A DNA stretch of 64,000 nucleotides. Origin: Chondrosia reniformis. Its lineage: Eukaryota; Porifera; Demospongiae; Chondrillida; Chondrillidae. The stretch lies in NCBI GenBank assembly GCA_947172415.1, contig OX359192.1:8243401-8307400 (forward strand), given 5' to 3'. Position numbers and translations under genes: made by a program. This document shows, piece after piece, positions 1-64,000 of the stretch; the first letter of the stretch is position 1; each line of letters opens with the position of its first letter. The notes under the pieces are model-generated. The model was not told the DNA's origin, did no database searches, and worked only from the letters and a program-made list of their open reading frames with translations.

Positions 1-135
1 CTCTTCTTCTTCGGCATTCTGATCTCGACCGTTTGTTACCACAACTTCACACATATAGCGAAATATCTCAAATCCAATTCCCATTCGACTAGGTCTAATC
101 GGGATTGGGAAATGGGAAGCTTAATAGATTAAAAA

Positions 136-3100
136 ATGGCCGAAGGTTCAACGCGTAATCAGCAGAAGGGCGTCTTGAACACGATCGAGTATGTTGGAGA
201 GGCCGTAGACAATAAGATTAGGAGTGGTGGGAAGCTTGTGTTTAGAATGGGAAGTAGTTTTGCAGAAAGTATAAAAGGTTTGCTTCATAGAGAAAACCGA
301 ATTCCGTCCGAAGGAGAATCCTCAACTACCGATGAAGAACCTGCCTCAGACTTTACGAAGTTGGAAGGAGACCAAATTGTTTTTAGAAAAAATAACGTTC
401 TCTATAAAATGGAAGATCTTAGAAAAATACCTGGATATTTATTTATTCGTGCGCAAAAGATGTTGGTACCTGACGTAGTCCTAATACTTAACTGGGTGCC
501 CAATTCTAGTATGTGCAAAAGCGACGACAAGCCATTGCAGGCAATATCAATAAACTTGAGCGAAGTAGAGACAGTAAAGGTGTTTTTCACCGAAGATATC
601 GACTCCACGGAGGAGGCGGGACACGTTATCGTTCGTTTTGCCAACGCCACTTTTTATGTATTTCATTTTCCAACTGGTGGATTGATTGGCTTTATGGAGA
701 CGCTCCGTGCCTGCACGTACCTTAAAGAAGAGGAGAACAGTGAAGTAAACTGTCGCAAGTTCGTTGTCCACCACCCGCAGCTTGGCCTCCAGAAGCTGCA
801 TCCTGGAGAGGAGCGGTACCGTTCTGTGCTCACACTGGACTTGTGGAGACAGCTGATGGACGTGGACGGTGTAGTGACTGATCCAGTTCTTGTGCAGAGT
901 GTGAGTAGAACCATTGGGACGAGCTGTGCTGCACGCTGACTCACATATAGTATAGAATAGATTGTTTGGTTTTATTCAACAACATTCCATTGGGTATGTT
1001 GTATATATGTTGCCTTTTACTGTAGAATAGATGTAGCATGTAGGAAAATGGTGTTATAGATTACTCATCATTATGACCATGTTGTAGCTGATTAATGTCA
1101 GTTCACATATCGTATTGTGCAACATCTAGCTCCTTCCCATGTCCCAGTTGTGGTTTGCATATGGCTCTTCTCTGCTTGTTGCATAATATGCCTACTAAAA
1201 CTGAAACTACACTTTCCTTTAGACTTTACAATAGTATTCATGTAAGTGTATTAGAGTTAAGTGTTTACTTCACTTAATAGTTTTCTGATAATTTGATAGA
1301 TTGTATTCTTTAAGGGGATTTCCCATGATGTTCGTGCTGAGGTGTGGCCGTACTTACTGGGTGTGTATCCGTGGTCCTCCACCAGAAAGGAGAGAGTGAA
1401 GCTAAAAGCAGAGATGGCAAAAGAGTTTGATGACCTCCAAGGACGATTGTGAGTAACCCCTTTGCTAGAACTGTACCTGTAGTCATATTGCTAGGACTGT
1501 ACCTGTAGTCATATTGCTAGGACTGTACCTGTAGTCATATTGCTAGGAGTGTACCTGTAGTCATATTGCTAGGACTGTACCTGTAGTCATATTGCTAGGA
1601 CTGTACCTGTAGTCATATTGCTAGAACTGTACCTGTAGTCATATTGCTAGGACTGTACCTGTAGTCATATTGCTAGGACTGTACCTGTAGTCATATTGCT
1701 AGGAGTGTACCTGTAGTCATATTGCTAGGAGTGTACCTGTAGTCATATTGCTAGGACTGTACCTGTAGTCATATTGCTAGGACTGTACCTGTAGTCATAT
1801 TGCTAGGACTGTACCTGTAGTCATATTGCTAGGACTGTACCTGTAGTCATATTGCTAGGACTGTACCTGTAGTCATATTGCTAGGAGTGTACCTGTAGTC
1901 ATATTGCTAGGAGTGTACCTGTAGTCATATTGCTAGGACTGTACCTGTAGTCATATTGCTAGGACTGTACCTGTAGTCATATTGCTAGGAGTGTACCTGT
2001 AGTCATATTGCTAGGAGTGTACCTGTAGTCATATTGCTAGGACTGTACCTGTAGTCATATTGCTAGGACTGTACCTGTAGTCATATTGCTAGTACTGTAC
2101 CTGTAGTCATATTGCTAGGACTGTACCTGTAGTCATATTGCTAGGAGTGTACCTGTAGTCATATTGCTAGTACTGTACCTGTAGTCATATTGCTAGTACT
2201 GTACCTGTAGTTATATTGCTAGGACTGTACCTGTAGTCATATTGCTAGTACTGTACCTGTAGTTATATTGCTAGGACTGTACCTGTAGTCATATTGCTAG
2301 TACTGTACCTGTAGTCATATTGCTAGGAGTGTACCTGTAGTCATATTGCTAGGAGTGTACCTGTAGTCATATTGCTAGTACTGTACCTGTAGTCATATTG
2401 CTAGTACTGTACCTGTAGTTATATTGCTAGGACTGTACCTGTAGTCATATTGCTAGTACTGTACCTGTAGTTATATTGCTAGGACTGTACCTGTAGTCAT
2501 ATTGCTAGTACTGTACCTGTAGTTATATTGCTAGTACTGTACCTGTAGTCATATTGCTAGTACTGTACCTGTAGTCATATTGCTAGGACTGTACCTGTAG
2601 TCATATTGCTAGGACTGTACCTGTAGTCATATTGCTAGGACTGTACCTGTAGTCATATTGCTAGGACTGTACCTGTAGTCATATTGCTAGTACTGTACCT
2701 GTAGTCATATTGCTAGTACTGTACCTGTAGTCATATTGCTAGTACTGTACCTGTAGTCATATTGCTAGTACTGTACCTGTAGTCATATTGCTAGTACTGT
2801 ACCTGTAGTCATATTGCTAGGACTGTACCTGTAGTCATATTGCTAGTACTGTACCTGTAGTCATATTGCTAGTACTGTACCTGTAGTCATATTGCTAGTA
2901 CTGTACCTGTAGTCATATTGCTAGGACTGTACCTGTAGTCATATTGCTAGGACTGTACCTGTAGTCATATTGCTAGTACTGTACCTGTAGTCATATTGCT
3001 AGGAGTGTACCTGTAGTCATATTGCTAGGACTGTACCTATAGTCATATTGCTAGGACTGTACCTGTAGTCATATTGCTAGGACTGTACCTGTAGTCATAT

Positions 3101-5915
3101 TGCTAGGACTGTACCTGTAGTCATATTGCTAGGACTGTACCTGTAGTCATATTGCTAGGACTGTACCTGTAGTCATATTGCTAGGACTGTACCTGTAGTC
3201 ATATTGCTAGGACTGTACCTGTAGTCATATTGCTAGGACTGTACCTGTAGTCATATTGCTAGGACTGTACCTGTAGTCATATTGCTAGGAGTGTACCTAT
3301 AGTCATATTGCTAGGACTGTACCTGTAGTCATATTGCTAGGACTGTACCTATAGTCATATTGCTAGGACTGTACCTGTAGTCATATTGCTAGGACTGTAC
3401 CTGTAGTCATATTGCTAGTACTGTACCTGTAGTCATATTGCTAGGACTGTACCTGTAGTCATATTGCTAGGACTGTACCTGTAGTCATATTGCTAGTACT
3501 GTACCTGTAGTCATATTGCTAGGAGTGTACCTGTAGTCATATTGCTAGGACTGTACCTATAGTCATATTGCTAGGACTGTACCTGTAGTCATATTGCTAG
3601 GACTGTACCTGTAGTCATATTGCTAGGACTGTACCTGTAGTCATATTGCTAGGACTGTACCTGTAGTCATATTGCTAGGACTGTACCTGTAGTCATATTG
3701 CTAGGACTGTACCTGTAGTCATATTGCTAGGACTGTACCTGTAGTCATATTGCTAGGACTGTACCTGTAGTCATATTGCTAGGACTGTACCTGTAGTCAT
3801 ATTGCTAGGAGTGTACCTATAGTCATATTGCTAGGACTGTACCTGTAGTCATATTGCTAGGACTGTACCTATAGTCATATTGCTAGGACTGTACCTGTAG
3901 TCATATTGCTAGGACTGTACCTGTAGTCATATTGCTAGGACTGTACCTGTAGTCATATTGCTAGGAGTGTACCTGTAGTCATATTGCTAGGACTGTACCT
4001 GTAATCATATTGCTAGGACTGTACCTGTAGTCATATTGCTAGGACTGTACCTGTAGTCATATTGCTAGGACTGTACCTGTAGTCATATTGCTAGGACTGT
4101 ACCTGTAGTCATATTGCTAGGACTGTACCTGTAGTCATATTGCTAGGAGTGTACCTGTAGTCATATTGCTAGGACTGTACCTGTAATCATATTGCTAGGA
4201 CTGTACCTGTAGTCATATTGCTAGGACTGTACCTGTAGTCATATTGCTAGGAGTGTATGTATGTATCTGATTAGTGAACCTTTAGTATGTTAGGTCAAAT
4301 GGGTGACTGTACTCTCCAGACAGTCACTTGTTGACGGTTGTTAGTAAGTGATCTCTTTGTTATCAGACTAGAAGAAGTCATCTCTGATTCTGAAACTAGT
4401 CGACTATCAGAAATGGATAAGAGGATGGAAAAGGATGTCTTGAGAGCTGATATGTCCACTTTTAAAGGAGATGTTGACGGGAACAGAGAGAACCTCAGGT
4501 GTGTGATATGATCCCACCTAATCTCAGCTCTGCATGTAGGGTTGAGCCAAATGGTCAACATTTTAAGCTTATGTACAATCTTATTAATAGTGTATTTTAT
4601 CCACAACCCTTTGAACTGGCAGTTTTGTATAGTTTGGTATAGGTCAGACATTGTATTGACAAATATAAAAATATTGCCTTTTCAAAGGTTGAACCTATCT
4701 TCCCTGCATGTGCTAAGCTGAGCTGTATCCTCATTATGGGGTTGCTCTCTAAGTCATTAAGTAGTCTAAGAAGGTTATGTTTTAATCTATTATTCCCTTT
4801 ATATTTCTTTAGCTTCATAGGCACGAAACCATATGTTTTGGAATAATATACATTTGTCTCTGTTGTGTTTGATGAATGAAGACACTTTGTCAGTGATTTC
4901 CTCCATTATTCTATTCTATAGACTTATCATTTTATGTTCCTTGTTAAGCAAGGAGGCAGCCACCTACACTCAGGGAATGACAGATCTGGCACTGCCGATA
5001 CTTGCTGTGTTACAAGACCTGCCACTAGCTTTCCGGTGTTATCTCAAGTTACTTCAGAAACACTCACTATTTTGTACTCCACAGTCACTCAAGAAGATTG
5101 ATGAACTAATGGTGAGACAACTTCAGAGGCATGACTCTAATTAGCAGTAATGATGTGATTAGTACTCTGGAACATGTTCCATTGAATATCAAAATGTCTT
5201 CCCTATACTTGGTACAGGAAATTTCATAATTAATTTGAAATTTGAATATTGAGCTTAATTTCAAATCCTACAAATTTCCCAGTATACCATCTATATACAT
5301 TAATTAATAAATAGTTATTTCAAAAATGTGGTTAATTTGAATGTGATTGTTTTTTTCTAAAATGTGTTCAAATTAACAAGATTCAAATGTGCATGTAGGT
5401 AAAATGGTGTTCTAAATGTAGAATTGTTTAAAATGAGATGGGCCTCTCTCTTTTAGGAATCATTAAAGCATTTGGTTCAGTTTCTATCAAGGCCCTTTTT
5501 TGACCTGATCACATCAGCCAATGAGAGTGGAGATATGCTATTCTGTCACAGATGGTTACTAGTTCATTTCAAAAGAGAATTTTCAATCTCTGATATAATG
5601 AGAGTGTGGGAGGTGATGTGGGCATGCCAGGACAGCCATGTTTTTCACTTGCTCATCTGTCAAGCTATCATATGCATGTATGGTGGAAAGCCAGTTGAAG
5701 AAGAAATGGATACAGACAATATGCTTATATACTTTACTGGATTGGCTCATTCAATGCCAGTGGAAGTTGTGCTGTCACAAGCTCGAGGTCTTCTACATCA
5801 GTTGTCAGTGTCTGAACTACCTCTAGAAATCCAGAGCATTTTGTTGCTTAAGAATCCTGCTCCCGCAGAACTAAGTCATCAGTTTGAACTTAATAATGAA
5901 CCAATTGTGGTGTAA
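136..5915 (+). CDS. TBC1D16: TBC1 domain family member 16-like Rab GTPase-activating protein
   Basis: Five exons join in frame: 136-900, 1315-1448, 4367-4498, 4922-5111 and 5457-5915, giving about 559 aa. The N-terminal third carries the TBC1D16-type segment with GYLFIRAQ and LILNWVPNS followed by the VFHF block. The TBC domain begins near residue 256 (EVWPYLLGVYPWSST). The GAP arginine finger lies in KDVLRAD (exon 3) and the glutamine finger in YTQGM (exon 4). The C-terminal block MLFCHRWLLVHFKREF and the FHLLIC/IYGG region are closer to TBC1D16 as I recall it than to TBC1D15/17 or SGSM. TBC1D16 family members act on Rab4-type recycling endosome GTPases; that role is family knowledge. The protein is shorter than vertebrate TBC1D16, mainly through a missing disordered N-terminal insert. 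Intron 2 is almost entirely minisatellite. The gene converges on SLC25A38, with 214 bp between stop codons. Confidence 0.9.
1464..4255. repeat. 26-bp minisatellite, about 107 copies, in TBC1D16 intron 2
   Basis: A 26 bp unit, core GTACCTGTAGTCATATTGC, repeats head to tail and fills the intron from 15 bp after the donor to about 110 bp before the acceptor. Units differ mainly at the positions read as GGAC, GTAC or GGAG and at rare CTATAG or GTAATC variants. The variant order repeats at a 520 bp offset (20 units), for example 3001-3360 against 3521-3880. A GTAATC variant also recurs 182 bp (7 units) apart, at 4001 and 4183. Confidence 0.97.
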
Positions 5916-6129
5916 CACTTATTGTATATTTATTTTGTAAATAACTAGAAACAGATTGAATTTAAGTTCAGAATTGTTTAACAACATGATCAGTCATTCA
6001 ATACATTTTGTGTAAGCTGTATGCAATGCATGTGTTGTGAACAATGAATGCATAAATGTGTGCAGTGTTAGTACAGAAACTGAGTGCAGTGCAAATACAA
6101 TAATCAGTAAAAATGGATTGGTTGATTTG

Positions 6130-7538
6130 TTAGTTGATTAGGGCAGAGTTCACAACTTTGATGATCTCTTCGTAGAAGGTCCAAGTGAAGGCTGCCATGC
6201 AAGAGCGACGCAGCATACGAGGTACCACTCCAGTAAACAGACCCTTTGTTCCGTTACTTCTAACAACATTTGACAGGACTTCAAATACACCCTTGATATT
6301 ATTCTGGTCCACTTGCTGGTAAGTCTTGATGACATCTGCTGGTTGGGTGATGATGGATGCCATCATTCCAGCAAAAATTCCACAGGCCAGGTTCTGGAAA
6401 GGCGAAAGCTCCTGGTAGCGACCAAAGTTAGCCATTACTAGCTTGCTTTGCATGTAAAACATTAAATATAGCCCAGAAAATGGAGCATCTCTCAAAACAG
6501 TGGCTTTAGAACCTTTGTAGAAACCTACAATAAACCATACAATCATAACACCAATCAAACAAGACATAACAATTGGGCTTCACACCTCTGAATCCTTCTT
6601 TCCTAACAATATGACTAAGCGCTTGCATTTGGCTGCTGTATCCAAACCTTCCACTCTCAAATCTGGTCTTTATGACGGATACAGGCATTACACTCAGAGT
6701 GACTGCTGTTCGGGACAGGAACCCAACAGCTAAGGACTCGTACATTTTCAAAGGCCTTCCTGTTTTCCTACAAACCAACAATCATTACCACTCAACACCA
6801 AGTTCTGGGAAAATTAATAAATAATAAGGAATCCCTACCCTACTATGATGCCTTTCAAGGTATTCACAGCTCCAAAGTACAATCCAATACCAGGGATACA
6901 TCTTGAGATGGACTAAAAAGGAATAAAACAACAATGCATACAAGCCTCTACTCACCAGAAGGACGGGATGGCTAGAAAAAAAGGAGATACAAAAAGAAAA
7001 AACCGTGAAAAAATGAAGCGTGGGCGTAACTAAGCACCTCTGACAAAAGTACACTTGATTCTAAAAATAAACCGGATGTGAAAATACAAATCGCGGGCGC
7101 GGCCCTTTAAGTTCACTCAACACTTTATAAATTAATATTCTGGGCGCCACTGGGCACAGAATGGAACAATTAGACACACACTTACAGGTGCAGTTCCCTT
7201 CCATAACCCTCTCCATTTCTCGTCCCTTAAGACATTAGAAAAGGTTCCAAAGATGTTAATGGAAACTGCCTGGCCGGGGATGGCTGGAATGGGATTCCTG
7301 TGGAGGGCAGACATAAAACGTGATTCTAGTCCAGTTCAGTACTAGTACAACTTACATTGCTACAGTTGCAACTTGCATTCTTGTCTTGATTAGGTCCAGT
7401 GGCTGGAACAAAGTGGTGGTAAGGGCGCCGCTTACTGCCCCACCAGTGAAGTTGGCTAAAAAGGTCTGAAAGAACACAAAAGGATCACACCACAAGTTAC
7501 CCAAAGGAAACATCACCTACTTTTCCACGACGCTCCAT
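6130..7538 (-). CDS. SLC25A38: Mitochondrial glycine transporter, SLC25A38 family
   Basis: Six exons on the minus strand join in frame: 7521-7538, 7356-7465, 7186-7297, 6839-6912, 6586-6767 and 6130-6524, giving 296 aa, the usual carrier length. Three mitochondrial carrier repeats are visible, with signature motifs QPLDLIKTR, MPVSVIKTR and QPADVIKT. The segments SGRFGY, VLRDAPFSGLYLMFY and CGIFAGMMAS are typical of SLC25A38/Hem25, which imports glycine across the inner mitochondrial membrane for haem synthesis. The first coding exon encodes only six residues (MERRGK); the start is chosen because phases close from there. Transport substrate is inferred from the family. Confidence 0.93.
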
Positions 7539-8090
7539 TCTTTTTCTTCTTTATAATAAATTAAAATTAGCTAGAAATAGTAGATGTTAGATTTTTCGGC
7601 GACCCTGTAGTTCAGCTCTGTAGGTTAACGAGGGCTTAACCCTTCCTCAATGTGTTAGCAGCAGTGAACAGTCATTTTGACTAAGGAAAATCTAAAGCGC
7701 CATTCGCTTTGAAATAAGTCTTTCAAGAATATCTTCCCTTTGTCTCAGTTGAATGTGCTTAAATGATAGGAGTGGAACGATCCACTGCTCTATATTGCAA
7801 TCCTATGCTGACTGGTCAAAACCGGATCACACATTGCAACAGTGGTCTATTAATTTCAAAGATTTGAATTCAAAAAACGGAAATTATTGGCCAATAGCCT
7901 CTAACTTGTACAAGCCGGTTTACAAAACAGGAAATACCATTTATCTATAACGCCCCCAAAAATTCCTTAATCTCTCGACAGAGATGCATGATACGTTTTT
8001 CTGATATAATATATATATATATAAGATAAATTATTGTTCTTGTTATATAAAACAAACACAAAATCACAAATAGTTTCAAAGCTAAAGATT
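7539..8090. other. Intergenic: SLC25A38 upstream region and ANKFN1 3' end
   Basis: No convincing coding exon, RNA gene or repeat was recognised here. It contains the likely SLC25A38 promoter next to 7538 and the 3' flank of ANKFN1 next to 8091, with an AT dinucleotide tract around 8007-8025. Confidence 0.6.
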
Positions 8091-11000
8091 TCAAACACTT
8101 GTACAGGGACCTTGTTCACTTGGTTGCAAAATGTCTTCAGATTGCCTCCGCAGACATAATTTAAAATTTGGCAAATCTCTACCAAGATCTGCAAGATGAA
8201 AGTCTTTTTCTAGTATAAATTCATGACCTCCCTTTGATGCACTGACATAAAAACTGTTCATATCATGATTCTTTACACCTGTAGCTCCAATTCCTTTCTG
8301 TCTCTTGAATTCTTCCAGTTGTGACACAGTCAGTTCAATGACATTTTTTACTGAGACAAACGGACTAATATTCAACTAAAAAAGAAATAGTGAGTCACGC
8401 ATCATAAACAATTTTAGATAAGGGTTATTCCATATTCATAGTCTTAAACTAAGCATTCAAAGCAATGATGTCATACGTACATTTATGTACTTATGTATGT
8501 ACATATTGAAAGTATACTATATATACATTCCCCAAATCTCCTAAATATGCTAAAACTATTATGACTTAATCTTTGACTATGACAGCTGCAAAGTATGCAA
8601 ACAGGATAATATTCTATTCTGGATGTCATACCTTGACTGTAGTCCCAGGGGCCAGGCCTGTATTGTAAAGGGGGGTGATTCTGATACAGGTAGGCTGAAT
8701 CTCGTCCTTCACTGATGGCACATCTACAAAATAAGCAAGGACATTTGTACAAACTGGTAATAAGTCAAATCTAGGAATCACACATTATACAGACTTGCAC
8801 ATCTATAGCTGCTCAGGCTTTGAATCAAGGTACAGACAGGTGAAGCAATACAATACAAATAGCAGTGTTAACCACAAAAAGGAAAGGAGAGATAACAGTC
8901 AGAACAGTCCCCTACACCCTCAACTTAAGAGGGTTGGAATGAACACTTAAAACAGTGCATGTGTACTTGTGTGTGTGCAAACAAGTGATACAATTGGTAC
9001 TCCTAAAAAGGAAATAGTAAAAATAACTGAAATAGCAGACAAACTTGTTGAAGGATTGCTTCTGGCAGCAGTGGTTTCTGATCTAGCTGACATTATCACA
9101 CTGACTGGAATACTGTGTTGGTTTGTCTCTCGACCTCTCTTCAAGGCTCCATCTATCCATAGCACCTGATGCCACAAAGTGTTTAGGTCCTTTAGAGAAA
9201 ACAAGACGATGAGAATGAGAATGACAATTAATAAAGCTCGTTGGATAACACATCTCAAAAATAAAATGTGTTCAAAATTCTTCTATGCCTGTATTAAATA
9301 TGTACTCACAGTATTAAATTTCTCTAAATTTTTGAAAGCTTCACTTGCAAGCTCCATCTCTCCTTTAGTGAAAGCCTGACATACAAAAGAGAAGGTTGGA
9401 CACCCTTTGACCATACTATCTGACACTGCCTTAAACCTTTCATGTAACCTACGTACCTGCCGACGTTTATGTTTTGCTATAGCCTGTTCCAGCTCCAATC
9501 TCGCAGACAATTGAGCATACTTCTTCAGAAAGGCTTGCTGGTATGTGTGGAATTGAACTAAAATTGAAAGTATGTGGGAAGTGTTACTTATTATCAACAA
9601 ACTATAAGAAAGGCATTTAGATTATGTGTATGTATGTACATACAAAATGATAAGGTTTTTGTGTTCACTACATCAACAACACTAAATGAATCAATAGTCT
9701 CAACCCTTCGACCTTACGTATGTAGGTCTTCATAGAAAATAATGAAGGAGGAGGAGTAGGAAAACCCTAGTTAAATAGGGAGGAAAATCCCCTTGTTAAA
9801 TGGGGAGGTGTAGGCTCTAAGATATCATTTGTACATATGTATACAAATACGTATAGAGGGACAACAATAAGTGTTGTTATGGAAACCATTAGAGGGAGTG
9901 GCTCAAGTGCCTCATATAAAGGTGACCACACCCTCCAGGTACACCTTCAAATAGAGACTGCCTTAATAAATTAATTGGTTCAAATAATTTAATTTATTGA
10001 TTCAGGTGATGTTGAAGATCATCACATTGTGCTGCATGCATACTAACTTATTTCAAAGAGAGGCATGGGCATGCCAAAGGTGGTGGGAAATTCCCAAGAT
10101 CCTTCTTCACTTCCTGGCGGTAAACAGACCTTGTCTGCTTGGGGCATAAGAAGAATGAAAGCCACATCTTCATTTAGTTCAACAACTTCAAAGTTGTATA
10201 GCCGGAGATCTGCAATTTCCTTCACAACACAAAAAGACCACAAACTTGGTAACAGAACAACATTGCTAACATGTTTACATAAGAAAAGTGACAATATAAA
10301 TGTATTTTTATAGCAAACATTAAAGACACATGATTATATGTAGTATTCAATATTTGAAGCTTGTCATGTGATTAGTAGCCATTGGATGCTGCAGAAGCTA
10401 CCAAACATACAATTAGAGCTACTTTCCCAAGTACAACATGATACACAACACTTAGCTGTAGGGTAATATTACAATCTATAAATAGCCAACAGTTGAGGTG
10501 TCTCCAGCACACACACAGAACAGGGAAACGTGTTCAGAGTCAAAGGTAATGCAATCAGTTTCACATAACCTAACATACATTTGCTTCAAGTTTTAATTGA
10601 TCCACAAATTGATTCACTGCCTTAAAAATTTGTTCTTGGAAAACACTGGTGAGCTCTGAATTGGTACTTGACTCCTCCCCCTCTTGAAGAGACTTTAGCC
10701 AACTCCATTCTTCTCTGTAGTAAAATCATGATGTGTAGTGTGATGTAATCACAAGTCACATGACCATGTCACATGACCAATACATATCAATGAGCTGATG
10801 CAATCGCAAGTCACATGACCAATATATATCAATGAGCTGATGCATTCGCAAGTCACATGACCATATCACATGACCAATTCATATCAATGAGCTGATGCAA
10901 TCGCAAGTCACATGACCATGTCACATGACCAATTCATATCAATGAGCTGATGCAATTGCAAGTCACATGATCATCAATGAGCTTGACTCACTTGGACACA

Positions 11001-14000
11001 TTGGGACAGTCCCTGATCTTGTAGTGAGGTACGACATTGGGGTGCTGCTTGGATGACAAGATCTTCAGATACCCTACTGTGCTGACAGACTGGAAGTACC
11101 CCAGATAGAGGCCCTTGGGGATGGGCTCCAAGCTATTCTTGTGGTAAGATATGATATCCTACAAACACATTGGAGACTACACTTGGCCTTCGAAACTCCA
11201 CAAAAGGGAGCTACTTAATCATAACTGAGAATATTTGAACAGCCCACCACTATCTTAAACAATTTCCCTCATTATCTAAGAGACTGTGAACATGATAATG
11301 GTAGATTAATGTGCTGGCCCATGTAGTCAGGGACAGTAAACAAGCCTGGAACACATCCATTCAGGTGGTTATGTATACAAACATGCACCATTTACACACT
11401 CTCCCACTCTCCCAACGGTGTACACTAAGGAATGCACTAGTGTTACGCTGTACAAGTAACATCAGCAACTGATACAGACACAATGAATGGGAACTACAAA
11501 CATCAAAGTCAAAATATCAAGCTAAAGTGGCAATCCTCAAAACATACGTATTACTTGTGAAAAGCGACATCAGGATTACATACATATGTATAAAGTACTG
11601 CTATGATAGTAATATGAATAGTCACACGTAGCACCGGTAGATCCTCAATCCCTGTCAGCTCAACCAACTCACCATGGCATCAAAGTAGAGCTTCTCTGGT
11701 GTTGGCGGAACCATAGAAAGAGGACTGGTTAATGGTCTCTTCTTCCCCATCTTTGCCAGTGTTATCCACTTCAGAGACTGTCCTTGAGCCGACTTGGTCT
11801 GCTCCACATAGTTAACCACAACCAACACAGTGGACACACCGTCAAAGTAAGGCATGGGATAGAGCATTCCCAGGTCCTGAACGCCAGTGGCACTCTGCAA
11901 GCGAGAGGCAGCACACATCTCAATAACAAACTGACGATTGTACAGACAAAGGGCTCGAGGCAAAACAGTCTATTTCCCTAATGTCGCACACACAGCCAAA
12001 CCGTCTCATGATTAGTGCTATAATAATTGAGCGCAGGTGTTCGTACTCTGACTGAGTGGTGGCTACACCTTTTTAGCATATTAGGCAGACAAACTTGTTA
12101 ATGAAGTTAAGCAATTACAGCATTGGATATTCACACATATGCATACACAACTCCATGTCAGAGAGAGCTCGAGGGACTAGCTGTGTAATCAGGTGTAATA
12201 AAGTGTAAATTGTGACTCAGTTGACTGGACTTTATTTAACATAATACAGTATTTGTCTGAATAGAGGCCCGGGCCTCTAATTCACTCCAATCTTTTTGAC
12301 CCAGTCTGGCCTCAATACAGACAAATACAGTCCAATATACACACATATATAGACATTTTTATTTTTTTAATATACTTCCTACTTTTAATATAATACTTTT
12401 TTAGACAAATTACTTTTCTAATATATTATAATGTGCAATATATTACCTGAAGGTCAGCCAGTACTGCCAATATTTTGTTCTTAAAGTGTATGTTGGGAGA
12501 TGAGGTGCAACTGGAGGACCAATCACGGAGAGTCTTAACAAGATCACTTGCACAAAGAACCTGTAGCAGAGAGAGACATGTCCTGTCCAACAAATTTGAC
12601 CACACCTCCATCCAACCGGAGCAGGACAGGGGGTTGGCAAGCCTACCTTATTGAGCCAAGACATGTCGGAGCCAAAGGACGCTCTGTTGTAGTCATCTCC
12701 CACCTCAACGATGGGGAAGTTGTCATCGCTTGTCACTAAAACCTTTTCCTCATCCGAATACAGCAGAAGAGCCAGATATAGACCACTGTACGGAGGAAGG
12801 AATATTACAGATCAACAGATGTCTGCAACCTGATTCACAGGTACTTGGGTTACAGTAAAACCTTACGATTTTAAGTTTTTGTGAAATTTGATAATGTTTC
12901 CAAACAGCTTAGAAATGCCTTTCTTTATTGATTTCTGTCTAGCACTTGCTGCAGTTGTTGGTGAACTACTAGGATCAGACAAGACCACAGCGGAACCATT
13001 CTGAGTATAAAAGTCCTGTGTAGAAGCACCCAGGGTTAGAATACGATTGAAGCTACCTTCGTAGCGAGGTTTACTTTCAACAAGATCATGCCAAGCTACA
13101 AAAAGACATAGATTATGAAGGAATGCTACCACTTAGGTGTGAAGATAAATAATTCACAAAAAATAAGTTGGTAGCAGAAAAGAAAGGAATGTATAAGTGA
13201 TTTGTGTGAATGTAGGCGGGAACAAGCGTGAAATATTTTCAAATGTCAAATAACTGAACTACCTATGCAGGTCAGGCAATAAAATAACATATCCTTCATT
13301 CATTCATTCTCATCACAGGGCCCCAAAGCACTGTTTTACATACCCTTCCACACATTATGGTGAGATTACAACACATTGCATCACATTATGGTGAGATTAC
13401 AACACATTGCATCACATTATGGTGAGATTACAACACATTGCATCACTTTATGGTGAGATTACAACACATTGCATCACATTATGGTGAGATTACAACACAT
13501 TGCATCACATTATGGTGAGATTACAAGAGACTTACTGGAAGGAACAGCATAATTAGGAACAGAAGCAGCAACAGGACCAAATCCGGCTACATTACAAGCT
13601 GACACACGGACATAGTATCTTTCTCCCTACCAAACGGAGGAGGCAGTTGAGGTAATCTGATCAAAGGCTTGATAGTGAATCAGGATATCATTGCATAGCA
13701 GTTACAGTTACCAAACACTCATTCACACAATAGACTGATTTAGTTTACACAGTGTGGCAGGCATCATTTTACATCAATATGTCATTACATGGGATCAGAG
13801 GGTGGGAGGTAATTACACAACACAGTGAGGGCAAGGCTATTACACAACACAGTGGGGGTGGGGCAATCCCATACACCGTCATGGGTCTGTCCTTCCCATG
13901 GCTGTTTGTAGTAGTAAGGCATGTAGGGAGGTGTGTAGGGAGGCGTGTAGGGAGGCATGTAGGGAGGCGTGTAGGGAGGCGTGTAGGGAGGCATGTAGGG

Positions 14001-17000
14001 AGGCGTGTAGGGAGGCATGTAGGGAGGCGTGTAGGGAGGCGTGTAGGGAGGCGTGTAGGGAGGCATGTAGGGAGGCGTGTTTGTACCTGCTTTAGTTCTG
14101 GAATGGTGTACTCCAAATGCCTAACATCAGCCATAGTCCTCTCACCAGCCAATTCACTGAAATTTTCATCTATACTCCACTCAACTAAACAGACAAGGTT
14201 GAGACATGGCAGACAAGGTTGAGACATGGCAGACAAGGTTGAGACATGGCAGACAAGGTTGAGACATGGCAGACAAGGTTGAGACATGGCAGACAAGGTT
14301 GAGACATGGCAGACAAGGTTGAGACATGGCAGACAAGGTTGAGACATGGCAGACAAGGTTGAAATATGGCAGACAAGGTTGAGACATGGCAGACAAGGTT
14401 GAAACATGGCAGACAAGGTTGAAACATGGCAGACAAGGTTGAGACATGGCAGACAAGGTTGAAACATGGCAGACAAGGTTGAAACATGGCAGACAAGGTT
14501 GAGACATGGCAGACAAGGTTGAAACATGGCAGACAAGGTTGAAACATGGCAGACAAGGTTGAAACATGGCAGACAAGGTTCAGACATGTACATCAATCAT
14601 ACATATACATATGTGTACATACATATACATATATGTACATCGTGCATGCATGCTTACTTCTGTATCGAGTGATAACAGTGGGACTGCTCTGTTCGCTTTG
14701 TGGTTCAGAGAATGACACTGTCAACTTGCTTGATGAGTTCACAGTCAGGCGGACATTTTGTGGAGGTCCAGGAGGCTCTACGTAGTACACAATAAGGAAT
14801 ACATACGTAAGTAGAGAAACGCATAAAAATACTAAATATAATTACAGTACAAATTTATATAATGGCTTTGTCTATTTCTACAAAAAGATACTTGGACCCA
14901 TGAGGACCATCAGGAGGTACAGCTGTCAGCAGGTACAGCTGTCAGGAGGTACAGCTGTCAGGAGGTATAGCTGTCAGGAGGTACAACTGTCAGGAGGTAC
15001 AGCTGTCAGGAGGTACAGCTGTCAGGAGGTACAACTGTCAGGAGGTACAGCTGTCAGGAGGTACAACTGTCAGGAGGTACAACTGTCAGGAGGTATAGCT
15101 GTCAGGAGGTACAGCTGTCAGGAGGTACAGCTGTCAGGAGGTACAGCTGTCAGGAGGTACAGCTGTCAGGAGGTATAGCTGTCAGGAGGTACAGCTGTCA
15201 GGAGGTACAACTGTCAGGAGGCATAACTGTCAGGAGGTACAGCTGTCAGGAGGTACAGCTTTTAGGAAGTCGACAGAGGTGGGTAAGGCTTAGTAATCTT
15301 AAGCTATGATTTGTACAGTTGAGAAAGATAAGATAGGCTTATACTGAATAAATATTGTGATATTACACTTACCAACAGTTTTACAAAACTGTTTCATTCT
15401 TTTAAAGTAAAATCTCCTCCATTCCCACTGTTGTAGCTTTCTCCCAAGATCCTGTGAGAGGGGAGAGGTACTTGCAACTGAAAACTGTGGCCAGCTCTCT
15501 AGGGCAGGCCTGCTCTTTGGTCTAGAGCTGTGAGACCATGTACCAGAACAAGTGAAGGACTTTGAGCGAGGAAACATTTAAAAAAAACTATTTAAATCAC
15601 TCTGTTCTCTACTAGAACTGAGAGAGCACTACACTGGTACACACCTAGTAAGTGGGCTCTATGACTGACCCTAACCTTTGAGGGTTTAAAGTTACCTTTG
15701 TCTGGTAATTAAGAAGGCTTCACAGGGCTTCATTGTGTCATAGCTGGCATTCTAATACCAGCATCACAATGTTATTAATCTATATTAGGTCAGTCAAGTG
15801 CCATGGGTTCCAAGGATGGAGAAGGTATCCCTATTGAATGGCTTAGCAGAAAACAATATCTATGTATCAAGATATCATTCACAGTTGAAATAGGACCAGA
15901 TAACCACAGCCACTCGACACATTACAATAACAGGCTTTCCATTCAAATAGTGTCTCAGCAGTGCTTATTCATACGGACTTCTGATCTCATTAAAGAATAA
16001 TTACATAATAGCTTTTGGGAACACAAAAGGTTTACCTTAATGGAATGCACCGTCAGTTTTGTCTTAGTACATTCAAAGAGAGCCTTGTGATTCAAATACA
16101 TACAAATGTAGGAAACCTACCTTTGCAACTGAACTGGTAGTGTAACCTCCCGCTTCCAGGGACTGCAACATCAGTAGCGTGATCTCATGCTCGCATTGGT
16201 TAATGAGGCTGGTCAGTGTGCTGATGCGGACGTTGGGGTCTTTGAAAACTACAGTGTGAATACAGTACATCTAATAGTTACCATGGATACATAACATTAC
16301 GTCTCAATGGGAATAACACATGACCACACAAGTAGAGTCTACCCGTTAGCTATTGGAAAATATAACAGATTGCAGCTTATTTAATTAAATGTAACACCAT
16401 TCTCTTGAGAAGTGTATGCATATTTTCACATGAAATACAAAGTGTAAAAATACAGAACTGTAATAAGCTACGCACATAGGAAAGGATTAGTATTCAGCAA
16501 TAAAATCTGTTCATGAAAGCGTATCCAAAAGAATGATGTTATTGGGATGTAATAACAACAAGAGGAAATGATGTGTGCGACACAAAGCTGCCCTATGAAT
16601 ATAGGGTTTCTATTGACAACATCTGTCACATAAAGTATTTGAAACCATCTACACACTGCTACTAAATAGGACATCACAGGATGTATCTACTTTAACTGTC
16701 AGACACTGTATTAGTGGAGAAGAGCCGTATGGCTGCACTAGGACTGCGGCCACTCACTGCTACTCCAAGCATGATGATGGTAGTATACAGTGAGGAAGCC
16801 ACTGGTGGTTGCGACAGGTGGCTAATTCAATTGCTATCACATTAATCAAAATGCAGCAACTGCTAAGTGGAGATCATTATAGGGACGGGACACACACAAA
16901 CACAACGCTCAAGGGGCAGTTGCTTCTAGAAGTACAGATGTTTGTAGCTCAGGTGCCTACGGCTCAGGTACCCACGGCTCAGGTGCCCACGGCTCAGGTG

Positions 17001-20000
17001 CCCATATCTCAGGTACCCACAGCTCAGGTACCCATATCTCAGGTACCCACAGCTCAGTTGCCCACAGCTCAGGTGCCCATATCTCAGGTACCCATATCTC
17101 AGATACCCACAGCTCAGGTACCCACAGCTCAGGTACCCACAGCTCAGGTGCCCACAGCTCAGGTGCCCACAGCTCAGGTGCCCACAGCTCAGGTGCCCAT
17201 ATCTCAGGTACCCATATCTCAGGTACCCACGGCTCAGGTGCCCACGGCTCAGGTGCCCATATCTCAGGTACCCATATCTCAGGTACCCACAGCTCAGGTA
17301 CCCACAGCTCAGGTACCCACAGCTCAGGTACCCACAGCTCAGGTGCCCACAGCTCAGGTGCCCACAGCTCAGGTGCCCACAGCTCAGGTGCCCACAGCTC
17401 AGGTGCCCACAGCTCAGGTGCCCACAGCTCAGGTGCCCACAGCTCAGGTGCCCACAGCTCAGGTGCCCACAGCTCAGGTGCCCATATCTCAGGTACCCAT
17501 ATCTCAGGTGCCCACAGCTCAGGTACCCACAGCTCAGGTACCCACAGCTCAGGTGCCCACGGTTCGCTTACATTGCTGGCTGTCCTTGCTGCCATAATGC
17601 TGCAGCAGTTTGGAGAGAGAAGGATTGTCCATCATGATAGACAGATCTAAGGCAGTAAATCCATCCTCATTCTTGCAGTTACAATCTGCTATTTCATTCT
17701 CCAAGAAATACTGAACCTTTTCAATGTCTTTGTTTAAAATTGCTGAAAAGAACAATCTATAAGAGTCTTCACCAGGTGGTTGCTTTTTTGAAGTGCCTCG
17801 ATCCCCTTTGAAAAGATTTGCTAAACAGCAGAGAAAATCATATCATTATCTTCCTTACTAATCACACTAATATATCAGATGACCTGCTATTGTTCGTAAG
17901 CATGTACATATTATATGTAATTTCATTAATCGCTCTGTAATTAATATCTATTCAAATCAACAACTCAAGTATACACTGTAACATCCAGTAATACCACATT
18001 CAATAGGAAACTCGATTACTGAAGATGAGTTATGATAATGGGAGAAGTACGACATAGCTACGTATGTAGAAGCACATTTCTACATGAACCACAAAAGCCC
18101 TTAAGTGCTCACTTACATAGTGATCCTGACAGTGACGAGTTATCACCTTCCGAACTCTTCTTAAATTTAAAAGTTCTTAATCGCTTTGGTGTGCCAATGG
18201 TTGCTAGGACACCAGAATGACTCTCATCAGAGTTGGGTGAGGTCAAGGATGTCACTTCAGATAAATGTTCCAAGCTCTGAGCTCTACGGCTTCTAAGTGC
18301 AGAGGTACATGGTGATGTCTTACTTGTAAGAGGCTTACGGTCATGGTAATCTATGTATACGTACATATCTATATATGGTCCTAGATTGATGGGCAGGCGG
18401 GCGGGCAGGCAGGTACTACTCTACTAACCTATCCTCTTCAGGAGGCACTGAGATGCTGTTAGATCTCCTTGGTAATACCACTAGAGTATCTGGGTCAGGT
18501 GTTGCACCATCTTCTGAACCTTTGTTCTTCTTCTTCCGGGACCACCTGCTGAAGGCCCCAGACATGCTGCGGCTCATGAAAGGACTCTTGAGTGGGTTCA
18601 CAAAGGAGCTACTCTGCAGGACACAAGACAACACTACTGAATCACCCTCTCTCTATCGCAACTGTCAAGTGTGCATACAGATAGTCAGTCAACTTGAACA
18701 GTACAAGAGTTCCTTTCCTACACACATATGTAGGCACAAACCTTTGATTTCTTGTTTATAGTTTTCTTGGCAACCACTAGTTGGTCTTCAACTTTAGGAG
18801 GAGTGAAGGGAAAGTACCTACCATTTGGTTTCCCAGCAACCAAATTGCCATCCATCTGTGGGATGGTAGAGCCATTGGAACTCATACCATTTCCAACAGG
18901 TTCGTTGTCTCCTTCAATGTACCAGCTATCATCTAAGAGGGCAGAGTAGAACAAGGACAGATCTCCATTAATTGGCACACTAGACTTGTAACTCCCCCAT
19001 GCCTACCCCAGACAGATCTAGAAGTCTGACCTCATAACTAACAAATCTTAACTTAACTTGTTATTTTATGATTAACTAAATAAATGTACAAATTAAAAGA
19101 TAATTAAAGAGTAGTTTATGTGTGAGTTAATGTATATATTATGCAAGTATATATTATGTAGCATATACCGAATATATGTGTTTAGGGGTTTATGCAAGCG
19201 TACTAGTAATGCTTCTCATTCTCTGTTTGTCTCCTTCAGTCCACACCTCCGGCGGCATGGTCTGAGCTCTGGTGAAGCCCATCCTCTGAGCAGGTCTAAA
19301 CACACATATGTATGTACGTACATTAGTTTAGACTATTGCAGTTATGTTAAAAGATATAGTTATCTAATTGGATCAGTCAAATTGTGCTAGACCGATAATT
19401 AGGAAAAATTCCAAATCTGATACATATGTACTAAAAATATGGTTCATATGAGGCAATGATGTTCTTACAGCGATGGTGAATGAAGCAGCTACCAACCATA
19501 TATGGTAACAACTCCTTAGCTAGTGGTTAAGAGATTCATGCATAAATATGTATGCAAATGATGCAACAGACCTGTGAGGAATGGCTACTCTACTACAACA
19601 ATAAAGACTCTTCTACAGGGCACTTTTTAATGTTACGCAATCGTACGTACCTCTGGGAATTGGGTTGGTTTTGAACATCTGACGGAGCAAAGCTATGAAA
19701 TCCTGAATCCATTGACTCGGGGCTTTGATAGGCAACAGATCCATGGGACAAGTGACCATTTAGCGATGGCTTGTGATCGTCCATTTGCTTGGAATAACTC
19801 TGGGTTGGTTGCCCACATGAAGGAGCTGGCGGAGGTTGGCAAACATCTTCCCTTGATCCACTTCCCCTGTCTCTTCTCTGTCGCAGGCCCTGGTAGTCGG
19901 AAGAGGAGCTCTGTCTGCTTCCTGTACTACTGACCGACTGGCTCGATGGAGCACGACGCAACTCATTTCCCACTTTCGTCTGACCTCCGTGAGATGGATA

Positions 20001-20746
20001 TACATCCTTCACTCTCTCGTAGACTGGCGGGGGAGGATGACTGTACACAGTTTGGAATTCTCCAGAGTGTTGGCTAAAGTTACTTAAATTAGATCCACTT
20101 CGCGGTATTCCACTCTGTAGCAGATTTGGTCTTCTATTGGAGTAACTGAAGTCGGGTGATGACACCTTGGGAGGCAGCTGAACAGCTACATTCACATAGT
20201 TCCCTTTGTACACGTCCATAGGCGGTGGAGGATGCCGCACGGCAGGGACGTCAGTGGTGGACCTGCGTCTGTACTCCAGCGGGACAGTGTGCTGGCCCCA
20301 ATGTGGCATCTGATTCGGTGGGTGCTGCACAAGATTGTACTGCTTGCTCTGATGATAAGCACTCCCTTCTGGAATACCTTCGTGAATCATGCTATTTCTA
20401 GAATATTCTTGAGGTTGTGGAGGTAGAAATCCATCCTCAGAATGGTAACTTTCAGTTGGACTTCGAGGATTTGAGAAATGGTTGCTACTGGTAGAATCAG
20501 TTGAGCTTCTCCTAGAGCCAGCCTGCAAAGGATGGGGTTTCCCCTGCCACTGCCCATATCCAGAAACCTGCTGATAGTGGACAGGATGTCCCTCTGAAGG
20601 ATGTCTCCTTCTGAGAGGGTCTCCCCCCTGATGCCATACCTCTCCTGGAGCACTCCACTGGACTGTGCTGATGTAGCCTGGTGGCTGAGGTGGGTGGGGC
20701 GGGTAGCTGGGTGAGGGAGAGGGAGGAGGGAGGGTTGCATTATAAA
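8091..20746 (-). CDS. ANKFN1: Ankyrin repeat and fibronectin type III protein, ANKFN1/WAKE family
   Basis: A long multi-exon minus-strand gene. Recognisable exons from the 5' side are near 19649-20746 (Ser/Pro-rich, disordered), 18742-18930, 18425-18617, 18114-18350 ([17 protein letters not shown]), 17566-17821 (ankyrin: [30 protein letters not shown]), 16118-16249, 15374-15580 ([14 protein letters not shown]), an FN3 domain split over 14657-14775, 14085-14186 and 13533-13627 ([16 protein letters not shown]), then 12867-13097, 12642-12785, 12449-12560, 11672-11970, 10990-11160 ([13 protein letters not shown]), 10577-10714, 10043-10220 ([16 protein letters not shown]), 9311-9559, 9000-9193, 8632-8723 ([10 protein letters not shown]) and 8091-8376. 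This order matches ANKFN1/Wide awake, a cortical regulator known in fly sleep and vertebrate neural and ear development. The first exon was not found: exon 19649-20746 needs one leading nucleotide from an upstream exon. A possible small exon near 19215-19292 and the join at 9000-8723 are uncertain. Confidence 0.85.
10735..10985. repeat. Tandem repeat, unit about 54 bp, in ANKFN1 intron
   Basis: About four imperfect copies built on AAGTCACATGACCA and ATATCAATGAGCTGATGCA. The block ends within about 10 bp of the donor of the exon at 10990-11160 (minus strand). Confidence 0.85.
12245..12332. mobile_element. MITE-like short inverted-repeat element
   Basis: The ends are inverted copies of each other: ACAGTATTTGTCTGAAT at the left, and at the right the reverse complement of ACTGTATTTGTCTGTAT, followed inward by GAGGCC. 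It is about 88 bp, has no coding capacity and lies in an ANKFN1 intron. A clear target-site duplication was not identified. Confidence 0.55.
13351..13533. repeat. 31-bp minisatellite in ANKFN1 intron
   Basis: About six copies of a 31 bp unit with core TTATGGTGAGATTACAAC. The block reaches to within about 10 bp of the splice donor of the third FN3 exon (minus strand, 13533-13627). Confidence 0.93.
13919..14083. repeat. 12-bp minisatellite in ANKFN1 intron
   Basis: About 13 copies of GTAGGGAGGCGT/GCAT. On the minus strand it begins about 6 bp after the donor of the second FN3 exon. The period divides by three, so open frames run through it on both strands; these are not genes. Confidence 0.95.
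14191..14587. repeat. 20-bp minisatellite in ANKFN1 intron
   Basis: About 20 copies of AGACAAGGTTGAGACATGGC with G/A variants. It abuts the acceptor of the second FN3 exon, four bases from the exon edge. Confidence 0.97.
14911..15265. repeat. 16-bp minisatellite in ANKFN1 intron
   Basis: About 22 copies of CAGGAGGTACAGCTGT with scattered transitions, in the intron between the [14 protein letters not shown] exon and the first FN3 exon. Confidence 0.97.
16947..17557. repeat. 15-bp minisatellite in ANKFN1 intron
   Basis: About 40 copies of CAGGTGCCCACAGCT and the variant CAGGTACCCATATCT. It starts about 10 bp after the donor of the ankyrin exon (minus strand). Because the period is 15 it is open in several frames on both strands, but it lies between two good ANKFN1 exons and is intronic. 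Confidence 0.96.
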
Positions 20747-22223
20747 CTGCACACCATCATAAACAGAGCGTTTCTTACAGTGAAATAATACTTATGGTAA
20801 CCTGGGTAACCCTCTACCTAAGAGCAGTTATCAAAAGGAATGTCTCAAACGTTACTCAAGCCACTGTATACACGTCGAATGTCGACATGCATAACATGCA
20901 TACAGTAACCAATTACTGGATTCCATAAGTTTACAAAATAATGCTTCGCTAGCAAGCACACAAAACAATTTCCTTTGATTTAATAGTGTTTTAAAGAACT
21001 CACACATTGATAACATTGAACACCAACTGGTATTTGGTACATAAACAGGAAACAACTGAAATCATAAGCTAATACAGACACCTCAGGAGATGTAAGAGCT
21101 CTAGGAAGACGAGGCCTTTAGATCATTCATAAAGTTCCACTGTACTTACATTCTTATGTAAGTACAACCACCAACTAAATGACTTTAATAGTCTGTTGTA
21201 GTCACATCTGTGCAGCTGGGAACAAGCCGACAGATCACATTGTCTCATTGTTACACAACAGAAGAACACGATAAGGCGATTCAGATGAACCATGTACTTC
21301 ACAATTAGAGAAAGCAGACGATGAACTAACTTCATATTGAGTGACAATCACACCTAACCGCTTTGTCACTGATTAGATTAAGATACTTATTATAAAGGTA
21401 ACCTCCAAGTCAAAAAAACACTTATGGACGTTCACGTCATGAAACTATATCATTCAAACATTAAATATTGTTGCTAACTACTATATCATAACTCTGCAAT
21501 AACTAGCTTTCATACGTATAGCTCTTGCAAGTATAGCATCAACAATAGAGATACGTACGTATAACTGCGCTACATTCGTTGTATGTGTTAAACAGTTTGG
21601 CACCATAAGCATTAACACGGGAATCATATATGCAGGTTATTCAAACATTTTAAGTTTAACGCCCGCCTTTCTTGAACGGATGTACAAATAAAGGATTTAT
21701 CGATTGCGTTCCATACAGCTGAAGCCACTAGTTAGCACGCCGGGAGACCTCCTTTAGGTGGCTTCGACCATCTGTACTATGTAAATCCAGTCCGCAGCCA
21801 GCCGCTCGCTTTACCAAGCAACTATCCATTCCAAGTGACAAACTTTAGCTAACGACTTTATATTGAAACCCGGAGGTCGTAATTATAGCTTTCCGTTTCA
21901 ACAAAGTTACGCATCTAACTCGCTTTAGCAATATTCGTGATCTGTAAGAGAATGCGACTAGGCCTTGCAGCTTACTTGTAGTGGAAAGCTCTCCCGCCAC
22001 TAGACATGACTTGAAATTGAAACTACTTCTGCTGTACTAGAAAATGAAGATCATATTGGGTAATAGCTCCGCTCGATCAAATCAGAGTGATATCCTCCCT
22101 CAAATCCTGACCACGCCTCATCTCTGAAACAATAATGTCAATTTTAATGTGGGCGGAAGGACTATTTAATCAAAGGGATTTCCTCATGTTTATTTATCAA
22201 TTAGCTCCAAGGGTCTAGAGAAG
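20747..22223. other. Intergenic between ANKFN1 and LDAF1
   Basis: No confident gene. The minus strand has one short candidate leader exon at about 21975-22006 starting MSSGGRAFHY and followed by a GTAAGC donor. Its splice phase does not fit the first recognised ANKFN1 exon, so I do not join them. The right part should contain the LDAF1 promoter and probably the ANKFN1 promoter in divergent orientation. Confidence 0.5.
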
Positions 22224-22682
22224 ATGCCAGCTCCTTCGAATTCAAAGTCTCCATTGTATGACCGTTTCAAGAGTACCGAAATGCGTACCATGATCTCCGA
22301 TGCTACTGCTTGGAGTCAGGACCATCCCTTCAAGGCAACTCTCTCCTTTGTCTTCTTGGCCCTCGGGTCAATCCCTATCGCTACAGCACTGATTTTTATC
22401 CTAACCAGCGCCATAATCGGGTTGATCGGGTGGGTCGTTTGTCAGGCTGCAGTGATAGTCGGCACACTGGTCATCCTGGCCGGCTTCCTGTCCATTGCTG
22501 TGTGCTGCTCTGGTTGCGCGACGTCAGTAGCAGTTCTTCTCTACTACACCTTCAGGACTGCGAGGTCGGCAGTAAAAGCTGTGGTTCCTGCTAATAAACG
22601 AAAGCGTAAGGACGCTGGACTTGCTGTAAAGCGCGAAGGGATCCAGGAAGATGTACAATCTGAAAAGGAAGACGAGGATTAG
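22224..22682 (+). CDS. LDAF1: Lipid droplet assembly factor 1 (promethin/TMEM159)-like membrane protein
   Basis: A single uninterrupted reading frame of 152 aa. Residues 35-113 form a nearly continuous hydrophobic block of about four membrane segments starting at DHPFKATLSFVFLALGSIP. That block resembles the promethin family DSHPFLA...VPVGFF region. The tail is basic then acidic (KAVVPANKRKRKDAG) and soluble. LDAF1 works with seipin in the ER membrane where lipid droplets form; that role is family knowledge. The gene has no introns, unlike most neighbours. The family call rests on hydropathy pattern and a short motif, so another hydrophobic-hairpin protein remains possible. Confidence 0.72.
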   Translation: MPAPSNSKSPLYDRFKSTEMRTMISDATAWSQDHPFKATLSFVFLALGSIPIATALIFILTSAIIGLIGWVVCQAAVIVGTLVILAGFLSIAVCCSGCATSVAVLLYYTFRTARSAVKAVVPANKRKRKDAGLAVKREGIQEDVQSEKEDED

Positions 22683-23022
22683 ACCGAAATTGTGTTCACT
22701 TGATAAACCCTTTTGAAGGTTTTTGACTACAATTTTTTATTTTGAATTCAACTATAAATTGCAGGTAATTAACTGCTTACATCTCTCTTTGTATTGTTCA
22801 ACTCATTTGCAATCATAAAAGGCCATTGAATTCTGTATACACATGTACCTATTAAATTTACTGAATATATTCCTGATGTAATTGTCACTCTCCAGCTTTT
22901 GTGATGCATGGAGTTAAATTTTTGATACCAATTGTTACACCATTCAGGTCAAATGAGATTACTTATGAATAATTTATAGGAAATTTCAACTGATATCTCA
23001 AAGTGTCTTTTAATTTGAATGC
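22683..23022. other. Convergent 3' flanks of LDAF1 and INTS1
   Basis: AT-rich sequence of 340 bp between the LDAF1 and INTS1 stop codons. It should hold both 3' UTRs. No other feature was seen. Confidence 0.6.
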
Positions 23023-26000
23023 TCATTTAATCAAATGTCCTGTTGCTGTTTGAATAGCTCTCAATAGCTTGTCACGCCAGCTATAATCGACTCGCAGAAC
23101 CAAATCAAACAATTTATCCAGTAATTCAACTGCTTCTGAGCCTAAAAAATAGAATTGTACTTTACTGATTATCACTGAATCCAAACATGGAATATTTATT
23201 TGCTAATCTTTCAGGACTTACCTCCACATAAGGGCAAGAGGTCAATGATGGTTGTCATGGTTACCACCACTATGTCCTTATTATCACAGCTTAATCCACT
23301 TTTTAAAACTGGAATCAATTTATTCATATCACTAATGTGATAAAGGGGGAATAACTCAGACCAGGGATTAAGGAACTGTAGGCCTAAGTACACTCAAGTA
23401 TACATAGACAAGCAAATTATTATTTGATTAGACTGGGACAACATGTTTTTGGGGTTAGAGAAAGTTAAATCACTTTATTAAGGTGAGAGTCCACTGACCT
23501 GGGAGAATAATTCAAGTGCCTCTTGATTAGCTGGTGAGCCATTCTGCAGGCTTGTGGATCAGAGCTCCTTAGCAACCTACAAAGGTCCGGCTGCAGAGGG
23601 AGAGAGATGCTATCAAGGAGAAGAGGGAGGGAGATGCTCTCAAGGAGAAGACATCTCGGAGAAGAGGGAGGGAGATGCTATCAAGGAGAAGACATCTCGG
23701 AGAAGAGGGAGTCACTACATGTTATAGTGACCATTAAACTTACCACAAAATGCTGAATGATATCAACAGAATGCAAGGATGTTTCATCCAACTCTTGCAA
23801 CACTTTCATCACTTCTACACACAAGCAAGAGAGAAGGTTCTTGAGCAGTTAATATGATAGAGAGAACCACAAACCAGTAATGGACTGTCCTGGAACAAGC
23901 TTCTTGAGGTAGGGAATGAGTTTGTCCCTGCTGAGGTTGGAGGTGATCTGAGGAGGAATACAAACAACTGGCGAGGAGGACCGGCCTTCGTCTCCTCTCT
24001 CTTCCCTTTCATCTTGCAGGGTCCTCTGTTGGCTGGTGAAGGAGAAGCACTCCACCAGAGAGAGAACTGAAGTGCGCTTACTGCTTGAACTACTGGTGGC
24101 GTAGTAGTCCCTGTGAGAGTAGAAACCTTTAAAATACCGAGGACATAAGCATTGAGATGAAGGCTTACTCCAAAATCTTGATGTTTGCTTTGATGACAGC
24201 AGCTGCTTCACATCTATTGTGATGAAGGTACAGAACTAGAAAGCTACTGATTCTCTCAACCAATCCTTCATACTTCTGTGACCCACACTGGCTCTATGAA
24301 GATTATAATAACACCCTATAAGAGCACACAGACCATGGGAGTACCCATTTACCTACTTCAATAAACTCAAAATAGGACTGGAGGCACGTGTTCAGACCAT
24401 TTGACTAAGAAAAGTTATAGACAATTAATCACAACAGTGTACACTTATTATTAGTAGCACTAAGGGTTACATTTGCTGTTTGAAACACTTGTGGTTTGAG
24501 GTGTTCTATTATCTCAAAGGATTGCTGTAGGACAGCTGTGTGTATGTTCTTGGCAGATGATGCTCGGTTAACAGTACGTCCTCTCAATAGGGCACTCAAC
24601 ACTGGCAAGTGTCTGCAGGCATTAGACCAATAAGTAGTCAATATGGGAATGTTCTTCATGGATGTATGCTGATGACAACAACATCATGTGACTGTCATGT
24701 GACATTACCGTATCATGAGTCTTGGATGGGAATGTGCCAGCTTCTTGCATATCAAACCAGCCTCTCCAATTCGACTTATGGTTGCTTGTGCTGTGCTCCC
24801 GGAGCTAACATTTGATTGGCTGTTTGCTGCCAGCTGGATCAGCAGACTGTGGATCCAGGCATCCATCTGCATATCAGGGAGGAACAATGATGATGGTAGT
24901 GACACCCCGTTATTAAATTATGGTCAGGATGTGGTTAATAAGATGCTACTGGAGGAGGTACAATTATATTTAAAAAGTGTTTTAAGTTAAAATTGATATT
25001 TATTCAATTATAAATAACATCAAACTCCTGTATTCCTTATAAGGTAACTCACAAGAGAGGTGGTTAAAGGGAGATCCCCCTGTGGAGAGCCACCAATTCC
25101 CAAGGCAACATACAATAGAGCATACAGCTGCTTAGAAGCTTCAGGAAAGTTCCTTTAGAGCAAGTAGACAGATATTTATATCACCATCTGGTTCAGAAGT
25201 AGAGAATCAGACTAACTCTTCTCCAAGCTTTACATTTTCAATAAGCTTTGCCATAGTGTCCCTAGAATGTCCACAGCAGCTGTACAAAAGGGGGATTCTG
25301 GATTGGAGCACTTTTGACTGGTCCCCGTTGTCAAGGTTACCAGTGAGGTGACCTTCTCTCAAACAGTACCCGACAAGTACTGAAAGCGTGTCACAACTTA
25401 GTGTCCACCTGCACTGTGTATTAATACCCTAACAGAGGCATACAATGTGTATAAATACCCTAACAGAGGCATACAATGTGTATAAATTGGATAGGAGTGC
25501 ACTTGATTGAGTAATAGACAACTCACCAAGCTAAGATACGGATTAACCACGCCCTCTTTTTGAGCCACACCTCTCCACAGGTGAGGCTTGTTTAAACAGG
25601 CCCACAAGAAATCCATTACTGCAGTGGGATCCAGGGTTTTACCCCTCATTTCTGTCAAGAGTTTCAACATTAGATTGTAGATAGTTACCCAATTACTTTC
25701 ATGAACCAAATGAGTTATAAAGAGATTTTGACTACTTGATAGAGACCGAGTTCCTTTCCGGCACCCAAAGGCTAGCTCCATTATAGGATCCAGCCCGACT
25801 GGGCTGTCTGAGGCAGACACTGCAAATACACACAACCAGTCACATAGAAGGCCATGGTAACCATGGCAACTTGGGGATGGACCATCAGACTGTGACAAGG
25901 CTAGTTTTGAGAACAGCTGAACTACTTCTACAATTGCACCAGATTTGAGGGCTTTCATTGCAAGTGTTTTAATGACATCCTCCGCAGCCCTAGGATAGTG

Positions 26001-29000
26001 CAGCAGTACATGCTGTACATCTGAGTGGAAGAATGGAGAGACAATTCACAGATGTACTATCACATCCCAAAGCCATTCGGGACATAGATACACACACATG
26101 AAGTCACACCTCCAGCCCCACCCATGACAAACCAAGTGGGGCTGCCCCTTAGAGATTGGACCACATACCCTCCACAAAGGATGGGGAATTAAACATTAGG
26201 TCTTCCCCACTTGACAACTTGTCCTTTAGCAACTCCAGTGGACTTTCTCTACTGTCTCCATTCTGCTTCACATGACCAAACAGTTCCAACTGCCAGTGAT
26301 CAGCTACTTTAACCATAGTCTGGATCTTGTTCCTCGCAGAGCAATCATAAACGTCTTTTAGTAACTTTTTTGTTAACTCCTTCAATTCTGGTTTGCTCAC
26401 AGACACTTTGCACATGGATGATACGAGTATTGGCGACATGGGATGCCGACAGAATTGTTCCAGGAGCGCTTTCTGATGGATTGCCTAAGATAATACATAC
26501 AGTATACATATGTAACACCGGGAAAAAAAAGGAAAAACTCCCATGCCGGGAATCGAACCCGGGCCGCGCGGGTGAAAGCCGCGAATCCTAGCCACTAGAC
26601 CACATGGGACTGCTACATTTTTGGGAATAAACATTATTTAAATAGCTGCGTACCTCCTTGAGCCCTTGAAATAGAATTTTCACCGTGTCCACAGGTTTTT
26701 CATCTACCATACAAGTGTTCAAAAACTATTCGGAATAAAATTTCGAAACTAAATAAAACACTTAAAAAGATACATTTCATGATGCATGGGTCACTGCTGA
26801 AGGGCGGAATTCCCAGAAAGAGCTGTCTGGCCCGGTGGAGCAGAAGAGGAAAGAGAAGAAAAGAAGAAAGAAAAGAAAAGATAAGCCTCCTGTATCTTCA
26901 TCCAAAGCTCTCTCCAGGTTTAGTTCCCTACAGGCTTTTTACAGAGTAGGCATGAAAAATCTAAGATACCATTTTCCTACATGCTATGCCTATTCTGTAA
27001 AAGAGCCTATAGGGGAACTAAACCTGAAGAGAGCTTTGGATGAAGATACAGGAGTCTTTTCTTCCTTCTTTTCCCTTCTATTATCGTCTTCTCCACTGTG
27101 TCAGACATAGCATGTAGGTATTCGATTTTTCATGTACCTTAAGCAAGTCCACTCCCAGATCACCTGAGCCATCCCTTTTGGTTGTAGCTTTATAATATTG
27201 CACAAAACATTTCTTCATTTCTTTGACATTCCCTTTTTCAATAGGGAAACTGCTACAGAGCAATGTACATATACATGCACTGAATACCAGAAGGACCTGT
27301 GCCCAAACACTTCAATTATCCCCACCTAGTTGAGGATGGGCGGGTGTCTCCTTCATCCATCGGTTCAACTGCTTCTCTTGAGGAAATATTTTGAGCCAGA
27401 AGTGATAAAATGTTGTTGGTGTTTCCACTTGGCAGAGGGCTGGAGGATGCACAAAACTCCAGCAGATGAGTGCCAGCGTCAACACCTTGCCTTGTTCTCT
27501 GAAGGTGTACTGCTCTGGCGAGCTTGCCTACTCAAGAGATGGTTAGCCTCATCAACAAACCAACAGAACAAGAATGTTCTGCAACTACAAACCTTCATCC
27601 TGCACGGCCTGCTTAACCAGTTGAGGAGATTCCACTACAATCCTATCCAACTCAGTTAAGATCAATCTAACAGAGCAAAGGAGGAGATGGTGGTGATAGC
27701 GATGATGATAGTGATGATGATAGTGATGATGATAGTGATGATAGTGATGGCGATAGGCTACACTACTCACTGCATGTTAATTGTGGGTATCCCATAGAGC
27801 TCCAAAGTTGGGAGCAAATCTCTGACAGTACAACAACTAAGAGCTGAGTGAGTGTGGACAGTATTCATTCAAAAGGAGTTCACATAATTGACCAGATATT
27901 AACGAGCAGACTTACCAGCCCTTACTAAAGAGGTATTGTTCAGGCCAAGTATCTTCTTCTTCAGTTGGTAACTCAGTAGAGGGTAGGGCTGGCCATTGGT
28001 GGCCAGAAGCGTCAAGGACTGGTCCGGAGGGAACCAGGCATAGAAGAGCTTCTCGTAGCATTCTCTGTGAGCCCCTAAGTGGTCAGGAATAAAAGATTGC
28101 CACGCACCTTATCCTGGCCCAACACTGGAAGATTGCTGAGTGTGTAGTACATACCTTCCTTCAAGACAGATATGTCAATCATTGAAAGAAGCTGAACAGA
28201 AAAGTTCAAAATTGAAACTAATAATGCTCGACCTCTTGGCTGATCCTTATACCAAACTGCTACATGATTATCAGGTATTGCATCATCCTTTGCCACTTCT
28301 AGCCCCGTTACCATGGCAATGCTAAGGGCCTTGGATGTCATAACAAGCAAGGCTCCGATGGCCTCTGTGGCCACTCCAGTCTCCACAGCCTGACCAGACA
28401 GGCTCTTCTCCAAGAGAGGAAGTCTTTGTTGGAGAATAGTAGAGAGGCTCTGGGCACAAGACAGATACGTCTCATCAATAACAGACAGGACAGAGTGCCT
28501 AACAATTACCTCTAGGTTCTCCAGTAGGCACTCACTAGTCGAGTGCTCTGCCAAAGCAACAAGAAGGCAGTGGAACAGAGTGACGTCCATAACAGTCTTG
28601 CACACCTGTAAAGTTGTGAAATATCATGCCTTGCATTCCTGACATACTAAATCCAAAGAGGGCATACTTGTATGAGTGCCTGACACAGTTTCCCTCTGAA
28701 GTGGTTAATGTACTTGGCTCTCTTAAGTCCTTCAGTGAGCCAAGAGAACTCATCACTTCTCTCTGGAGTCAAAATGGTTCCCAAACACTACAAACACAGA
28801 ACCACTGACTAGTCAGGGAGTATGGACCTTTATCGTGTAAACATTTGTGATTGTGCAATACCTTCAGGATGACATATCATGTACACATTTGTGATTATGC
28901 AATACTTTCAGGACATATAATGTACGTACACATTTGTGATTGTGCAATACCTTTAGGATAGCTGATTGCTGTATTTGTTGTTGACTACAGAGTTTCTGTA

Positions 29001-32000
29001 AGAAGTACTCAATGACTTCCCAGGATGTCCTTGGTGTTGCATCACTGCCAAAGACAAGGGACTGCAGTTTGCTTACTAGTTGCTCAAAACGTTCAGAAAG
29101 CTTTAGAAAGTAAAGAACACAGAAGAACTCACAGCCAACTCAACATAAACACAACTGATGATGCAACACACTTTTGTCTTCTGCTGTGCCTTGGGCTTTC
29201 TGTACTTCTCCCTGTGACTACTGCTCTCTGCATTCTCATCTGAGGAGCCATCTTGATCCCTTTCTGCATTCTGATTGGCCAATAGGAACTCACAGAGACA
29301 GGGAATAGGAAGGGCCTCCAGCGAGTCCTCACTCGACTCTACCAGCTCAGATAGCCACCTCATGGACTCTGACGTACCCTGGGACCACACACAGCGACAG
29401 GGTAACCACACACAGTGACAGGGTAACCACACACAGCGACAGGGTAACCACACACAGCGACAGGGTAACCACACACAGCGACAGGGTAACCACACACAGC
29501 GACAGGGTAACCACACACAGCGACAGGGTAACCACACACAGCGACAGGGTAACCACACACAGCGACAGGGTAACCACACACAGCGACAGGGTAACCACAC
29601 ACAGCGACAGGGTAACCACACACAGCGACAGGGTAACCACACACAGCGACAGGGTAACCACACACAGCGACAGGGTAACCACACACAGCGACAGGGTAAC
29701 CACACACAGTGACAGGGTAACCACACACAGTGACAGGTTAACCACACACACACACATACAATACTGAACAATGTGATTAGTGTGCTACTAAGCCAATACT
29801 TTACCTGCAGTTGTATGATTTCCAAAAGGAAGTCAGGAGATCTACACTTGCACAGCATCCGTCCTAGATTAAGTGACTTTGTAGCATTCTTTACCAAATC
29901 AATAACTGTGGGAGGAACACGACGAATTGGACCTCTGCAAGCGGAGGGAGAGACAGGTAGGCAATACCGACAGCCCGGGAGTGATCGCCTGCCTACCTTG
30001 GATTGAAGAGCGTCACTTGGTTCAGCAGAAGACTGTTCTGTTCTGTGATCTTGGTCTTACTAGCTGAAGCAAGGTAGTTCTCATACTCTAAGATACTGGT
30101 CTTTTCAATTCTGGCCAGCTGGGTTTCCTTGGCAATGGCCTCTTCCTTAGTCTCAAGTTGACCATCCTGGAGGCGCTTCAATGTCATGCTCGGCGGGAAA
30201 TCATACATTCTAAACAACAATACTTACAATACACTAGGTGTCAACATGCTACATCTACTTTAGAGTAAACGGCCTATAGGGAACCAAACCTAGTAAGAGC
30301 TTTGGATGAGGATACAGTCATGACTCTTTAATCCAGCCGTGTTGGTTTTATAGAAATATGCTGGATTAAAGAGGGTGCTGGATTAACAGAGGCCGGACTA
30401 AAGAGTCATGACTGTACAAGAGTTTTCTCCTTCTACTCCACTGGGTATGTTTGTATTTTAAAAGGTGCTCTAATGTGTCTTTTCAGCTCAATATTACCTA
30501 TTGCCTGTCTTCCTACCTGGTAGTGACCATCTCCATCAGTCCTCTCAGTGTGGAGTACTCCCTCCATACCACACTCCCAAGGGTGGTTGAGTTGAAGGAG
30601 GCTAGGACCAGCAGGAGAACCCAGGCCTTCCAGTACAGCCTCGACACTGCCAGCACTGGGGGCGTATACTCATCGGGAAAGACCACCGATGAGGGAGGCC
30701 TGTAGGTGCTGATGTCAAGGATCATTTTGATGATCTCCAAATGGTCAATAGCGGGCAGACGAGGTAGAACTGTAGAACACACAGTGCTATACACATTTAA
30801 ACACCACACAAGTCATTATTGACAGACATGCATGAAAATATCTATTATCTTACCGTCGTTATGGAAACTTGCTGCCCTGGCAACCAACCTATCAGCAATA
30901 TCCAGTGCATCAGAAGGGGAAAGAGGAAGTTCATGATTTAGTCCAATTTTCAAGATTGTAATTAGTGTATCCTCCAGCAGGCAGCCCTCTCCCATCACAC
31001 GATGGATGAAACTGTATGCAGAGCCAGATGGACATAAAACAACACTCATGGACAGTACAGCCACCAGACCCACCCCTTCTCTCCCTCTGGGGGCCAGTTG
31101 TCTTTAGAGGTCTCTGGTGCATCAAAGAAAAGTGCCTTCTTAATACTAGACAACACACAACAGCAGTACATGACCCACTATGACAGTGGAGGTTGCATTA
31201 TAGTGCACGACTGAGGGTACACTTACCAAACTTTGTAGTCATTTGGTTGCAGTCGATACATGTTGGGAACAATTTCAGCCATCCAGTGAACTAGGTCACA
31301 CTGAATGGATCCCAGGTTCCTGTAAAACTCCATCAACTGAGGTGCAACTGAAACAACAAACAAGAAATAAACAACAACAACAAACAAGAAATAAACAACA
31401 ACAACAAACAGAAATAAACAAGAAATAAACAACAACAAAAAACACTGCTAACAGCAACTTACAAGTTGTATATCCACAAGTAATGCTTACCCGACTCATC
31501 ACCCTTGTGGTAGAGATTCCGAACCTCTCGCACGGCCAGGTTGGCTGTCAGCATGCATGAGAGCGCTACCAGGTCACCCACTGCAACACCCATACGCTCC
31601 TGTATGTAGGCACGTACAGATGGACACTCTATGAATACACTACTCAAAGATATTAAGTGAAGTTTTGCAATTCAGTCCCTAAACATGTGTGAGCTAAAGG
31701 GGCTAAAGGGGTTCAATTAACAATTTATCATAACAATCCAGTGGTTCATCAATGAACAATAAAAATCCAATAGTCAATCTAACTAGGCACCACACACTCA
31801 CAGTACAATAAGGTCACACGTGAATTTCCTATAGACACAGTTGACATCAACATGAAGATAAGGGGAAATAAATACTGTATTCCTAGAACACTGGGGAGAC
31901 CTATAGGAGCATTAGCTGCAAACAGTGACTACATAACAAAGGCTATCTGTGAGTGCATACCTTTGCTGTCTGCTCCATCTGCTGGAAGATGGCATCCTTG

Positions 32001-34728
32001 TTTTCCTGGAGCAGTTGGTGGGTGAATGTGGAGAAGCTGAAGTTGTGCTTTACTTGCCTCACGACCTCCCTCAGCAGACCCCTCAAGGTTACATGAAGGT
32101 CATCCTTCTGTGCCAGCAGTGTCAGGAAGACATCCGCAATCACCTATACCACATCAAAATACTACAGTCATGAATATCATTATAAAAGACATCTATACCA
32201 CATCAAAATATTACAGTCATGAATATCATTATAGAAGACATCTATACCACATCAAAATACTACAGTCATGAATATCATTATAAAATTCAGATATCTGACC
32301 TTGGCTGAAAGGTCTTGATTAGCACCAATCATCATTACAAGGAGGGTCATGTTGCCAGGGTTACGAGCTGTGCTCAGCTCATTCTGGATAACTGTTCTAA
32401 TAGCTACTCCAAGGTGATTAGGATGAGCAGAGACTATCTCTCTGTGGAGAAAGATTAACACATGCAGTAATGTTGTGAGGTCAGAGTGCATACCTTATAC
32501 AGGCCATGTACTGGTTGGAGGTCAGAGTGCATACCTTATACAGGCCATGTACTGGTTGGAGGTCAGAGTGCATACCTTATACAGGCCATGTACTGGTTGG
32601 AGATCAGAGTGCATACCTTATACAGGCCATGTACTGGTTGGAGATCAGAGTGCATACCTTATACAGGCCATGTACTGGTTGGCTAGGAGCTTGCTCCTCA
32701 GTCTCACGCTAACTAGATACTCCACAACTTTGCAGTCCTCAGCGAACCCTTCCCTTGTGTGACGTACCAGCGACTGCATCAGCTCCTGGCAGAACTTCTG
32801 ATTGGCCGGCTGTAACAGGAAAGGAGGGCATTATAACCTCATAGCCTTCCTGAATCTCAAAGGCGACGCAGAAAGTACTTTTGGGTTCTGAAGCCATCCT
32901 TCCAACTTCTGTGCTGCCATGATCCTCATCTCAGACCAGCCTGCTGTCACAGAGAGGAACTGGGGTAGGTTCTTTGAGATGATGTCTCCTTGCTGTGGGC
33001 GCCTGGTCTGCTCCGCTATCATCTGCAGCACGTAGGACTTTACGGACGCCTCTACTTGAGCAGCAAATCTCGGCTCCACTGGAACACTGTCCACTGGTAT
33101 TGAGGGGAGTTCCCCTTTATATGGTTGGACCCCTTCACCTGTGCCATTGTAGAGAGATAATCTGCAACCTGGCAGGGAGTGAGAAGCGCTTGACCTACGT
33201 ACCTGACGGGACTTGGCTCAGAGGAGAGAGATCAGCGTCAAAGACTGTCAGAATATTCACAACCAACTTCTTACACTGTTCAATGTCCACCCAGACCCGT
33301 CCACTCAGGGCATCGTCAACATAAGCCTACAGGAACCATATGGTAAGGCAACCATTCATGTGGGGCAGCCTCTTACAAACTTTAGCTAGAGCCTCGGGCC
33401 AATTTCTTGACTTTTGGAGTCCTACCAGTAACAGTTGAGCTGCTACAATGAGGACAGTTGGGTTGGACTTGAGCTTAAACACGAGTGTCTGTTCTCTCTG
33501 GAGTACAGACACTAAGCCCTAGAAGGGATAATCAGATTCATAGGATAATCAGATTCATATAGCTAGATAGAAAGGGAATAACCACATTCATATGTTCATT
33601 ATGTAAAAGGAGGTCTTGGGTGGTGGGTGGGGGGAGGGTGGACTAGGAAGCTAGGAGTGAAACTTACTGTTACAACAGATGTTGTAGAAAACAGTTGTGG
33701 CCAGTTAACTGCTAAGGAAGCTAATGCAGAATTCAAATTGGCATCCGGTTTTATGCGTGAATCCTTCAAATTGTGGATAGCTCCATCAATAAGGCGACTA
33801 ACAAGCTCATGGTCATTGGCTTGTACAGCTGATTCAACTACCTTTAACAAATCTGACGCTGACACTGTTGAAAATAACAAGCACACAAAAGAGACACATA
33901 CTCAACCAAGATAATTAAAATAACCCCACTAGTATGTATGAAAGGGTGTGGCTGAGAGCGAAAGGGTGTGGCTGAGAGTGAAAGGGTGTGGCTGAGAGTG
34001 AAAGGGTGTGGCTGAGAGCGAAAGGGTGTGGCTGAGAGCGAAAGGGTGTGGCTGAGAGCGAAAGGGTGTGGCTGAGAGCGAAAGGGTGTGGCTGAGAGTG
34101 AAAGGGTGTGGCTGAGAGTGAAAGGGTGTGGCTGAGAGCGAAAGGGTGTGGCTGAGAGCGAAAGGGTGTGGCTGAGAGTGAAAGGGTGTGGCTGTATGTA
34201 TGACAGAGCACTAGTTCACAAGGCAAGATAATCCTCTCTCTTCAGGGTTTCTTTCAGGGGGGCAGAGGGGGCAATTTGTCCCCCCCCCCCCGTGAAACAT
34301 TTGTGCCCCCTTGCTAAATACTCTGAGAGAAACACTGCTCTTTGTTGCACCGCACATAACCATCTACTCACCATCCGTTAATGGCCCATCTCCAGATGAA
34401 GTGGACTTGGCAGTGGAGGAAGACTGTGATGGTGCCCTTACTGGATCCGCAAAGAGAGACTTGGCCGCAGTGGAAGATGTTGGCACGCTTTTCTGTTTCG
34501 GCTTCTTTGGGAGAGGGGCCGAGCTGCTGGCGGAGGATGAAGAGGATGTCCTCTGTCCTAATGCAATCAGACTGCCAAGATGGGCTCCTGTACACGTTAT
34601 TAAAGTGAATATTTGCCCGTATAATACTATAAACTCGAGTTTAATTATTATAAATTGTATTTACCAATGATATATATTCAAAACTTACCTTTGCCAGGCT
34701 TTGAGGGAGGATTTGGTCTCTTGCTCAT
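23023..34728 (-). CDS. INTS1: Integrator complex subunit 1
   Basis: A large minus-strand gene with many exons from the ATG at 34728 (exon 34689-34728, MSKRPNPPSKPGKG) to the TGA at 23023. INTS1 is the Integrator scaffold that cleaves snRNA 3' ends and terminates promoter-proximal transcription with the phosphatase module. Diagnostic blocks in INTS1 order: a disordered Ser/Lys-rich N-terminus (34363-34588); ALSGRVWVDIEQCKKLVVN; EVSVKSYVLQMIAEQ-type helices (32831-33094); SAHPNHLGVAIRTVIQNEL with ARNPGNM (32290-32440); KPNDYKVW-region (31223-31340); LYWKAWVLLLVLASFN with MEMVTTR (30513-30700); EYENYLASASKTKITEQNS (30000-30210); WLSELVESSEDSLEALPIP (29250-29385); MDFLWACLNKPHLW (25530-25640); and the C-terminal HEAT region ending RDKLLRAIQTATGHLIK. 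Introns hold a tRNA-Glu, inverted-repeat elements and several minisatellites. Not every exon edge was resolved. Confidence 0.93.
23590..23715. repeat. Imperfect purine-rich tandem repeat in INTS1 intron
   Basis: Two to three copies of a segment built from GAGAAGAGGGAGGGAGATGC, TATCAAGGAGAAGACATCTC and similar. It lies between INTS1 exons. Confidence 0.7.
26538..26609 (-). tRNA. tRNA-Glu (anticodon TTC)
   Basis: A 72 nt cloverleaf on the minus strand inside an INTS1 intron. The acceptor stem TCCCATG pairs with CATGGGA, discriminator G. The D arm contains TGGTCTAGTGGCTAGGAT (A box). The anticodon loop CTTTCAC gives TTC, closed by CGCGG/CCGCG. The T arm contains GGTTCGATTCC (B box). All stems pair, so it looks functional. 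It is in the same orientation as the host gene. Confidence 0.95.
26822..27105. mobile_element. Foldback/MITE-like element in INTS1 intron
   Basis: A long imperfect palindrome. The inner arms are 26887-26953 and 26986-27054, sharing CTCCTGTATCTTCATCCAAA and GGTTTAGTTCCC with their inverse. Purine-rich left and pyrimidine-rich right flanks extend the arms outward. A diverged half copy lies at about 30268-30315 plus 30415-30440, which supports a dispersed element. It has no coding capacity. Confidence 0.8.
27684..27757. repeat. GATGAT(A)GT microsatellite-like tract
   Basis: A short low-complexity run of GATGATAGTGATGAT units in an INTS1 intron. Confidence 0.85.
29384..29745. repeat. 21-bp minisatellite in INTS1 intron
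   Basis: About 17 nearly identical copies of GGTAACCACACACAGCGACA. On the minus strand the array runs up to the acceptor of the INTS1 exon that encodes SMRWLSELVESSEDS. The long open frames over it are products of the period and are not genes. Confidence 0.96.
30268..30440. repeat. Diverged half copy of the 26822-27105 foldback element, split by a MITE
   Basis: Sequence CGGCCTATAGGGAACCAAAC followed by AAGAGCTTTGGATGAGGATA matches the right arm at about 27003-27050. The match resumes as CAAGAGTTTTCTCC after 30416, matching CAGGAGTCTTTTCTTCC at 27048-27064. The 100 bp between is a separate insertion. Confidence 0.82.
30315..30414. mobile_element. 100-bp MITE with TA target duplication
   Basis: The terminal inverted repeats of about 20 bp (CAGTCATGACTCTTTAATCC against CAGTCATGACTCTTTAGTCC) differ at one position. 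TA dinucleotides flank both sides (30313-30314 and 30415-30416). CAGT ends and a TA duplication fit a pogo/Tigger or Tc1-mariner-derived non-autonomous element. Removing the element and one TA restores the arm of the foldback repeat. Confidence 0.88.
32144..32288. repeat. 49-bp tandem repeat carrying an INTS1 splice acceptor
   Basis: Three copies with unit starts at 32144, 32193 and 32242. On the minus strand each copy ends TTTTGATGTGGTATAG. The copy at 32144 is joined directly to the INTS1 exon that starts at 32143 and is the true acceptor. The other two are upstream duplicates in the intron. Confidence 0.9.
32477..32681. repeat. 41-bp tandem repeat carrying an INTS1 splice donor
   Basis: Five copies with unit starts at 32477, 32518, 32559, 32600 and 32641. 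On the minus strand each holds the exon end TACATGGCCTGTATAAG followed by the donor GTATGC. The copy at 32641-32681 is continuous with the INTS1 exon (LLANQYMACIR). The others are intronic duplicates. Confidence 0.92.
33941..34194. repeat. 20-bp minisatellite in INTS1 intron
   Basis: About 12.7 copies of AAAGGGTGTGGCTGAGAGCG with a C/T variant, in the intron between the N-terminal disordered exon and the SASDLLKVVESAVQ exon. Confidence 0.95.
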
Positions 34729-34847
34729 ATTACAGCATTAATGAGCCGCCATGTTTTTGACACTTTAGGTAGGACAGCTATGAATACAATTAGGTGGAAG
34801 CCCTCTCCAGATACATTCCTGATGAACAAGGGTGATCATCCGCTAAC
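34729..34847. promoter_or_regulatory. Compact divergent promoter region upstream of INTS1
   Basis: The INTS1 start codon (minus) and a plus-strand ATG with a good first-exon structure at 34848 are separated by 119 bp. The promoter call is by position only. No core element was identified. Confidence 0.5.
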
Positions 34848-34937
34848 ATGGCCGAGAAGCGATTGCTGACATTGCCATCTAAAGGCGCAGGGAGAGAGTC
34901 ACTATTCAGCATCGGAGCAGGTGATGCTCCGGATGGG
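34848..34937 (+). CDS. Unassigned candidate first coding exon
   Basis: ATG in the context ACATGGCC, 30 codons (begins MAEKRLLTLPSKGAG) and a strong GTAAGT donor in phase 0. It could be an alternative leader of the PH-domain gene downstream, whose own first exon begins at 35405 with another ATG. The bases before 35405 lack a pyrimidine tract, so direct splicing there is doubtful. I cannot tell which downstream exon it joins. Confidence 0.4.
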
Positions 34938-35404
34938 GTAAGTCTGCCATATGATATGTATGTCAGCTAATACTTTTCCACATAATTTCTAGTTTTTTAT
35001 TCACGATTAGTCGACTGTGGTTAGACCATCTTTCAAATTCACATTCTGTTTGAAGTTCAAGTACTGCTTTAGGCTAAGTATTATTATTAGTAGTATTTAG
35101 TATTATTTGACTCTAATACAATGCTATATAGACTCTAATTATTATGTGTAAATTAACGTGACAGTCGAAAATACTAAACTATTTAAGTTTTCGAATTTGA
35201 GCAAGCGTCTTGCAAATACCCTGCTCTGTTAATGAGCCGCCTTATTACTAATGGATTGAAACCTCAATACAAAACAGTATTTCCTCAATTAGGTTGTTTA
35301 GGTAGTATCGCCTTATTGTTTAATAATTTCCGAACTCTTAACTGATTTATAAGAGACACCGCCATTCAGTTTCACATTAGACGAATTTTTAAAAATAAAA
35401 AAAG

Positions 35405-38400
35405 ATGGCCAGGTCATCTAAATCTCTCTTCTCTAAGCCAATAGTCCCTCCCGCCGAAGTAGCTGTAACGCAAAAGGGAACGCTACAGAAAATGGGAAGA
35501 CGGTTCAAGGTACGTACATATAGAAGGTTCCCTCGTACCCTTAGCTCTAACTGCTTCCTGAGGCACACTTTTAGTACTTTAGTGTAAGTATTCAGTAGCC
35601 AGTGGGTTTGCTAATTAACCAAACGCTCCCAATGTCAGTGCAGACTTGTGTACATTTTGACCAGACTCCATACAAGTGTATGTATATGAGTAGTGAATAG
35701 GTGTGTTTTGACTGAACAAAGAGATTCAGATCTTTTATTGTTAGAGATGTACTCATTTCAATAGAAAATCTTTAGTTTTGTAATTTCTGCCAGGGATTTG
35801 AACTCAATTTACCTGTGACAAGGTGTCATGGTGTCATGAACCAAACCATCTTGTTTGCTTACAACCAGAATGTACATATTCCTTAGATATATTTCTACTT
35901 GAAGGTATTATCTATCCTCTGGCAACATTTGGTGCCATAACGCCAGATCTGCACTGTTCTTTTCTTGTCTGTGCAGCTGTGGGCATCCAGATATTATGAA
36001 ATCCAAGGGCAGAATATGTATTATTACAAGACAGCTCATTCTGTAAGTCGGACACACTTGATTCTGATATATATATACCAGAGCTTACCTCTTGCCTACA
36101 TGCTTGGAAAGGTATTTGTCGCTGTAAGCTTAGCAAATCAATGTAATTGATATATATGAAAATAATCTTTGAATACCATACATGTATCGTATTAACTTGT
36201 TAGAAACATTTTTCATTTTTCTACATGTAGAAAGGCTAGTGAATGTTGTTAGATATTTTCAAAACTTTAAGCTCAATAGTTTTACAGATTGCCAACTTCA
36301 CACATGATAACGTTGTCCCTCTTTCCTCCTTAGAAACACAAGTGTCTCGGATATGTAGACTTGAAAGTTGTGAGTTTCATGTTTATAGTGCACTACAGTG
36401 ATTGTGCATGTGTGACAGTGCTAAATTGCAGCCCTGCTATTGGCCACTCTAGGAAATGAAATAATGCATACATGGTGTTGTATTGATCGCATTGATATTA
36501 TCAGGATAATTCCAATATGTTATCACTAGATTACATTTTCAGCTTTGAGATATTAAAGTATCGCTCATTGTTACATTTGACTAACTGCTTCACGTTCTCA
36601 GTACACACATCATGTCCTGTCAAATGCTCACTCTGACAGAAATGCTCTCCTCCCCTACTTCTCTAGTGCTATCATGTCGAGGTTTCTGATGCGTCTACCT
36701 TTGGTTATGCCTTTGAGGTACACACCATCCATCGAGTTCACATCTTTGTAAGTAAAGTATAGCTGACATGACTTATAGTACCTCAAGGTCAAACATTGTG
36801 TTAACTAATTCATCTCAATTTCCTCTTCAAGTGTAAACATTTTCATGAAGGCATGTCAAATTCTTGTACTTGAGATCACTAATAGTTATAAAGTTGGATA
36901 TTAAGTAGGTATCGTATGCTAGACCTTAGCAGCCATATTGTACCAGACTTGTATACTTTGTGTACATTCCTATGTGTGTATATAATATAATATATATCAT
37001 AATGTAGATATAACAAACCATATATGTATATGTATATCAATGTAGGCAGCAAGAACTGCAGAAGATAGGGACTTGTGGATGAAATGTATTTCTGATCTAA
37101 TGGGAGGAAAGGCCGTGTACGTTAAGCTAAAGAAATATTATAATTGACAAAGTCTCAATATTTATTTAATTTATTGCACTCCTTGTAACTACTAGCAGCA
37201 CTGTTGAGTAGCTAGGTAACACAGGCATACATACAACTACTGTTATATCTGGCCCTTACACATGTGTAGATATGAAGCATCTAAGAGTTTGCCAAAGACT
37301 AAGACAGGTCGGAGAGCCAGAAGTGCTAGGAGGAGAACCATTGACTCTATACCCAGTGACATTATTCAGGGGAGTCCTCATGGAACCCCTTCACCTGAAT
37401 CTAAGAAGAAAGGTCGAAAGACTGTGCTAAGTCAGTCTTTCAAGAGCACTAGCCGGCCAACATCATCAGTTGAGCCTTCTCCACTACTTTCAACTCGTAA
37501 AGCTGTCACTGTTGAAATTAAACCAAAGGAGCCCACGCCCACTCCAAAGGAGCCCACACCCACTCCAAAGGAGCCCACACCCACTCCAAGGGAGCCCACG
37601 CCCACTCCAAAGGAGCCCACACCCACTCCAAAGGAGCCCACGCCCACTCCAAGGGAGCCCACGCCCACTCCAAAGGAGCCCACACCCACTCCAAAGGAGC
37701 CCACGCCCACTCCTAAGGAACCTTGTGAAATAGTAGTGAAGCCTCCAACTCCGGAACTGCCCTCTGAAGAAGCACGTTCTCAGCCATCTCCTGTTGAAAC
37801 AATAGGAAATGGTGTCATTCCACAAGTAGCTGAAATAGAAAGTGCAGCTGTTAATCAAGCATTCACTGCTGAAAATGGTCAACTAGTAGGTCAGACGGTA
37901 CCTAGCGAGGGCACTATTAGTGAGGACAGTTTAGAACAGCAGGAGGTACCATCTGAGGAGGTACCATCTGAGGAGGCACCATCTGAGGCACAGACTAGTG
38001 TGGAAGAGGTCAAGATAGCCACTTCTAATTCCCAGGTTAGCGAGGCACCTGTTGACCCTGAAGTGAACACTGTAAAGCCATTGTCTGCTAGTCCCATGGA
38101 CAGACCCAAATCACCTAAAGCTAGAACAGGCTCTCCTGTTTTCCAAAGGCCAGCTACCCCCTCAAGTCCGCATGTGAAGCCAAATAAGAAGATAAGTCTG
38201 GCAAATCAGTTGCCACAAATCCCAAAGACCCCTCAGTTGCCTGCCGATGTTAGAGAATATCTTAGTCAGCATTTTGTAACTGATGATATTAAAGATTTTC
38301 TGGCCAGTCTCCCAGAGGATGAAGGAAGCGGAGAAGACATCCCCCTGCCTGAGAAATACATAAACCATTTATCATCAAATGAACATGACTCTTTTCCAGC

Positions 38401-38440
38401 CATGGACGGTTTAAGGTTCTTCTTGGCCGATTGTGCCTAA
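35405..38440 (+). CDS. PH-domain protein with KEPTPTP repeats and long disordered tail
   Basis: Six exons close in frame: 35405-35509, 35977-36042, 36334-36369, 36667-36747, 37046-37116 and 37270-38440, giving 509 aa. Residues about 22-118 form a pleckstrin homology domain: KGTLQKMGRRFK, then LWASRYYEIQGQNMYYYK, YVDLKV, FGYAFEVHT and a C-terminal helix EDRDLWMKCISDL with the invariant Trp. Basic residues in the first strands are compatible with phosphoinositide binding. The rest is low complexity. It includes about ten copies of the heptad KEPTPTP coded by a 21 bp repeat (about 37525-37720), EVPSEEVPSEE repeats and a conserved-looking tail near DVREYLSQHFVTDDIKDFL. I do not recognise an orthologue. 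Polyadenylation motif AATAAA lies near 38667. Confidence 0.82.
37525..37722 (+). repeat. 21-bp coding minisatellite (KEPTPTP)
   Basis: Tandem 21 bp units coding KEPTPTP or REPTPTP in the last exon of the PH-domain gene. Synonymous ACG/ACA alternation between units suggests recent unit duplication. The array stays in frame. Confidence 0.95.
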
Positions 38441-38841
38441 TTTGTATATTCTATTGTGCTTTATGGTAAAGTATATTTAGGTAGTGGCTTTGTGATGGTT
38501 CTGCTAAAGTACTCATTTGTAAATTTAAGTGTGTTCTATAAAATATATACAGTTTGCTACATTGACATTTGCACAAATTTTTCCTGACCTATTGTAAATT
38601 TGTTATTAAACTGAAATTATGAATGAAATTGATTCAGTGCATATGTTTTTTTAATTCACTATTTCCAATAAAAGTAAATTGTTCTATAAAATATTGAAAA
38701 TGTATATACATATTCAGTATAGAGGTTTTGCAATATTCAAACTTAAACTATACATAAAAAACTTACATAGCTGTTTAAGTGTCTAAAATCAGGAATCCTC
38801 GATTTACATTACTTGTGGTTATCCTAATCACGTGTTTAAAG

Positions 38842-39574
38842 ATGGCTCCTGGGACAAGAAAAAGGAAACTTGTCATTCGGTTTGATGCAGAATCTAGAAA
38901 GTAACTATTGTTGTGTTCGTTGTTGTTTGAGTTGTACGCAAATTTGAGTGTTTTGTGATAATCTACTCTTCAATATTATAGAAAATTTATATTAGAGGCT
39001 TCTAAGCGAAAGAAAATGAGACAAAAGAAAGCCCAGCAGGCCAAAGACAAGAAAATAGAAGGAAAAAGGAAACAGAAACGTCTAGAGGTGAGTCGTGATC
39101 GATTTAACTAAGTTAAATAATTGTGATATTTAGATACATGTATGTCTACTTGAGTTCCGTTCGACGTCACGCACGTTCTAACTGAATTCAAGTAGCCTTT
39201 TTCATCCCTTTGGCCCACGGAGCCGTGATCGTCTAGTGGTTAGGACATTGCGTTGTGGCCGCAATAACCCAGGTTCGAATCCTGGTCACGGCATTTTTAC
39301 TTTTTTCTCCCTTTATATTCTTCTGTAGAAACGAGAGGAGATCAAGGAAGCAATGAAAAAATACGGTCTTACGATGGAAGACACCAACGCAGCAACTAAT
39401 GATAAAGATAATAATCAAGAGACAACTGAAGAAAGGTCACTTAAGGCTGCTGTGTGCCAAAAGAAAATGACAAAGAAGCATGTGATCACCATTAGCACAA
39501 TACCAGAACTTGAGTCTACCACAAACTTTAAAGAAGTTATGAGTAAATCAAAACCACAAATAATAAATATTTGA
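38842..39574 (+). CDS. NOL12: Nucleolar protein 12 (Nop25/Rrp17) family
   Basis: Three exons, 38842-38900, 38982-39087 and 39329-39574, give 136 aa. The N-terminal block RKRKLVIRFDAESRK followed by the basic helix KRKKMRQKKAQQAKDKK is the hallmark of the NOL12/Rrp17 family, RNA-binding nucleolar factors needed for pre-rRNA 5' processing. The remainder is charged and poorly conserved. A tRNA-His lies in intron 2 in the same orientation. The stop codon is only 35 bp from that of the opposite-strand SH3 gene, so transcripts should overlap at their 3' ends. An AATAAA occurs at the end of the coding sequence itself. Confidence 0.85.
39222..39293 (+). tRNA. tRNA-His (anticodon GTG)
   Basis: A 72 nt cloverleaf. 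The acceptor stem GCCGTGA pairs with TCACGGC, discriminator A. The D arm contains TCGTCTAGTGGTTAGGA. The anticodon loop TTGTGGC gives GTG, closed by TTGCG/CGCAA. The T arm contains GGTTCGAATCC. All stems are intact. It sits in NOL12 intron 2, sense to the host. Confidence 0.96.
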
Positions 39575-39609
39575 TTATTAATATTATAATTATAATCCAT
39601 TAATGATTA

Positions 39610-42230
39610 TCATTCAGATTTTGGAGGGAAGGGGGGAGGTGGGGGTGGAGCAGGAACTGGTCTTCCTGAGGGAGGTGGCGGTGGGACAGGAACCGGTCCT
39701 CCTGAGGGAGGTGGGGGTGGAGCAGGAACTGGTCTTCCTGAGGGAGGTGGCGGTGGGACAGGAACCGGTCCTCCTGAGGGAGGTGGCGGTGGGACAGGAA
39801 CTGGTCCTCCTGAGGGAGGTGGCGGTGGGACAGGAACTGGTCCTGAGGGAGGTGGCGGTGGGACAGGAACTGGTCCTCCTGAGGGAGGTGGCGGTGGAGC
39901 AGGAACTGGTCCTGAGGGAGGTGGCGGTGGAGCAGGAACTGGTCCTGAGAGAGGTGGCGGTGGAGCAGGAACTGGTCTTCCTGAGGGAGGTGGCGGTGGG
40001 ACAGGAACTGGTCCTCCTGAGGGAGGTGGCGGTGGAGCAGGAACTGGTCCTCCTGAGGGAGGTGGCGGTGGGACAGGAACTGGTCCTCCTGAGGGAGGTG
40101 GCGGTGGGACAGGAACTGGTTTTTCTGGTGGAGTTGATGGAGATGACATATTTGGGCTTGCAGTATCCTTGTTTAAGGATGTTACAACTCTCTCTTGCGT
40201 TGATAATGTTTGGGTGAGCTTCTTGCTGCTTGTTAGCTTAGAAGACTTGCTTTTGGAAGGAGTGTCTTTTGGGATTGTCTTACCTTTTGAAGGCTGAGCT
40301 TTGGATCTTGATCCTTCTTGTTTATTCCCAGCAGGTTTCTTGTCTGTTTGTGATCTTTGATGTGATTTGGGATGTGATATACTTGTTTCAGCTTTAATAA
40401 TTGGCTTGATTTTCTTTTCTTTAGTCAGCTTTCTTTTCACTTGGTTACTTTTCTGACTTTTTTTAGCTTGGCCATCCTTCTGCTGTAATTGATCTTTTAC
40501 TTCTCTATTTTTGTCCCCTTCTTCTTTTTCTTTACCTTTAGCTTTGTTTTCTTTATCTTCTTCTTTTTCCTTTGCTTTGTCCTCCGCTTTGCTTTCTTTA
40601 TCTCTTGTTTCTTCCTCTTTTTCTTTCTTTTGTTTTTCTTTCCTTTTTTCTTTATCTTCTTTTTCTTCTTTGACTTCATCGCTAGCCCATGCAGAAAGTG
40701 AGTCCTTTGGCTGTATTGTATCTTCTGGCTGATAGAACTCAGCTACTTCAGCAAATCTACTCTCTAATCCAGGATCCACCGAACTAGATTGACTAAAAGC
40801 ACAGAAGATGAGGTAATTATATAACATATTAGCCATTATCAAAACTTACCTAAGCTGATTGGAGTTTTCTATCATCTGTTCAAATATGTCAACCAAGTGT
40901 TCTGAGAATGTGCCGCTATTTCCTTGTAAAGTACCCTATATTCACAGGAACACATGTGTGCAGTAATTAAATGGCAAAGTGATTGCATGTGACTGCCTAC
41001 TGCATTACTTTATATTTGCCATCTTCTAGCTTAATCACATTTCTTATAATAGATCCGGCTTCAAAACTTAGTTCATCAGAATTCAGTGCTGTGTGGCTAT
41101 CCTTTGCAACTGCTATTACACTCCACAACTCTGCTACAGAACTTTTTGATTTTGGATCTAATTAAGTGTAATGTTACAGTAAATAACTCATTACATACCT
41201 CCACATGTATATACACATATAAACCAGTACTGATTCATGTATTGAAATGGTATAATGAACTGAAGTCGGACCTTTTCCACTGGAATTGACCACTTTGAAT
41301 GAAGAAGGCGGAGACCAAATTGCTGGCATTAAAATTTCCTTGTCATACTCTTCAACTTTATTAAGCAAATCCTTCTCTTCTCCGATGAGTTTCTTCACTT
41401 TATGGTGCAGCCATATAAGGTAACTGACCACATACAAAAAGTGAACAACTGAGAGGCAGGATAGAGTACCCAAAATGACACAAAACTTGATAAAGTCAAG
41501 GAAACTGCTACACATGTTTATTATCTCATGTATTAAACATATAATGTATACAATGTATAACACATTCTTATTTGTGTAATATGCATTGCATATATATATA
41601 TAAAAGATAATGTCAGCAATTATAAATGGGGGAGGAAATTATTAAAGCAATAGTGTTTAGGAAATTTATAAAATGGGTTTGAAAAAGTAGCCTCAGACAC
41701 AGGGATTGAGACAAAAATGGAAAACCACTTTATGATACCTGGCAAGACCTGTGATAAAATATATAGTTAGAGTGAAATTTCTGAGGTAAAATTTAAAATA
41801 TGACATAGGTTGCAATTGATGAGTAATGGATACAGCATCCAATGTCAGCTGTAGTATATCCTCCTGTGACCAAGCATATGCACCCAAGACTATGACAAGT
41901 GTGTCATTGCAATACACTGGTTGCAGGGCAAAGTCATGATCCTGCTTCTCGTGCACAGTTGTGAAGCCGTGACTACACTGACACTCACCACCCTCCCACT
42001 CTCCATTAACACACTGCGACTCCACTACTCCTGGAGGCAAGTTATATTCTACAGTTTCCTTAAAATAGCAAAGTAAGCATATTATTATATATGACAAAAT
42101 ATTTACATGAAGAAAAAACTTGTATTGTATGCAGGTATAAACAAACTTGTGCAGACACTTCTGCAATATTGCAAACACATAATATGATGCATGCGCCCAG
42201 GTAATAGTAGTAAATCTTGTTTGTCATCAT
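39610..42230 (-). CDS. Predicted type I membrane protein: signal peptide, short Cys-rich ectodomain, TM, SH3-like, Lys/Glu-rich and polyproline tail
   Basis: Six minus-strand exons close in phase: 42147-42230, 41739-42058, 41272-41507, 41009-41157, 40850-40935 and 39610-40792, giving 685 aa. Residues 1-27 read as a signal peptide (YLGACIILCVCNIAEVSA). The ectodomain of about 110 aa has CVNGEWEGGECQC and N-glycosylation sites such as NDT and NFT. A hydrophobic segment FCVILGTLSCLSVVHFLYVV is the probable membrane span. An SH3-like fold follows (ELWSVIAVAKDS, DELSFEAGSII, GTLQGNSGTFSEHLVDIFEQ). Its ALYDY motif is replaced by AVAKD and the Trp pair is absent. The tail is a Lys/Glu-rich stretch followed by about 14 repeats of PPPPPSGGPVPV. 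The acceptor of exon 3 has a poor pyrimidine tract, so that join is the weakest. No orthologue recognised. Confidence 0.75.
39655..40127 (-). repeat. Coding polyproline repeat
   Basis: Tandem units of 30-36 bp coding PPPPPSGGPVPV or PPPPPSGPVPA at the C-terminus of the SH3 membrane gene. Unit length always stays a multiple of three. The plus-strand frame over it is a shadow. Confidence 0.93.
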
Positions 42231-42290
42231 TGCAAGCCTTGCAGGCCTCCGGGTAACCTTGACGCTCTCTATATAATTAGTGGCGGGAAA
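42231..42290. promoter_or_regulatory. 60-bp divergent promoter between SH3 membrane gene and NELFA
   Basis: The two start codons face away from each other 60 bp apart. The interval must contain both transcription starts unless the 5' UTRs overlap. It contains TATATAATTAG about 15 bp upstream of the NELFA ATG. Assignment is by position. Confidence 0.6.
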
Positions 42291-43505
42291 ATGGCGGAGC
42301 CAGGTAGTGGATACACGTCATCTCAGAGATTTTATGGCGAGCTAGAGAAGAGTGACACGACCACGAGACTTCAGATGATCATTGATATTACTAAAAAGGA
42401 AGGTATAAATGCTCGCGGGCCTCTAGAAAGTGTCCGAAATCTTGCTAGAGGGGGAGACCCGTGGCTCAAGGCCGTCCATGCTGTAACACTGGGTCTTGTA
42501 GCAAACGAACCAGACAGAATTAAACAGGAACTGGAAGAACCTGGTTATTTAGACAGAGTTTCTATGGAAACAAACTCTCACGACAAGTTAGGAGCGGAAG
42601 CTGGTTTCATGAACAAGTCAATGTTAGAATCTTGTTACTTTGCATCTAATTCGAAAAAGCAAGATTGTTTTACATTAAACAGGCCGTTATCATCGGACCT
42701 CAAAGCGTCTGTTCTTCATCAGCAGGAGCTGAGTGATCCAGCCCATCCCCTCAGTCGCAGTGTGAAACACGAGAGTCACGGCCCGGTCACTCTACCAGCT
42801 TACACAAGGCAACCCTCAAGGAGACAGCCCTCTGCCTCAAACCCAGTCCAGAGACCTTACAAGAAGACTGGTACAAAGCTGATTGACCTATCAGATGTCC
42901 CAACCAAGAGACGCAGAAAGACTGTGGATGCTGAAGCACTGAAACAACAAGGATCGCCAACTGTGGAAAGTTCAACTAAGAAGGTTCCTCCAACGCCATC
43001 AGTTCCAGAATATGCTGCTGGACTGTCCCTCGAGTCAGACTCCATCTCCCCTGTCATCCCTCCCCTGGAGTCTCCAGCTGTCTCTACAAAGGCACCCATC
43101 CCCCCAAAGCCTGCCACCCCAACAGTATCCAGTGCACCTCTACCGACACCAAAGCCCCCCAGCACACCGCAGGTACCTACCACAGTTAGACAACCTCACT
43201 TCTCACCCACCCAGATCAACATAGCAGAGGAGATGTTTAGAGAAGCTCCTGGCTTATCGTTGGAGCAGAAACGTATGATTGCGGCCTTCTTGGCAGGTGT
43301 GACCGATAACCCAAATCCGGAGGGGAAGAATGTTGTTACTGTTCCTCTGACTAAAGCGGAGAAGAAGGAACCATTTTTGGACAGCACCTCAGGACAGAAA
43401 GGGACAAAGGTTTATTCAATAGAAACAGTGTTTGAGATGAATTATGGAACTGGCCAATGGCGCAAATTGCAGTTAAAGAGATTATTAAGAACAGAATCTA
43501 ATTAA
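42291..43505 (+). CDS. NELFA: Negative elongation factor A
   Basis: A single exon of 404 aa, ATG in the context AAAATGGCG. The C-terminal block SIETVFEMNYGTGQWRKL and the preceding IAEEMFREAPGLSLEQKRM...FLAGVTDNPNP match the conserved NELF-A tail. The central KLIDLSDVPTKRRRKTVDAE corresponds to the NELF-A KRRRKTLDAE nuclear motif followed by EYAAGL. The middle is Pro/Ser-rich and disordered. NELF-A is the NELF subunit that contacts RNA polymerase II at promoter-proximal pauses. The N-terminal HDAg-like helical domain is shorter and diverged compared with vertebrates. The AATAAA overlaps the stop codon region (43504-43509). Intronless, unlike its neighbours. Confidence 0.9.
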   Translation: MAEPGSGYTSSQRFYGELEKSDTTTRLQMIIDITKKEGINARGPLESVRNLARGGDPWLKAVHAVTLGLVANEPDRIKQELEEPGYLDRVSMETNSHDKLGAEAGFMNKSMLESCYFASNSKKQDCFTLNRPLSSDLKASVLHQQELSDPAHPLSRSVKHESHGPVTLPAYTRQPSRRQPSASNPVQRPYKKTGTKLIDLSDVPTKRRRKTVDAEALKQQGSPTVESSTKKVPPTPSVPEYAAGLSLESDSISPVIPPLESPAVSTKAPIPPKPATPTVSSAPLPTPKPPSTPQVPTTVRQPHFSPTQINIAEEMFREAPGLSLEQKRMIAAFLAGVTDNPNPEGKNVVTVPLTKAEKKEPFLDSTSGQKGTKVYSIETVFEMNYGTGQWRKLQLKRLLRTESN

Positions 43506-43620
43506 TAAACGATTTAAAGATTTTTAGTTGGATGTATAATTGTTGAAGTCTACTATATAGCAACAAATCTAAGTCATATGATCAAGGGTAGCTACGTATC
43601 GATATTCGTGTATTTTCAAA

Positions 43621-44828
43621 ATGGCCGAGGTACATTATGGTCTTCGTGTTTCTCCTACATAAACCTTTTCTACTTCTGTAGGAATTTAGAGGATATTTTC
43701 AGACAACATTAAAAAGGTAAGACTATATATACCTCATTTTCTTTATCCAAATGGATTACATGTAAATAGTTTACAGAGAGATGAATAATATTCTATGTAC
43801 CGCTTTGCAGTGTTGAAGATTTAGAGGGAATTATCATCACAGATCGAGATGGAGTGGTTATATTAGAAGGTAGGTCCTGTTGAATTGCCCAATAGTAGTA
43901 CCATTCGTAGATGCATTCCTTGTGTGCAGCAACCAAAAGTGATTTTCCTCAGAATCTGTCAAAATCAACTTTTCTTGCTTCCTTTGGAGTTGCTAGAGAA
44001 AAGGTGGGCGGTTTTTGCATATTCCACGTGACATATATTCTTAGCTACATCCCTCCCAAAGGCCAACAAGGTGGGTTATGGAAACAACAAGTCGGTCGCA
44101 GCCTTCTATTCGGGGCACCAAGTCATTCAACTTAACTTTTATCCTCTGGTAGTCACACTAGTAGGCAACGCTGAAGCTAACACGGGTCAGTTTGTTTACA
44201 CATCATAGTTATAAAATGTATCTATATTAGCTGTATGTACTTGGAGGTCATGTGATGCGGTGTATGTACTTGGAGGTCATGTGATGTGGTGTATGTACTT
44301 TGAGGTCATGTGATGTGGTGTACGTACTTGGAGGTCATGTGATGTGGTGTATGTACTTGGAGGTCATGTGATGTGGTGTATGTACTTTGAGGTCATGTGA
44401 TGTGGTGTATGTACTTTGAGGTCATGTGATGTGGTGTATGTACTTGGAGGTCATGTGATGTGGTGTATGTACTTTGAGGTCATGTGATGTGGTGTATGTA
44501 CTTGGAGGTCATGTGATGTGGTGTATGTACTTGGAGGTCATGTGATGTGGTGTATGTACTTTGAGGTCATGTGATGTGGTGTATGTACTTGGAGGTCATG
44601 TGATGTGGTGTACGTACTTTGAGGTCATGTGATGTGGTGTACGTACTTTGAGGTCATGTGATGTGGTGTATGTACTTTGAGGTCATGTGATGTGGTGTAT
44701 GTACTTTGAGGTCATGTGATGTGGTGTATGTACTGAGAGTTTCACATGGTGTAGGTGTGCTTTACTCTGTGGAAAATGATATCAAAGGTGCTATGAAAGA
44801 TCTCATTCAAGCAATTGGCTGGGAGTAA
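43621..44828 (+). CDS. LAMTOR3: Ragulator subunit LAMTOR3 (MP1)
   Basis: Six exons, 43621-43629, 43682-43716, 43811-43869, 43930-44003, 44062-44185 and 44755-44828, give exactly 124 aa, the size of vertebrate LAMTOR3. The roadblock fold is clear: SVEDLEGIIITDRDGVVILE, then FLASFGVAREK, GYGNNKSVAAFYSGHQVIQL, PLVVTLVGNAEANTG and a C-terminal helix. LAMTOR3 pairs with LAMTOR2 in the lysosomal Ragulator that recruits Rag GTPases and mTORC1, and scaffolds MEK1. The first coding exon has only three codons. The start lies 116 bp after the NELFA stop. Intron 5 contains a minisatellite. Confidence 0.95.
44229..44733. repeat. 29-bp minisatellite in LAMTOR3 intron 5
   Basis: About 17 copies of a 29 bp unit with core TATGTACTTGGAGGTCATGT and a G/T variant, ending about 20 bp before the last exon. 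Confidence 0.95.
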
Positions 44829-44970
44829 TTTACCGTTTTATTGCTATATATATTATTGTAATTCAGTAGAACACAATTATTGTCATTACAGCTGTTTTCT
44901 ATCAAGCACTAAAGGTAAATAAACTACTAAAAGAATAACTAAACAAGTTTCTTATAAACACGTACACAAA

Positions 44971-46761
44971 CTATCCAAGTAGTGTTTGGAACCTTAAAAT
45001 AAAATAAACCAAAACAGCCAATATGCCTACCAGAATGGGAAATACTACAAATATCCACTTTGTTGATTTGCCACATTTCCAGGGTGAGGTTTGTTTAGCT
45101 GGTGCTGGATCTGTGTTTTGCTGAGTTGGCTGCACGGGTGTCATGGATGGCTCGGGAGGGTCACTTTCAGAGGTGATATTACTGGTGGCTACAGGCTGCA
45201 GAAATGTACCACATCACATCAACCACAACCAAAGGCTAGGCATGTAAATATGGTGTGATAAATGTACAAGCATAGAGGGTTTGAGTTGGTGGTTGTAGTC
45301 AACAAGTAGAAACATGTATGCCCTCAAAACTCACTTCCTGTCGGCTGGAGTTTAGCTCATTTTCAAAGGATACTCTCAAGAGATTCATGATATCTTCATC
45401 TGTATATGTATCGCGCTCTGTCAGACTAGCATAAATATCATCAAAGGAATGTCGGCTTTCAATAGAGGCAAGACAATTCTCCACTAGTGGAATGAAATCC
45501 TTCTCTTCCTCATTGAAGTCAGCTTTGGCCTCTTTTAGCTTTTCATCTACATCCATTTTACTTGGCGGCTCATGAGTGACAACTGCAATGATGAGGCAGC
45601 CAAAGGAGAAGCAATCAATTGTAAGATTATATTCCCCTTTGTACACCTCTGGAGGAAGGTATGGTGATTTTGGGAGAGTGGTCATTTTGTCTATTTCAGG
45701 CTTGAAGTATTTAGCACGACCAAGTCCACTAACTTTGGCCCTGAATGAACTTGTAAGGTAGATATTCTCTGGCTTGAGGTCACGGTGTATGATGGGAGGG
45801 GCTTGACCATGAAGGTACATCATGGCTTGACACACATCTGAGAGAATAGTGCATTTCAGCTTCAGAGGAATAACAGTTCTTAGAGTCTTGTTATTTTTAA
45901 GGAAGTACTCCAGGCTCATAGGGAGGTACTCACAAATGAAGGCCAACTGCTTGGGTGTTCGCTGAAATAACCCAAATATTTGAACTATATTGGGGTGGCT
46001 CAATTTTGCCCAATTTTGGACATCTTTGAAGAAAATCATCAAGTAGCAGTCCTTTTTCTCTTCCCTTGGATTCAATGGAAAATCTTTTGAAAGATATTTC
46101 AAGTGCTTATACTTTACAATGTGAACATTATCGCTTCCTTTAAATTTTTCTTTTTCCTCTTTTACTTCTTCATTTGGAATAGAAAATGTATCTCTAGTTG
46201 TGGATTCTCTCTCTATGGAATGAAACAATACATTTACCTATTTAGAATACAACATCCTAATTGAATCACAGACACTGACCATATGATAGATCACTGACAG
46301 ACTGTACCTACTTTTCATTTCGTCCATCTTGTTAGAGACTATTCTCACTACATCCCTGTAACCATTAATATTCTCATCAATTGTCCCCAACATTAGCTTC
46401 AGAAAATCCACTAGTATTTTAAAATCTTTTGACAAAAGAGCGTCCAATAACCACTCTGTTGCACTCATGCGGTCAGAATCCATCTTTCCTTTTATTTTTG
46501 CCACTTCAAATTCTGTCATTAACTTGTGAGCTTCGATAGACATACATAGCATATTTAGAATCTGAACCATTCGCAGCAAAATTTCAACTCTATTTTCTTT
46601 GATAACGCTACGTAAGAGATGGTCATCTTTTTCGATTGTCAGGTCATTCAAAAATTTACTCAATTGTGTCAAATCCTACATTAAGGAACATATCCTGAAT
46701 AATAATAGTAAAAGTAAAGTAGCTAATGTAGCTCTACCTCATCTGCCATCTCTCCAGCCAT
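44971..46761 (-). CDS. CARD-like/pseudokinase/tail-anchored protein, copy A
   Basis: Four exons close in phase: 46738-46761, 46312-46675, 45335-46212 and 44971-45195, giving 496 aa. Residues about 15-110 look like a CARD-type death fold (DDHLLRSVIKENRVEILLRM, LMTEFEVAKIKGKM, LLDALLSKDFKILVDFLKLM). A protein-kinase fold follows with LSHPNIVQIFGLF and an intact HRDLKPENIYL. DFG is replaced by GLG (KVSGLGRAK) and APE by PPE, so Mg-ATP catalysis is unlikely. The last exon encodes a Pro/Thr-rich linker and a hydrophobic span WIFVVFPILVGILAVLVYF nine residues from the C-terminus, typical of a tail anchor. This is the only copy that keeps the catalytic-loop Asn. It is the most diverged member of the local trio. 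CARD assignment is by pattern. Confidence 0.8.
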
Positions 46762-46889
46762 GTCGCCTCTCTTGGAGCATGGAGGGACTTTCCCTATACC
46801 TCCCACATGACCTCATTCAAGTAAAAATAGAAATACCGGAAATTGCAAAAACATTTCGAAGTTATCAGAGAGTACGGTAGTACTCTCTA

Positions 46890-47604
46890 AGTAGGGATGG
46901 CCGAAAAAAAACATGGCCGCCCTATTCAATGTATTATCAATTAACACCTAATAAATCAACAGCGATAGGTTTTTTGCTTGTATTCGAGTGTTTGCAGTCG
47001 TTTTTGCATGCTTTTCTAAACGCCAAAACATGGTGCGATGCTCTACAACCTTCGCAAAGTGGTTAAACCGAAATAGGCCAAATTCTGAAATTCCTCATTT
47101 TTTCTTCTTCTTTTTTCAAATGAGCTAGCGCTAACATGCGAACTTACACAGGTACATAGAACTAAATCGTCATGAGTGTTTCCGAACTAGGGAATAGGCT
47201 ACCCTAGATTTCAACGCGCTCTATCCGAAGCGCGTTACTTTTTAAAGTGCCAAATTTAGGGCCTCTTCGAACGCCATTTTTTAATTAAGTTTCAAATTCT
47301 CTGTATATAAATAAGTAACTCGAGTTAGAAATATTTGTGGTACTGCCGCCCCCCGTGATCGAATTACTTAGTCGCTTTGCAGGGCCTATATATAGTCGTA
47401 TTCTTAACGATTACGGACCCTTTAATATCCTAAACTGAATGTTAAAGAACGGTAGAAGATTTATTTGACAAATTTGGGATCTTTTCGGACGCCATTTTTT
47501 TAATTTAGAGCTCTCGATTATATTGTCTATTCTGCTACTTTATTTCAAATTTTCACCAAGAAAACTTTCAAAACAAATGTTAATAAGAAAAAAGGAGCAA
47601 TACA
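46890..47604. other. Intergenic repeat-bearing sequence between copies A and B
   Basis: No gene found. Two diverged copies of a segment with CGCCATTTTTT preceded by TCTTCGAA or TTTTCGGA occur at about 47255-47285 and 47475-47505. A GTAGGGATGG motif at 46891 matches the ends of the foldback element to the right, so the interval may be older transposon debris. Confidence 0.5.
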
Positions 47605-47976
47605 AGTTAAATAAAAACATTCAAAAATGAAGTTAAAAGTAGGGATGGCACTATAACAGTGATTGGCACATCTAGAAAAAGTAACGAAACAAGAAAGTGA
47701 TCATATGGTAAGGCTAACATTGCAGAAGTGGCATACTGAAACTTAACTATACACATCACTTCTATGTTTGGGCGCATCGATCCCTACTTCTAGTATATCC
47801 ATGATGCGCCCAAACATAGAAGTGATGTGTATAGTTAAGTTTCAGTATGCCACTTCTGCAATGTTAGCCTTACCATATGATCACTTTCTTGTTTTGTTAC
47901 TTTTTCTAGATGTGCCAATCACTGTTATAGTGCCATCCCTACTTTTAACTTCATTTTTGAATGTTTTTATTTAACT
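47605..47976. mobile_element. 372-bp foldback element (174-bp inverted arms, 24-bp loop)
   Basis: Arms 47605-47778 and 47803-47976 are equal in length and almost identical inverse copies; only one mismatch was noticed. A diverged partial copy in the left-arm direction follows at about 47982-48090 (GTAGGGATGGCAGTACTTGC onward). The motif GTAGGGATGG occurs in both arms and both flanks. No coding capacity. A transcript would form a very long hairpin. Confidence 0.92.
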
Positions 47977-48226
47977 TTTAGAAGTAGGGATGGCAGTACT
48001 TGCAACAGTGACTAGTACATCTGGAAAGTAGTGAAACAAGACAGTGATCATGTGATAGGACTAAGTATACATAAGTGGTACACTGCAAGCAATTTAAGTG
48101 ACCTAACCACCATTACAGCTCAACAGCTCAATATGAAGTACCTATACATATAAACCCTAATGTTTCTGTTCTGGTATAGACCTCCCATATGCATGATATC
48201 ATTAAATAAAGTGTTTATTAAATGGT

Positions 48227-49967
48227 TTACTTGTAAATCACAAGAAAAAATAGAACAGCAATTATAATGATTAAAATAGAAATTATCCAAACATTCATAT
48301 CTCCAGCTGCAGGATGGTCTGACTTGGGACTGTCAGTCTGTTTTGGACTAACTGTAGCAGCTGAAAGAGTTTCAGGCGGTACCAGCTACAGAAATAGTAT
48401 ACATGGTCTCACTTAGCGACAGAGGATAGACTACATACTGACACCCATATTAAGAAATGCTTACAAGTAGTATAAAACTGTGTGTGTTAGTAGTAGGCTC
48501 ACTTCTGTCTCCGTAGGCTTTGAGGAAAGATTTATCTTAAAAGAGTTACTTAAAAGTTTCATCATATCATCATCTGAATAAGTTTTCTTTTCAATGAGGT
48601 TCTCATAAATAGAATCAAAGGAGGGGCGCTCTTTTGAATTGTCACACAGACAACGCTTGATGATTGGAGTGAACTCAACCTTCTCCTCATCATTAAACTC
48701 CTTTGTGATGTACTGACGCTTCTCAAACTCATTCATTTGCGGCCTCTCAAGAGGGTTGGGGACCTTGTGGGAGATGGTCTCCAGAATGATGCAACCAAAG
48801 GAGAAGCAGTCAATGGATGCATCATATTCCTGCAGAGCGCTGGTCTCCAGAGGTAGATAAGGAGAGGAGACCAGTTTGGTCAGCTTGTCATCACTGCTGC
48901 AGTATTTGGCATGACTCAATCCACTGACTTTGGCTCTGAAGGATCTGGTCAGGTAGATGCTTTCTGTCTTGAGGTCTCGATGCATGATAGGAGGGTCCTG
49001 GTTTTGGAGGTACTTCATTGCCTGACACACATCCACCAAAATGGTGCGTTTCAGCTTTATTGGAGTGGAGTCTTTGCTTGCTCTCAATAAGAACTCTCCA
49101 AGACTCATTGGGAAGAACTCACGAATGAAGGCCAACTGGTTATGTGTTCGCTGAAATAACCCAAATATTTGAACTATATTGGGGTGGCTCAATTTTGTCC
49201 AATTTTGGATGTCTCTGATGAAAAGTGGTAAAGATGTGCTTTTTTTACTTTCTGTTAGATCTAAAGGGAAGTCTTTAGAGACATAATTCAAGCCCCTGTA
49301 CTTTACCATGTGGATACGATCACTTTTACTAAACTTTTCAGGTTTGACTTCTACTTCTGATTGTGGAATGAAGAATGAACCAGGAACTGGATCATCTTCT
49401 CTGTCTTCAGTGATGGCCCCAGTTTTACCTGTGGAACAACATTGGTCGGGTTGAGCAGCAAAAATGTAACCAAAATATAGTTTTTTTAAAAAAAACTAAC
49501 CTTTCATAGCATTCATTTTTTCATGGATAAATCCGACTATATCACTGCAACCAGACACATGTTCACTCACTTCTCCTAACAACAACCTTAAGAACTTTAT
49601 TAGAATGTCAAAATCCTTTGCCAACAGCTTGTCTAACAAGCACCGGGTTACCGACATAGCATCGCTAGTTACTTTTGCCTTCACGGATTGTACTTCATAG
49701 ACTGTCATCAATTCTTCAGATTCAATACAATCCACGAGTAGATCAATACTTGGCTGCATACGTAACAAAACATCCAGTTTCGTTTTTCGGATAGCTTGGC
49801 GCAAGTGATTATCATCTTTTTTCGTCAACTTTGTGAGAAAATCACTCAATCTCTATAAATATAAATTATTACGATCATTCTAGGATTCTCAGGTACATAT
49901 AATACCTCCCAAACAAAATGTTTACCTTATTATAATCAGAGACGAAGCTCTTCAGATCTACAGCCAT
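48227..49967 (-). CDS. CARD-like/pseudokinase/tail-anchored protein, copy B
   Basis: Four exons close in phase: 49926-49967, 49501-49852, 48503-49428 and 48227-48385, giving 492 aa. The N-terminal CARD-like segment has DDNHLRQAIRKTKLDVLLRM and LLDKLLAKDFDILIKFLRLL. The kinase-like domain has HRDLKTESIYL (catalytic-loop Asn changed to Ser) and KVSGLSHAK in place of DFG, so two Mg-binding residues are lost. The last exon has a Pro/Ser linker then VWIISILIIIIAVLFFLVIY ending the protein. The N-lobe around LSHPNIVQIFGLFQRT is nearly identical in DNA to copy A, while everything after AFIREFFPMSLGEF is nearly identical to copy C, including the last intron and tail exon. The gene is therefore a mosaic. 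Confidence 0.82.
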
Positions 49968-50045
49968 GATGCTGCTGCTGTTTGAAGGGATTTTCCCTAA
50001 CAGTTCCAAAATGTGTATGACATCATTTAAAATAAAATGGCTATT

Positions 50046-52309
50046 TTAAAATGGTTTATAAATCACTAGGAAAAGTAGAGCAGCAATAATTACAATTAAA
50101 ATAGAAATTATCCAAACATTCATATCTCCAGCTGCAGGATGGTCTGACTTGGGACTGTCAGCCTGTTTTGGACTAACTGTAACAGCTAAAAGAGTTTCAG
50201 GCGGTACCAGCTACAGAAATAGTATACATGGACTCACTTAGTGACAGAGGATTGACTACATACTGACAACCATATTAAGCAATGCTTACAAGTAGTATAA
50301 AACTGTGTGTGTTAGTAGTAGGCTCACTTCTGTCTCCGTAGGCTTTGAGGAAAGATTTATCTTAAAAGAGTTACTTAAAAGTTTCATCATATCATCATCT
50401 GAACAAGTTTTCTTTTCAATGAGGTTCTCATAAATAGAATCAAAGGAGGGGCGCTCTTTTGAATTGTCACACAGACAACGCTTGATGATTGGAGTGAACT
50501 CAACCTTCTCCTCATCATTAAACTCCTTTGTGATGTACTGACGCTTCTCAAACTCATTCATCTGCGGCCTCTCAAGAGGGTTGGGGACCTTGTGGGAGAT
50601 GGTCTCCAGAATGATGCAACCAAAGGAGAAGCAGTCGATGGATGCATCATATTCCTGCAGAGCGCTGGTCTCCAGAGGTAGATAAGGAGAGGAGACCAGT
50701 TTGGTCAGCTTGTCATCACTGCTGCAGTATTTGGCATGACTCAATCCACTGACTTTGGCTCTGAAGGATCTGGTCAGGTAGATGCTTTCTGTCTTGAGGT
50801 CTCGATGCATGATAGGAGGGTCCTGGTTTTGGAGGTACTTCATTGCCTGACACACGTCCACCAAAATGGTGCGTTTCAGCTTTATTGGGATAGAGTCTTT
50901 GCTTGCTCTCAATAAGAACTCTCCAAGACTCATTGGGAAGAACTCACGAATGAAGGCCAGCTGGTCGATGCTGGCCTTCCTTCTTCTCCAAAAGCCAGTT
51001 ATGGACACAATATTGGGATGACTAAGTCGTGCCCACTGACGGGATTCTCTGATGAAGTAGATCAAGGGCCTCTTGTCTGGCTTCAGCAGATCTAGGGACA
51101 CGTCCTTGGCTATATATTTCAAACTCTTATAGTCCACAACACGAATACGTTCACTACCTCCGTAATTTTCCTTTAACACAGAGATTTCTCTATCAGGTAT
51201 GAAGCAAGTTCCCAGAGCTACAAATGTGCTACTCTCCCTCCTATTCACTGGAGAGTGGCTCTGCTATGTACAAGTAAAATTTATATGAAGCTACATATAT
51301 ACATATATTATGACTGGATAGGCTGTTAAAGTTACGAAATTAAGCCATGTGTTACATGCTTTAGGTTCATTGGTAGAGAAGCATTCCTAACACATTCTAC
51401 TAGGAATGACTAGTATTCAAAGAGGATCATACCATTATAGTATCACTTTCTTCAAGGACATTAGTAAATTCTTGTTCCATCTTCAAAATAAAATTCTTCA
51501 GGTCTCTCATGTCAGCCAGAATCACCTCTGCCTTGAAAAGAGAAGTGGAACTCAAACTATCTCTAAACACTTCAATGTCAGAAATGCGAGCCAGATCTTT
51601 CATCATCTCCTCAGTGGTAGTTCTCACCTATCAAAATGTATTATATACACATAAAATACATCCTCCAGTAAAAATCAATTTCTTCATCATAGCCTTTGCA
51701 CAGGGTTTGGTACAATTAACTATCAAAAGAACTACTTTTATGTGCGTACTTTCTTAACATCATCAAACGTATTTAATTTCTCTTTGGTTGCCGCCTCCAT
51801 GCCAGCTATTCCTCTACCTATTGGAGCGATACATGCACAAGATTAGTAGAGAGATCAGTTAAATGAATCCTTGTACTGTACAGTACTTTTCAGTTCCCTA
51901 ATTCCATCCATCACGGTACTCGCAATTTCACGATATCCATGAAGTTCTTCGTTCGACAAAAATTCAAGTAGAAAATCTTTTATGACGGATAAGTCTTTCT
52001 TCCGTAGAATATCAATTAACTGCTCTGCCTTGCTGTAGCTATCATCGCCGTTCCCCACTCTCACAGATGCACCCTCCCTGTCATTCAGGATTCTTTTACT
52101 CAAAAGTATTGTGGGGAGTGCCAACATTGGTAGTCGAACAGTTAATACATCCCTCCTCACAACCAAGGCCTCCCTCAAGAAATGGTCGTCAGCACTAGTT
52201 AACGCTTTAATGTCATCTTCCTGAAAATTAACATCGATAACTCTTGAAACACTGTCAATACATCAATAATGTATCTTACCATTTGTAAATAATTGACTGG
52301 GCCGCACAT
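50046..52309 (-). CDS. CARD-like/pseudokinase/tail-anchored protein, copy C
   Basis: Six exons close in phase: 52280-52309, 51887-52220, 51750-51817, 51433-51627, 50328-51263 and 50046-50210, giving 575 aa. The CARD-like segment (DDHFLREALVVRRDVLTVRL, LIDILRKKDLSVIKDFLLEF) is the most diverged. Two extra exons, absent from A and B, encode a charged helical linker (MEAATKEKLNTFDDVKK; RDSLSSTSLFKAEVILADM). The kinase-like N-lobe differs from A and B (LKYIAKDVSLDLLKPDKRP, FIRESRQWARLSHPNIV) and is the only one with a Glu in the helix C position. The C-lobe is almost the same as copy B, with HRDLKTESIYL and KVSGLSHAK. The tail is VWIISILIVIIAALLFLVIY then KPF. Predicted catalytically inactive and membrane-anchored. 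Confidence 0.82.
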
Positions 52310-52463
52310 CTCTTCAGTTCAGAAACTGAAGTTCAACTTCTTCACACTGTGTGGGCGTGTCGAATGAGAATGCAGCATATAGTCTATATTAATTCCAAAA
52401 ATGGCTTTGCCATATATACAATATATACGGTGTTGCAATGCATTCGAAGTGATCTCTAATTGT

Positions 52464-55400
52464 TTAACATTGCAATATCAAATGTGCCCCCTTCAGCACA
52501 GCTCCTAAATACACAACTACTACTCCACGTCTTGGTATGTAGACACCACCTCTATGTAGTTTGTTCACAGTGGTCACTTGTGGCAGCTCTCTGACATTGC
52601 TAGCATCATGAAGAAGAGCTGTGTCTGCTTTACAGCCAATTACATGGATTATAACATTCAGCTCTGAATGAGCAGTGACAGTCACATGAAGAAAGCCCTT
52701 TGCATCCATCCTGTACAGATCAAATATTATGTCACTTTAACCACAAAAATGTAACACAGTAATAGTCATATCTGTAAAACCACCTGTATTCAAACACTTA
52801 AAAAATTATTATGTCATGGAGATGTCACAATAGCTTACTGGTGTGATGCAATCATCCCCACCCCCTGCTCCTCCCTCAAATGAGTAACTACTGGTTTCTC
52901 AGTCCATTCTGGATAAAGGAGCTGGAATCTAATGGCATCACGGAATAGTGGGACCTCTCCGAGATAGTCTGTCAAAGGAGTCACTCTCAGTGGTAGGAAT
53001 GCATCTAAGTCAAGAAGAACATGCAACCAAATAAATATCAGCACTATATATACAGCACATGAAAGGAATACCACAGTCTGGTCCTCACTTGTTTTAATGA
53101 ATACCGGAAATATTTCCAGTGGCAGATTGTTAAACTGGGCCATTTGACCTCCTTGGTAGACCAGGGATTCATTCCATTCAGCCACCCACTTGGATCCAAC
53201 TGGAAAGTCCACTCTGACCTGCGATGGCTCTGCTGTCACAGGCGCCACTAGTATGTTGTCTCCCAGGAGATAGTTGTAGGTATCAGGTTTAAATAGATCA
53301 ATCAGCTGCATACAATGAGATGAGGAATAATCTATCTAATAATAGCACACATATAGCAGATATAATTAAAAAGGTGAGTGCATATGGTAATTACGTACCT
53401 TGTCAATGAAGTCTTCATGCTTTGCTAAAGGGGTTATAGCACTAGTGCCATGTTCCATAGCAAATGCTCCAATGGTCAGAAAGTAGGGAACAAGCTTGTA
53501 ATGAGTATCTACAAACCTACATATTATATTATGCAACATGATGCAATACTGGGGCATTGCATGGTTACACAGCTAGGTACTTTTTGTAAATATTTAGAGT
53601 TTGGTTTGTATTGTCAAACATCCAGGGCCTGTGTTCCTTGTTGCCTCCATTTTCCATGAGCGGGGAGAAGGCCCCCAACTGGAACCAGCGAATAAACAGC
53701 TCCTTTGTCCTTCCCAAGGTCCCATTCCCACTTCTGTAGCCCCCAATATCAGAACCAAAATTTGCATATCCTATATGAATATTGATGTCCATTCAACAGT
53801 TATGTTTGTAGATTACCAGTACCTTTCATACCTGCCCAAGCTGACTGAAGATATCGCTTCAGTGCCTCCTGTAGTCCTTCAAAAGTTGGATCTTGGTCGC
53901 CAACCCAACCAGAATACATGACATCTCGTGGACTAAAATCCAAATATATTGGGCCATACCTACATGAATAGCATAGCAGAAGAAATATACCCCACAGCTA
54001 AATACATCCACTGACTACTGATACATACCCATCAACAGGGCGAGACCATATCAGGGAGTCGTTGGCCCCTCTTTTACTTCTTATATAGAAGAAGAAGTCA
54101 TTGTAATACATATCAGAATACTGCTTCCTTGAAACATGACCAGAGGTACCCTGGGCATCAAACACTTCCAAAATGTATGGATCAGTGCCATCACATTTCC
54201 ATCCATCAATACCTAGATCAATAACCTGTTGAAAGTACATACACAATGCTTCACCACACGCATTAGACTTAGGTATGTATATATAAAAATACATATAATA
54301 TATTATAGGTAGCTATGGTATAATGAGATTCATTGATGCATATGGTGCGCATGTTAACATTGTCAAGTTGTTTGTGCCACCAATCCACTGCGTCCTTGTT
54401 AGTATAGTCCAGCAGGCCTCCAGTACCATGCCACCACTTCAACATGGCCGCCTTGCCAAAGATATCTCTACAAACATATGTATAGAGATCTCATGAATAC
54501 TTGAAGTGATAGTCAAACCACAAGTAATTTCAATCATTCTCAAACATTATGAAGAGGGAAACACACTAAAGAAGCAATTGCTGGGAGTCAAACTCAGGAG
54601 TAATGACAGCTGGCTATGACCACCAGTGCTCTGCCACTGAGCTACATTTGCCACAGCAATGCTCCATTCATGTTTCCCATCTTATATATACTAACTATAG
54701 AGATAAGATTAATCCTCATCAAGTTGATAGTCAAGACTGAAGATCAAGATAATTCATGCACCATCTTGTGACAAACTGTTGTTATGAGTTTGATTTATAT
54801 GCATACAGTATAACAGTATAATGTACAGGCCTTACCTAATGAAGTATCCATTGTCAAGTGCCTCTTTAAAGTTTGGTGAATTTGTATCAATCATAGATGT
54901 AGCCCACAGTATCACTCTTATCTCACTGGAGTGGAACCAAGCTATCTAAATGTGAAGGAGAAAGAAGAGGTTAGAGACTTCTCTACTGATGTGGTGCTCT
55001 GGAATTACCATCTCTGAGGCATTCGGATACTTCTCTTTGTTAAATATAAAATTGTTGAAACCTGTTGACCATGAAGAGTCTATGTCTACTCCACCAACCT
55101 ACAGCCATACAATACTGGTATATACTGGTATATAGACTTACTTATTCATATGTGTATTAAATTATTTACTTGGCACATGAAATCCTATATTGCATATTGC
55201 ATGTACACATATAGTCATAGTTAGTCTTTACTTGATGTCGAATATATTACTGAGTAGTACCACTGATCGGCAATGATAAAACCAATCTTGCATTAATGCT
55301 TTACTTACACTCACATTCATAAATGTAAATATATACTTACAGGAATATCGTACTTTAGATACTCCTTAGTATACTCAATCATAGAAGCTTGATTTGCACG

Positions 55401-55635
55401 TCCATTGTCCAGCCACACCCTATAACACAAATCAAACACATAATACAAGTAGGTCAAGTGATCTATACGAATGGATCGCTAACATGTGATAATGCGCCCA
55501 TTCAGGATAGGGCGATTGAGCTAGGTTTGCTGGTGGTACGATGAAATCTTTAGTGCTCTCTCCTGATACGAAGTGCGCCGCTTGGAAGAGAAGCAATACA
55601 ACTGCTAGAGCCATCTTGGGTGGGCGTGGCACCAT
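52464..55635 (-). CDS. Secreted glycoside hydrolase family 31 enzyme, short form
   Basis: Twelve exons close in phase from 55484-55635 through 52464-52710, giving 600 aa. A signal peptide is visible (MALAVVLLLFQAAHFVSG); translation may start at 55635 or at the MAL codon at 55614. The GH31 TIM barrel carries the nucleophile motif GIDGWKCDGTDPY (exon 54029-54225) and the acid/base motif ANFGSDIGGYRSG (exon 53581-53770). VWLDNGR, VGGVDIDSSW, RPWMFDN and DNILVAPV are also family-like. Substrate class (alpha-glucoside, xyloside or galactoside) cannot be read from this. Only about 50 residues precede the barrel, so the usual N-terminal beta-sandwich of GH31 is missing or replaced. The gene is divergent from CHTF18, start codons 34 bp apart. 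Confidence 0.88.
54574..54651 (-). pseudogene. tRNA-like pseudogene or tRNA-derived repeat (apparent anticodon TCA)
   Basis: On the minus strand the ends GCAAATG and CAATTGC pair with one mismatch. The D arm GCTCAGTGGCAGAGC is good. The arm CTGGT/GCCAG closes the loop GGTCATA, giving apparent anticodon TCA. The T region GAGTTTGACTCC is a degenerate B box. Position 33 is G rather than the near-invariant T, and the variable region is long. It is therefore more likely a tRNA relic or SINE head than a working tRNA. It lies in a GH31 intron. Confidence 0.6.
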
Positions 55636-55669
55636 TCACCTTGCGCAATCATTAGTTGGCGGTAAAGTA
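55636..55669. promoter_or_regulatory. 34-bp divergent start-codon interval, GH31 and CHTF18
   Basis: The GH31 ATG (minus, 55635) and the CHTF18 ATG (plus, 55670) are head to head with 34 bp between them. This is too short for two separate core promoters plus 5' UTRs, so transcription starts must lie within one or both coding regions or the 5' UTRs overlap. Confidence 0.6.
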
Positions 55670-58600
55670 ATGGACGAACCGCCACCAGGTTACGACGAAG
55701 ATTTGGAAAGCAGCTTTGAGAGGAGACATGCGGAAGAGCTTGATATGTTACGAGAATGGGAAGATAGTTTTCCGAAGATTCCAGGCGATAGTGATCAGTG
55801 GCCCCCGGAAGTCACTCCAGGGAGACACGGCAATTGTCTGCAGCCGCAGCGTCTTCTGGACGAGAACCCCTTGCCGCAGGAATTGATGAGCAAGAAAAAA
55901 AGTAAAATAGACAGTGAATATTGAAGATTCAATCTGGAAATGTACTATATGTCATTCAAAATACATGTCTACTATATCGAGTATAGTATATACCTCCATT
56001 CATTAGGAATGAGGAAAAACTTGCAAAGGAGTAATGTCAGCAGAGAGGAAGGTGACAGTAGAAGTCTATCTAACGAAGAATGGACCTTACCAGACAGTCC
56101 GTCTCTAGTGATTGATGACCCCCTGGCAATGGAAGACATGGAGACGCAGCTCCCAGAAGGGACAGTCCTCTATGACCCACAAAATATCAGCACTGCTCTC
56201 TTCAGTCAAACTGAGACAGTCTACAATGGCTCTCAGGAGAAGGAAGATGAGCTGTCTAGTACAGTTGTGGAATGCCCTCCTTCACAAGAAGACACTCAAG
56301 GACCAGCTAAAGGTGACTTGCAGGACATTGATACAGATATGGGTGGTTATTCAGTGAAGCAATCTGATTGGTCAAATAATGGTGTGTCAGTGTCAGCTGA
56401 AGCTTTACTGATGAGGGGGCGTGTCTATAGAGTAATACCGCCGGGGCCACACCTTCCAATAACCGGATCAGATGGAACAAGGGTCTACCTAAAGATGAGA
56501 CCACAGCACAAGTCAGTAGCAGCCCCAGCAAGGAGTACCAAAGTAGGTTGGCAGACTGTGTGGGGAGGCAGGCTGCCTAGGGTGTCATATTCTCTGGTGC
56601 TGTCCTCAGGCTCTGATTAAGAAGCACTCTTTGCTGTCCATCCCCTTCAGAAGGTTGAGGGAGGAGGTGGAAGAAGAAGTGAGGGACATTCATCCATACC
56701 TTACAGCTCCTATCATGTTCTCTCCTCTGAAATGGTAGGCTCGACAACGTCTCCTCGAGGACAGTCAAGCTACCACAGATACGTACCAGTTAGTACCAGA
56801 AACATTAAGTGGTGATCTCTCCATATCAATCCCTCTCTCACCATTCTCCTTGCAGCCAGAGTGAGGAGGTGTTGTCGTCTGATTCAGAGCCATTGGAGGC
56901 TGGGGAGGGAGAGGGAGACCATAAGAATGAGCAGACGCTATGGGTAGACAAGTACACTCCAAGACAGTTTACAGATCTGCTGAGTGATGATGTAAGTAAC
57001 ACCGTCTGCCGATTTAGGTACTTTTAACAGCTGCCCCCTATGGACAGGGTATCAATAGAACCCTGCTATCTTGGTTGAAGCTGTGGGATGAAGTTGTGTT
57101 TGGATTATCTGCAGTCAGAGGTGATAAGACTACCTCACGTCCACAACCTACCAGAGGGAGGGTAATGAAAGGAAAGAAACCGTTTTTTGAATACTTTGAT
57201 CCCAAGGCCTTTAATACATCCGATGTACGTGTACATGCAGAGAATGACATAATATGCAACTGTGTATATATTGATGTTGTTTGCAGGCACTAGATGGTAC
57301 CAAGAGGCCAAAACTGAAGGTATGGCAGCCATTTTTCTTATCTTTGCTGTAACTTAATTCTTCTGAGATCCTTAGGTAGCATTACTTTGTGGCCCTCCCG
57401 GTCTGGGTAAGACCACATTGGCTCATGTAATAGCTGTTCATGCTGGGTACAATGTCATTGAAATGAATGCCAGGTTAGTGCAACCAAATCAGTGACACTG
57501 AACTAGCCTTGAAGCAAGTGTCTATATTGTCTTACCCAGAATTATATTGTCACTTGGTTTCCATAGTGATGACCGAAGTCCAGAAGCCTTCAAGCTCCGG
57601 ATATCGTCTGCAACACAGATGCAGGCTGTTCTCAATACAAACACAAAACCAAATTGTTTAATAATTGATGAGATAGACGGAGCTCCCGTTGTGAGTAAAC
57701 AAGTTGTAAAATACTGTTTGTATAGTTATGAGTAGACAAGCTGTAAGTATTGTAGAATACTGTTTGTATAGTGTACGAGTTTGATTGTGTGTATTGCTGC
57801 AGGCATCCATCAACATCCTCATTGATCTCATCAAGAGAAAAGATCCACCACCCGGTGAGTGATGGAAGAGGTTATTTAGATAGAGGAGTGAGGGGAAAGG
57901 GAGATTGTAGTATGGAAAAGGTTTTTTGTGGAAGAAGCTGTCTTTTATTGAATTAAGAGTTCTTTTATTTGCTACTACAGAGGGAAAGAAGAATTCAAAG
58001 GAACCGCTCACAAGACCTATCATCTGTATATGCAATGATCAGTGAGTGGTTGACATGGCATCTGAGGTACCATCTCAACCTTCCCTACTCTCTGACCCCC
58101 AGGTACGTCCCCTCTCTGAGGGAGCTGCGGCAGCATGCCCTAGTGCTGATCTTCCCTGTGACCGAGCAGTCCAGACTTGCTCAAAGGTTGCACGAAGTCA
58201 GCAAGAAGGAACATCTAAGGACAAACCTGACTGCCTTATCTACCCTCTGTGAAAAGGCATACAACGATATCAGGTCATGCCTAAATACCCTTCAGGTATT
58301 CACTCTGACTGTTTCCAAGAGTGCCTTTATAATTCTAGTCTTTTTCTCCTACTCTCAGTTCCTGCAGAGGAGACACAAGGAGATAACTATATCTCTTATA
58401 AGGACTACTAGTATAGGTCAAAAGGATGCTCAGAAGAGTCTATTTGCTCTATGGAAGGATATTTTCCAGTTGCCGTCGGGCAAAAAGTAAGATCGTTAGC
58501 TCGCCCATAATTGTTTATGTATTGGAATAATGGAATGCGTGGAATGTGAGTTAAGACAACCACAACCGTTTCCCTGTGACGTGTAATACACTCGAGCCTA

Positions 58601-60495
58601 CGCAGTGATTGGGTAACTTACTTGGCGCAGGTCATCTGTGATCAACAAGGCAGGTGGCTCTGGTGGAGGTCAGCGCATTGCACACCGCCTGGCTGAAGCT
58701 AGCGATTCCCCCAACGTGGGGAATTCGGGCGTGTAATTTTTGGTAGTGGGGAACTGCGTTCGCGCTCTTCCCTGGAAAAAGAGTACTCTGTATATTAAAC
58801 AATAAACAGATAAAGTTTCTGCGTGTTCGCAAGGAGAGTATTACGTTTCTTGCAGACAATCCTTAATCTTTGGCAAGGGAAAAGAAGGAACAAGAAGCGA
58901 CAGATTCGTTTATATACTTTCTTGCGTGAGTGCCATTGGCGAATATGACAAAGTGTCTCAGGGAGTATTTGAAAACTTTCCAAATGTCAAGTATCGGGAT
59001 CCTCATATGAGAGTGGTTAGTTTTCGGTGTTCAGAGACTGATAGAACTAAAATATGTCTAAACTCATGACACTCGATATTTCACTTCCAAACCTTAACTA
59101 TTGCATTGGATAATTATTATTTAGAGTTCTGCACTCTTGGATTGGTTAGTATTTCAGAATGTAGCCGGGCAGTTCATATTACAGCATCAGAACTACACAA
59201 TGATGTCATATCTTCCCTTTGCCAGCGTAGCTGCGCACATGTTGATGGCATCACCATCAAATCCCTATATCCACTACCCACACAAACAGCATGAGGTGAG
59301 ATTAAAAACTTCACAAATGCACACCCATAATGGTAATCCTTCCCCAACTTTGTTATCTGAGTTGTCTGTTTACTAATAGCTGTACAGTCTTAGCTGGAGT
59401 TTGTATGTTTGTAGGTGTTGCAGTCAACTCAGAGGACACAGACTGTCATTGATGTGTTAATGAATGAAATGCCCCCTCAAACTAGAAACTTTGTTACTAG
59501 AACATCACTTGTAACAGAGGTTCTCCCCCTTGTAGTGGAAACACTCACACCAACCCTTCGACCAGTAAGAGAGGATGTATATATTTCCTACATATGCATG
59601 GCTTTATAGTACAACAATTATAAATCATTATATGTAGTTGATAGTATTTTATGTAGTTTTGTGTTCTGTCAACTATTTAGGTCAATGTCCAACTTTACTC
59701 CGCTAAAGAGAAGCAGCTACTGTCTGACCTGGTGGACATAATGATCTCCTACAACCTCAGCTATCAACAAGAGAGGACTATTGAGGGTAGCTATGAGTAT
59801 GTCATGCAACCGTAAGTGGTATATATCCACTGCTAGATGTGGGGTCAACTAGAGACATTTTGTTTGTTCAGAAATGTAGATCTTGTGGTGCGATTCCCTT
59901 CTCTTCCCCAAAGGAGGCAGCTTACATATTCTGCCAAGCAGCTGGTATCGAGAGAGGTAATCCTGTTTGTTGGAGGTCGTGCAGCTGTGGTATGATGTGT
60001 GCATGTGCTATGTTGCTTTAGGTGGAGATGGAGAGAATGAGAAGAAGTGAAAAGATTCTTTATAAGCACTCGTCCTCTGCCACTGAATCTACTTCTTTAA
60101 GTGACCACAAAAGTGTAGATGACGATAAGCCTATAAACTTGGAAGCGTCTTCTACAAGTGACTCCATCCTTTTAGATCCATCTAAAACTAGAAAACGGAA
60201 GGTGAGTTTTCTTTATAGAACAGTAGTACACTTAATGATTGATTTATTTTGTGCAGGCTGCCGTAGATTTCTTTACTCGGCTTTCTGGAAACAATCCAAA
60301 GAAGAAGAGAGGTAATTTATGACATATTTGAGGTTTGTATTGCTTCTACTGAAAATATATGTTTTCCTGGTTCTCCTAGAAAACAGCAGAGCTTCGAGAG
60401 GATCTCACGCTACCAGACATCCTCTCTGGTTTAGATACAATCAAGGATTTTCGAATGCCGTCAGAAGGCCAATCAGAATACAGGATTTACTATGA
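55670..60495 (+). CDS. CHTF18: Chromosome transmission fidelity protein 18, alternative clamp loader large subunit
   Basis: A multi-exon gene from [16 protein letters not shown] at 55670 to the TGA at 60493-60495. The RFC-like AAA+ module shows the entry motif [18 protein letters not shown] (about 56935), Walker [11 protein letters not shown] (57395-57425), the [12 protein letters not shown] sensor region (57470-57590), Walker B CLIIDEID (57655-57680), RPIICICND (58014-58035) and the arginine-finger helix [11 protein letters not shown] (58103-58140). The C-terminus [20 protein letters not shown] is the conserved CTF18 tail that binds CTF8/DCC1. CTF18-RFC loads PCNA at leading-strand forks and supports cohesion and checkpoint signalling. 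The N-terminal 250 residues are acidic and disordered. The intron after [10 protein letters not shown] (58491-58853) contains a U1-like snRNA gene. FOXRED2 begins 99 bp downstream on the same strand. Confidence 0.92.
58614..58775 (+). ncRNA. U1 snRNA-like gene (divergent) in CHTF18 intron
   Basis: About 162 nt aligning to U1 along its length. It has a 5' splice-site pairing segment ACTTACTTGG, a stem-loop 1 with loop TGATCAACAAGG, the stem-loop 2 motif ATTGCACACC (the U1A site is close to ATTGCAC), stem-loop 3 with TTCCCCCAACGTGGGGAA, an Sm site AATTTTTGG, and a terminal stem GAACTGCGTTCGCGCTCTTC. An AAAAAGAGTA just after it resembles a snRNA 3' box. Differences from canonical U1: the pairing segment reads ACTTACTTG instead of ACTTACCTG, the first two bases are not AT, and the U1-70K loop GATCACGAAG is altered. 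Integrity of all stems and the Sm site favours an expressed gene or variant over an old pseudogene, but expression is unknown. Confidence 0.85.
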
Positions 60496-60594
60496 CACAT
60501 TCCGGAAGCTAAATTATCCCTCATCCATTAATTTTCAATTATCTTTAATAGCTGTTGCATTTGAGTGTTACATGTGGGTCGACGAAAGAGCGAT

Positions 60595-63500
60595 ATGAAG
60601 GTATTGGTGTTCGTGATTACGTTACTCCCTGGAATTCTTTGTGAAGAGAGCCACGGATCGCACCACCAGTTCTGTATAGTAGGAGCAGGACCAGGAGGTA
60701 GGACTCGCCACTGCTACGTGTGCATATATGCGTTTGTACCAGAACCGTACTATTAAATCTCATGTGCAGTTGAAAGGATATCTACGAGGCCTATGTTAAA
60801 CCGTTCACTGTATCTATCTAGAGATTATTATAATTGGTACTAGATATAGTCAAATTGCGCGTACATAGCATTAGGCCTACTAACTGTATTATGTGGTGCT
60901 TGACTGTGGCTAGGTAATTAACCCTCCATTATCTACACAATCGCTTCACTTTAGTGTATCACTCCCCTTTTAATGGAGCCACACCTCAACTAATGCTAAG
61001 AGTATATGTGACAAGAGATATATAGAGTCCTCATTATATAGCTATAGGTATGTAGGCTTTTTTATATGGCCCAAATAAAGCAAAAACGAAACTATAGTGT
61101 CATTATGGTCTACCTCAGACCAGTCTTACATGTGCTGTATATGTATGTACATGAATTAGATTGCATCTTCATTTGATGAACATATCTGTTTTATAGGGCT
61201 ACAGATGGGATATTTCCTGCACAAAGCCAACAGAGATTTTGTTATCTTTGAGAAATCTGAAACAGTTGGTGAATATAAATTTCCAAAACAACTAATTGTG
61301 CATGCCCTAAGATTCTTCTTCCATGGCCATAGGTTCCTTCTACCTAAAGTATCCTCGACATCGCACTCTCATCTCTATCAACAAGAGAAATACAGGATCT
61401 ACTAATCGGGAATTCAACTTTAGACATGACTGGAACTCTCTCATCAGCGACAATGCCTCCTTGGAGATGAGACACTATACAGATGAATACTTTCCTCAAG
61501 CAGACATCTATGTATGAACCAGGAGTATACATGTTTATATATATACATGCACAGTGCTTTAATATTATATACATATGTGTGTACTTACTAAATTTAGTGT
61601 AATGTCTGTCTGACCATTCTAAGCTTCATTCTAGATCTTTTCCTTGCAGTACCAGTATTTGAATGATTTTGCCCAAGCATTCAATCTGAATATTCAGTTT
61701 AATACTGAAATAGCCCAGATCACTAACATTAATAAGAGTTACATTCTGGAAGACCAGCACGGTGTCAACCATACTTGTGAATCTGTTGTTTTAAGGTATA
61801 GTTTGGTAATATATATAGGGATAGGACTATTAGTACTATTTCAGCATGTGAACACATATTTTATCTTGAATGCAGCACAGGATTGTGGAAGGAGAATATC
61901 CCGTATTTTCCAGGAGTTGAACTTGCAGAAGTAATTTCACATACAAAATTATAATTAAGTGATTTGATGAGGTTCATGTGATCATACTTGTATTCAGACC
62001 TACAGTTCTGCATCAATTGACCCAAAAGACTTTGAAGAAAAAACAGTCTTCATATTAGGAAGAGGTTTGTCTTTATTATTCTACCATCTTAATTGCTCGT
62101 AGCATACTGTATGCATACGTATATATGCATTTGTACCATTTAAATATTTCATTTTAAGGAAACGCTGGCTTTGAAACTGCTCAGAATTTAGTGGGTAGTG
62201 CCAGTTATATTCATATTTGTGGGCGGAGCAGTGTCAGATTGGCTTACCAGACCCACTACGTCGGGGACCTTAGAGCCATCAACAACCAACTAGTTGACAC
62301 TTACCAGCTGAAATCTCTAGATGGATTCTTTGGTGGGCTAAATTGTTGCTATTACATACTTAATTCTAAATCAGCACCATTTCATTACTTAGAATTTGAC
62401 TTTGATTTTGATCGGGACAATGCATCAACCATCAAACTTGTTGAGAAAAATGGAAAGTTCCTTTTTATTCTTCCAGACTATAACGTGCGCAAACCTGAGC
62501 ATCTCGATTGTAAGCCTAATGATGATATTGTTTTGATAATCACATATAGTATATTAATTCTATATAATCCAGTGATTGATTCAAGAGATCCAGTTTATGA
62601 TAGAGTAATACTGTGCACAGGTTTTAAAGTGAGACACATATATACAACTTGTTCCACGTGTACATATAGAAATAGTAGTCTACTAGAAACTGCAGTTAAT
62701 TTCTAATACACTTATATTTTCTCTAGTTTGACTTTACAATATTCAGTAAGTCCACTCGTCAGTTGGCAACAAGAAACAAGAGATATCCAGCAATGCAGCC
62801 AAGCTATGAGAGTACAAGGAACGATGGACTATTCTTTGGTATGTTATATCTCTCTCAAGAGGTGCCAGTTCTTTTGCTTTTAAGTGTTGGTTGTGGGACG
62901 TATAACTGTGTCTTGTAACAATGCACCTCTCTCCTCCTCCCTCCTCAACTCCTCCTCTCTCCTTCTCTCTCCTATCTTCTCCAGCTGGGACTGTTACACA
63001 CTCCATTGACTATCGTCGGTCTGCTGGAGGTTTCATTCACGGCTTTAGGTACACCGCAAGATCACTCTTCAGACACATGGAATGGAAATACTTTGGTGTT
63101 CCATGGCCATCAGTGACAGTCCATGCAACTGATTTAGCTGAACACTTCATCAAAAGAATCAATGAAGCTTCAGTGAGTACATTTGATGTATATGTACAGT
63201 TGAACCTCCCAATTAGGGTCATCTATGTGAGCTATGTAAGTACATTATAATTAGAAGTGACTGATTTAAATTAAAAGTATATTAAGAAATAGTTTAACTT
63301 TTTGGGAGCCAGTTGAAGTTGCCACCTTAAGCAAGTGCATGACCATACTAGACTGTTACTGCTCATGTAAGTTCCACATAATATATATCAGCTCCAGCTC
63401 CACATCCATTTATACATAGTCAATTTATGTACATGTATTATAATCTGAATTATGACCAATTCTAATCTTTCATATATAGGGATTGTATCAAATGTTTGGA

Positions 63501-64000
63501 GTTTTGTGTGATATTGCAATCCTTCGTAGGTTGACATGCACTACTTTAATGTTAAATATGTTAACTTATTAAGATCAATTTCATGTTCTGTGAATAAGGA
63601 TCTGAGAATACTGCTATTTATCTGGAAGACGTTCCAATTGGTGCTCTGGCTTTTCTGAAAGGTAGTCACTGTCTTATTTATAGAACATTATTAAATTTGA
63701 TAAATTTAGCATATTCACTCATACTAGAGTTAACTGGACATGACGGTGGACGTGTAATAGTTTTTAACTTTGAATATGGTGCTAATTTTTCAATGCCAGG
63801 GTGAGTTGGATAATGTATGCACCGAAAAAGCTTAAACTGTTAACATCTTTATCCTATAGAAAGAACACGCTCAGCCTGGATCGAGCCATTTCCGACCCCA
63901 TTATTGCTGATAAGAGCAACTTCTTGCATCCAGTATTCTACTACTATGAAGACAATGATCACATTAGTATGCACTGAGTATTAGCTTATAATGCATCTCA
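60595..64000 (+). CDS. FOXRED2: FAD-dependent oxidoreductase of the ER, FOXRED2 family (3' end beyond window)
   Basis: The ATG at 60595 begins a signal peptide ([16 protein letters not shown]). Exons include 60595-60697 with the FAD-binding VGAGPGG, a segment from 61198 ([21 protein letters not shown]), 61331-61514 ([18 protein letters not shown]), 61651-61796, 61876-61931, about 62001-62063, 62159-62630 containing a second Rossmann motif [10 protein letters not shown] and ILCTGF, 62727-62840, 62984-63173 ([20 protein letters not shown]), and 63598 onward. FOXRED2 is an ER-lumen flavoprotein linked to ER-associated degradation. An in-frame TGA occurs at about 63977, but a GTATGC donor precedes it, and vertebrate FOXRED2 continues past this point. 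I treat the gene as running off the window. Confidence 0.85.

Follow-up and report, generated by a model that had tools for sequence, protein, structure and literature searches.

Three tandem sponge genes modelled as CARD, pseudokinase and C-terminal hydrophobic span proteins

The main known example of CARD signalling at a membrane is MAVS, which acts on mitochondria and consists of an N-terminal CARD, a proline-rich linker with TRAF-binding motifs and a single C-terminal anchor; it is not known to contain a further folded domain between the two ends. RIPK2, the CARD-bearing kinase of the NOD pathway, has an active kinase at its N-terminus, a CARD at its C-terminus and no known membrane anchor. 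In MLKL, an N-terminal four-helix killer domain is followed by a pseudokinase, and no tail anchor is known. CARD-only proteins of the ICEBERG type cap or sequester CARD filaments, and decoys as a rule derive from an active parent by truncation. For sponges, the available text of PMC8195603 describes Amphimedon proteins combining a Death-superfamily domain, TRADD-N and a variable C-terminus, some with a kinase, and that of PMC8242945 describes Halichondria kinases with DEATH domains.

Gene models and domain order

In the window, i.e., the whole 64,000-nucleotide stretch analysed, three minus-strand gene models, A, B and C, lie side by side at 52309-44971. Gene A (50046..52309) encodes 575 residues in six exons (52309-52280, 52220-51887, 51817-51750, 51627-51433, 51263-50328 and 50210-50046, the last with the stop codon), gene B (48227..49967) 492 residues in four (49967-49926, 49852-49501, 49428-48503 and 48385-48227, with the stop) and gene C (44971..46761) 496 residues in four (46761-46738, 46675-46312, 46212-45335 and 45195-44971, with the stop). 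Rebuilt from the raw sequence, the models have open frames and GT-AG introns, and the intron phases are the same in all three, 1 after the CARD exon and 0 before the tail exon. The order established in the models is an N-terminal CARD, a protein-kinase domain without the DFG aspartate, a linker and one C-terminal hydrophobic span, joined in one protein. Both this architecture and the closing exon phases had been put forward in the original prediction, and both are borne out. Each gene is likely to be read as a single transcript joining the CARD, kinase and tail exons. Exons 3-4 of gene A (51433..51817, minus strand) encode an additional stretch, helical-looking by eye, that separates the CARD from the kinase domain; no match to exon 4 was found elsewhere in the same genome.

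The CARD exons are located at 51887..52220 (A), 49501..49852 (B) and 46312..46675 (C), all on the minus strand. The Pfam CARD profile gives 18.6 bits for A (E 0.0019) and 14.7 bits for B (E 0.031), both under the curated cut-off of 23.9 bits, and no match for C. Taken together as one profile, the three helical exons align by hhalign at 95.4% (E 1.8e-8) with same-genome CARDs (14 out of a sample of 30 CARD loci) vs 0.2% with a sample of four Death loci of the genome, which form a thinner profile; the C exon alone reaches 85% vs 0.4%. In a PDB profile search, nine of 13 matches are CARDs, the best being ICEBERG (E 0.034), followed by APAF-1 (E 0.044). The best predicted structure of the B domain comprises seven helices with a pLDDT of 80.5, three of the five models having values of 69 or lower. 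Among the best 50 of its 103 Foldseek matches in the PDB, 40 are natural CARD-bearing chains by title, headed by the APAF-1 CARD (TM 0.84 by target), with a weak best E of 0.1. The A domain gives a low-confidence model (pLDDT 58.8), for which the APAF-1 CARD is again the top match, with a similarly weak best Foldseek E of 0.014. Because the profile matches genomic CARDs and not Death domains, and because both predicted structures match the APAF-1 CARD, the assignment of the N-terminal domain as a CARD is well supported by sequence in all three genes and by modelling in B and, with low confidence, in A. Of the checks proposed, profile searches favour both the CARD-like N-terminus and the kinase, and structure prediction in A and B favours the former.

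The kinase exons (50328..51263 in A, 48503..49428 in B and 45335..46212 in C, minus strand) match the Pfam protein-kinase profile with 82.9 bits (E 3.1e-23), 87.1 bits (E 1.7e-24) and 95.2 bits (E 5.8e-27), respectively, vs a cut-off of 31.7 bits. In place of DFG they read GLS in A and B and GLG in C, while the aspartate is present in all 39 other aligned kinase ORFs of the genome, a set that includes five near-copies (L001-L005); the claimed loss of this residue is thereby confirmed. The glycine loop is degraded, to the point of loss in A, and the catalytic-loop asparagine is replaced by serine in A and B, whereas C keeps HRDLKPEN intact. The β3 lysine, HRDLK with its HRD aspartate and a DxFSFG motif are retained in all three. 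Judged by the loss of a catalytic residue of the VAIK, HRD and DFG motifs, A, B and C are pseudokinases, and they would not be expected to catalyse phosphoryl transfer normally, although some residual activity may remain since the β3 lysine and the HRD aspartate are kept.

The linker and terminal span are encoded at 50046..50210 in A (ending YKPF), 48227..48385 in B (ending YK) and 44971..45195 in C, again on the minus strand. The best 19-residue mean hydrophobicity is 3.37, 3.46 and 3.02, respectively, values matched by 0, 0 and 1 of 2000 shuffles each, which supports the predicted single C-terminal span. Residues above 1.6 extend over 545-575 (A), 464-492 (B) and 465-496 (C); in C, a second, marginal span (1.63) falls within the kinase domain. 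The N-terminal 40 residues reach at most 0.28 and are not hydrophobic, so that all three proteins fit the sequence pattern of tail-anchored proteins. The tails would be expected to enter a membrane and, being very hydrophobic, may be more appropriate to the ER than to mitochondria, a difference from MAVS. The linker of C, rich in Pro, Ser and Gln, contains a TRAF-type PxQxT motif (PVQPT), which arises in 7% of shuffles and is absent from A and B.

Divergence and search for recurrence within the genome

The CARD evolves somewhat faster than the kinase domain. Amino-acid identity is 46% vs 55% between B and C and 29% vs 50% between A and C, and the ratio of CARD dN to kinase dN is 1.4 and 1.9, respectively. 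Both sequences are shown to be under constraint: dN/dS is 0.26 (CARD) and 0.28 (kinase) for B/C and 0.37 and 0.15 for A/C, with saturated dS, and these comparisons give no sign of positive selection. In most comparisons dS exceeds 1 or is not computable, the latter applying to the tail of C against A or B. The pair A/B shows a much more extreme contrast between the N-terminus and the rest, because gene conversion has homogenised the second half. A tract of about 0.95 kb covering the second half of the kinase exon, the intron, the tail and the start of the 3′ flank (A copy 50011..50965, B copy 48187..49140, minus strand) is 95.9% identical over 959 columns, and the identity steps near 50973. 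The second halves of the kinase exons are 99% identical, with five synonymous vs two nonsynonymous codon differences. The claim of rapidly changing N-terminal parts therefore holds as regards the higher CARD dN, but the difference is moderate, the domain is constrained and the A/B extreme is a product of gene conversion.

Two κB-like sites precede the start codons of B and C. The sequence GGGAAAATCCC (49987..49997, minus strand) is located in the 78 bp that separate A from B, 19 bp upstream of the B start codon, and GGGAAAGTCCC (GGGACTTTCCC on the plus strand; 46784..46794, minus strand) lies 22 bp upstream of the C start codon. They are copies of one ancestral element, and gene A has none. 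The 11-mer pattern, derived post hoc from these two sites themselves, occurs at none of 34 other CARD/Death loci sampled from the genome (about 1.5 kb of flank searched), and an RHD gene is present in the same genome. The lead is weakened by the general consensus GGGRNNYYCC, which gives 17 matches at eight places in the window vs 7.2 matches expected. The sites bear weakly on an immune role; NF-κB may induce both B and C.

The three tandem genes justify the description as a locally amplified family, but not as a large one, since no fourth copy was found in genome searches with the CARD exons, considering the best candidates exon by exon. These searches returned five (A), three (B) and three (C) places, all being the trio's own exons except two weaker matches of A, C5:8313190 (E 0.0029) and C9:2557387 (E 0.3), both CARD exons among the 90 CARD places of the genome. 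The former, L051, was rejected as a further copy: it reads by eye as a CARD with a coiled coil, and no kinase was seen within 3.2 kb. For recurrence of the architecture, the kinase places (134 in one search, 131 in another) were compared by eye with the CARD places and the 150 Death places, and pairs on C3 and C1 that lie close together on one strand were inspected; the arrangement was not found among them. In the rejected candidate L077, a kinase ORF follows a CARD-coiled coil-NHL-like gene; in L078, a kinase ORF that has its own Met follows a Death exon; and in L079, a Death exon and an OTU/zinc-finger-like ORF precede a kinase ORF. In all three, the parts appear to be separate genes. L076, also rejected, is a kinase ORF in which no death fold was noticed. 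Outside the inspected set, Death places lie near kinases at C4:7260184 and C14:1098070.

In a kinase tree built from 42 rows (three from the window and 39 others, 38 used after dropping the near-copies L002-L005), A, B and C form one clade (support 100/99), with L028/L039 as a weakly supported sister (81/71) on long branches. An expanded set of 27 kinases in the same genome (L015-L041) is related to the trio in the kinase domain, with 31-38% identity to C across the aligned region. Unlike A, B and C, all 27 keep the DFG aspartate. In the single-exon ORFs read from this set, no CARD-like part is seen by eye, and the strongest hydrophobic spans reach 2.07 (L021) and 1.96 (L024).

Proposed working and alternatives

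The reading to which we give roughly even odds (about 0.5) is that A, B and C are tail-anchored CARD adaptors that face the cytosol, use the pseudokinase as a scaffold and work in a MAVS-like manner. The N-terminal CARD would join CARD assemblies nucleated by a CARD-bearing sensor of the sponge; other CARDs that could act as partners exist in the genome, where 36 of 90 CARD places exceed the Pfam cut-off. The kinase domain, no longer catalysing normally, would serve as a scaffold or conformational switch, and the hydrophobic C-terminus would hold the protein in an intracellular membrane, on which the CARD assembly would be built, as that of MAVS is on mitochondria. Induction of B and C by NF-κB would then give feed-forward. 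The output is presumably immune or cell-death signalling, for which the trio may mark a membrane-bound platform. More speculatively, and in our view rather doubtfully, the sponge would have independently evolved a MAVS-like platform, in which an NF-κB-inducible membrane CARD adaptor carries a nucleotide- or ligand-sensitive pseudokinase gating CARD filament growth. A sponge protein that shares both ends with MAVS and has a pseudokinase in between would suggest either several origins or an unexpectedly early one for the anchoring of a CARD at a membrane, and the trio, with three genes at one locus, would be a compact system for studying how pseudokinases gate death-fold assemblies.

It is unlikely that the proteins are instead membrane-bound decoys or brakes, the CARD capping or sequestering CARD filaments and the dead kinase competing with an active paralogue. 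The lost DFG aspartate and the best PDB profile match, the inhibitor ICEBERG, agree with this, the latter only at an E value beside that of APAF-1; the κB-like sites are also compatible, NF-κB control then being negative feedback. Decoys, however, are usually truncated versions of an active protein, and no active CARD-kinase carrying a CARD of this kind turned up in the CARD searches of the genome. That A, B and C are catalytically active atypical kinases, tethered to membranes through the tail and taking their input from the CARD (RIPK2-like logic in another order), is improbable: the motifs retained in all three, and HRDLKPEN in C, would permit it, but the DFG, glycine-loop and, in A and B, Asn-to-Ser changes argue against it. 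We consider it very improbable that the joins are wrong, with CARD, kinase and tail exons in separate transcripts or tail-less isoforms dominant. Read-through past the end of the kinase exon does meet a stop in the last intron after 13 codons (A, B) or 11 codons (C); exon order, phases and open frames are nevertheless the same in three paralogues whose kinase domains are only some 50-55% identical between C and the others. An MLKL-type executioner, a helical domain plus pseudokinase switch acting directly on membranes, is the most remote reading, since the helical domain, despite preceding a pseudokinase (with an extra stretch between them in A), matches CARDs by profile and fold, and MLKL itself is not known to have a tail anchor.

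Comparison with described systems

With MLKL the trio shares an N-terminal helical domain followed by a pseudokinase, and differs from it in the CARD match of that domain and in the terminal hydrophobic span. With RIPK2 it shares a CARD and a protein-kinase domain in one protein, but the domain order is reversed, the kinase is DFG-less and a hydrophobic span forms the C-terminus. As in MAVS, the CARD comes first and the anchor last in the models, with the difference that a kinase domain stands between them. The likeness to MAVS and RIPK2 drawn in the original prediction is fair as analogy; A, B and C are most likely MAVS-like in working, and homology with MAVS is not claimed. No CARD-pseudokinase-tail-anchor protein appears among the matches listed in the open-licence PMC literature, and the arrangement looks unusual. 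The closest sponge proteins, the Death-TRADD-N-kinase class of Amphimedon (PMC8195603) and the DEATH-domain kinases of Halichondria (PMC8242945), likewise combine a kinase with a death-fold unit at the N-terminus, but the available text of these sources mentions neither a tail anchor nor a pseudokinase; TRADD-N gave no Pfam match in A, B or C at E values up to 10, a diverged one being possible. Sponge proteins joining a death fold to a kinase are thus already described, and A, B and C add to that class.

The three gene models and the history of the locus

The exon models rebuilt from the raw minus strand comprise three adjacent genes between 52309 and 44971 of the window (C4:8243401-8307400, in a 15-contig genome of 117,379,552 bases): A (50046..52309), B (48227..49967) and C (44971..46761), encoding 575, 492 and 496 residues, respectively. 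All introns are GT-AG and all frames open; the coordinates and the closing exon phases of the original prediction are both reproduced. The paralogues share intron phases (1 after the N-terminal CARD exon, 0 before the C-terminal tail exon), and A has two additional exons between its CARD and kinase exons. According to the coordinates, 78 bp separate A from B. Upstream, on the same strand as A, lies a glycoside hydrolase family 31 gene (52464-53335; Glyco_hydro_31_3rd Pfam match in ORF 52835-53335, E 4.7e-9), whose last exon, by eye, seems to stop at 52464, 154 bp before A. The B-C gap contains repeats, including an inverted repeat at 47601-47980 (178-nt arms, 99% complementary, 24 nt between them), possibly a young palindromic mobile element. 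Just downstream of C, a tandem array occupies 44232-44734 (29-bp unit, 17.3 copies, 97% matches).

The kinase domains of the trio form one clade (support 100/99, tree of 38 rows), and genome searches with the CARD exons found no fourth copy. In A and B, 959 alignment columns are 95.9% identical. This tract starts in the middle of the kinase and extends slightly beyond the stop codon; at its edge, near 50973 (A) and 49143 (B), identity climbs from about 0.53 first to 0.85, then to more than 0.9. Upstream, A and B are 28% identical in the CARD and 39% in the first part of the kinase exon, while inside the tract the values are 99% for the second part of that exon and 88% for the tail exon; of the codon differences across its 212 kinase codons, 5 are synonymous and 2 nonsynonymous. 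Judged by these identities, this is the pattern that gene conversion or unequal exchange leaves. For B/C, identity is 46% in the CARD and 55% in the kinase, and for A/C 29% and 50%; the linker and tail of C are 30-34% identical to those of A and B (dS not computable). The expectation of rapidly changing N-terminal parts holds insofar as dN is higher in the CARD than in the kinase (B/C 0.47 vs 0.35; A/C 0.79 vs 0.41), whereas the A/B contrast is inflated by the tract, which exaggerates N-terminal divergence without creating it. Because dN/dS is 0.26 and 0.28 (B/C) and 0.37 and 0.15 (A/C) for CARD and kinase, ratios that are rough at dS >1, both domains are constrained.

CARD, kinase domain and C-terminal tail

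The N-terminal domain of A, B and C is a CARD. Of the profile searches suggested with the original prediction, the kinase search succeeded in all three proteins, which clearly exceed the Pfam Pkinase cut-off; the CARD search remained sub-threshold in A (E 0.0019) and B (E 0.031), and no Pfam CARD match was found in C. CARDs (ICEBERG, APAF-1) account for 9 of the 13 PDB matches of a three-exon profile (best E 0.034). Structure prediction, which was also suggested, was carried out for A and B and points to the APAF-1 CARD as best match. The AlphaFold2 model of B, built on a three-sequence alignment, has seven helices (mean pLDDT of the five models 80.5, 79.4, 69.0, 62.6 and 60.5); superposition on the APAF-1 CARD gives TM 0.84 by target at 2.4 A, and natural CARD-bearing chains, by title, make up 40 of the best 50 of 103 structure matches, with a best E of 0.1. 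The A model is of low confidence (pLDDT 58.8), and its APAF-1 CARD match has an E of 0.014. The clearest of the CARD tests uses hhalign to compare the exons with other domains from this genome: the trio profile scores 95.4% (E 1.8e-8) against 14 of 30 collected CARD loci and 0.2% against a thinner profile of the four collected Death domains, and C alone scores 85% and 0.4%, in agreement with the predicted CARD-like death fold.

Elsewhere in the genome, a gene at L077:550-3770 has an exon that resembles a CARD at a sub-threshold E of 0.0007 and, by eye, a coiled coil and NHL-like repeats in a TRIM-like layout. At L079:4535-7129, an 864-aa ORF with an apparent OTU protease and A20-type zinc fingers (by eye) lies near a Death-domain exon.

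The loss of the DFG Asp, also predicted, is confirmed: the motif reads GLS in A and B and GLG in C, and the Asp is kept in all 39 other kinase ORFs aligned from this genome, a set that includes five near-copies. By sequence, the domain is a pseudokinase. All three have lost the glycine loop, and Ser replaces the catalytic-loop Asn in A and B. Residual or atypical activity is possible, since every member of the trio retains the DxFSFG motif, the beta-3 Lys and the HRD Asp, and C also the catalytic-loop Asn. Among solved structures, the domain's best relatives are generic kinases (Aurora A, TNNI3K, WNK1). Separately, loci L015-L041 form a kinase expansion in which many members carry HHDLSPNN in place of HRDLKPEN with DFG kept, and some ORFs show NHL-like repeats by eye.

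Each protein ends, as anticipated, in one strong hydrophobic span (19-residue means 3.37, 3.46 and 3.02 for A, B and C), matched by 0, 0 and 1 of 2000 shuffles of the same protein; C has an additional marginal span (1.63) within the kinase. As a general rule, tails this hydrophobic would favour the ER. As the N-termini are not hydrophobic, the bulk of each protein should face the cytosol.

kappaB-like sites before B and C

Alignment of the 5' flanks places GGGAAAATCCC 19 bp from the ATG of B and GGGAAAGTCCC 22 bp from that of C; their opposite strands contain GGGATTTTCC and GGGACTTTCC, respectively, which we take to be canonical kappaB sites and a possible lead to the regulation of B and C. 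The two probably descend from a single site. They are the only GGGAAARTCCC words in the window, against a post hoc expectation of 0.02, the word being derived from the sites themselves. With the broader consensus GGGRNNYYCC, 17 matches fall in 8 places (7.2 matches expected), and the 64 kb therefore holds further kappaB-like sites, none of them within 154 bp before A. Genome-wide, GGGAAARTCCC occurs 492 times, some copies within repeats adding to this count, vs 59 for the reversed word, 56 for the G/C-swapped word and 203 for its reverse. It is present at one kinase locus (L016) but at none of the 34 further CARD/Death loci collected (L042-L075, with flanks of about 1.5 kb). An RHD gene is present on contig C10, and NF-kappaB in sponges is the subject of a review (PMC13042239).

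Proposed working and known systems

Taking into account the anatomy of the models and established CARD biology, the proteins are probably membrane-bound adaptors: carrying an N-terminal CARD and a putative C-terminal anchor, they would be recruited via CARD contacts, and the conserved DFG-less kinase would act as scaffold or switch. There are two main rivals to this adaptor reading. The proteins may instead serve as a decoy or brake, or the kinase may be atypical and active, as its retained residues allow and its replaced DFG Asp disfavours.

MAVS combines a CARD with a terminal anchor, which resembles the CARD and putative anchor of the trio; RIPK2 combines a CARD with a kinase, as here, but in the opposite order. 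A protein joining CARD, pseudokinase and tail anchor was not found among the papers listed in searches of the open-licence literature. Among related systems, one report on the sponge Amphimedon describes proteins that combine death-fold units with TRADD-N, some also with a C-terminal kinase (PMC8195603), and another describes DEATH-domain kinase genes of Halichondria panicea that respond to LPS (PMC8242945). Dysidea avara is credited with 39 CARD and 128 DEATH genes (PMC12909245), and Trichoplax sp. H2 with a single kinase bearing a Death-like domain (PMC6321704).
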